From assembly GCA_025451395.1 (NCBI GenBank), contig JANWKM010000073.1, positions 1 through 33,693 on the forward strand: 33,693 bases of DNA, read 5' to 3'. A program made the translations under genes and the position numbers. Source of the DNA: Ilumatobacteraceae bacterium. Its GTDB lineage: Bacteria; Actinomycetota; Acidimicrobiia; Acidimicrobiales; Ilumatobacteraceae. The notes beneath the pieces are model-generated. The model did not search any database. It had not been told where the DNA came from and saw only the letters and a list, made by a program, of their open reading frames with translations. Positions 1 to 33,693 of the stretch are shown piece after piece; within the stretch, counting starts at the first letter, position 1, and every line of letters starts with the position of its first letter.

Positions 1-241
1 CGAGCCCGACGACCTCGTCGGGAATTAGCAGCACAGCTCCCCCGCCGCTGCGGCGCTTGCCGATTGCGATGTCGAGCGCGTCGGCAACGCGATGGTCCAC
101 ATCGCTATGACGTTGCGCAGAGCCGAGGACCAAGGTCTTGGCTGCGACCATGTGAAACGTCGCTGAGCGAACGGGCTGCGGATCAGTGGAGTGAAATTCA
201 CCCGCATCACCCAACGAGTCGTGTACCAACCAGTCGTGCAA
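1..241 (-). CDS. Lipoate/biotin protein ligase family protein (N-terminal part, cut by window edge)
   Basis: The minus strand is open from about 241 to the left edge and reads as the N-terminus of a lipoate-protein ligase A/B family protein. The best signature is a LVLGSAQ segment followed about 20 residues later by RRSGGGAVLL, the substrate-binding loop of the family, ending at the edge in IPDEVVGL. Such enzymes attach lipoate, octanoate or biotin to carrier domains. The start is uncertain: no ATG or GTG lies in a suitable place, and TTG at 239-241, just after the HNH stop, is the best candidate. It seems to be the last visible gene of the minus-strand run that begins with the ROK protein. 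Function is from the motif only; the catalytic Lys region is outside the window. Confidence 0.72.
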   Translation of the reverse strand, partial: MHDWLVHDSLGDAGEFHSTDPQPVRSATFHMVAAKTLVLGSAQRHSDVDHRVADALDIAIGKRRSGGGAVLLIPDEVVGL

Positions 242-249
242 GGGGGCGG

Positions 250-747
250 TCAGCTCGCGCGCGCGAGAAACGGTAACCAGGCGTCGGGAATGCGGGCGAC
301 TGCCGCGCTGATCCACGCGTGTTCGCGTGGAGCACACGGAGGCCGCAGCAATCTCATTCCCGCCTCGGCCGGCGTCCGATCGCGCTTGCGAAGATTGCAT
401 GGCCGGCACGCGGCCGCGACATTCTCCCAGTTGTGCAGGCCGCCGCGTGAGCGGGGCACCACGTGGTCGAGCGAGTCGGCGTGCCCGCCGCAGTATTGGC
501 ACCGGGCGTCGTCGCGCGCGAATAGCGCACGTCGCGACATCGCTGTGCGACGGGAATATGGAACCTTCACCACGTATCGCAGCTTCACGACCGATGGGCT
601 TGCGATGCTCAATCGCGCGGAGTGCACGATGTGGCCATCGCCAGCGATCAGGTCGGCCTTATCGGCGAGGATCAAGCAGATCGCCCGAAACGCGGGCACG
701 ACAGAGAGCGGCTCGTAGGTTGCATTCAACACAAGCGCGCTTCTCAT
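250..747 (-). CDS. HNH endonuclease family protein
   Basis: This 165-residue protein has a classic zinc-supported HNH fold. It shows C83-x2-C86 (CQYC), the D94-H95 pair in SLDHVVPRSRGG, N109 in WENV, and C114-x2-C117-N118 (CRPCN). The N-terminal half (VLNATYEPLSVV...) is typical of a chromosomal HNH family widespread in Actinobacteria, whose target is not established. The ATG at 747 was chosen because the protein then starts at the conserved MRSALVLNATYEPL; the frame stays open upstream but that part reads as non-coding and would overlap the next gene. It lies 10 bp after the small protein gene and abuts the lipoate-ligase-like gene, so all are probably co-transcribed. Nothing nearby suggests an intron, phage or toxin context, so a housekeeping role is more likely than mobility. 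Confidence 0.88.
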   Translation of the reverse strand: MRSALVLNATYEPLSVVPAFRAICLILADKADLIAGDGHIVHSARLSIASPSVVKLRYVVKVPYSRRTAMSRRALFARDDARCQYCGGHADSLDHVVPRSRGGLHNWENVAAACRPCNLRKRDRTPAEAGMRLLRPPCAPREHAWISAAVARIPDAWLPFLARAS

Positions 748-757
748 CGGGTGAAAC

Positions 758-1012
758 CTAACGACACTTTTCTTGCAAACGGCACCATTCAAGGTAGTTG
801 AGCACATCATCGGGCACGATCGGGTGATCGGCGCGGCCGTATTGCGTGACCATTCGGAAGCGCAAGTACTCACCGGACGGCACCGGCAGGAACGGTCGCC
901 GACGCCACCACCGGCTCGGTGTGGTCCGCCGCCACTGCGCGATGGCCGTGCGCCACAATCGTGGCTGGCGCGCGACGGCGACCCCGACGGCGAGATTCGC
1001 TCGCAAGCTCAC
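758..1012 (-). CDS. Small conserved basic/aromatic protein of unknown function
   Basis: An 84-residue protein starts at GTG 1010-1012, whose GTGA overlaps the TGA stop of the acyl-CoA dehydrogenase by four bases, so translation is coupled. The N-terminal half is very basic with many Trp and Arg residues (QWRRTTPSRWWRRRPF). The C-terminal half reads YLRFRMVTQYG...DDVLNYLEWCR and ends in LQEKCR. I believe this resembles a short actinobacterial conserved hypothetical often found beside acyl-CoA dehydrogenases, but I cannot name a family. The same frame stays open far upstream, antisense-like inside the dehydrogenase gene, but only this distal part reads as protein. No signal peptide or membrane segment is visible. 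No function is assigned. Confidence 0.7.
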   Translation of the reverse strand: MSLRANLAVGVAVARQPRLWRTAIAQWRRTTPSRWWRRRPFLPVPSGEYLRFRMVTQYGRADHPIVPDDVLNYLEWCRLQEKCR

Positions 1013-2223
1013 CGCGGCTCTTTGGGAAGGCCCAGCACCATTTCGCCGATGATGTGGCGCTGCACCTGTGAGGAACCCGCGTAGATCGTCCCGGCGCGCG
1101 CGTTTAAGAACGTCCCGACCCAACTCGCGGTGCTGTTCGGAGCCCCCGCGTCGTCGGTCATGAAGGCGCTCGAGGGTATTCGTCCGGTTGGTGTCATTGC
1201 TTCGGCGCCAATGATGTCGAGCGCGAGCTCGGTCACCTGTTTGTGGTACTCGCTCCAGTAGAGCTTGGAGATCGCGGCATCGGGTCCCGGCTGATGCCCG
1301 TTGAGAAACTGCGTCAACACACGCATGCCGTTGTACCGCATGATCTGTACTTTCGAATAGCAGTCGGCCAAGCGCTGACGGATGCGCGGATCGCTGGCAA
1401 CACCACGCTCGTTGGCCAACAACAGCAGTCGATCGACCTCTGCCCGAAAACGAATTGGGTTGGTTGCAGCTGCTTCGCCGCGCTCGAAGCCGAGCAACGT
1501 CATCGCAACAGCCCAACCGTTGTTGACGCCACCGACGACATCGTCTTTCGGTGCGGTGGCATCGGTGTAGAAGACCTCGTTGAATTCGCTCTCGCCACTG
1601 ATCATCTTGATCGGGCGCACTTCGATACCTGGTTGACGCATGTCGACGAGCAGGAACGAGATGCCTTTGTGCCGCGGAGCATCGGGGTCGGTACGAGCAA
1701 GCGTGAAGATGTGGTCGGCGAGGTGGCCAGCGCTCGTCCAGATCTTCTGACCATTGAGGAGCCACTGATCGCCGTCGAGCTGAGCCTTCAGCCCCAGATT
1801 GGCGAGATCGCTCCCAGCGTTCGGCTCGCTGTAACCCTGGCACCAGGTGTCGGCACCAGAAAGTATGCGCGGCAGGTGATGGCTCTTCTGTTCGTCGGTA
1901 CCCCACCGCAGCAGCGTGTTGCCCAACATCTGGATGCCGAACACATCGTTAGGGCCGCCGACCGGCACACCTGCCTTCGCGAACTCTTCGGCGATGATGA
2001 CCTGTTCGAGCGCCGACAGTCCGGCACCGCCATATTCCACCGGCCAGCCCGGTGCGAGGTAGCCGCCGTTGTACAGAACCTTTCGCCATTCGATGACGAA
2101 CGCGGTGAGTTCCTGCCCGTTGAGCTGACCGATGCCACCCCAATCGGTCGGCAACTTCTCGGCGAGGAACGCCTGCACTTTCTCGCGATACGCCTCGGCT
2201 TCCGCGGTGTACGTCGGGCGCAT
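1009..2223 (-). CDS. Acyl-CoA dehydrogenase (FadE-like)
   Basis: This 404-residue flavoprotein has the usual length and domain order of acyl-CoA dehydrogenases: an alpha-helical N-terminus, the beta domain with the signature GYSEPNAGSDLA (about 130-141) and KIWTSAGHLAD (160-170), and a C-terminal helical domain. It would oxidise an acyl-CoA to the enoyl-CoA, passing electrons to ETF. The C-terminal loop reads IYAGSSQVQR (Y381-A382-G383), so the MCAD-type catalytic Glu of the YEG motif is absent. Glu247 in GFERGE is a candidate alternative base, as in isovaleryl- and long-chain-type members. The closing GEMVLGLPKEPR resembles actinobacterial FadE proteins acting on branched or sterol-derived substrates (inference). 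It starts 19 bp after the ROK gene and overlaps the small protein downstream. Confidence 0.93.
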   Translation of the reverse strand: MRPTYTAEAEAYREKVQAFLAEKLPTDWGGIGQLNGQELTAFVIEWRKVLYNGGYLAPGWPVEYGGAGLSALEQVIIAEEFAKAGVPVGGPNDVFGIQMLGNTLLRWGTDEQKSHHLPRILSGADTWCQGYSEPNAGSDLANLGLKAQLDGDQWLLNGQKIWTSAGHLADHIFTLARTDPDAPRHKGISFLLVDMRQPGIEVRPIKMISGESEFNEVFYTDATAPKDDVVGGVNNGWAVAMTLLGFERGEAAATNPIRFRAEVDRLLLLANERGVASDPRIRQRLADCYSKVQIMRYNGMRVLTQFLNGHQPGPDAAISKLYWSEYHKQVTELALDIIGAEAMTPTGRIPSSAFMTDDAGAPNSTASWVGTFLNARAGTIYAGSSQVQRHIIGEMVLGLPKEPR

Positions 2224-2242
2224 AACACGACGTTACCGGGTG

Positions 2243-3100
2243 CTACCTCACTGGCACTGAGCGGCGAGCCAATGCGGCTGCGCCCACCAGTGGCGCAAGT
2301 TGACCAAGACCGGCGGGAACGACAGTGAAGCCGCGCAGGAAACTGAGTTTCGCTCGCTGTTCGAGCTCGGCACGCAACGCACCGAAGAACGGTTCGCCGA
2401 AGCCGATGGCGACCGAGCCACCGATCACCGCCGTATTGAGATCGCAAATCGCTCCCAGGGATGCCAGCGCGCGCCCAATCAGGATTCCAGTACGTTCGAC
2501 GATGCCCTGCGGTGCGCGCTGCGGCGGACGGCCGGTCTCCTCCTCGATCGCCTTGCCACCGCAGTACGCCTCGACACATCCCTTGCCACCACACAGGCAT
2601 GGTCGGCCATCAGGCTCGACGACGATGTGGCCGAAGTGGCCGGCATTGCCGTGATTGCCGTCGAGTAGCCGGCCGCGACTCACTATCCCCGCACCAACTC
2701 CGGTGCCCATCGAGATGTACACGAAGTCAGAAAGTCCGACGGCCGCGCCGCACCACGCCTCGGCGAGCGCAACCGCCTTCGAGTTGTTGTCAACGATGGT
2801 GGGAAGCCCGGTCAGCAACTGCACCTCGGCAGCCAACTGAAAGCCATCGAGGCTGGGAATATGCAGCGGCGACACAGTGCCTTCGAGCGGGTTGGCGGGG
2901 CCGCCACAGCCGATACCACAAGCGACTGGGTCACCAGGAGCGGTGACCTGCACTCTTTTAATGAGCCTTGACAAAGCCGGCCACACGTCGCGTTCGGGTG
3001 TCGAGATGCGGTCGCGCACCAATACCTCACCATTCTCGTCGACGACCCCGGCGGCAAGTTTCGCCGAACCGACATCAATCGCGAGATAGCACACCGTCAT
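2243..3100 (-). CDS. ROK-family protein with altered catalytic motifs
   Basis: This 285-residue protein has the ROK fold: an N-terminal ATPase phosphate-1 region (AIDVGSAKLAAG), MGTGVGAG near 131-138, and the ROK zinc motif C168-x-C170-x4-C175 (CLCGGKGC). Several usually decisive residues differ. The DxGGTK loop reads DVGSAK. The catalytic Asp of the ND(A)xA motif aligns with Asn106 in VDNNSKA, codon AAC, one change from GAC. The ExGH glutamate aligns with His155 in GHFGH. The zinc site is intact. A sugar kinase with different chemistry, or a regulator or pseudo-kinase, are both possible; there is no N-terminal helix-turn-helix. The ATG at 3100 has a -10-like TACCGT 7 nt upstream, so the transcript is probably leaderless. 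It heads the minus-strand run with the acyl-CoA dehydrogenase. Confidence 0.85.
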   Translation of the reverse strand: MTVCYLAIDVGSAKLAAGVVDENGEVLVRDRISTPERDVWPALSRLIKRVQVTAPGDPVACGIGCGGPANPLEGTVSPLHIPSLDGFQLAAEVQLLTGLPTIVDNNSKAVALAEAWCGAAVGLSDFVYISMGTGVGAGIVSRGRLLDGNHGNAGHFGHIVVEPDGRPCLCGGKGCVEAYCGGKAIEEETGRPPQRAPQGIVERTGILIGRALASLGAICDLNTAVIGGSVAIGFGEPFFGALRAELEQRAKLSFLRGFTVVPAGLGQLAPLVGAAALARRSVPVR

Positions 3101-3163
3101 GCCAACGACGGTACTGGCATCCCGACATGCGAAATGCCCACTCTGCCGTCTACCCTTCCAGCC
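3101..3163. promoter_or_regulatory. Divergent leaderless promoters of the ROK gene and moxR
   Basis: On the minus strand, TACCGT (3108-3113) lies 7 nt before the ROK ATG. On the plus strand, TACCCT (3151-3156) lies 7 nt before GTG 3164, the proposed moxR start. Both fit the actinobacterial TANNNT -10, with transcription starting at or near the start codon. No convincing -35 was seen for either. Reading only; the -10 assignments are inference. Confidence 0.55.
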
Positions 3164-4174
3164 GTGACGGCCACGACCTCAGAATTCGCATCGAAGTCAA
3201 AATCCCCCGCTGCCCCGGCCGGAAGCCAGCCGTCGCCGACGTTTGCCCAATTGTTCGACGCGATCACGTCGAATGTTTCGTCGGTGGTGCACGGCAACCC
3301 GCATTCGATTGATCTGGCGGTGATGTGCCTACTCGCGGAAGGACACCTCCTTATTGAAGATGTCCCCGGTGTCGGCAAGACAAGCCTTGCAAAGGCTCTC
3401 GCTGCTTCTATCGATTGCACCTGGAAACGCGTGCAGTTCACCCCCGACCTGTTGCCGACCGACCTCGTAGGCGTCGGCATTTACCAACGCGCGACCGAGA
3501 GCTTCGTGTTTCAACCCGGACCGCTGTTCGCAAACATCGTCCTCGCCGACGAAATCAATCGCGCGTCGCCAAAGACGCAATCGGCGTTGCTCGAGGCAAT
3601 GGAAGAGCGCCAGGTCAGTGCCGACGGCGTCAGCCATCAATTGCCCTCGCCGTTCATGGTGGCTGCGACGCAGAACCCTGTCGAACAAGAAGGCACCTAT
3701 CGATTGCCCGAAAGCCAACTCGACCGCTTCCTGATGCGGATCTCGTTGGGCTACCCCGGTCGCGACGCCGAGCTGGCAATCCTCGACTCGAACGGTGCCG
3801 CCGATGCGTTGGTCGCGCTGCAACACGTAGTCAGCGCAGAAGAGATCTCGCGCATGTGCATGGCCGTGCGAACCGTGCACGTCGCTCCAGTCCTGAAGAG
3901 CTACATGATCGACATCTCTGAGTCGAGTCGGTCGCATTCTGGTCTGTTGCTCGGACTGTCGCCGCGCGCAACGTTGCAGCTCGCGCGCGCGACCCGTGCG
4001 CATGCCGCCGCGCACGGGCGCGACTACGCGATTCCCGACGACGTGAAGGCAGTGGCATCACCGGTACTGTCGCACCGCGTGATGTTGCGTCCCGATTCGT
4101 CGTCGCGCGGGCTCGACGGAGTGATGGCAATCGAGGAGATTCTCGCAAGCGTGCCGGTGCCGGCGGGGCGCTGA
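3164..4174 (+). CDS. MoxR-family AAA+ ATPase
   Basis: A 336-residue AAA+ ATPase of the MoxR class. It has Walker A GVGKTS with Lys72, Walker B IVLADEINRA, the sensor-1 region ATQNPVEQEGTYRLPESQLDRF characteristic of MoxR proteins, and a C-terminal lid with LLGLSPRATLQLARA. MoxR proteins act as chaperone-like remodelling ATPases, commonly paired with DUF58 and transglutaminase-like membrane proteins, as here. An in-frame ATG lies upstream at 3134, but GTG 3164 is preferred because a -10-like TACCCT is placed 7 nt before it. A Ser/Pro/Lys-rich, probably flexible N-tail precedes the conserved domain. The stop TGA shares one base with the ATG of the DUF58 gene, so the two are translationally coupled. 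The client of the system is unknown. Confidence 0.93.
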   Translation: MTATTSEFASKSKSPAAPAGSQPSPTFAQLFDAITSNVSSVVHGNPHSIDLAVMCLLAEGHLLIEDVPGVGKTSLAKALAASIDCTWKRVQFTPDLLPTDLVGVGIYQRATESFVFQPGPLFANIVLADEINRASPKTQSALLEAMEERQVSADGVSHQLPSPFMVAATQNPVEQEGTYRLPESQLDRFLMRISLGYPGRDAELAILDSNGAADALVALQHVVSAEEISRMCMAVRTVHVAPVLKSYMIDISESSRSHSGLLLGLSPRATLQLARATRAHAAAHGRDYAIPDDVKAVASPVLSHRVMLRPDSSSRGLDGVMAIEEILASVPVPAGR

Positions 4175-5316
4175 TGCCCACCCGCCAAGGCTGGTCGACG
4201 TTGTCGGCGGGCATCGCCTCCATAGTGCTGGGGCGCATGTTCGGGCTTATCGAGCTGTACATCATCGGATCAGCGTTGCTCGCCGGGTTCACGATCGCAT
4301 TGCTGATTGTCAATCGCCCACTTCCCAGGTTGGCAGTGCGCCGAGTGGCACGGCCAGCAACAGTCGGCGTTGGTGAACCGGCGCGCGTCGATATCCAGGT
4401 GGCGAATCGTTCGAGTGTGCGCTCGCCGAAGCTGACGCTGTGGGAACCGGTCGGCGACAAGGGAGGCGCGCCGATGCAACTCGCGCCGCTGGGTGCCGGC
4501 GAAGCAGTGAGCGCGGCGTATCGAGTACCCACGAGCCGCCGTGGCGTGGTGCGCACCGGTCCGCTGCGTGCCGAACGATTCGACCCACTCGGTCTCGCTC
4601 GCCGTTCCAACTGGCTTGCTGGCGCTGGCGAGGTACTCGTGGTGCCACAGCAACTCACCTTGGCGTTTCCGACGGCGGGCAGTGCCGGTCGCCTCGGTGA
4701 ACACCTACGCATGAAGTCGTACGGCCAATCGGGTACCGAGTTCCATTCGCAGCGCGAGTACATCCCCGGCGACGACCTGCGCCGCATCAACTGGAAGAGT
4801 TCCGCAAGATCGACGACGCTGATCGTGCGCGAGACGGCACTCGAAGGTATCCAGCGCTGCACTGTTGTGCTCGACACACTGGCCGACAGCTACGACCGCG
4901 ACGGTTTCGAGCGCGCGGTCACCGCCGCAGCCAGCGTGGTGGGCGCGGCGTCCGCCGCTGGTATCGCTGCACGGCTGGTGGCTCCTGGGCTCGACCTTCG
5001 CGGACCCGACGTCGCGCCGCTCTCATTGCGATGGTTGGCCACAGTTGAAATGGGCGACGAGGTCGTCGACCACAGCGGCGGCGGTCGTTCGGCAAGCGAC
5101 GGCCTCGGTGTCGTAGTCGTCGTGACCAGTCACGTCACATCGGTGGCGGCCGCCTCGACGAATGCGTCCGTTGCCCCCGAGGAAGTGGTCGTCGTCGTGT
5201 GCACGATGGTGCCAGCGGCGAGCAGTCGCGGTTTCACCGTCGATGCGACCAGCCTGCGCGAGCTCCATCGCAGCTGGAGTCAACTCGTCATGGGACGGAC
5301 CGCGGTGATGGCATGA
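4174..5316 (+). CDS. DUF58 domain protein
   Basis: A 380-residue protein with two adjacent hydrophobic segments at its N-terminus (about 10-45), then a soluble region holding the DUF58 core. The core signature is FHSQREYIPGDDLRRINWKS with the following STTLIVRE, preceded by the FDPLGLARR motif. DUF58 proteins have a von Willebrand factor A-like region and are standard partners of MoxR ATPases. The TGATG junction with moxR and the ATGA junction with the next gene make this a tight three-gene operon. The C-terminal third (Gly/Ser/Val-rich, VVVVVTSH, VVVVVCTMV) is less conserved and probably completes the Rossmann-like VWA fold. It probably sits in the cytoplasmic membrane with its domain in the cytosol (inference). 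The molecular role is unknown. Confidence 0.9.
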   Translation: MPTRQGWSTLSAGIASIVLGRMFGLIELYIIGSALLAGFTIALLIVNRPLPRLAVRRVARPATVGVGEPARVDIQVANRSSVRSPKLTLWEPVGDKGGAPMQLAPLGAGEAVSAAYRVPTSRRGVVRTGPLRAERFDPLGLARRSNWLAGAGEVLVVPQQLTLAFPTAGSAGRLGEHLRMKSYGQSGTEFHSQREYIPGDDLRRINWKSSARSTTLIVRETALEGIQRCTVVLDTLADSYDRDGFERAVTAAASVVGAASAAGIAARLVAPGLDLRGPDVAPLSLRWLATVEMGDEVVDHSGGGRSASDGLGVVVVVTSHVTSVAAASTNASVAPEEVVVVVCTMVPAASSRGFTVDATSLRELHRSWSQLVMGRTAVMA

Positions 5317-7571
5317 GCAGCACCGATCGCCACTACATCGAAGACGCGCAGCTGCCCGCCACGCTGTGTCTGACCGCGCTCACGGCCGCAACCGCTGTCT
5401 CGTTGTGTCGCATTTTCGCCGACTGGGATTATCTGCGACCAATGCTCGTCGTTGCTGTTGGAGTGCACGTCGTGGCGGCTGCGTTGCGTCTACTTCGTAC
5501 ACCGATTTGGGTGGCGTTTCCGGTGATGTTGCTCGGCGCGATCGAACTGCTCGGCATTGTTTTCTACCGCGACACGTTCAATGGACCGATTCCGGGTTCG
5601 CGAACCTTCGAGCTGCTCCGCATCGACATTTCGCTGGTCCTCGAGCAGTTTCCAACCGCGGTAGCGCCCGTGCCGAGCCAGGGCCTCTATGGGATCGCGG
5701 CGACGGTCGCGCTGGCGGTGTGCGCGATCCTGTCCGACACCTTCGCATTCCGCGCGATGGGACGCCTTGAGGCAATCGTGCCGACAGCAGTGCTGTTCAT
5801 CTTTACTTCCGCACTCGGCACCGACCGTCATCGCGAGTCGGTCGCCGCATTGTGGATCGGGTGTGCGCTGATCGTCATCGCCGCATTGCGTGTGCGCCAT
5901 GTGGGTAGCGGTAGTAGCTGGATGGGTTCGCGGCGATGGGGTGTCGTTGCGGCGATGCCGGCGATCCTGGTCACCGTCGGCCTGACAACGGCCGCGGCGG
6001 CCGCCCTCGCTCCACGGTTGCCTGGCGCGGGCAAGCCGGCTTTGGTCGATACTCGCAACCGCGGTGGCAGCGTGACCGAGGTACTGAGTCCGCTGGTCGA
6101 CATCCGCGCGGAAATCGTGAACCACGGCGACGTCGAGTTCTTCACGGTCGCATCGTCCGATGGCGGCCACTACTGGCGACTGGTTGGCCTGCCGGTATTC
6201 AGCGGCTCGAAGTGGGACTACACCGAGGAAGACCTCGAGCCGATGGGTAACCGAGCTGGCGATGTGATGGTGCCAGGCGCGGTCACCACACAGGACATAC
6301 GTATTAGCGAGATGACTGGGCACCTGCTACCCGCTGCGTATCTGCCAACCTCGTTGTCCGAGGACAGCATCTTCTGGGCAGGAATCACGGAGAGCCTGAT
6401 TCTTGCCGACTCCGAATTTCAACCTGGTGACCACATTGAGATCCGGTCGATCGTGCCCCACCCGTCGACGGAACAGTTGCGTGCTGCCACCACCACAGAC
6501 GCACCCGGTGACATCTACTACAAGCTTCCCGGTGGCTTCCCCGACGTCGCGCGCGAAGCGGCCGAGGCAGTAACTCGCGATGCGACAACACCGTTCGACA
6601 AGTTGATTGCATTGCAGAACTGGTTCCGAACCGACTTCGAGTACGACATCGACGTGCAGTTGGGTAACAGCAACGACGCCATCGAGTCGTTCATCCGCAT
6701 CAAGCGGGGGTTCTGCCAGCAGTTCGCCGGCACGTTCGCCGCGATGGCTCGCGCGCTCGGCTTTCCTGCACGTGTAGCCGTCGGCTTCACTCAGGGCACG
6801 GTGGGCGGCGATGGCCGATACCACGTGTTCGGACGCAACGGGCATGCGTGGCCAGAAGTTTGGTTCGACAACATCGGTTGGGTGGCGTTCGACCCGACGC
6901 CGGGCCGCGGCAACGGCGACACAACGTCGTACACCGGCGTCGAGTCAGCGCAGGACAACTCAACCGGTGGAGGCGGCGACGGTGATGGTGATGGAGCCGG
7001 TGGCAACCCCGGCCCCGCGAGCAGCCCTCCGCTGGCGACCAGTGGGATCGAAGACGGCTCAGAGACACAAGGAAGCGGCGACCCCGCAGCCACCGCCGTC
7101 CCGTCGCAAGGCAGCAGTGGTCGCGGCGGCAATTCGACCTCGTCAATACCGTTCGTGCTGCTCATCATGTGCGCCTTGCTTGGCGCTTGGATGGTGTTCG
7201 CACCACGTGTCATTCGCGCTCAGGCGATGCGCCACGCGCCGACCCGGCCCGAACGCGTCATCAGCGCCTGGCATCGCAGCCTCGGCGCGCTCTCGCTTGC
7301 TGGCGCCCCGCACCCGGGTGGTGCCACTCCACTCGAGTACGCAACCGTGGCCGAGCGTTCCACCGGTATCGACCATCACATCCTGCGCGAGATGGCAACC
7401 CACGTGACCCGCGCCGTGTACTCGCAAGGCGACATCAGCGAGCACTCGGCCGTGCGCTGCGAAATGCTCAGCGAAGAAGTCGGGAGTATTTGCCGCGACC
7501 GTATCCCCACGGCACTGCGGCTGAGGGCATTGGTCGACCCGCGCTTGATGCGCGTGAAGTACTCAGGCTGA
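5313..7571 (+). CDS. Transglutaminase-like membrane protein (TgpA/DUF3488 type)
   Basis: A 752-residue membrane protein starting at ATG 5313 within the stop region of the DUF58 gene (ATGA overlap). The N-terminal ~230 residues hold several hydrophobic helices. A large extracytoplasmic region follows, with the transglutaminase core: Cys468 in KRGFCQQFAG, His511 in NGHAWPEVWF and Asp527 in AFDPTPG form the expected catalytic triad. After this comes a Gly/Asp/Ser-rich linker (roughly 545-610), one more transmembrane helix (FVLLIMCALLGAWMVF) and a cytosolic C-terminal domain like DUF4129. This order matches TgpA-type proteins found with MoxR and DUF58. All triad residues are present, so peptidase or transpeptidase chemistry outside the membrane is plausible. 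The substrate is unknown. Confidence 0.92.
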   Translation: MSSTDRHYIEDAQLPATLCLTALTAATAVSLCRIFADWDYLRPMLVVAVGVHVVAAALRLLRTPIWVAFPVMLLGAIELLGIVFYRDTFNGPIPGSRTFELLRIDISLVLEQFPTAVAPVPSQGLYGIAATVALAVCAILSDTFAFRAMGRLEAIVPTAVLFIFTSALGTDRHRESVAALWIGCALIVIAALRVRHVGSGSSWMGSRRWGVVAAMPAILVTVGLTTAAAAALAPRLPGAGKPALVDTRNRGGSVTEVLSPLVDIRAEIVNHGDVEFFTVASSDGGHYWRLVGLPVFSGSKWDYTEEDLEPMGNRAGDVMVPGAVTTQDIRISEMTGHLLPAAYLPTSLSEDSIFWAGITESLILADSEFQPGDHIEIRSIVPHPSTEQLRAATTTDAPGDIYYKLPGGFPDVAREAAEAVTRDATTPFDKLIALQNWFRTDFEYDIDVQLGNSNDAIESFIRIKRGFCQQFAGTFAAMARALGFPARVAVGFTQGTVGGDGRYHVFGRNGHAWPEVWFDNIGWVAFDPTPGRGNGDTTSYTGVESAQDNSTGGGGDGDGDGAGGNPGPASSPPLATSGIEDGSETQGSGDPAATAVPSQGSSGRGGNSTSSIPFVLLIMCALLGAWMVFAPRVIRAQAMRHAPTRPERVISAWHRSLGALSLAGAPHPGGATPLEYATVAERSTGIDHHILREMATHVTRAVYSQGDISEHSAVRCEMLSEEVGSICRDRIPTALRLRALVDPRLMRVKYSG

Positions 7572-7593
7572 AGGCCAGATTCTGTGGTGCAGT

Positions 7594-7929
7594 TCAGTCG
7601 TCGGCGCGGCTGCGCTGTTGCTGGCCAAAGCGGCCGCGCACCGTTTCCGACAGGTGACTGAGACCGGCCTCGCCCAGCCGACGGGCGTGGCGCTCGGCGA
7701 ACAATGAGGCGACGACGGCGCCGATGAACGCCACGAAAGACAGGTACGGGCTGACCGACAGCAAAGCGATCGTCAGCACGAGGCAGGCAATGGCTGCCGC
7801 CATGGCTATCGCAAGCATGCGACGGTTACCGCTCGCGGCACTGTGGAGGGTGCGACCGAAACCAGGGTCGCGCTGGAGCTGCTCTTCGATCTGATGCAGA
7901 ATACGTTGCTCGTCTTCGGAGAGCGGCAT
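7594..7929 (-). CDS. DUF3040 membrane protein
   Basis: A 111-residue protein starting MPLSEDEQRILHQIEEQL, the typical opening of actinobacterial DUF3040 proteins. It has two hydrophobic helices (about 38-57 and 62-78) separated by a short turn, and a basic C-terminal tail (ERHARRLGEAGLSHLSETVRGRFGQQQRSRADD). The protein is convergent with the transglutaminase-like gene, 22 bp away, and sits 44 bp downstream of the polymerase IV gene. In other Actinobacteria the family is often found near cell-division genes, but no such neighbours are here. It is a small integral membrane protein of unknown function. Confidence 0.85.
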   Translation of the reverse strand: MPLSEDEQRILHQIEEQLQRDPGFGRTLHSAASGNRRMLAIAMAAAIACLVLTIALLSVSPYLSFVAFIGAVVASLFAERHARRLGEAGLSHLSETVRGRFGQQQRSRADD

Positions 7930-7973
7930 GGCGCCATCATCGCAGAAATCCCCACTAAGGGCAACGCGCCGGG

Positions 7974-9260
7974 TCAGCCGTCAGGCCCCTGATCGGGACC
8001 CCATTGCTGGGCACCTCGGCGTACCAGGCGCAATCCCGAGCCTTCGACGGCGCTCGCCGGACCGATTGCGGTGCTGCCGAAGCGAGACCGAATTGCGTCG
8101 ATTGTCTCCTCGGCGATGTCCCATTCTCCGCCGTTGCCGTTCTCACTGCCGTTCTCACTACTGTCGTCGTCGATGGTGAGCTGTTCCTCTGCTGGATCGC
8201 CGAGCTGACTCGCGCTGACCCCGAGAAGCCGCACACCAGCCGTTGGATCAATCGCCAGCAGCAGTGGCAGGACGGCGGCAACGATCGTGTGGGCCGTGCC
8301 AGTGGGTGCTTCCAATGTGGTCGCACGAGTAATGGTCTGAAAGTCCGCAAAACGAACCTTCAGCGTCAAGGTGCGCGCCGCCTTTCCCTGTGCGCGTAGG
8401 CGAGCGGCGACACCATCGGCCAAACGAACCAGTTCTCGGCGCAGCTCGTCGTGCGTATGCCGATCGGTCGCGAACGTTTCCTCGTGCCCGATCGATTTCA
8501 TCTCCCGCCCGACCTCGACGGGTCGATCGTCGATGCCCCACGCCAGCTGGTGCAAGTGCTCACCGTGGCTCTTGCCGACCGCGGCCACGAGCGAGTCGAG
8601 TTCCAATTCGGCCAGCTCGCGCACCGTGTGCACGCCGAGGCCACTCAGCCGTTTCAGCGTTGCCGGACCGACGCCCCACAGTGCCTGCACCGGCAAAGGA
8701 TGAAGGAATGCCAACTCCTCTCCCGGCTTCACGACGCACACACCAATCCCCTGCTTTACGCCCGCGGCAGTCGCTCGTGGCTTGGCCGCAACCGATGCCA
8801 ACTTGGCGAGGAACTTGTTTACGGCCACACCGACTGAGCAGTGCAATTGCAGTTGCTGCCACACCTGCTCGCGAATGTAATGAGCGATCTCCGGTCCGGC
8901 GCCCAGCAATCGCATTGCACCGGTGACGTCGAGGAACGCCTCGTCGAGCGACAGCGGTTCGACGAACGGGGTGACTGTTTGGAAGATGTCGTGGACCTCC
9001 GAACTCACCTGCGAGTAGAGCTCGTGATCACCGGCGAGGAAGACCAACTGTGGGCACAGTCGTCGAGCACGCGTCGAGGGCATCGCCGAATGAATCCCGA
9101 ACCGGCGCGCTTCATACGAGGCGGCGGCGACAACACCGCGGGCGCCGGTGCCGCCGACCACAACGGGTTGACCCACCAACTCGGGGCGACGACGTAACTC
9201 GACGCTGACGTAGAACGCGTCCATGTCGACGTGCAGGATCGACCGCATAGTGTCTTTCAT
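7974..9260 (-). CDS. dinB: DNA polymerase IV (Y-family)
   Basis: A 428-residue Y-family translesion polymerase. It opens with ILHVDMDAFYVSVE (catalytic Asp12), carries the palm signature SLDEAFLDVTGA with the Asp-Glu metal ligands, then two helix-hairpin-helix elements (ALWGVGPATLKRLSGLGVHTV) and the little-finger domain ending near LLGVSASQL. A low-complexity acidic/Asn/Gly stretch (about 365-385) separates this from a short C-terminal segment; no clear beta-clamp QLxLF motif is seen. The ATG at 9260 was chosen because AGAGG lies just upstream; a second ATG at 9248 is possible. The gene follows the Nudix gene by 10 bp, suggesting one transcript. No LexA-type box was found ahead of the Nudix gene. 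Confidence 0.95.
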   Translation of the reverse strand: MKDTMRSILHVDMDAFYVSVELRRRPELVGQPVVVGGTGARGVVAAASYEARRFGIHSAMPSTRARRLCPQLVFLAGDHELYSQVSSEVHDIFQTVTPFVEPLSLDEAFLDVTGAMRLLGAGPEIAHYIREQVWQQLQLHCSVGVAVNKFLAKLASVAAKPRATAAGVKQGIGVCVVKPGEELAFLHPLPVQALWGVGPATLKRLSGLGVHTVRELAELELDSLVAAVGKSHGEHLHQLAWGIDDRPVEVGREMKSIGHEETFATDRHTHDELRRELVRLADGVAARLRAQGKAARTLTLKVRFADFQTITRATTLEAPTGTAHTIVAAVLPLLLAIDPTAGVRLLGVSASQLGDPAEEQLTIDDDSSENGSENGNGGEWDIAEETIDAIRSRFGSTAIGPASAVEGSGLRLVRRGAQQWGPDQGPDG

Positions 9261-9270
9261 ACGCGCCTCT

Positions 9271-9750
9271 TCATGTGCGCTCCGCACGGGCGGTGGCCCG
9301 ATCGGTGCCACGTAATGCGAACTGATAGTGCGTCTCGAGATCGCCGCCCAACCATGCGCTCACCGGCAGACGCACCCACAGCGGGCTGGCAGTAAGTAGG
9401 TCCAACGCGTCGACCGCGCTGGTATGACGCACCTCCTCGACGATGCCGTCGGGATCAGCGACGCAGATCTCGCCGCTCACCTGATCGCTCTCCCACGCTT
9501 CCACGATCATCTGCCATCCCATATCGGGAGCATCGACGGTGACGGTGTAGCAACGATCCGACCATGTACTCACGACCAAACCGGTCTCTTCGAAGACCTC
9601 GCGCGTCAGTCCGTCGAGCAGCGATTCGCCGTGATCGATGACGCCGCCGGGCGGAGTCCATTCCACCGAATTATCTCGGCGGCGGTTACAGACGAGTATC
9701 AGTCCGTCGCCATGACGGATGAGACCACCACCGACCAGCCAACGACGCAC
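9271..9750 (-). CDS. Nudix hydrolase
   Basis: A 159-residue Nudix protein with an intact Nudix box, GVIDHGE-x7-REVFEETGL at about residues 36-58, so the metal-binding Glu residues are in place. The N-terminus (WLVGGGLI..GDGLILVCNRRR..EWTPPGG) is MutT/ADP-ribose-pyrophosphatase-like, but the substrate cannot be told from sequence. It starts at GTG 9750 with TACACT 7 nt upstream, a likely leaderless promoter. The polymerase IV gene follows 10 bp downstream on the same strand, so nucleotide-pool cleaning coupled to translesion synthesis is a reasonable but unproven reading. Confidence 0.92.
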   Translation of the reverse strand: MRRWLVGGGLIRHGDGLILVCNRRRDNSVEWTPPGGVIDHGESLLDGLTREVFEETGLVVSTWSDRCYTVTVDAPDMGWQMIVEAWESDQVSGEICVADPDGIVEEVRHTSAVDALDLLTASPLWVRLPVSAWLGGDLETHYQFALRGTDRATARAERT

Positions 9751-9757
9751 GATTCGA

Positions 9758-9763
9758 AGTGTA
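9758..9763 (-). promoter_or_regulatory. -10 box of the Nudix-dinB transcript
   Basis: TACACT on the minus strand lies 7 nt before GTG 9750, matching the TANNNT -10 and leaderless spacing seen at several other genes in the window. No clear -35 was found at the usual spacing. Confidence 0.45.
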
Positions 9764-9777
9764 GGACTGGAGGTGCG

Positions 9778-10149
9778 TCAGCCCTCGGTGACGGTGAACG
9801 GCGCGCGTATGCCATCGCCGACCATCCCTGGCTTGCAGGCTGTGAAGTAATCACCCGGCGCAACGTCGACGACCAGGTTGCGGGTGATTCCGGGACCGAT
9901 GTCTTCGACTTCACCAACAACGCGAAGTCCATCGTCGCCGTAGAGATAGAACTCCGTGACCTCCGACCCATCGTTGGTGACTTCGAACCGGACCGTGCCG
10001 CTCGGCGCCTCGGCGGCGCTGACTTCGCACGCGTCGGCCGTGCTGCGTACCTTGATGGAACCCTCGTTACTGTCCTTGTCGTTCTCGGTACACGCCACGC
10101 AACCGATCAGAACGACGGCGAAGGTGAGGATAGAAATCGGTTGACGCAT
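9778..10149 (-). CDS. EfeO-type cupredoxin lipoprotein
   Basis: A 123-residue lipoprotein. The N-terminus is a short basic/hydrophobic signal with lipobox LIGC (Cys17). The rest is a single cupredoxin domain like the N-terminal domain of EfeO: STADACEVSAAEAPSGTVRFEVTNDGSEVTEFYLYG, then DIGPGITRNLVVDVAPGDYFTACKPGMVGDGIR. Family knowledge links such domains to periplasmic ferrous-iron oxidation or delivery to the EfeU permease, with Cys/Met/Glu-type metal ligands; CKPGM is the likely ligand patch. The M75 peptidase-like domain of full EfeO is absent. It follows efeU by 9 bp, and the GAGAGGC just upstream of the ATG is a good ribosome binding site. Likely regulated by iron with efeU. Confidence 0.88.
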   Translation of the reverse strand: MRQPISILTFAVVLIGCVACTENDKDSNEGSIKVRSTADACEVSAAEAPSGTVRFEVTNDGSEVTEFYLYGDDGLRVVGEVEDIGPGITRNLVVDVAPGDYFTACKPGMVGDGIRAPFTVTEG

Positions 10150-10158
10150 TGTTGCCTC

Positions 10159-11025
10159 TCAGGTCGCGGCCGAAGCCGGGATGTTTGCGGTTTTGGTAGG
10201 TGGAACCTTGCTTGGACCGGTTGGGCTCGACCGCAAAGCGAGGATGAACAGGGTGAGCACAGGAACGATGTAGGCGAACCACGCAACGAGTTCCAGCCAG
10301 GTCGTCTTCGGCGAAAAGTTGATGGTGCCCTTCAGCAATGTGCCGTACCACGAGCTCGGTGGGACCGCCGACGAGACATCGAACGCGAGTGAGTGCAACC
10401 CCGGCAGGATCGCCGCCTCTTGCAGATCGTGGATGCCGTAGGCCAAAACTCCGGCTGCAACGAAGACAAGCACCGCACCGGTCCACCGGAAGAACTTGCC
10501 GAGATCGAGTCGCACGGCGCCGCGATGGATGAGAAGTCCGAGCACTACTGCGGTCAGGAGTCCGAGCGCGCCGCCGACGAGCGGTTGCGTCGATGAACCG
10601 GTGGCCTGCGCGGCTGCCCACAAGAACAGTGCGGTCTCGAGACCCTCGCGGCCGACCGCGAGTGTCGCGACGAGCACCAGGCTCAAACCACCGCGACTGA
10701 TGGCCGTCGCCATGCGGCCCTCAAGCACACCCTGCAACAGACGCGACGTGCGCGCCATCCAGAAGATCATCCAGGTGACGAACGCGACGGCAACGATCGA
10801 CAAAGTGCCGCCGACAGTTTCCTGCGCCTTGAAACTGAGCCCCCGTGGACCAAATGTGAGTGCCGCCCCAGCGCCGAGCGAAACGAGCACTGCGAAGGCG
10901 ACTCCCGCCCAGACCCGTGGCAACAGGTCACGATGACCCGACTTGATCAGGTAGGCGACCAGGATCCCGACCACGAGCGAGGCTTCCAAACCCTCGCGCA
11001 GGCCGATGAGAAAGTTGGCCCACAT
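10159..11025 (-). CDS. efeU: Iron permease EfeU (FTR1 family)
   Basis: A 288-residue polytopic membrane protein of the FTR1/EfeU family. Two REGLE iron-binding motifs are present, at residues 10-14 (LREGLEASL) and 126-130 (GREGLETALF), each inside a membrane helix, as required for iron translocation. About seven hydrophobic helices can be counted. The family imports iron across the cytoplasmic membrane together with EfeO and the haem peroxidase EfeB. The ATG at 11025 was chosen because the protein then begins at the conserved MWANFLIGLREGLE; the frame stays open further upstream into the promoter. The iron-box-like palindrome at 11024-11042 overlaps this start. The cupredoxin lipoprotein gene follows; no EfeB is in the window. 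Confidence 0.94.
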   Translation of the reverse strand: MWANFLIGLREGLEASLVVGILVAYLIKSGHRDLLPRVWAGVAFAVLVSLGAGAALTFGPRGLSFKAQETVGGTLSIVAVAFVTWMIFWMARTSRLLQGVLEGRMATAISRGGLSLVLVATLAVGREGLETALFLWAAAQATGSSTQPLVGGALGLLTAVVLGLLIHRGAVRLDLGKFFRWTGAVLVFVAAGVLAYGIHDLQEAAILPGLHSLAFDVSSAVPPSSWYGTLLKGTINFSPKTTWLELVAWFAYIVPVLTLFILALRSSPTGPSKVPPTKTANIPASAAT

Positions 11026-11042
11026 AAGTGAGGCAAGCCTAA
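11024..11042 (-). promoter_or_regulatory. DtxR/IdeR-type iron box over the efeU promoter
   Basis: On the minus strand the site reads TTAGGCTTGCCTCACTTAT. It agrees with the actinobacterial iron-box consensus (TTAGGTTAGSCTAACCTAA) at 14 of 19 positions by my count, and its core is an inverted repeat TTAGGC-TT-GCCTCA with one mismatch. It contains a possible -10 (TAGGCT) 10 nt before the efeU ATG, so binding of an iron-loaded repressor would block transcription. No Shine-Dalgarno is visible. The consensus is established knowledge; its use here is inference. Confidence 0.6.
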
Positions 11043-11074
11043 CATTTGTGCATAGGGTCGCCCACTCAGCCAGT

Positions 11075-11178
11075 GGTCCGAGGGTTTGCTGCCGCATCCA
11101 CCCCATCCGAGGGCTACGTACCTGGATACCGGCACGTGACCCTCGGACCCCCCGAAACCTGCACGTAACCCTCGGACC
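11075..11178. repeat. Nested inverted repeats (TCCGAGGG element), 104 bp
   Basis: The intergenic stretch 11026-11202 contains four copies of TCCGAGGG: two direct (11077 and 11106) and two inverted (ending at 11147 and 11176). The outer pair gives perfect 12-nt arms, GGTCCGAGGGTT at 11075-11086 and its complement at 11167-11178. The inner pair gives 14-nt arms at 11106-11119 and 11134-11147 with two mismatches and a 14-nt loop. The two inverted copies also form an 18-nt direct repeat pair (11132-11149 and 11161-11178, one difference). It sits downstream of the glycosyltransferase gene and upstream of efeU. A terminator, an RNA structure or a small dispersed element are all possible; no T-tract follows. 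Confidence 0.7.
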
Positions 11179-11202
11179 AAAAACTAACGACCGGCCGTGT
11201 AG

Positions 11203-11940
11203 TTAACGACCTTCCGCGCGACGTCTGCGGCGCCCGCGAAAATCGCTGACCCATAGCCGCGCGACAAGAACGCTTGCTTCGCGGATGATCGATCCCGACA
11301 TTTTCGACGAGCCTTCGACACGGTCGCGGAACGTGATCGGAAACTCGACGATCTTGCCCCCGAGGCTCACCAGGCGGTACGTCATCTCCACTTGGAAGCC
11401 GTAGCCCTCCGCTCGCACCGTTTCGAATTTCATTCGTTCGAGTGCGTCGGCGCTGTACGCGCGGTAGCCCGCCGTGGCGTCGTTGACTGCCAAGCCGAGT
11501 ACACCCGCCGCGTATCGATTGCCCCAGCGCGACAAACGGCGCCGACCGGACGGCCAGTCGACCGTTCGACCTCCCGGCACGTATCGACTCCCGATCGCGA
11601 GATCGGCGCCGTGTTCGACGGTCGCAATTAACGCCGGCAGCAGAGCCGCATCGTGAGACAGGTCGGCATCCATCTGAACGCAGATCTCGGCGCCAGCATC
11701 GATAGCCGCGCGCAATCCGGCGCGATACGCGGAACCGAGACCGAGCTTTTCGGCGCGGCGCACTACGGAGATCGCGCCCATCTCGACAGCTAATCGCTCG
11801 GCCGTGTCGGCCGTTCCATCGGGACTGCCATCGTCGACGACGACGATGCTGGCAGTCGGTACCACAGCCCGCACTCCGCGGCAGAGGATCTCGATGTTTT
11901 CGTTCTCGTTGTATGTCGGAACGACCACCGTGACGCGCAT
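11203..11940 (-). CDS. Family 2 glycosyltransferase, polyprenol-phosphate mannose synthase type
   Basis: A 245-residue GT2 enzyme with the architecture of dolichol/polyprenol-phosphate mannosyltransferases. It has TVVVPTYNENENI at the N-terminus, VVDDGSPDGTAD, the DxD-type metal site in CVQMDADLSHD, GSRYVPGG, and the conserved C-terminal part of the domain (GYGFQVEMTYRLVSLGGKIVEFPITFRDRVEGSSKMS). It would transfer mannose from GDP-mannose to a polyprenyl phosphate at the inner membrane face, feeding lipoglycan or protein mannosylation. There are no membrane helices and no fused acyltransferase. The ATG at 11940 was chosen because TAGGCT lies 8 nt upstream (leaderless) and the protein then starts MRVTVVVPTYNE. 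Downstream lies the nested palindrome. Confidence 0.9.
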   Translation of the reverse strand: MRVTVVVPTYNENENIEILCRGVRAVVPTASIVVVDDGSPDGTADTAERLAVEMGAISVVRRAEKLGLGSAYRAGLRAAIDAGAEICVQMDADLSHDAALLPALIATVEHGADLAIGSRYVPGGRTVDWPSGRRRLSRWGNRYAAGVLGLAVNDATAGYRAYSADALERMKFETVRAEGYGFQVEMTYRLVSLGGKIVEFPITFRDRVEGSSKMSGSIIREASVLVARLWVSDFRGRRRRRAEGR

Positions 11941-11973
11941 GAGCGACGAGCCTACGGCCATAGATTGACAGCC
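11941..11973. promoter_or_regulatory. Divergent leaderless promoters between glycosyltransferase and membrane-protein genes
   Basis: On the minus strand, TAGGCT (11949-11954) is 8 nt before the glycosyltransferase ATG. On the plus strand, TAGATT (11961-11966) is 7 nt before GTG 11974. Only 33 bp separate the two start codons, so the promoters overlap face to face and may compete. Confidence 0.5.
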
Positions 11974-12279
11974 GTGAGCGTAAGTGGGAACGACGGAAGT
12001 TTGAACGGCAAGGAGCGGCCCCTTTCCGCGTTGCCGTCACCGCGCGTTCGCGCGGGTGCGTTCATCGCTGTGCTCGCCGGCGGCTTCGCTGGCGGCCTGA
12101 TCGGCTACACGTTGGTGAAACTGCAATGCGATGGCTCGTGTGCCGCCGCCCGCGGTATCGGACTCCTGGTCGGTGCCGTCGTTGCTGCCGGCGGCATGAG
12201 CATCGTGGCGGTACTCGTGCTGCGTGCTGTTGGAGAGTGGCGGCAGATCGAACAGCGCGAACGAGCGCGACGCTCTTGA
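11974..12279 (+). CDS. Small two-helix membrane protein
   Basis: A 101-residue protein with a hydrophilic N-tail, two hydrophobic helices (about 26-46 and 60-84, the latter rich in Gly, Ala and Val) and a basic/acidic C-terminal tail (GEWRQIEQRERARRS). It belongs to no family I recognise. GTG 11974 is preferred over TTG 11965 because TAGATT is 7 nt before the GTG. Its stop TGA overlaps the TTG start of the inositol-phosphatase-family gene by four bases (TTGA), so the two are coupled. It could be a membrane partner or simply a co-transcribed passenger; no function is assigned. Confidence 0.75.
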   Translation: MSVSGNDGSLNGKERPLSALPSPRVRAGAFIAVLAGGFAGGLIGYTLVKLQCDGSCAAARGIGLLVGAVVAAGGMSIVAVLVLRAVGEWRQIEQRERARRS

Positions 12280-13088
12280 CAGCGCTCAGCAAAAGGGAAC
12301 GCGTCGAGTTGCTGACGCTGGCGAGTGACCTCGCGCTGGCCGCGGGAGCAATGGTTCGCGACGGGCGCGCCGAGCGCGGCATCGCCACTGCGACCACCAA
12401 GTCGTCTGCGACTGACATGGTCACCGAGTTCGACAAGGCAAGCGAAACGCTGATCGTGCGCGGCATCCTCGAGGCGCGTCCGGGCGATGCCATCATCGGC
12501 GAGGAGGGCACCGATACCGCTGGAACCAGTGGCATCGATTGGCTAATCGACCCGATCGACGGCACGACCAATTTCCTGTACGACCTTCCCGGGTGGGCGG
12601 TGTCGATTGCCGCCAGATCGATGCACGGCACCGAGATCGCCGTCGTGTTTGTGCCTACGACAAACGAGTTGTTCACCGCAATCGTTGGTGAAGGTGCGTC
12701 GCTAAACGGTAGGCGCATTCAGTGCAGCGACGCCGACGATGTCTCACTCGCGCTGGTTGCCACCGGTTTCAGCTATCAGATCGAACGCCGCCGCCAACAG
12801 GCCGCGCGCGTAGCCGCGTTGCTGCCGCGGGTACGCGACATCCGTCGCTTCGGTGCCGCCGCCGTTGACCTGTGCTACGTCGCTGGCGGTCGAGTCGACG
12901 CCTACTTCGAGCAATGGCTCGGTCCATGGGATCTTGCGGCTGGCGAGCTGATCGCTCGTGAGGCCGGGTGTCGTACCGGAAGCCTCGACGGCGGACCCGT
13001 GCGACCCGACTCAGTGTTGGTGGCGAACCCAATGCTGTTTTCCAAACTGCAAGCCCTCATCGACGAGATCGACCGCGAGATCGCCTAA
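12276..13088 (+). CDS. Inositol monophosphatase family protein
   Basis: A 270-residue member of the IMPase/FBPase/CysQ superfamily. It has TDMVTEFDKASE, the GEEG metal-ligand motif, the central signature DPIDGTTNF, and the C-terminal GPWDLAAGELIAREAG with its metal-binding Asp. All catalytic elements are present. Substrates in this family include myo-inositol-1-phosphate, histidinol phosphate, fructose-1,6-bisphosphate and PAP; the exact one cannot be fixed, though nearby mannosyltransferase-type genes would suit inositol for phosphatidylinositol mannosides (inference). The start is TTG 12276, overlapping the stop of the preceding gene; the long upstream open frame has no family similarity. 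The response regulator starts 43 bp downstream. Confidence 0.9.
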   Translation: MTALSKRERVELLTLASDLALAAGAMVRDGRAERGIATATTKSSATDMVTEFDKASETLIVRGILEARPGDAIIGEEGTDTAGTSGIDWLIDPIDGTTNFLYDLPGWAVSIAARSMHGTEIAVVFVPTTNELFTAIVGEGASLNGRRIQCSDADDVSLALVATGFSYQIERRRQQAARVAALLPRVRDIRRFGAAAVDLCYVAGGRVDAYFEQWLGPWDLAAGELIAREAGCRTGSLDGGPVRPDSVLVANPMLFSKLQALIDEIDREIA

Positions 13089-13131
13089 CCGAGACCCCGC
13101 GAAAGGCAACCGGGCCTGGCATCATGGGGGC

Positions 13132-13812
13132 GTGGGTACTCGCATCTTGTCGGTTGAAGACGACGAACGCATTCGAACTGCGGTCAAGCTGGCGTTGGAG
13201 GACGAGGGCTGGACCGTCGATGAGGCAGGGAGCGGCGAAGAAGCGATCGAGCTTTTCCACCGCGCCGCGCCCGACGTCGTGTTGATCGACATCATGCTGC
13301 CGGGCATCGATGGCTTCGAGTTGTGCCGCACCCTGCGGCGCCATAGCGACGTACCGATCGTGATGGTCACGGCGCGCAACGACACGCACGATGTCGTTGC
13401 CGGCCTGGAGGCCGGTGCCGACGACTACCTCACCAAGCCGTTCGCGCCGAAGGAGCTTTCGGCACGCATCCGCGCGTTGCTGCGCCGCATTCGGCCCACC
13501 GCTCCCGGCCACGCGAAGCTGACTTTCGGCGATCTCGAGATCATTCCGGAGGAAGGCAAGGTCGTCCGCGGTGGCACCGAACTGCATCTCACCAAGACCG
13601 AGTTCCGGTTGTTATGCGAACTCGCGCAAAATCCGGGCAGCGTGTTCAGTCGCGAGAGTCTGCTCGACAAGGTTTGGGGATACGACTACTTCGGCGATGG
13701 TCGGCTGGTCGACGTGCACGTTCGTCGGCTGCGCACAAAAGTGGAGGCCGATCCGGCCAACCCGCGCCACGTCGTCACCGTGCGGGGTCTCGGCTACCGA
13801 CTGCAATCGTGA
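13132..13812 (+). CDS. OmpR-family response regulator (MtrA-like)
   Basis: A 226-residue response regulator with a receiver domain and a winged-helix output domain. The acidic pair is Asp10-Asp11, the phospho-acceptor is Asp53 in LIDIMLPGIDG, and Lys102 lies in LTKPFAP. The C-terminal half carries the OmpR/PhoB DNA-binding fold (LTKTEFRLLCELAQNPGSVFSRESLLDKVWGYDYFGDGRLVDVHVRRLRTKVE). The order regulator, kinase, GerMN lipoprotein is that of the actinobacterial mtrA-mtrB-lpqB locus, which controls cell-wall and division genes, so this is probably MtrA-like. GTG 13132 is the start that gives MGTRILSVEDDE; the nearby ATG at 13124 is out of frame. The stop overlaps the kinase GTG start by four bases. 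Confidence 0.94.
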   Translation: MGTRILSVEDDERIRTAVKLALEDEGWTVDEAGSGEEAIELFHRAAPDVVLIDIMLPGIDGFELCRTLRRHSDVPIVMVTARNDTHDVVAGLEAGADDYLTKPFAPKELSARIRALLRRIRPTAPGHAKLTFGDLEIIPEEGKVVRGGTELHLTKTEFRLLCELAQNPGSVFSRESLLDKVWGYDYFGDGRLVDVHVRRLRTKVEADPANPRHVVTVRGLGYRLQS

Positions 13813-15302
13813 CCGACTCCGCCGCCGAGCAGACGCCTACCGGTAGTAAGGCTGGGCCTAGTCGATGGTTGCGATTGAGCGAGTGGTGGGAAGGGGTTCA
13901 ACCCCGACGGCTCAGCTTGCGGGTCCGCATCCTGTTGATGTTCGCGCTCGGCGCATTGTTCCTCTCGGGCTTTCTGGCAGCCGCTGCTTACAGCTTCGCC
14001 CGCAGCAGCGTCGTCAACCAACGCGACGACGCGGGCATCGAGCAGGCATATCGCAATGCGCAGGCCGCGCAGAACGATCTGCGGTTGAACGATCCCTCGA
14101 CGCAAGCCGCCATGGATCGCTTGCAATCACTCGGCGTCGCGACGTTTGCGATCAACTATCGCGGCAGCTGGTCGGCAAGCTCAGCCAAATACACCAACGA
14201 CGCGATACCGCTCAGCCTGCAACAGCGCGTGATCACCGAATCGACGCCGGCGCGAATGATCACACGCATCGACGGTCATCCTGTTCTTGTCGTGGGTATT
14301 CCGCTGACGGTGGCGGACGGCGGCTATTTCGAGTTCGTGCTCCTCGACGACGCGTCGAGCACGCTCAACAGTGTCCGACTGAGCCTGTTGTTCGCGGGGT
14401 TCATCACCACTCTTGCCGGCGCGTTGCTCGGCACGCTCGTGGCGAACCGTGCGGTGCGTCCGCTGGGCGATGCGGCGCAAGCGGCAAAGGCGATCGCTGG
14501 TGGACGCCTCGACACCCGCTTGGAACCCTCGGAAGATCCCGACCTGCGTGTGTTGGCGAATGCGTTCAACGACATGGTCGCCGCGCTGGAGGCGCGGGTC
14601 GAGCGCGACGCACGATTCGCGAGCGACGTGAGCCACGAGTTGCGCTCACCATTGATGACGTTGGCGGCCAGCGTCGAGGTCATGAATTCACGTCGCGACG
14701 ATTTGCCCGAGCGTGCGCAGTCGGCACTCGATCTGCTCGTTGCCGATGTGACTCGCTTCCAGGGTCTCGTCGAGGACTTGCTCGAGATTTCCCGGTTCGA
14801 TGCTGGCGCGATTCGACTCAACATCGAGGAGTTGCGAGTTGCCGAGTTCGTTCGGCACGCGGTCGACGTCAGCAGCATGCCGACCACGCGAGTGATCGTC
14901 AGCGAGCGCGCCGAACGCGTGGTGATCCAGGGCGACCGGCGTCGGTTGGCGCGCGTCATGGCCAACCTCATCGACAACGCGCGCGTCCACGGTGGCGGCG
15001 AGGCAACGGTCACCGTCGGCGAACCCGATGGTGAGGGCGAGCCGCTAGCTCACATTTGGATCGCGGTCGAGGATCGCGGTCTCGGCGTGCCGCTGGAAGA
15101 ACGGGCACTCGTCTTCGAACGTTTTGCTCGCGGCGCGGTTGCCGGTCGGCGCAGCTCGAGCGACGGGGCTGGTCTCGGTCTGTCGCTCGTCGATGAGCAC
15201 GCTCGCATCCACGGCGGACGCGTATGGGTCGAGGAACGAGTGGACGGCGAATCGGGTGCGCGTTTCGTGCTCGAACTTGCAGCCGACGAGGTCAACGAAT
15301 GA
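13809..15302 (+). CDS. Sensor histidine kinase (MtrB-like)
   Basis: A 497-residue membrane sensor kinase. Transmembrane helix 1 is at about 41-64, an extracytoplasmic sensing region of about 125 residues follows, and helix 2 is at about 191-212, followed by a HAMP linker. The HisKA box FASDVSHELRSPL has the phosphorylated His276. The HATPase region has NLIDNARVHGGG (N-box), DRGLGVP (G1) and GAGLGLSLVDEH (G2). GTG 13809 overlaps the regulator's stop (GTGA), and the lipoprotein gene's ATG overlaps this stop (ATGA), so the three are translated together. The layout matches MtrB, which is modulated by the lipoprotein LpqB in other Actinobacteria (established knowledge; applied here by context). 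Confidence 0.94.
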   Translation: MTDSAAEQTPTGSKAGPSRWLRLSEWWEGVQPRRLSLRVRILLMFALGALFLSGFLAAAAYSFARSSVVNQRDDAGIEQAYRNAQAAQNDLRLNDPSTQAAMDRLQSLGVATFAINYRGSWSASSAKYTNDAIPLSLQQRVITESTPARMITRIDGHPVLVVGIPLTVADGGYFEFVLLDDASSTLNSVRLSLLFAGFITTLAGALLGTLVANRAVRPLGDAAQAAKAIAGGRLDTRLEPSEDPDLRVLANAFNDMVAALEARVERDARFASDVSHELRSPLMTLAASVEVMNSRRDDLPERAQSALDLLVADVTRFQGLVEDLLEISRFDAGAIRLNIEELRVAEFVRHAVDVSSMPTTRVIVSERAERVVIQGDRRRLARVMANLIDNARVHGGGEATVTVGEPDGEGEPLAHIWIAVEDRGLGVPLEERALVFERFARGAVAGRRSSSDGAGLGLSLVDEHARIHGGRVWVEERVDGESGARFVLELAADEVNE

Positions 15303-15910
15303 AACGCGCTTTGGCACTCGGTGTTGCCATCGTCGCGATCGCGTCCGGCTGCGGCATTGCATCCGACGACGGCCCGCGCGACATCCCCGCCGCCGATCAG
15401 GTCGAGCTCGGCATCGGAGGCGACAGCAACGCGGGTGCGGCCATCGGCACGGCGCGTGTGTACTTCTTGTCACCCGAAGTAGTCGGGCAGGCAGCACTGC
15501 TCGAATCGGTCGCACGCGACGTGGCGGAGACACCGACCGCGCTGTTGCAAGCGTTGCTCGCCGGTCCGAACCAAACGGAGCAGGCGAATCAGTTCCGCAC
15601 TGCGCTACCGGTAGGAACCCAGTTGCTCGATGCCCGTCGACAGGGATTCATCCTGCGTGTCGATCTCTCGGCCGACGTGCTCGAGTTGTCTGGTCAGGTG
15701 CTCATCACTGCAATGGCGCAGATTGTGTACACGGCTTCCGAGATCGATGGTGTGCGCGGCGTGACGATCATGGTTGCCGGAGCTGATCAGCAATGGCCAG
15801 TCGGCAGCGGCGAACTGACCAGCACTCCCCTCACTGTCTACGACTACCCCGGCTTGGTGCCCTCGTCGCAACCCGACTACCCAGCGTTCCCATCGCCCAG
15901 CAACGCCTAA
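15299..15910 (+). CDS. GerMN-domain lipoprotein (short LpqB-like)
   Basis: A 203-residue lipoprotein. The signal MKRALALGVAIVAIASGC ends in a lipobox with Cys18. The mature part is one GerMN domain: ARVYFLSPE, then an ALLQALLAGPN helix, FRTALPVGTQLLDAR and LRVDLSADVLELSG, ending VRGVTIMVAGADQQWPVGSG. In LpqB of mycobacteria, GerMN domains are followed by a beta-propeller; that part is absent here, and the protein ends with a Pro/Ser-rich tail. Position after the regulator and kinase and the ATGA overlap with the kinase suggest it tunes MtrB-like signalling at the outer face of the membrane. Its stop overlaps the convergent phosphofructokinase stop by four bases (CTAA). Confidence 0.85.
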   Translation: MKRALALGVAIVAIASGCGIASDDGPRDIPAADQVELGIGGDSNAGAAIGTARVYFLSPEVVGQAALLESVARDVAETPTALLQALLAGPNQTEQANQFRTALPVGTQLLDARRQGFILRVDLSADVLELSGQVLITAMAQIVYTASEIDGVRGVTIMVAGADQQWPVGSGELTSTPLTVYDYPGLVPSSQPDYPAFPSPSNA

Positions 15911-16941
15911 CCAAAAAAGACTGCTGCGACTTCGTGGTAGAGGTGCATGTCGACCGGGCGAGTTTGGCCCACCGTGTCGGCAAGTGGAGCGGTGATTATC
16001 TCGCCGCCGCGCAGCACAACCATTTGCCCCCACGCTTCGACGTGGACGGCATCGATGGCCGCGACGCCATAGCGCGTGCTGAGTACACGATCGAAAGCGG
16101 TCGGTGTGCCACCGCGTTGGATGTGACCGAGCAGCACCATGCGACTCTCGAAGCCGGTGAGTTGTTCGATCGCGTTTGCAATTGTCTCCGCAACGCCACC
16201 AAGTCGCACATGCCCGAATTCGTCGTACACCTTGTCGCGTCGGTTCATCGTGCCCTCGAGGGGCTCGGCGCCTTCGGCAACGACGACGATCGATGCATAG
16301 CGTCCGCGCTCGTGGCGGCTGCGCAGCTGCGCACATACCGCTTCGATGTCGAACGGCTGCTCGGGAATGAGGATGGCGGTCGCACCACCAGCGATTCCGG
16401 CGTATGTTGCGATCCATCCGCTATGGCGACCCATCACCTCCACGACCATTACGCGATCGTGACTCTCGGCCGTGGTGTGCAGCCGGTCGATCGCATCGGT
16501 TGCGATCTGAACGGCGGTGTTGAACCCGAAAGTCATGTCGGTACCGACGACATCGTTGTCGATCGTCTTCGGGACTCCGACAATCGGAAGCGCGTGCTCG
16601 GCGTGCAGCTTGCACGCGACTGAGAGCGAACCATTGCCACCGATCACCACCAGCGCGTCGAGCTGCATTTCTTTGAACGTCGCGAGCACTTCCTGCACAC
16701 CATCGGCGCGGTCGTATGGGCTCCCCCGCCGGGTGCCAAGCATGGTGCCGCCCTTGGGCAGCATGCCGCGCAACGAGGAAACGTTCAGCTCGGTGAAGCG
16801 TCGCTCGCGCACGCCATCCCAAGCATCGTGAAAGCCGATCAATTCGTCGCCGTAGACCAATTCGCCCTTGCGAACCACGGCGCGGATAGCCGCGTTGAGG
16901 CCAGGGCAGTCGCCCCCACCTGTCAGAATGCCGACGCGCAT
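15907..16941 (-). CDS. pfkA: 6-phosphofructokinase, group III type
   Basis: A 344-residue phosphofructokinase. It has TGGGDCPGLNAAIR at the N-terminus, GGNGSL at 101-106, PKTIDNDVVGTD with catalytic Asp128, and MGRHSGWIA and GHIQRGGTPTAFDR in the sugar-binding half. The residue after GG-N is Gly104, which family knowledge associates with ATP rather than pyrophosphate as donor, while Lys125 in PKTID is common in actinobacterial and PPi-type clades. The Mg-binding Asp of GGDG is replaced by Asn103 (codon AAT). ATG 16941 has TACGAT 6 nt upstream. The gene is convergent with the lipoprotein gene and overlaps it by four bases. It carries out the committed step of glycolysis. Confidence 0.93.
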   Translation of the reverse strand: MRVGILTGGGDCPGLNAAIRAVVRKGELVYGDELIGFHDAWDGVRERRFTELNVSSLRGMLPKGGTMLGTRRGSPYDRADGVQEVLATFKEMQLDALVVIGGNGSLSVACKLHAEHALPIVGVPKTIDNDVVGTDMTFGFNTAVQIATDAIDRLHTTAESHDRVMVVEVMGRHSGWIATYAGIAGGATAILIPEQPFDIEAVCAQLRSRHERGRYASIVVVAEGAEPLEGTMNRRDKVYDEFGHVRLGGVAETIANAIEQLTGFESRMVLLGHIQRGGTPTAFDRVLSTRYGVAAIDAVHVEAWGQMVVLRGGEIITAPLADTVGQTRPVDMHLYHEVAAVFFG

Positions 16942-16953
16942 GGGAAAATCGTA
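16942..16953 (-). promoter_or_regulatory. Leaderless promoter -10 of pfkA
   Basis: TACGAT at 16948-16953 (minus strand) lies 6 nt before the pfkA ATG. It matches the TANNNT -10 seen at other genes here. No -35 at normal spacing is convincing. The gap to the divergent membrane protein gene is only 51 bp. Confidence 0.45.
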
Positions 16954-16992
16954 CGGCTCAACCGACCAAGAACGACAGGGTGTTGACTGGGA

Positions 16993-17343
16993 ATGAAGTG
17001 GGATTCTTCGCGGACCGTTCCGTGGAAGCGGTTGAGCATTGAATGGCTGATCGTCGCGGTGATCGTTGCCATCGTGTCGTTCTCGGCCACTGATAACCGC
17101 TCGCCAACGAGCTATGTATCCCTGCTGCTGGGCGGGGTCGTGTACCTCGCCGTCGGTGCCGTGATGGCCAAGTTCGGCTATCAACGCAAGTCGTTGAAGC
17201 AAATGCGCGCCGAGGTAGCCGCTGCTCCGCGACGCGCGACCCAAGAAAAAAGCGCAGCGTCGCCGACGGTGCGGCCGAGGCCAGCACCGACGAAACGAAC
17301 CTCGGGTGGCCCTGGGCACCGGCCAGCCAAGCGCCGCCGATGA
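16993..17343 (+). CDS. Small membrane protein with basic tail
   Basis: A 116-residue protein. The N-terminal half holds two hydrophobic helices (about 18-32 and 42-59) and the C-terminal half is a Lys/Arg/Pro/Ala-rich tail ending RPAKRRR, probably cytosolic and disordered. I recognise no family. Its stop overlaps the ATG of glycerol kinase (ATGA), so it is translationally coupled to glpK. A role linked to glycerol uptake is possible, but two helices are too few for an MIP facilitator and there is no NPA motif, so none is claimed. Confidence 0.72.
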   Translation: MKWDSSRTVPWKRLSIEWLIVAVIVAIVSFSATDNRSPTSYVSLLLGGVVYLAVGAVMAKFGYQRKSLKQMRAEVAAAPRRATQEKSAASPTVRPRPAPTKRTSGGPGHRPAKRRR

Positions 17344-18857
17344 GCACGCCAGGCCGTTGTGTGATCGCGATCGATGCAGGTACGACCGGCGTGCGCAGTC
17401 GGGCGATCTTCGCCAAAGGAAGTAGCAACGATCCCACAATCCCGTCGTACCGCGAGTTCACACAGCACTTCCCCGAGCCCGGTTGGATCGAGCACGACGC
17501 CATGGAGATTTGGAATGCCGTCAAGGAAACGTTAAACGACGTCGTGCAACGCATCGGTGTCGGCAACGTCGCCGCCATCGGAATCACCAACCACCGCGAG
17601 ACCGTGCTTGCCTGGAACCGGCGCACCGGTGTGCCGTACGGAACCGCCATCGTCTGGCAGGACAGGCGCACCGCCGCGCGCTGCGATCAACTCGCCGCCG
17701 ACGGTTTGTTGGCGAAGGTCCGCGAAACGACCGGGTTGGTTCTCGATCCTTACTTCTCAGGCTCGAAGGTCGAATGGTTGCTCGCCAATCGCTCGATCCC
17801 CATCGACGACGATCTGGCTATCGGCACGATTGACGCGTGGCTGCTCTGGAACCTGACCGGCGGTTCGGTGCACGCCACCGACCCGTCGAACGCGAGCCGC
17901 ACGATGCTGTTCGACATTCGCAATCTGCAATGGAGCGCCGAGATGTGCGCCATGTTCGGCGTTCCGATGTCGGCGCTGCCGGTAGTCATGCCATCGAGTG
18001 GTCGCTTCGGCGTCACGTCCGACGCGTGCGGAGTGCCCGCCGGCATTCCGATCTCGGGCATCGCTGGCGATCAACAAGCCGCTCTCTTCGGTCAGGCTTG
18101 TTTTGCGACGGGCATGGCGAAGAACACCTACGGCACGGGCAGCTTCATTTTGCTCAACGTTGGCCAACAGTGCCCGCCCGTAGCGGAGGGAATGCTCACG
18201 ACTGTGGCCTGGACTATGGGGGGAAACGGCACGGTCGCTGACGGATCGACGACCTACGCGCTCGAGGGTGCAATCTTCGTCACCGGCGCGGCGGTGCAGT
18301 GGCTGCGCGACGGGCTCGGCGTGATCAAGAGCGCAGCCGAGGTTGGTCCGCTGGCCGCATCGGTCTCCGACAACGGCGGCGTCTATCTCGTGCCCGCATT
18401 CGCCGGCCTCGGTAGCCCGTGGTGGGATCCGTACGCGCGCGGCACAATCGTCGGCATCACCCGCGGCAGCACGAAGGCGCACCTCGCACGCGCAGTCGTC
18501 GAGGCGATGGCGTATCAGACGCGCGATGCGATGGACGCGATGGCGGCGGCGGCCGGCGTCGAGATGAGCGATCTGCGCGTCGACGGCGGCGCTTCGGCCA
18601 TGGACGACATGCTGCAGTTCCAGGCCGATCAGTTAGGCGTCACGGTCCGCCGCCCAGTCGATCAAGAAACGACTGCGCTCGGAGCCGCGTATCTCGCGGG
18701 GTTGGCCGAGGGGGTGTGGCCGTCGCTCGATGCGATTGCGGCCGAGTGGTCGGTGGAGGCTGTGTTCAAACCCGCACCCGATCGAACGCTTGCCGATCTC
18801 GGTCATGCAACCTGGCGACGGGCAGTAGATCGTTCGCGCGATTGGGTAAGTCACTAA
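17340..18857 (+). CDS. glpK: Glycerol kinase
   Basis: A 505-residue FGGY-family kinase of the usual glycerol kinase length. It has IAIDAGTTGVRSRAIF (phosphate loop), TNHRETVLAWNRRTG (usually TNQRET), AIVWQDRRT, DPYFSGSKVEWLL, GIAGDQQAALFGQ, KNTYGTGSF and VDGGASAMDDMLQFQADQLG. Glycerol is phosphorylated to glycerol-3-phosphate with ATP; the glpD-like dehydrogenase at the right end of the window would take the product to dihydroxyacetone phosphate. It is coupled to the small membrane protein upstream and followed 16 bp later by the DUF1989 gene. No glycerol facilitator gene is nearby. Confidence 0.95.
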   Translation: MSTPGRCVIAIDAGTTGVRSRAIFAKGSSNDPTIPSYREFTQHFPEPGWIEHDAMEIWNAVKETLNDVVQRIGVGNVAAIGITNHRETVLAWNRRTGVPYGTAIVWQDRRTAARCDQLAADGLLAKVRETTGLVLDPYFSGSKVEWLLANRSIPIDDDLAIGTIDAWLLWNLTGGSVHATDPSNASRTMLFDIRNLQWSAEMCAMFGVPMSALPVVMPSSGRFGVTSDACGVPAGIPISGIAGDQQAALFGQACFATGMAKNTYGTGSFILLNVGQQCPPVAEGMLTTVAWTMGGNGTVADGSTTYALEGAIFVTGAAVQWLRDGLGVIKSAAEVGPLAASVSDNGGVYLVPAFAGLGSPWWDPYARGTIVGITRGSTKAHLARAVVEAMAYQTRDAMDAMAAAAGVEMSDLRVDGGASAMDDMLQFQADQLGVTVRRPVDQETTALGAAYLAGLAEGVWPSLDAIAAEWSVEAVFKPAPDRTLADLGHATWRRAVDRSRDWVSH

Positions 18858-18873
18858 TGAAAGGAAAAACGTT

Positions 18874-19473
18874 ATGACCAGCACAGTTGTTCCTGGTGGC
18901 CACGGACGGGCAGTTCGAGTGAAGTCTGGACAGACGGTCCGCGTCGTCAACACGCACGGAACGCAGGTCGTCGACTTCTGGGCGATTCGCGCCGACCGAC
19001 CCGAGATCGCCATGTCGATGCAGCACTCGCGCATTCCGTGGCGCAACCTCCGTCCACATCCGGGTGATGGCATGCTCGATGAAGAACGCTCGACGATCAT
19101 GATCCTCACCGAGGACACAAGCCCAGGTGTGCACGACACGGTCATCGCCGCGTGTGATCCGTTTCGGTACGCGCAACTCGGCGCTGCGCCCGATCATCGA
19201 TCATGCTGTGGCAACTTCACCGAGGCGTTGGCCGAGCTTGGGGTTGCGCGCAAAGCGGCGGTGCCGGCACCGCTCAACCTCTTCATGAACATTCCGTGGG
19301 ACTCCGAAGGCAACATCGAATTCCTGCCAACGGTCTCGGCCGCTGGTGACAGCGTGACGTTTCAAGCGGAGGTCGACCTCATCGTCATCGCATCCGCCTG
19401 CCCGATGGACATTGTGCCGATCAACGGTCCCGGCGGAGGCAAGCCCGTCGACGTCGAACTGATTGTCGAGTAA
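18874..19473 (+). CDS. DUF1989 / urea-carboxylase-associated family protein
   Basis: A 199-residue protein of the DUF1989 family, seen elsewhere next to urea carboxylase (urea amidolyase) genes. Family landmarks are GTQVVDFWAI, SMQHSR, DTVIAACDPFRYAQLG, HRSCCGNFTEAL, LNLFMNIPWDSEGNIEFLP and CPMDIVPING. A metal-binding, cupin-like fold with conserved Cys and His is plausible, but the reaction is not known to me. The start has a strong AAAGGA ribosome binding site. No urea carboxylase or allophanate hydrolase lies in the window; instead it sits between glycerol kinase and pyrophosphatase, so its usual partner is missing here. Confidence 0.85.
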   Translation: MTSTVVPGGHGRAVRVKSGQTVRVVNTHGTQVVDFWAIRADRPEIAMSMQHSRIPWRNLRPHPGDGMLDEERSTIMILTEDTSPGVHDTVIAACDPFRYAQLGAAPDHRSCCGNFTEALAELGVARKAAVPAPLNLFMNIPWDSEGNIEFLPTVSAAGDSVTFQAEVDLIVIASACPMDIVPINGPGGGKPVDVELIVE

Positions 19474-19478
19474 CCCTC

Positions 19479-19985
19479 TTGACCAAGCCGCTGGAACCCG
19501 ACTGCATCCACGTGGTCATAGAGATTCCGCGTGGCAGTCGCAACAAGTACGAGATCGATCACGATAACGGCCGCATCTTCCTCGATCGCAGGCTCTTCAC
19601 CGCAACCACCTATCCAGCCGACTACGGCTTCATTCCCGAGACACTCGGCGGCGACGGCGATCCCCTTGACGCGCTCGTGCTGTTGGAGGACCCCGTGTAT
19701 CCGGGCGTGTGGGTGCAGGCACGCCCGGTCGGAGTCCTGTATATGCGCGACGAAGCCGGAGAGGACGCCAAGATCCTCTGCGTACCACCCAGCGAGCCGC
19801 GCTGGCAGGCCGTACACGACATCGCTGACCTGACACCGCAGCTTGTGCAAGAGATCAAACACTTCTTCGAGGTGTACAAAGCGCTCGAGCCCGACAAGAC
19901 GTCGTCGACGACCGGACTGGCCGGCCGCGAAGCCGCGTGGGACGAGATTCGCCAAGCTCGTGCCAACTTCCGCCCGAAAACCTGA
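19479..19985 (+). CDS. ppa: Inorganic pyrophosphatase
   Basis: A 168-residue family I soluble inorganic pyrophosphatase. It has IEIPRGSRNKYEIDHDNG, FLDRRLFTATTYPADYGFIPETL and the core metal-binding signature DGDPLDALVLLEDPVYPG. Length and motifs match bacterial type I enzymes, which hydrolyse PPi from biosynthetic reactions. The start is TTG 19479, six bases after the DUF1989 stop; no other start gives the full conserved N-terminus and no good Shine-Dalgarno is seen, so translation may depend on coupling. It is convergent with the ROK glucokinase gene, 17 bp away. Confidence 0.94.
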   Translation: MTKPLEPDCIHVVIEIPRGSRNKYEIDHDNGRIFLDRRLFTATTYPADYGFIPETLGGDGDPLDALVLLEDPVYPGVWVQARPVGVLYMRDEAGEDAKILCVPPSEPRWQAVHDIADLTPQLVQEIKHFFEVYKALEPDKTSSTTGLAGREAAWDEIRQARANFRPKT

Positions 19986-20002
19986 ACCCATCAACGGAAC
20001 GC

Positions 20003-20935
20003 TTAGTGCAGGTCGGCGAGCATGGCGGCACCGATCGCGCCAGCGCGTTCGCCGAGTTGGGCGAAGACGAGCGCGGGGTGCGGGCGAAGATCGGGGGCGT
20101 AGAGCAATTCGCCGAACCAGTGCCGGATCGGTGCCAGGAACACATCGGCGCCGACAGCGAGACCACCACCGAGTACGAACATTGCAGGATCGAGAATGTT
20201 GGTCAGGTTGACGAGACCGAGCGCTACCCAGCGGCCGTAGTCGTCGACGACGGCCAACGCATCGGTGTCGCCCTCGCGTGCCGCACCGGTGACGTGTTCA
20301 CCGCGCACATCTCCTGGCTTGCCACCCGCCAACTCGATCGCGCGCGCAACCCCCTGGCCATCGTGCGCGCTGTGCGCGAGCCACGCGAGACCAGCACCCG
20401 ACGCGTAACGCTCCCAACAACCGCGACGACCGCAGAGACATGGCCGGCCATCGGGGTCGACCACCATGTGGCCGATCTCGCCGGTGAAACCATTTGCTCC
20501 GCGAATCAGCACGCCACCGGCGATCACGCCACCGCCGATGCCGGTACCAAGCGTGACCATGACGACATCGTCGACACCGCGTGCGGCACCGACCTTCCAT
20601 TCCGCAGCACCGGCGCAGGTGGCATCGCTGTCGACATACACGAAACAACCAAACTCCTTGCCGAGTAATTCACCAACACGCAGATTCTTGATCTCAACAA
20701 GGTTCGGTGCCGCCCGGATTACGCCGCTGCGATCGACAAGGCCAGGCATGCCGACACCAATCGAGTCCCACGGCTTCATCGACTGCGCGAGTTCGATGAC
20801 GGTTTGGATCAGCTCGTCGGGGTGCTGAGGCGTGGGGCGGCGTTGCTGGTCGATCACCGCGCCGTGTGCGTCGATCGCGACCGCCATGCACTTCGTGCCG
20901 CCGATATCGATGCCGAGCCGGCGCGACGAGTTCAT
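20003..20935 (-). CDS. ROK-family glucokinase
   Basis: A 310-residue ROK sugar kinase with all motifs intact: GIDIGGTKCMAVAID, catalytic Asp104 in VDSDATCAGAAEW, GTGIGGG, GEIGHMVVDPDG and the zinc motif CLCGRRGC. It is most like the actinobacterial glucokinase that makes glucose-6-phosphate, possibly using polyphosphate in relatives. It differs from the second ROK protein of the window, which lacks several of these residues. ATG 20935 overlaps the TGA of the SRPBCC gene (ATGA), so it is the last gene of a coupled pair. It fits with pfkA in sugar metabolism, though it is not in the same operon. Confidence 0.92.
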   Translation of the reverse strand: MNSSRRLGIDIGGTKCMAVAIDAHGAVIDQQRRPTPQHPDELIQTVIELAQSMKPWDSIGVGMPGLVDRSGVIRAAPNLVEIKNLRVGELLGKEFGCFVYVDSDATCAGAAEWKVGAARGVDDVVMVTLGTGIGGGVIAGGVLIRGANGFTGEIGHMVVDPDGRPCLCGRRGCWERYASGAGLAWLAHSAHDGQGVARAIELAGGKPGDVRGEHVTGAAREGDTDALAVVDDYGRWVALGLVNLTNILDPAMFVLGGGLAVGADVFLAPIRHWFGELLYAPDLRPHPALVFAQLGERAGAIGAAMLADLH

Positions 20936-21366
20936 GCCTCCGCGCGTGCCTTGAGTTCGCGGACCGTGTTGAGAATGCGCACTTCGGCGCGGCGCTTCAC
21001 GAAGCCGGGGAGCGGAACTACCAATTCGATCGCGAGGTCGTAGCGCACCTCGGTGCCACCGTTCGCCGCCGGCGAGATGTTGTACGCGCCGTCGATGGTG
21101 CGCATGATGTCGCCGCGCACCATATGCCACGCCAGCACGTTCGGTGCCTGCGAGTAGTCGTAGCTGAGCGTGTAGTGAGTGCTGCGGCCGAGCGCCGACG
21201 CTCGGAATTCGACCTGATCGGGCCTGCCCTCACCATCGCGCCCGCGAATGATGACGTCTTTGACGTCCTTGGCCCACTCGGGGTACCCCTCGAAGTCGCA
21301 CGCGATGGCCCATACCCGCTCGGGCGCCGCAGCGATGGTGATGGTCTGTGACGCCTTTTCTGCCAT
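20932..21366 (-). CDS. SRPBCC / START-like family protein
   Basis: A 144-residue protein of the SRPBCC (polyketide cyclase/START-like) superfamily. Its first strand and helix read ASQTITIAAAPERVWAIACDFEGYPEWAKDVKDVII, the usual opening of the family. A C-terminal amphipathic helix, FVKRRAEVRILNTVRELKARAE, follows. Such proteins bind a lipid or aromatic ligand in a hydrophobic cavity; no ligand can be named. The gene begins 17 bp after the small membrane protein and is coupled to the ROK glucokinase by a four-base overlap. A 14-bp tandem repeat lies just upstream. Confidence 0.87.
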   Translation of the reverse strand: MAEKASQTITIAAAPERVWAIACDFEGYPEWAKDVKDVIIRGRDGEGRPDQVEFRASALGRSTHYTLSYDYSQAPNVLAWHMVRGDIMRTIDGAYNISPAANGGTEVRYDLAIELVVPLPGFVKRRAEVRILNTVRELKARAEA

Positions 21367-21376
21367 GGAGATATGC

Positions 21377-21406
21377 CCGATCTTACGGTTGGCCGATCTT
21401 ACGGTT
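21377..21406. repeat. Tandem 14-bp repeat at the membrane-protein stop
   Basis: CCGATCTTACGGTT occurs twice, at 21377-21390 and 21393-21406 (period 16). On the minus strand the two copies read AACCGTAAGATCGG. The distal copy includes the stop codon of the membrane protein gene. Each copy carries TAAGAT, a -10-like string; the nearer one is 13 nt before the SRPBCC ATG. Recent local duplication is likely. Confidence 0.7.
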
Positions 21407-21865
21407 TGAGGGTTTCGCCGCCGAATTGACCCGCGGCCCGTAGGAACCGTACCTCGCAGCCCACGCTCCGTTCATGCCAATGCCGAACATCGGCACCAAG
21501 ACGCCGAAGGCCAGGGCGTTCAGTTGGCTGTCCTCGAGGCCGATCACTCCGACGGCGGCAGCGCCCAGCGAAGCGAGCACCTGCACAACCAACGACACGA
21601 GCAGTGCGCGTTTGACCGGCGGCGGTGCGGTCGCACCGGTGAGCAGGTAAAGGTTGGCGACACCAACCTCCTCGACGCGTGACCGCTCGAGCGCTGCGGC
21701 ATAGGCCCACAGCGTCGCGGTCACCCCGATGGCGAAAAGCGCTACCGAGATAACCGCAATCAGAATCTGTGCCGCGCGTTCCGTGCGCAACGGCACCGCA
21801 ATCGCCAGCGCGACGAGGAAGACACCGGTGCCGACTAGGTCTGCGCGCACGAGCCGTGAGTTCAC
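21383..21865 (-). CDS. Four-helix membrane protein
   Basis: A 160-residue protein with four hydrophobic helices, roughly 11-25, 34-55, 87-107 and 115-132. Between helix 2 and helix 3 is a conserved-looking soluble segment, AALERSRVEEVGVANLYLLTGATAPPPVKRAL. No family is recognised; the pattern resembles actinobacterial small conserved membrane proteins. The start is GTG 21865, only 4 bp after the PimB-like gene's stop, so it is co-transcribed with the glycosyltransferase. The C-terminal 10 residues are encoded inside the 14-bp tandem repeat and may have been altered by it. Confidence 0.78.
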   Translation of the reverse strand: MNSRLVRADLVGTGVFLVALAIAVPLRTERAAQILIAVISVALFAIGVTATLWAYAAALERSRVEEVGVANLYLLTGATAPPPVKRALLVSLVVQVLASLGAAAVGVIGLEDSQLNALAFGVLVPMFGIGMNGAWAARYGSYGPRVNSAAKPSNRKIGQP

Positions 21866-21869
21866 GGCG

Positions 21870-22994
21870 TCAGTCTGTCAGCGCGCCCAGTGCCACTCCT
21901 AGACGATGCGCCAGCACGTCGTAAGAGAATTCGTGCACTGCTCTATGGCGCGCAGCTGAACCCATCGCACGCGCGAGCACAGGGTCGTCGAGCAACGTCT
22001 CGAATGCAAAGGCGACGTCGCGCGGGTCTTCGGGGTGGCGCACGACGATGCCCGTACGCCCGTCGTCAACCGCCTCGGCAGCACCCCCCGAATCGCCGGC
22101 GACCTGCGGCACACCGCATGCCGCTGCCTCCAGGAACACGATGCCGAAGCCCTCTTGCTCCAAACCGCCCCAGCGGTTGCGACAGAGCATCGCGTACATG
22201 TCGGCGCATCCATACAGGCGGGGCAGGTCGTCGTTGTCGACCCGGCCGAGAAAGACAACGGGTGCTGCAAGCGAGATAGCGAGTTCGCGCAATCGCTTCT
22301 CGTCGCGCCCACTGCCTGAGATCGCGAGCACGAGTCGTGGACGGCGACCGCGCAGGATTGACGCCGCCCGAATGGCGGTGTCGAAACCCTTGCGCGGTAC
22401 CAGGCGGCTGATGCTGACGATGACTTCTGCATCCTCCGCGAACCCAAAGTGAGCGCGCGCCGACGATCGCTCGGCGTCGGTGAGTGGGCGGAAACGTTCG
22501 GTGTCGACACCTGGTGGCACGACGGTGATCGGCAACGTTCGCCCGGCGGCTTGCTCGGCTTCCCTGGCGGGATACCCGCCCGCAGCGACGACGTGGCGCG
22601 CACGTCGCAATACGTAGGCCAACGTTTGCTTGCTCAGCGGAAGGCGGCCGGGAACTGTCACCTCGGCACCGTGAAGCACGACGTCGTAGGGCAGCTTCAA
22701 CGAAGGCCCGACCAAGCCGAGCGGCAACGCAGGGTCGAGCACGACCAGGTCGGCGTTAACGGCGCGCGCCATGGTGTCGATATGTCGAACCATCCACGGA
22801 TGGGGCAGCAAGAACGGCTCACGTGTGCGCTCGATGTGGAACGGTTGCGCGGCGTCGAATTCGGCGGCACCGTGATACGGGCTGGTCAGCACCGCAAACG
22901 AATCCGGGGGCAACCGGCGCCACCACTCCCACAGCAACGATTGAATGCCGCCGATCTTCGGCGGGAAGTCGTTGGTGACGAGCAAATGCTTCAC
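21870..22994 (-). CDS. Family 4 glycosyltransferase, PimB-like
   Basis: A 374-residue GT-B fold, GT4-family glycosyltransferase. N-terminal signature: LLVTNDFPPKIGGIQSLLWEWWRRLP. C-terminal GDP-sugar site: VSRLVPRKGFDTAIRA, then the GT4 E-x7-E motif in EGFGIVFLEAAACGVPQVAGDSGG. The nearest relatives I know are the mycobacterial and corynebacterial phosphatidylinositol mannosyltransferase PimB and related MgtA. It would add mannose to a lipid acceptor on the cytosolic membrane face. The start is GTG 22994, overlapping the QueG stop (GTGA); the longer upstream frame is spurious. The membrane protein gene follows 4 bp later. Confidence 0.9.
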   Translation of the reverse strand: MKHLLVTNDFPPKIGGIQSLLWEWWRRLPPDSFAVLTSPYHGAAEFDAAQPFHIERTREPFLLPHPWMVRHIDTMARAVNADLVVLDPALPLGLVGPSLKLPYDVVLHGAEVTVPGRLPLSKQTLAYVLRRARHVVAAGGYPAREAEQAAGRTLPITVVPPGVDTERFRPLTDAERSSARAHFGFAEDAEVIVSISRLVPRKGFDTAIRAASILRGRRPRLVLAISGSGRDEKRLRELAISLAAPVVFLGRVDNDDLPRLYGCADMYAMLCRNRWGGLEQEGFGIVFLEAAACGVPQVAGDSGGAAEAVDDGRTGIVVRHPEDPRDVAFAFETLLDDPVLARAMGSAARHRAVHEFSYDVLAHRLGVALGALTD

Positions 22995-24073
22995 GCAGGC
23001 ACCTCGTCCACACCTAGTCGTTGCATACACAGCCGCTGTGCAGCCCACTCGGCGTGCTCGCGCAGGATCGGATCGTCGTGGACGAGGTATTCGCGCAGGA
23101 CGTCCTGCACTTCGCCACTTGAGTCACCGATGTTGCCAAGCACGACGAGTGCGTTGCGACGAATCCATCGCGGGTCGCGATCAGCGAGATACCACGGGCT
23201 CCATTGCGCAACGAGTTCGGCGTCGGAGCACGTCAATAACTCGAGTACCGAGAGCCAGGCCTTCGGCGCGTCTTGCGCAGGCGCTCGATTGCTCGGCCCG
23301 AAGCGAATCGTCGGCGGGCACACCTCTTGGCAGTCGTCGCAGCCATAGATGCGATCACCCACCAACTCTCGCAACGCCACCGGGATCGTCCCGGGCTTCT
23401 GCAAAACCCACGCCAGGCAACGAGTCGCGTCAATGACGCCCGGCTCGATGATCGCTCGTGTTGGGCAGACGTCGAGGCAGCGACGACAGGCGCCACATCC
23501 GTCCTCGACCGGTTGCTGGTGTATCGGTAGCGCGGCGGTCGTCACCACACAACCGAGCACGAACCAACTACCGGCACCGGGGAGCAGCAGGTTGGCGTTC
23601 TTACCGAACCAGCCGATGCCTGCCAACTGCGCAACCTCGCGGTCGACGATCGAGTTGTCGTCGACGAACGCGACTGCGCGGAATCCATCGGCGCGCAGCC
23701 GGCGTGCCACGGCCCGCAATGCCGCGCGCAGAGGGGCGTAATGATCGACCCAGGCGTAGCGCGCGACCCGCGCCTGCACGCCCTTCGGGCGCGGCGCATC
23801 GTCGAGCAGGTACGGGCGAGCCGCGACAAACACGGACTGCGCATCGGGGACCGCCCGCCGGGGATTGGTGGATCGAGACGGGTTGCGGAACGTGAACTGC
23901 ATTCCGTCGGTCAGGCCGCGCCGAAGCCGATCGTCGATCGCCGTTCGAGCCCGCGACAACACTTCCGCCGGAGCAACCCCAGTGTGGGTGACGCCGAATG
24001 GCTCGGTGATTTGCGCCAATCTGGCGAGGTAGGCCGCGTCGGTGGCCGGCGGCGGCGAATCAGCGGGCCTCAC
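22991..24073 (-). CDS. queG: Epoxyqueuosine reductase
   Basis: A 360-residue cobalamin- and Fe-S-dependent epoxyqueuosine reductase, last step of queuosine tRNA-modification synthesis. It has AIDDRLRRGLTDGMQF, ARYAWVDHYAPLR, DREVAQLAGIGWFGKNANLLLPGAGSWFVLG, and two ferredoxin-type clusters, CGACRRCLDVCPTRAI and GCDDCQEVCP. A HEAT-like C-terminal region follows (RDPRWIRRNALVVLGNIGD). The GTG start at 24073 overlaps the end of the small Cys-pair gene by 14 bp. Upstream frame extension exists, but the protein opens conservatively at VRPADSPPP. No other queuosine genes are in the window. Confidence 0.92.
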   Translation of the reverse strand: MRPADSPPPATDAAYLARLAQITEPFGVTHTGVAPAEVLSRARTAIDDRLRRGLTDGMQFTFRNPSRSTNPRRAVPDAQSVFVAARPYLLDDAPRPKGVQARVARYAWVDHYAPLRAALRAVARRLRADGFRAVAFVDDNSIVDREVAQLAGIGWFGKNANLLLPGAGSWFVLGCVVTTAALPIHQQPVEDGCGACRRCLDVCPTRAIIEPGVIDATRCLAWVLQKPGTIPVALRELVGDRIYGCDDCQEVCPPTIRFGPSNRAPAQDAPKAWLSVLELLTCSDAELVAQWSPWYLADRDPRWIRRNALVVLGNIGDSSGEVQDVLREYLVHDDPILREHAEWAAQRLCMQRLGVDEVPA

Positions 24074-24254
24074 GATGACGCAGCGTAGGCACCAGTCCGG
24101 CCGCAGCGAGCAACTCGACCGCACGAAGTTCGTCGGCATCGAAGGTCATGCGCTCGCGTTGCGCCGGTGCGAGCAGGTGCGTCACGACGCAATCGGCGCA
24201 TGTGGCCGTGCGTTGCATGACACAGGAGTCGCAGGAGATAACGAGCGTTGACAT
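24060..24254 (-). CDS. Small Cys-pair protein
   Basis: A 64-residue protein with two CxxC pairs near the N-terminus, in SCDSCVMQRTATCADCVV, followed by a helical segment (ELRAVELLAAAGLVPTLRH). The four Cys residues could bind zinc or an Fe-S cluster. Short proteins of this kind with a CDSC...CxDC motif seem to recur in Actinobacteria, but I know no function. ATG 24254 was chosen over ATG 24266; CATGCT, a weak -10-like string, is 7 nt before it. It overlaps the queG start by 14 bp and probably heads that operon. Confidence 0.72.
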   Translation of the reverse strand: MSTLVISCDSCVMQRTATCADCVVTHLLAPAQRERMTFDADELRAVELLAAAGLVPTLRHREAR

Positions 24255-24302
24255 AGCTGGAAGCATGGCAACGGGGTCTCACAGAGTCGTTGAAGGGACT
24301 GG

Positions 24303-25376
24303 TTAGCGGCGCGCGAGGGCAAGAAAGGTGTTGCTACTGACGACATTGGCTCCAGCGGCGCGGACATCGGCAACGACTGCCTGATCGTTGGTGATCACCA
24401 CGACCGGCCTGGCAACGTCGAGCGCGGCCACCTCGGCGCGAAGGACATCATCGGCCGTCACGCCTTCGGGCGAGTACGACACGCGAATCAGGCGCCGCTT
24501 CGGTGAGGCTGCGCCGACCACCGACGACCCGTCGAAAACCACGTGCAACTTGGTTCCCCAGCGGCGGGCAATGTTCTCGGCCGCATCGATGCACGCCGTG
24601 CGCTGCGCCTCGAGCGACAACGACTTCCAACCCAACTTGGCGACGTTGTAACCATCGACCAGAACAGTCACTCCCGCGACGCGCAGCATGTGCTCACCCG
24701 CCGCCTCGCTGTTGCCGAGCAGACCGCCCGGGACCGCGATCGGCCTGCGCGTGCGTCGGGTGCGCGGCACCTTGGCTGGCGGCTTGCGAGTTTTGGCAGT
24801 CGGTGCGGCGATCGGTGGTTCCGCCTTCGTGTGCTTCTCGGCAGCGCGCTCCAGTTGCTTCACCTGTGAGCGTGCCGCAGCCAACTCTGCTTTCAGTTGA
24901 CGCATATCGGCAGCGACGGTCGCGCGCGCTGCACGCTCCGCCTCCAGTTGCTCGGAAAGTCGCGCCGATTCCAATCGCGACCGCGCGGCGACGGCTTCGG
25001 CGGCGCGACGGCGCTTCTGTTCGCGGCGCAGATCCCCGGCTTCGTCGGCTTCCACGGCGCCATTGGTCGCAGCTTTCGCGGCGGCCGCTTGCCAACCCTC
25101 GGGGCGAGTGAGCCACAGCATTCCGACCTCGTCGATCAAGTCCCCCGTGGCAACAACACTCAGGCGATGCAGGAAGTCGCTGTCGCTCTCGACTGCGGCC
25201 CTCAGCGGCGTCAACGCCGATGGCGGCAGTTTGTGGAATCGCAGGTATGGCTTAACCCCGGAGGGAACCGGCATCGGCGGCCGCAGTTTCACGCCAATCG
25301 CTGCAATCGCGACAGCGAACTCGAGTGCCGACCGCAGCGATTCGTCGGGAAGTTCGGCGGAAACGTCGGCGGGCAT
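24303..25376 (-). CDS. NYN-domain putative ribonuclease with central coiled coil
   Basis: A 357-residue protein in three parts. The N-terminal ~120 residues are a helical domain, LPDESLRSALEFAVAIAAIG...FHKLPPSALTPLRAAVESDSDFLHRL, of the kind that precedes NYN domains in Actinobacteria. Next comes a long coiled coil rich in Arg, Ala and Glu (about 120-190) and a basic linker. The C-terminal ~130 residues are a NYN (PIN-like) domain, with VTVLVDGYNVAKLGW, ADDVLRAEVAAL and VVVITNDQAVVADVRAAGANVV providing acidic residues. RNA is the usual substrate in the fold (YacP/Rae1 type). ATG 25376 has TAGCCT 6 nt upstream. It is divergent from the SOS-box-controlled exonuclease fusion. Confidence 0.88.
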   Translation of the reverse strand: MPADVSAELPDESLRSALEFAVAIAAIGVKLRPPMPVPSGVKPYLRFHKLPPSALTPLRAAVESDSDFLHRLSVVATGDLIDEVGMLWLTRPEGWQAAAAKAATNGAVEADEAGDLRREQKRRRAAEAVAARSRLESARLSEQLEAERAARATVAADMRQLKAELAAARSQVKQLERAAEKHTKAEPPIAAPTAKTRKPPAKVPRTRRTRRPIAVPGGLLGNSEAAGEHMLRVAGVTVLVDGYNVAKLGWKSLSLEAQRTACIDAAENIARRWGTKLHVVFDGSSVVGAASPKRRLIRVSYSPEGVTADDVLRAEVAALDVARPVVVITNDQAVVADVRAAGANVVSSNTFLALARR

Positions 25377-25382
25377 CTGGTC

Positions 25383-25388
25383 AGGCTA
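25383..25388 (-). promoter_or_regulatory. -10 box of the NYN gene
   Basis: TAGCCT (minus strand, complement of 25383-25388) lies 6 nt before the NYN ATG at 25376, a leaderless layout. The flanking SOS-type boxes at 25402-25436 are upstream of it, so LexA could also affect this gene. Confidence 0.45.
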
Positions 25389-25401
25389 ACGAGCGACCTG
25401 A

Positions 25402-25444
25402 TCGAACGCCTGTTCTTGACACGAACGGGCGTTCGTGCTCAACT
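25402..25444 (+). promoter_or_regulatory. Two SOS (LexA) boxes and promoter of the DEDD-UvrC-like gene
   Basis: Box 1, ACGAACGGGCGTTCGT at 25421-25436, is a perfect inverted repeat that contains the actinobacterial SOS core CGAAC-N4-GTTCG. Box 2, TCGAACGCCTGTTCTT at 25402-25417, has the half-sites TCGAAC and GTTCTT. Between and over them is a strong -35 TTGACA (25416-25421), 17 nt, then a -10-like TCAACT (25439-25444). Box 1 fills the spacer, so LexA binding would block RNA polymerase. Transcription would start near 25451, two bases before GTG 25453. Seen directly; LexA use is by consensus. Confidence 0.8.
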
Positions 25445-25452
25445 GGGCCGCT

Positions 25453-27099
25453 GTGCAGCGCTCGCTCGACGATCTGGGCACGCCGCTCGCCGATGTCACG
25501 TTCTGCGTCCTCGACATCGAAACGACGGGAAGCGACCGTGGTGGCGACCTGATCACCGAGATTGGCGTCGTCAAAGTGCGACGCGGCGAGTGCCTGGGCA
25601 CGATGGCCACACTGGTCAACCCTGGCAAAGCGATCGCTCCCAGCGTCGTGGTACTTACCGGCATCACACAGTCGATGGTGGCCACTGCACCGCGCATCGA
25701 ATGCGTGTTGCCCTCGTTGCAAGAGTTCGTCGGCGATGCGGTCATCGTCGGCCACAACGTCGGCTTCGACATGGGCTTCATCAACGCCGCCCTGCTGCGC
25801 AGCGACCGCGCATCGTTTCGCAACATCGTCATCGACACGTTGCCTCTCGCCCGCCGGTTGATGCGCGACGAAGTACCCAACTGTCGACTGGGCACGCTTG
25901 CCACTCGTCTCCGGCTCGATCACAAGCCAACGCACCGCGCGCTCGACGACGCGCTCGCCACCACCGACCTGTTGCACCTGCTGCTTGAGCGCGCAGCTGG
26001 CCTCGGCGTGTTAGGTCTCGATGATCTGGTGTTGCTACCAAAGATGGGCGGCCATCCGCAGGCGGGGAAATTGAAGCTCACGCATCACTTACCGCGCGCG
26101 CCGGGCGTGTACCGCTTCCTCGGCGCGTACGACGAGGTTCTCTACGTCGGCAAGGCCACCAATCTGCGCCAACGCGTGCGCAGTTACTTCGGAAGCGATG
26201 ATCGCCGCAAGATCGGGCCGCTGTTGCGAGAGACGCAGCGACTCGCGCACACCGCTACAAGCGATCCGATCAGCGCCGAGATACTCGAGCTTCGGTATCT
26301 GCACCGCTTGAATCCGCGATACAACCGCGTGGGCACTACGTGGCAGAAGTACTGCTATGTGCGCATCACGACCGAGGAGGCATGGCCGCGACTCGTGATC
26401 ACTAGCGAACCTGCGGCTACCGGTGTGCACATCGGGCCACTCACTTCACGATCGACGGCCACCGCCTTCATTGAGGCGGTGCAATCGGCACTTCCCATTC
26501 GGCGGTGTGGCACCAAGATCGGCAAGAACTACAAGCCCCCCGTCGACGCAGTGCCGTGCGCCGGCGCCCGACTCGGTGTCGCGCTGTGCCCGTGCAGCGG
26601 CACAGCCGACGAGGCGACCTATTGGCGGATTGTTGCGCAGGTTGTCGCGGCCTGCACGACCTCGCCACAGCTTGTACTCGATCCGCTGTGGACGAAGATT
26701 GCAGAGCTCGCCGCCGGTCGCCGCTACGAGGAAGCGGCGAGCATGCGCGACCGCGCGACGGCGTTCGCGGGCGCCATCACTCGCCAGCGCCGGTTCGACC
26801 AACTTCGCTCGGCCGGTGAGGTCGAGGTGCAGATCCACGACACCACGCTGCAGATTCGCGATGGCGTGCTGCTGACTGTGCAACAGCCGGGCCAGTTCGC
26901 CACCGAACTCGAGCTCGCGCCACCGGTGGCGCCAGCATTTCCGGTGACCCTCCCCCGCCAGGCCGCCGACGAGGTGTTGTGTCTCGCTCGCGCCATCGAC
27001 CGCGCCAGTTTTCACGCACGACTGCACAGTTGCACTGGCGAGTGGGCATGGCCGACGACTCCGGTACCTGAGGTCACTCGTCTTCATGCTGCTGCTTGA
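25453..27099 (+). CDS. DEDD exonuclease - UvrC-like (GIY-YIG) fusion
   Basis: A 548-residue protein combining two nuclease types. Residues ~15-180 are a DnaQ-like DEDDh exonuclease: VLDIETTG (Asp21, Glu23), HNVGFDMGFI and HRALDDALAT. A linker follows, then a GIY-YIG nuclease as in UvrC and Cho: PGVYRFLG...VLYVGKATNLRQRVRSYFG with a distal Glu in ILELRYLHRLNPRYN. A UVR-like motif, ELAAGRRYEEAASMRDRA, lies near 425. The UvrC C-terminal RNase-H-like half is absent. It is known as a conserved actinobacterial fusion and expected to act in repair. GTG 25453 is preferred because the TTGACA promoter, with SOS boxes, places the transcript start 2 nt before it; GTG 25435 is in the promoter. It overlaps convergent thrB by 26 bp. 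Confidence 0.9.
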   Translation: MQRSLDDLGTPLADVTFCVLDIETTGSDRGGDLITEIGVVKVRRGECLGTMATLVNPGKAIAPSVVVLTGITQSMVATAPRIECVLPSLQEFVGDAVIVGHNVGFDMGFINAALLRSDRASFRNIVIDTLPLARRLMRDEVPNCRLGTLATRLRLDHKPTHRALDDALATTDLLHLLLERAAGLGVLGLDDLVLLPKMGGHPQAGKLKLTHHLPRAPGVYRFLGAYDEVLYVGKATNLRQRVRSYFGSDDRRKIGPLLRETQRLAHTATSDPISAEILELRYLHRLNPRYNRVGTTWQKYCYVRITTEEAWPRLVITSEPAATGVHIGPLTSRSTATAFIEAVQSALPIRRCGTKIGKNYKPPVDAVPCAGARLGVALCPCSGTADEATYWRIVAQVVAACTTSPQLVLDPLWTKIAELAAGRRYEEAASMRDRATAFAGAITRQRRFDQLRSAGEVEVQIHDTTLQIRDGVLLTVQQPGQFATELELAPPVAPAFPVTLPRQAADEVLCLARAIDRASFHARLHSCTGEWAWPTTPVPEVTRLHAAA

Positions 27100-27946
27100 C
27101 ATCGCGTCGCTCGATCACTGCGCCCACACGGTCGATGCGCAAGATCTTGCTGTGTCCCTCGGAGGGCAGCGTTGCTGCGATCGACTCGGCGTCTTTGACC
27201 GCACACATCACCGCAACCGCCGGTCCGGATCCGCTGAGCCATGCCGCCCATGCGCCGGCGTCGAGCGCGGCTGTTAGCGCGTCACGTGAGGGTTTCGCGT
27301 TTGCCAGGCGAAGAGTCTGGTGAATTCGATCGGCGGTCGCGGCGCGCAACGCGCCGATGTCACCAGCCACCAACGCGGCGACCAGCAATGCCGTGCGCCC
27401 GATGTTGTGCACTGCATCGGCGAGCGCCACCGTTTCCGGAAGTTTCCGGCGCGATTCGTCGGTCGACGTTGCGAACGAAGGCACCCACATCACCATCGCC
27501 GGGTCGAGCTGTACCGGAACTCGGACGACATGCCCAGCAGCCGTGGCCACGACGCCGCCATACAGCGACGCCGCCGCATTGTCGGCATGGCCCTCCAACT
27601 CGGTCGCGAGACGCAGTAGTTCTGGCATCGCCTGCTGCAACCGGTCGCTGTCGACACCGCGACGTTGCCCGTGCGCCGCGACCACCCCGCCGACGCGCAC
27701 CGCGCCACTGAATCCCATCCCACGGCCCACCGGTATCGACGAGCGCACGCTCACCGAACCTTCCCCGCCACCGCGGCGAAACGCGATCGTTGCCGGGTGG
27801 TGCTCATCGAGCAGTTGCGCGTCGGCCAACTCCAACTCGTGCTCGATGGGTTCGGCAATGACATCGGCATACACCGTCAGCGCCATGCCAAGCGCATCGA
27901 AGCCTGGTCCCAAATTCGCCGACGAAGCCGGAACCCGAACAATCAT
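27074..27946 (-). CDS. thrB: Homoserine kinase
   Basis: A 290-residue GHMP-family kinase. It starts MIVRVPASSANLGPGFDALGMAL, the typical homoserine kinase opening, has the phosphate loop VGRGMGFSGAVRVGG and ends with the C-terminal GHMP motif AWAAWLSGSGPAVAVM. The phosphate loop differs from the common GLGSSAA. Function: ATP-dependent phosphorylation of homoserine in threonine synthesis. ATG 27946 shares its first base with the last base of the trpD TGA stop (TGATG). The gene ends inside the convergent exonuclease-fusion gene. Pairing with trpD rather than with hom/thrC is unusual. Other GHMP kinases such as mevalonate-type are less likely given the opening motif. Confidence 0.88.
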   Translation of the reverse strand: MIVRVPASSANLGPGFDALGMALTVYADVIAEPIEHELELADAQLLDEHHPATIAFRRGGGEGSVSVRSSIPVGRGMGFSGAVRVGGVVAAHGQRRGVDSDRLQQAMPELLRLATELEGHADNAAASLYGGVVATAAGHVVRVPVQLDPAMVMWVPSFATSTDESRRKLPETVALADAVHNIGRTALLVAALVAGDIGALRAATADRIHQTLRLANAKPSRDALTAALDAGAWAAWLSGSGPAVAVMCAVKDAESIAATLPSEGHSKILRIDRVGAVIERRDVKQQHEDE

Positions 27947-29007
27947 CAGTGACCAAACTCTTCGACGGCCGACTGCGACACTTCGACCCACTTCGCCAAA
28001 GTTGCCTGCGCGCTCCCCGAGTCGATCGATTCCGTCGCCGTGATCAAGCCCTTCTCCAGCGAAGAAGCGGTGTCGGCCACCACGAGGGCCGCCGCCGCGT
28101 TGAGCAGCACGATGTTGCGATGCGCGCCGTGTTCGCCGCCGAGGACGCGGCGCACGACGTCGGCGTTGAAGTCAGGTTTCCCGCCGACGAGTTCATCGAG
28201 GATGGCCGGTGCCAAGCCGAGCGCCACTGGGTCGATGGAGAAGCTCCGCACTGCGTCGCCATCGAGCGCCAACACGGTGGACGAGCCGGTGGTCGTCAGT
28301 TCATCGAGGCCATTGCCGTGCACGACCCACGCACGCTTTGAGCCATGCAAGCGCAGCGACGCCAACATGCGTTCCGCGACCGCCGGATTGGCGACGCCGA
28401 TGAGGTGTCGCTGCACGCGACCTGGGTTGGCCATCGGGCCGAGCAGATTGAACACCGTCGGGATACCGATTTCTCGGCGACTGGGCGCCGCGAACCGAAA
28501 CGCCGGGTGATAGCGAGGAGCCAGGCAGAAACCAATCCCCGCTTCTTCGATGCAGCGCGCAACTCCTTGCGGCGCGAGCTCAACGGCAACCCCGAGCTCT
28601 TCCAGCACGTCGGCCGTGCCGCACTGCGAACTGGCGGCCCGTGCGCCGTGCTTGCACACCGGCACACCGGTGCCGGCGGCGACGATGGCGGCCATCGTGC
28701 TGACATTCACGCTGTGGCTCCGGTCGCCACCGGTTCCGACGACGTCGATCGCCGCCCCGCGCAGTTCGTCGGGTAGCGGCACGATTTCTGCGGCTTCCAG
28801 CACCGCGTCGAGGAGCCCGGAGATCTCCTCCGGCGACTCGCCCTTGGCGCGCAGTGCGACGACGAACCCGATCAGCTGGGCCGCGGTGGCATCGCCCGAG
28901 AGAATGGTGGCCATCGCGGCACGGGCGTGCGCCGCCGGAAGGTCGCGCTTCTCGAGCAGCTCGGTCAGCAACGCCGGCCAACCGCCGAACTCGTCGATAC
29001 GACTCAT
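27946..29007 (-). CDS. trpD: Anthranilate phosphoribosyltransferase
   Basis: A 353-residue anthranilate phosphoribosyltransferase of tryptophan synthesis. It has the PRPP-binding DVVGTGGDRSHSVNVST, CKHGARAASSQCGTADVLEELG, and RYHPAFRFAAPSRREIGIPTVFNLLGPMANP, all diagnostic. Length is standard. The gene is separated from other trp genes, with thrB immediately downstream (TGATG junction) and whiB 22 bp upstream on the same strand. ATG 29007 has TAGCCT 6 nt upstream, so it may have its own leaderless promoter inside the whiB-trpD gap. Confidence 0.95.
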   Translation of the reverse strand: MSRIDEFGGWPALLTELLEKRDLPAAHARAAMATILSGDATAAQLIGFVVALRAKGESPEEISGLLDAVLEAAEIVPLPDELRGAAIDVVGTGGDRSHSVNVSTMAAIVAAGTGVPVCKHGARAASSQCGTADVLEELGVAVELAPQGVARCIEEAGIGFCLAPRYHPAFRFAAPSRREIGIPTVFNLLGPMANPGRVQRHLIGVANPAVAERMLASLRLHGSKRAWVVHGNGLDELTTTGSSTVLALDGDAVRSFSIDPVALGLAPAILDELVGGKPDFNADVVRRVLGGEHGAHRNIVLLNAAAALVVADTASSLEKGLITATESIDSGSAQATLAKWVEVSQSAVEEFGH

Positions 29008-29013
29008 TCGTTC

Positions 29014-29019
29014 AGGCTA
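29014..29019 (-). promoter_or_regulatory. -10 box of trpD-thrB
   Basis: TAGCCT on the minus strand, 6 nt before the trpD ATG, inside the 22-bp gap after whiB. It is identical to the -10 string at the NYN gene. No -35 of good fit is seen. Confidence 0.4.
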
Positions 29020-29029
29020 GAAGGTCGCC

Positions 29030-29269
29030 CTAGGCGGTGCGACGCCGCTGGCGGATCAGCCGGCGTCGTTCACGCTCGGTGGCACCGCCCCAAACTCCCG
29101 ACTTTTCACGCACCTGCAGCGCGTATTCCAGGCAGGCGACCCGCACGCCGCATTCGGCGCACACATGCTTTGCCTCAAGTGCGTCGTCATCATCGTCGGG
29201 ATAGAAGACGCTGGGGTCGAGTCCCCTGCACGCCCCCAGCTGACGCCACACGATCTCTTTGACCGACAC
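29030..29269 (-). CDS. WhiB-family transcriptional regulator
   Basis: A 79-residue WhiB-like protein. Four conserved Cys residues are present: Cys14 (LGACRG), Cys37-x2-Cys40 (CAEC) and Cys46, the usual Cx22-Cx2-Cx5-C-type arrangement that holds a [4Fe-4S] cluster. They are followed by GVWGG (58-62) and a basic DNA-binding tail, ERERRRLIRQRRRTA. An unusually acidic run of five Asp lies at 25-29. Start GTG 29269 has GGGGG eight bases upstream. WhiB proteins control division, redox and stress genes in Actinobacteria. Which class it is cannot be decided from sequence alone. Confidence 0.93.
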   Translation of the reverse strand: MSVKEIVWRQLGACRGLDPSVFYPDDDDDALEAKHVCAECGVRVACLEYALQVREKSGVWGGATERERRRLIRQRRRTA

Positions 29270-29297
29270 GAACTCTGCCCCCGTTTAGTCAGTAACT

Positions 29298-29313
29298 GCG
29301 GGACCCCTCCCGC
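29298..29313. terminator. Short GC hairpin between DUF3501 and whiB
   Basis: GCGGGA (29298-29303) and TCCCGC (29308-29313) form a perfect 6-bp stem with a CCCC loop, 29 bp ahead of the whiB start. No T-run follows on either strand, so it may be a weak terminator of the upstream DUF3501 operon or part of the whiB leader. The rest of the 111-bp gap shows nothing else. Confidence 0.4.
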
Positions 29314-29380
29314 AACGACCTGAATCTACGTTCGCGCCCATCGGCAAAGCCAGCCCAGAATGTGCGATTTCTGCGCGATT

Positions 29381-29962
29381 TTAAGGGCGAAGATCGCGCA
29401 ACAGTTCGGCCTCGGTGGCAGCCGGCAGCATGGCCGATTCGCGATACGCCGGGTGATCGATCTCCAGCGTGACGCCCTCGGCGAATACCGCTACCTGGTC
29501 GGGTGTGAAGTGGAAGGTGATGTAATGAACGGCCGCCGTGATCTCGTCGCGTGTGAGTTGGGCGGCATGCTCGGCCCGCACGACACCCCGAACCGTGGCG
29601 GTTGGCAGCCGGAAGAGCACCGAGTTCTCGATGCCCACCAGGCGCGGCAACCATTCGCGCATCTGGTCGTCGGACGTCAGCTCGATGAACAAGGTTGCGC
29701 ACAGCTGACCCGGCTCGGGGATGAGCGGGTTGTACACGTCGAGTTCTTGCTGGATGCCGTCGTCGGTGAAGATGCGCTCGACGCGGGCCATCTCCTGAAT
29801 CTGGTAGCGCATCGTCTCGCGACTTTCGAACATCACTGAGACAACCGTGCCGATGGCAACCCGCCGGCAACGCTTCAGTTCGATCACCTGCGCGCGGAGT
29901 GCGTCGCGCTCGCGTTCGTAGGCCCGTGCGTCGGCGATATCAGCAAGGGTCAGTTTGCGCAT
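29381..29962 (-). CDS. DUF3501 family protein
   Basis: A 193-residue soluble protein that I recognise as DUF3501: MRKLTLADIADARAYERERDALRAQVIELKRCRRVAIGTVVSVMFESRETMRYQIQEMARVERI, then a long conserved body ending near FHFTPDQVAVFAEGVTLEIDHPAYRESAML. No catalytic motif, signal or membrane segment is visible. It is the last gene of the PerR-rubrerythrin-FeS run, 12 bp after the Fe-S protein, with GAAGGA as ribosome binding site. In other genomes it is commonly found with rubrerythrin and CCG-domain proteins (recollection), which suggests a shared role in peroxide handling. Function unknown. Confidence 0.87.
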   Translation of the reverse strand: MRKLTLADIADARAYERERDALRAQVIELKRCRRVAIGTVVSVMFESRETMRYQIQEMARVERIFTDDGIQQELDVYNPLIPEPGQLCATLFIELTSDDQMREWLPRLVGIENSVLFRLPTATVRGVVRAEHAAQLTRDEITAAVHYITFHFTPDQVAVFAEGVTLEIDHPAYRESAMLPAATEAELLRDLRP

Positions 29963-29974
29963 GGTCCTTCACCG

Positions 29975-31285
29975 CTACTGATCTTCTTCCACAATCCCGT
30001 ATGCACGCGCGATCAATTGCAGCGGGTGCAGCGGCTCCTCACCGGTTTGCTCGTTGATGGCGGTGTTGGCCAGGTGACAGTCACCGGCGACCACGTCGCC
30101 GCCCGCCGCGTGAATCTCGTCGGCGAGCTTGCGTGCGATCGGGATGCTGATGTCGCCGTTCTCGGCGCGCAAGCCCCACATACCGTCGATGCCGCTGCAC
30201 TGCTGCACCAGTTTGACCTTGGCCCCGGTCAGCTTCAGCAGATCGCGGCTCTTCAGTCCGATGTTTTGTGCCTTCAAGTGGCAGGGCGTGTGATACGTGA
30301 TCGTTGCCGGCACGAAGCCCTCAAACTCGATATCGAGGCTGGTGCCCTCGGCCTTGTGCACGTTCATCAAGTATTCGGAGGCGTCGTAGGTGCGCGAGGC
30401 AACCAGTTCGGCGTCTGCCCCGCCGACGTAGTCCATGTAATCCTTTTTGAGCACGTATCCACAGGTCGGCTGCGGGACGACGACGTCGTGGCCCTTGCGG
30501 ACAGCGGCCGCAAGTACGGCGACGTTCTTCGTGGCCACTTTCGTGAACTGATCGACGTCGCCGCTGTGCAGCCACGGCGCACCGCAACATGTGGCACCAC
30601 CGACGAGCGAGCACTCGATGCCGTTGCGTTCGTACACCTTCACCAAGTCGTGACCGATCTGCGGTTGCTGATACTCGACGAGGCAGGTGGGGAACACGGC
30701 GACGCGTCCTTGCCGTTTCGCGATGCGAACCTTGGGGCGCTTGTTGAACCAGGTGGTGAACCGCTGCCGGGCGTAGGGCGGTAACAACCGAACGCTCGAC
30801 ACTCCCGTTGCTTTCTCCATCACCTTGCGCACCACAGAACCCGGCTTGGCACCGAGCATCTTGTTGGCGAGCGGGGCCGTCTTCGTCGCCACCTTGCCCA
30901 ACAGATCGGTGTGGCCCATCACCGAGTCGGTTACTCGGTCACGCAGCGAAACCTGTTTGGTGGCATGGCGCATTGCGTCGGAACGCAGCATCAGCCGTGG
31001 GAAGTCGATCGCCCACTCATGCAACTCGGGCGTATACGGGCAGTTGACGTAGCACAGCTTGCACTGGAAGCACTCGTCGACGACCTGATCCTGCTGCGCG
31101 GGAGTCAGCCGCCCCGCATCTTGATCCTCATGCCGGTCGATCATCTCGAACAGCGTCGGGAACGAGGTGCAGTACTTGAAACACAGCCGACACCCGTGGC
31201 AGATCTCAAAGACGCGAGTGAGTTCTCCGCGCAGGTCCGCCTCGTCGAAATACGACGGGTGCTTCGGGTCGTAGATGATGTTCAG
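29975..31285 (-). CDS. HdrD/GlpC-like Fe-S protein (CCG domains), CTG start
   Basis: A 436-residue protein with two [4Fe-4S] ferredoxin motifs and two CCG domains. The first motif (Cys29-x2-Cys32-x2-Cys35-x3-Cys39, [11 protein letters not shown]) lies upstream of the first ATG (31144). The second is Cys72-x2-Cys75-x2-Cys78-x3-Cys82. CCG-type regions follow: [11 protein letters not shown]...GATCCGAPW and [11 protein letters not shown]...[11 protein letters not shown]. The frame is open from a TAG at about 31308 and offers no ATG, GTG or TTG before CTG 31285, which gives [20 protein letters not shown], the natural N-terminus. Starting at 31144 would delete a cluster. It probably carries electrons between a quinone or thiol pool and rubrerythrin (inference), and is followed by DUF3501. 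Confidence 0.85.
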
Positions 31286-31287
31286 TG

Positions 31288-31311
31288 GATCTACAGCTCT
31301 ACTGCTCTACA
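31288..31311. repeat. Three tandem octamers before the Fe-S protein start
   Basis: On the minus strand three copies of WGTAGAKC (TGTAGAGC, AGTAGAGC, TGTAGATC) follow one another. The first contains the rubrerythrin stop TAG (31307-31309); the third ends 2 nt before the CTG start of the Fe-S protein. No Shine-Dalgarno sequence is seen in this stretch. Slippage could change the gap by 8 bp. Confidence 0.65.
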
Positions 31312-31720
31312 GCGCTTCGAGTCCCTGGCCGAAGCGACCGGCGTGGCTCTTCTCGGCGCGGGCAAGCGTCTCGAACCAATCGGCGATCTCGGATAGACCT
31401 TCTTCGCGTGCTGTCTTCGCGAACCCGGGGTACATCTGTGTGTACTCGTAGGTCTCGCCAGCAATCGCTGACTTGTAATTGTCGGACGTGTCGCCGATCG
31501 GTTCGCCGGTAGCGGGGTCGCCGACCTGTGCGAGGTACTCGAGGTGACCGTGCGCATGCCCGGTCTCGCCTTCGGCGACCGAGCGGAACAGCGCTGCCGC
31601 GTCGGGGTAACCCTCGACATCGGCCTTCTGTGCGAACCACATGTAGCGACGGTTGGCCTGGCTCTCGCCGGCGAACGCCTCTTTCAGGTTGTCGTGAGTC
31701 TTGCTGCCTTTGAGGCTCAT
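31307..31720 (-). CDS. Rubrerythrin (diiron domain only)
   Basis: A 137-residue ferritin-like diiron protein. It starts [34 protein letters not shown], the typical rubrerythrin opening with Glu ligands, and carries a second [11 protein letters not shown] helix, a third [22 protein letters not shown] and a fourth [12 protein letters not shown]. No CxxC pair follows, so the C-terminal rubredoxin domain of classical rubrerythrin is missing. Rubrerythrins reduce hydrogen peroxide to water; without rubredoxin, electrons must come from another protein, and the Fe-S protein next door is an obvious candidate (inference). Its ATG overlaps the regulator's stop (ATGA), coupling the two. Confidence 0.92.
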
Positions 31721-32205
31721 TTGTTTGCTCCCTTGTTACTGGATGGTTTGGTTATTGATCTCTTGTTGGATTGTTTCTGTGTTCGTGTTGTCTTGGATAG
31801 ACAGGCAGCGCAAAGCCCGCTGAATACGATGCGCGCCCGCTCCGTTTGAAAACCGTCGAGGTTACGCACGCGTAACCGATCGAGATCGTCGACGTACACA
31901 TCGTGCAGCTCGCCGCAACGATCGCATTGCGCGTGATGGTGTTCGGTGACGTTCGGATCGAAGCGCGTCGAGCCGCCGGCCGACTGCACCATCTGCAACT
32001 CGCCCATCGCGGCCAAGTCGTTCAGCGTCTGGTACACGGTGCGCAGCGAGATGCCAGGCATCATCTTGCTCGCCGTAGCAAAAAGCGCTTCGACGGTCGG
32101 ATGTGTCTCGTTGTCGTGCAGCAGCGTGAACAGCAGTTGCCGCTGCGGCGTGACCTTCAGCCCGCGGGCTCGGAACACTCGGGTCAGTTCAGCTGGGGCG
32201 AGCAC
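31717..32205 (-). CDS. perR: PerR-like Fur-family regulator
   Basis: A 162-residue Fur-superfamily regulator: LTRVFRARGLKVTPQRQLLFTLLH, winged helix with ISLRTVYQTLNDLAAMGE, then a dimerisation domain. Zinc site: Cys94-x2-Cys97 and Cys132-x2-Cys135. The regulatory metal ligands His35, Asp83, His89, His91 and Asp102 align with His37, Asp85, His91, His93 and Asp104 of Bacillus PerR; the Asp at the last position (Glu in Fur) is the mark of peroxide-sensing PerR. A role as peroxide repressor of the following rubrerythrin fits. GTG 32205 has TAGAGT 7 nt upstream and a -35-like TTGCAA, 18 nt further, so it is leaderless. A Lys/Ser/Asn-rich tail closes the protein. Confidence 0.88.
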   Translation of the reverse strand: MLAPAELTRVFRARGLKVTPQRQLLFTLLHDNETHPTVEALFATASKMMPGISLRTVYQTLNDLAAMGELQMVQSAGGSTRFDPNVTEHHHAQCDRCGELHDVYVDDLDRLRVRNLDGFQTERARIVFSGLCAACLSKTTRTQKQSNKRSITKPSSNKGANK

Positions 32206-32256
32206 GTCCAGGACTCTACTCGCAGCGATGGCTAATTTGCAAGCGGTGCAGATTAG
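32206..32256 (-). promoter_or_regulatory. perR promoter with 25-bp palindromic operator
   Basis: The palindrome spans 32232-32256, with arms CTAAT-x-TGCA and TGCA-x-ATTAG around a 5-bp centre; nine of ten arm positions pair. Its left arm holds the -35-like TTGCAA (32237-32242) of perR, 18 nt from the -10 TAGAGT (complement of 32213-32218), and GTG 32205 lies 7 nt further. Repression by the Fur-family protein itself is the natural reading. The site is also 54 bp upstream of the glpD ATG, so it might affect that gene. Confidence 0.75.
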
Positions 32257-32293
32257 GTGGGACGACCGACCGATGGCTACCAACGGGCCGGAC

Positions 32294-32299
32294 TAATAG
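32294..32299 (+). promoter_or_regulatory. Possible -10 box of glpD
   Basis: TAATAG lies 10 nt before the glpD ATG at 32310, close to leaderless. No clear -35 is visible at 17 nt. Confidence 0.4.
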
Positions 32300-32309
32300 G
32301 CTGCCCGTA

Positions 32310-33693
32310 ATGCCCGCGGCCCAAACCCACACCGGTTTCGATCGACGCGAGATGCTCCTGCGACTGGAAGACGAGACGTTCGACGTGCTCGTGATCGGCG
32401 GCGGTATCACCGGCGTCGGGGCCGCGCTCGATGCTGCCAGCCGAGGGCTGCGGACGGCACTTGTGGAGCGCGACGACTTTGCTTCGGGCACCTCCTCGAA
32501 GAGTTCGAAGTTGGTGCACGGCGGGTTGCGCTACCTACAGGACGACCCCCGGCTTGTGTATCAAGCCCTCCGCGAGCGCAAGCGGCTGCGCAGCAATGCC
32601 CCTCACCTCGTGAAGGTGTTGCCATTCCTGCTGCCGGTGCTGACCAAGGATGGCGTCGTCTCGCGCAAGATCGCCCGTGCCTTGGGATCAGCGATGTGGA
32701 TGTACGACCTCACCGGCGGTTGGCGCATTGGCAAGTTTCATAAGCGCCTGCGCAAGGGTGCGGCGCTCGCTCACATGCCAACGATGCCGAAGGATCGTCT
32801 GGCCTCTGCATACCTGTATTACGACGCCACGGCCGACGATGCCCGCCTCGTCGTCACAATCGCGCGTACGGCTGCGGCGCACGGTGCTGCGATCGCTAAC
32901 CGATGCAATGTCGTCGAGTTGACGAAGACTTCGGGTCACGTTGACGGTGCGGTTGTCGAAGCGGACGGTCGTCGCTTCGCGGTGCGCGCCAGTGTCGTCG
33001 TCAACGCCGCGGGTGTGTGGTCCGACGACGTGCGAGCGCTCGACGAGACGACTCACCCGGATTCCATTCGCCCGGCGAAGGGTGTTCACATCACCGTGCC
33101 ATGGGAGAAGGTGCGCAACGACGTTGGAGTCGTCATTCCGGTGCCCAAGGACAAGCGCAATTTGTTCGTGGTGCCGTGGATTGCACATGGCGATGGCACG
33201 TTCGAACACACTTACATCGGCACCACCGACACCGACTACGACGGCCCACTGATCGATCCCCAATGCACCAAGGAAGACATCGACTACATGTTGCGGGCGG
33301 TGAACGCAAGTGTCACGACGGGTATCACCGAAGCCGACATCACCGGCGTGTGGGCGGGTCTGCGCCCGTTGGTGAAAGCTGCGTCGTCGGGACGCACGGC
33401 CGACCTTTCCCGCCACCACAAAGTACGAGTGAGCCCCAGCGGTGTGGTCAGCGTCACCGGCGGCAAACTGACGACCTATCGGGTGATGGCGCAAGACGCG
33501 ATCGACAAGGCGGTCGAGCGATTGGGTATGCGGGCACGTTGTCGCACACGCAACCTGCCGTTGCTGGGCGCGGTCGGGTACACCGACCAACCGGTGGGCA
33601 CTCCGCCCGCACACCTCGCCGACCGCTATGGGGGATTCGCCGTTGAAGTCGCAGCGCTGATATTCGGCGACGCCTCGCTCGGCGATGCGTTAG
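32310..33693 (+). CDS. glpD: Glycerol-3-phosphate dehydrogenase (N-terminal ~461 residues, cut by window edge)
   Basis: The plus strand is open from ATG 32310 to the end of the window with no stop, and encodes an FAD-dependent glycerol-3-phosphate dehydrogenase. The Rossmann FAD-binding site FDVLVIGGGITGVGAALDAASRGL is followed by VERDDFASGTSSKSSKLVHGGLRYL, the family signature. Further on are YYDATADDARLV, VVNAAGVWSD, PAKGVHI, NLFVVPW, and GVWAGLRPLV, then VSVTGGKLTTYR near residue 390. The enzyme takes electrons from glycerol-3-phosphate to the quinone pool, giving dihydroxyacetone phosphate; glpK upstream supplies its substrate. The C-terminal end is outside the window. Confidence 0.94.
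   Translation, partial: MPAAQTHTGFDRREMLLRLEDETFDVLVIGGGITGVGAALDAASRGLRTALVERDDFASGTSSKSSKLVHGGLRYLQDDPRLVYQALRERKRLRSNAPHLVKVLPFLLPVLTKDGVVSRKIARALGSAMWMYDLTGGWRIGKFHKRLRKGAALAHMPTMPKDRLASAYLYYDATADDARLVVTIARTAAAHGAAIANRCNVVELTKTSGHVDGAVVEADGRRFAVRASVVVNAAGVWSDDVRALDETTHPDSIRPAKGVHITVPWEKVRNDVGVVIPVPKDKRNLFVVPWIAHGDGTFEHTYIGTTDTDYDGPLIDPQCTKEDIDYMLRAVNASVTTGITEADITGVWAGLRPLVKAASSGRTADLSRHHKVRVSPSGVVSVTGGKLTTYRVMAQDAIDKAVERLGMRARCRTRNLPLLGAVGYTDQPVGTPPAHLADRYGGFAVEVAALIFGDASLGDAL

What the first reader, a model, noticed from the sequence alone, without database searches (positions are those of the whole stretch)
2243..3100. ROK protein lacking the catalytic Asp and other kinase residues
The catalytic Asp of the ROK motif aligns with Asn106 (AAC), the GGT phosphate loop reads GSA, and the ExGH glutamate is His155, while the zinc site is intact. 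The second ROK protein in the window (20003-20935) keeps the Asp, the GGT and the ExGH. This suggests a non-kinase role, such as sensing or regulation, for a gene heading an acyl-CoA dehydrogenase run.
Basis: partly seen in the sequence, partly recalled or inferred. Interest (0 to 1): 0.5.

Follow-up and report, generated by a model that had tools for sequence, protein, structure and literature searches.

The report
Dead sugar-kinase paralogue kept by selection
A bacterial gene that looks like a sugar kinase has lost the residues needed to move phosphate but keeps its fold, zinc site and sugar pocket, and relatives show the same kind of loss several times independently, always in genomes that carry a second copy retaining the key residue; it therefore probably does a non-catalytic, perhaps regulatory, job.

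Summary
The observed residues are real. The gene (minus strand, 2243-3100, 285 aa) is a ROK protein with Asn106 for the catalytic Asp, GSA for GGT, His155 at ExGH and an intact zinc site. His155 is not a loss: E. coli NanK and all 17 intact order-level relatives have His there. The Asp loss is a loss: all 14 orthologues found in the genus lack it (N11, T, R, L), so it is no sequencing error. Across 193 homologues the Asp was lost about four times, only in genomes carrying a second, Asp-bearing paralogue; every single-copy genome keeps it. In this genus the phosphoryl-transfer residues decay (Asp106 0/14, Thr13 4/14, Thr133 2/14) while sugar contacts, metal Asp9 and zinc ligands stay; zinc ligands are invariant in 193/193. 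dN/dS in the two closest pairs is about 0.04-0.06. The same Asp-to-Asn change abolishes activity in NagK (PMC10031466). Best reading: a retained pseudokinase made by duplication, probably sugar-binding and regulatory, possibly pairing with paralogue B through the conserved dimer face (untested). It does not head an acyl-CoA dehydrogenase run: one such gene follows, then HNH, lipoate-ligase-like and the mraZ-rsmH-ftsL-ftsI cluster.

The parts
2243..3100 (-). ROK pseudokinase gene, copy A (285 aa)
   Evidence: ORF, PF00480 hit, AlphaFold pLDDT 89 / pTM 0.89, PDB fold matches to ROK hexokinase 3vov and NanK 2aa4
3062..3070 (-). residues 11-13 G-S-A where kinases have G-G-T
   Evidence: Thr13 kept in 4/14 genus orthologues, 17/17 outgroups
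2783..2785 (-). codon AAC, Asn106, at the catalytic Asp position
   Evidence: Asp in 0/14 genus orthologues, 17/17 outgroups and all sampled single-copy relatives
2702..2704 (-). Thr133 (phosphate-contact Thr, PsNagK T132), still present here but lost in 12 of 14 genus orthologues
2636..2638 (-). His155 at the ExGH Glu position; NanK-type residue, not a loss
   Evidence: His in 17/17 intact outgroups; EcNanK His153
2576..2629 (-). zinc site His158, Cys168, Cys170, Cys175
   Evidence: invariant in 193/193 homologues including the most degenerate
1009..2223 (-). acyl-CoA dehydrogenase, 19 nt downstream of the ROK stop; same pair at -26 to +144 nt in every family genome where it was measured
253..1008 (-). 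HNH endonuclease-domain protein, next gene downstream
   Evidence: PF01844/PF14279
3134..4174 (+). MoxR-type AAA ATPase, divergent neighbour (then DUF58 and TgpA-like transglutaminase)
20003..20935 (-). second ROK protein, glucokinase-like, all kinase motifs intact
   Evidence: TIGR00744 228 bits (cut-off 260); DIGGTK, VDSDAT, GEIGH

Best explanation
The gene encodes a ROK pseudokinase. SHOWN: it descends from a NanK-like ROK kinase lineage found across the order; in its family the lineage exists as two paralogues (A, at this locus; B, elsewhere in the genome); copy A lost the catalytic Asp in the ancestor of this genus and, separately, in a second large clade; the fold, zinc site and residues matching the known dimer interface are kept under purifying selection; in this genus the sugar-contact residues are also kept. 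INFERRED from published mutants: it cannot transfer phosphate. HYPOTHESIS: it works by binding, as a sugar-responsive regulatory protein. The most economical version is a regulatory partner of its paralogue B through the conserved C-lobe dimer face, in the manner of dead-paralogue 'prozymes'; a sugar sensor acting on another partner is the close alternative.
For: Asp106 absent in 14/14 genus orthologues, present in 17/17 order outgroups. About four separate losses on a tree built without the catalytic columns (A in genus g1; A in a 24-row clade with SH-aLRT 99; B in G027; B in G022). All 38 Asp-less A sequences come from genomes in which B was also found; no sampled genome lacks Asp in both; all sampled one-copy genomes keep it. 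Selective decay in g1: phosphoryl-transfer sites 12, 13, 106, 133 keep 14/56 cells, sugar/zinc-side sites 105, 152, 155, 158, 177 keep 65/70 (rows are related, so the Fisher p is descriptive only). Zinc ligands 193/193. Positions 148, 161 and 165, matching human GNE dimer-interface mutation sites G559, V572, G576, are invariant or nearly so even in dead copies. dN/dS of the two closest genus pairs 0.058 and 0.036 for A, 0.025 and 0.020 for B. PsNagK D105N has no detectable activity, T10V and T132V lose about 16- and 11-fold in kcat (PMC10031466). Confident ROK fold.
Against: No biochemistry. The metal Asp9, Asn105, Lys14 and (in the window protein) Thr133 remain, so weak or unusual activity is not excluded. 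A and B are not neighbours, and heterodimers were not tested. In g18, g21 and g22 both copies mostly look competent, so the A+B state does not require a dead partner. In five genomes B also lacks the Thr13 hydroxyl, so 'one copy is always fully active' does not hold strictly. The deep clade lost the sugar pocket too, so sugar binding is not the common retained function. Loss events are few; treekit found only 3 independent pairs for copy number against Asp loss, too few for a test.
Confidence: 0.6

Rival explanations
1. A sugar-binding sensor or adaptor unrelated to paralogue B: a kinase-derived receptor like the effector part of NagC/Mlc but without a DNA-binding domain, passing the signal to another protein, for example the co-encoded acyl-CoA dehydrogenase or the cell-wall/division gene products encoded nearby.
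For: Sugar-contact residues kept in g1; ROK-A and acyl-CoA dehydrogenase stay adjacent (-26 to +144 nt) in every family genome measured, whether A is dead or intact; Mlc O-domain dimerises like ROK kinases.
Against: No HTH or other output domain; the adjacency also holds where A is an intact kinase, and gene order may persist by descent; Asp loss occurs only where B exists.
Confidence: 0.25
2. Still a working but slow or unusual kinase: another residue, metal arrangement or phosphoryl donor replaces Asp106.
For: Asp9, Asn105, Lys14 and Thr133 are present in the window protein; several genus members keep GGT.
Against: D105N in PsNagK abolishes activity; the position drifts (N, T, R, L), and Thr13 and Thr133 decay as well; the neighbouring Asp104 is also present in normal kinases, so it is no replacement.
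Confidence: 0.1
3. A redundant gene on its way out after duplication, without function.
For: Catalytic residues lost; the deep clade has long branches; G024 and, at the E-value used, G012 lack both copies.
Against: dN/dS near 0.04-0.06 in close pairs, open frames in 14/14, invariant zinc ligands, kept sugar pocket and kept operon position across many genera.
Confidence: 0.05

Closest known systems
ROK N-acetylmannosamine kinase NanK (E. coli 2aa4; H. influenzae 6jdc)
   Same: Best-scoring NCBIfam subfamily (PRK05082, below cut-off), same fold, His in place of the ExGH Glu, zinc motif
   Different: Catalytic Asp and the phosphate-loop Gly-Thr lost; only about 30% identity; substrate of the lineage unknown
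ROK transcriptional repressors NagC, Mlc, XylR, Lmo0178
   Same: ROK domain used for ligand binding and regulation rather than metabolism (family knowledge)
   Different: No N-terminal DNA-binding domain: the first beta-strand starts at residue 4 of 285 aa
Dead-paralogue regulatory subunits ('prozymes': trypanosome AdoMetDC/prozyme, PMC5201418; deoxyhypusine synthase, PMC3663545)
   Same: Duplicate of an oligomeric enzyme loses catalysis and is kept beside a catalytic paralogue
   Different: Different enzyme class; complex formation and activation are shown there and untested here
Human GNE kinase domain / P. shigelloides NagK
   Same: Structural template for Asp, Thr, sugar and zinc positions and the C-lobe dimer
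   Different: Active enzymes with Glu at ExGH

Membership tests
ROK family (PF00480) | Profile match above gathering score and ROK fold | tested here: met
   173.7 bits against 22.9; AlphaFold model matches 3vov, 2aa4 and others
ROK family (PF00480) | Zinc motif H-x9-11-CxCGxxGCxE | tested here: met
   H158, C168, C170, C175, E177; zinc ligands 193/193
ROK sugar kinase | Catalytic Asp | tested here: not met
   Asn106; 0/14 Asp in genus orthologues
ROK sugar kinase | DxGxT phosphate motif | tested here: not met
   D-V-G-S-A in the window; T kept in 4/14 of the genus
ROK sugar kinase | ExGH sugar motif | tested here: inconclusive
   HxGH, the variant of E. coli NanK (PMC5458393) and of all 17 intact outgroups
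NanK (NCBIfam NF047821 / PRK05082) | Score above curated cut-off | tested here: not met
   129 of 450 and 143 of 283 bits; the intact order relative also falls below
ROK transcriptional repressor | N-terminal DNA-binding domain | tested here: not met
   285 aa, ROK domain from residue 5, no HTH segment
Dead-paralogue regulatory pair (prozyme-like) | Catalytic loss in one of two co-occurring paralogues | tested here: met
   38/38 Asp-less A sequences co-occur with an Asp-bearing B
Dead-paralogue regulatory pair (prozyme-like) | Physical complex and change of activity | not testable with these tools
   Dimer-face residues conserved; no heteromer prediction or assay possible

The most novel reading that the evidence does not exclude
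A kinase-pseudokinase pair in the ROK sugar-kinase family: one paralogue repeatedly and independently gives up catalysis (either copy can be the one) and becomes a sugar-responsive allosteric subunit of the other, a bacterial metabolic 'prozyme' system without a DNA-binding domain.
Probability: 0.3. Interest if true: 0.65.

Novelty: new variant of a known kind. Interest (0 to 1): 0.5.

Why it matters
ROK non-kinases are known as repressors with a DNA-binding domain. A domain-less ROK pseudokinase lineage, with several independent catalytic losses tied to gene duplication, is a natural series of replicates for how a metabolic enzyme turns into a non-enzyme: intact, Asp lost with sugar pocket kept (this genus), and pocket residues lost with fold kept (deep clade). 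It also warns annotators that these proteins, filed as sugar kinases, cannot be assumed to phosphorylate anything. I found no description of such a lineage in the open-access library searched, which is not proof of absence.

Tried and rejected
Rejected: His155 as a mark of lost catalysis (it is the lineage norm and present in E. coli NanK). Rejected: sequencing error (14 independent assemblies). Rejected: 'acyl-CoA dehydrogenase run' (a single such gene, then HNH). Rejected as a claim: 'one copy is always fully competent' (in five genomes B also lacks the Thr13 hydroxyl; PsNagK T10V keeps about 6% of kcat, so such copies may be weak rather than dead). A heterodimer prediction was not attempted, since the tool folds single chains.

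Full report
WHAT IS THERE. The ORF at 2243-3100 is on the minus strand, 285 aa from an ATG at 3100. It is a ROK protein (PF00480, 173.7 bits) with no DNA-binding segment before the ROK domain. An AlphaFold model built with 15 relatives is confident (pLDDT 89, pTM 0.89) and matches ROK hexokinase 3vov and E. coli NanK 2aa4 best. The second ROK protein (20003-20935) keeps DIGGTK, VDSDAT and GEIGH.

WHICH CHANGES ARE LOSSES. His155 is not one. All 17 sampled relatives from other families of the order, with every kinase motif intact, have His at this position, and the structural paper on F. nucleatum NanK lists His153 of E. coli NanK there (PMC5458393). The lineage scores best with the NanK subfamily, though below cut-off, and E. 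coli NanK is the best PDB match of an intact relative. The Asp and the Thr of GGT are losses. In P. shigelloides NagK, D105N leaves no detectable activity and T10V and T132V cut kcat about 16- and 11-fold (PMC10031466).

IS IT CLADE-WIDE. Of the 15 genus genomes held, 14 have an orthologue and none has Asp at position 106: Asn in 11, and Thr, Arg and Leu once each. The residue drifts, so Asn itself is not selected. A sequencing error is excluded.

TWO PARALOGUES. In the family (222 genomes searched) the lineage is present as copy A (the window locus) and copy B (in this genome on contig C160, 44% identity). A tree built without the catalytic columns separates A and B (B SH-aLRT 96; A without one stray row 94), with order-level single copies outside except for two weakly placed rows (for a smaller set: A 99, B 95). 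Genera g4, g6 and g10 carry A only, g2, g3 and g23 B only; all sampled members keep the Asp and, with Ser counted, a phosphate-loop hydroxyl. The Asp was lost in A in this genus, in A in a second, 24-row clade covering twelve genera, in B of G027 and in B of G022. Every Asp-less A (38 of 38) is in a genome where B was also found; no genome lacks Asp in both. In five genomes B, though it keeps Asp, also lacks the Thr13 hydroxyl (a sixth, G172, has a B fragment that does not reach that site), so both copies may be impaired there. In g18, g21 and g22 both copies mostly look competent.

HOW THE PROTEIN DECAYED. In this genus the loss is aimed at phosphoryl transfer: Asp106 0/14, Thr13 4/14, Thr133 2/14, Gly12 8/14. 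Sugar-side residues stay: Asn105 12/14, Asn152 14/14, His155 12/14, Glu177 13/14; metal Asp9 14/14 and zinc ligands 14/14. In the deep clade sugar contacts have largely gone as well, while zinc ligands (193/193 over all homologues) and residues 148, 161 and 165, corresponding to human GNE dimer-interface mutation sites (PMC2742894), remain. The two closest genus pairs give dN/dS 0.058 and 0.036 for A, against 0.025 and 0.020 for B: a constrained gene, not a decaying one. Wider pairs are near saturation and were not used.

SURROUNDINGS. Across family genomes the order is DinB polymerase, DUF3040, [TgpA, DUF58, MoxR on the other strand; not seen in several small genomes], ROK-A, acyl-CoA dehydrogenase, HNH, lipoate-ligase-like, mraZ, rsmH, ftsL, ftsI. 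The ROK stop and the dehydrogenase start are 19 nt apart in the window and between -26 and +144 nt in every family genome measured, whatever the state of A (the two extremes come from split dehydrogenase frames). In the one order outgroup with the pair the gap is 658 nt. So there is one coupled dehydrogenase gene, and the locus is the head of the cell-wall/division cluster; no run of dehydrogenases was found among the window genes scanned. Copy B lies elsewhere, near a 2OG-dioxygenase-like protein, a YpfJ-type metallopeptidase, a DUF418 protein and an alanine-racemase-like protein, with a mycofactocin glycosyltransferase (MftF) further along in some genomes.

MECHANISM. Shown: two paralogues, repeated Asp loss, fold/zinc/dimer-face retention, sugar-pocket retention in this genus. 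Inferred from homologous mutants: no phosphoryl transfer. Hypothesis: a sugar-responsive binding protein that regulates paralogue B through the conserved C-lobe dimer face, as dead paralogues do in trypanosome AdoMetDC (PMC5201418) and deoxyhypusine synthase (PMC3663545). I put about 0.85 on 'no kinase activity', about 0.6 on the whole best explanation as worded, and 0.3 on the A-B regulatory pair. A sugar sensor for another partner is the main rival.

LIMITS. Host names are not shown for these genomes; an actinobacterial host is suggested by the FtsL_Actino match and by the gene order. Residue states rest on alignment positions inside conserved motifs. Loss events number about four, so the link to copy number is consistent but not a statistical proof. 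Copy number in draft genomes can be undercounted, which affects the single-copy class more than the two-copy class.

Noticed in passing
L042 / L197 (G000 contig C160) and other B copies: Copy B keeps the catalytic Asp but has Leu (two-copy genomes) or mostly Gly (B-only genera) where kinases have the sugar-contact Asn105, and Ala for Gly66; its sugar specificity has probably shifted.
   Followed up: partly
window 1009-2223 and L092-L151 syntenic loci: The ROK-A / acyl-CoA dehydrogenase pair is tightly spaced in every family genome measured regardless of whether ROK-A is intact; the functional link is unexplained.
   Followed up: partly
window 1009-2223: The acyl-CoA dehydrogenase reads YAGSSQ where many family members have the catalytic Glu (YEGT, from memory); the base may sit elsewhere, as in some other acyl-CoA dehydrogenases. 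Not checked.
   Followed up: no
L092 279-6886 and homologous loci: The ROK-A locus lies just upstream of lipoate-ligase-like, mraZ, rsmH, ftsL and ftsI, the head of the division and cell-wall cluster, across the family.
   Followed up: yes
L198 731-2326, L125 636-1430: Mycofactocin glycosyltransferase MftF and a creatininase-family protein lie a few genes from copy B in several genomes.
   Followed up: no
L043 (G000 contig C152): A further ROK protein, open frame over 340 aa, with NDAD kept but no DxGGT motif; possibly a ROK repressor.
   Followed up: no
window 25435-27099: RNase T exonuclease domain together with a GIY-YIG domain in one ORF.
   Followed up: no
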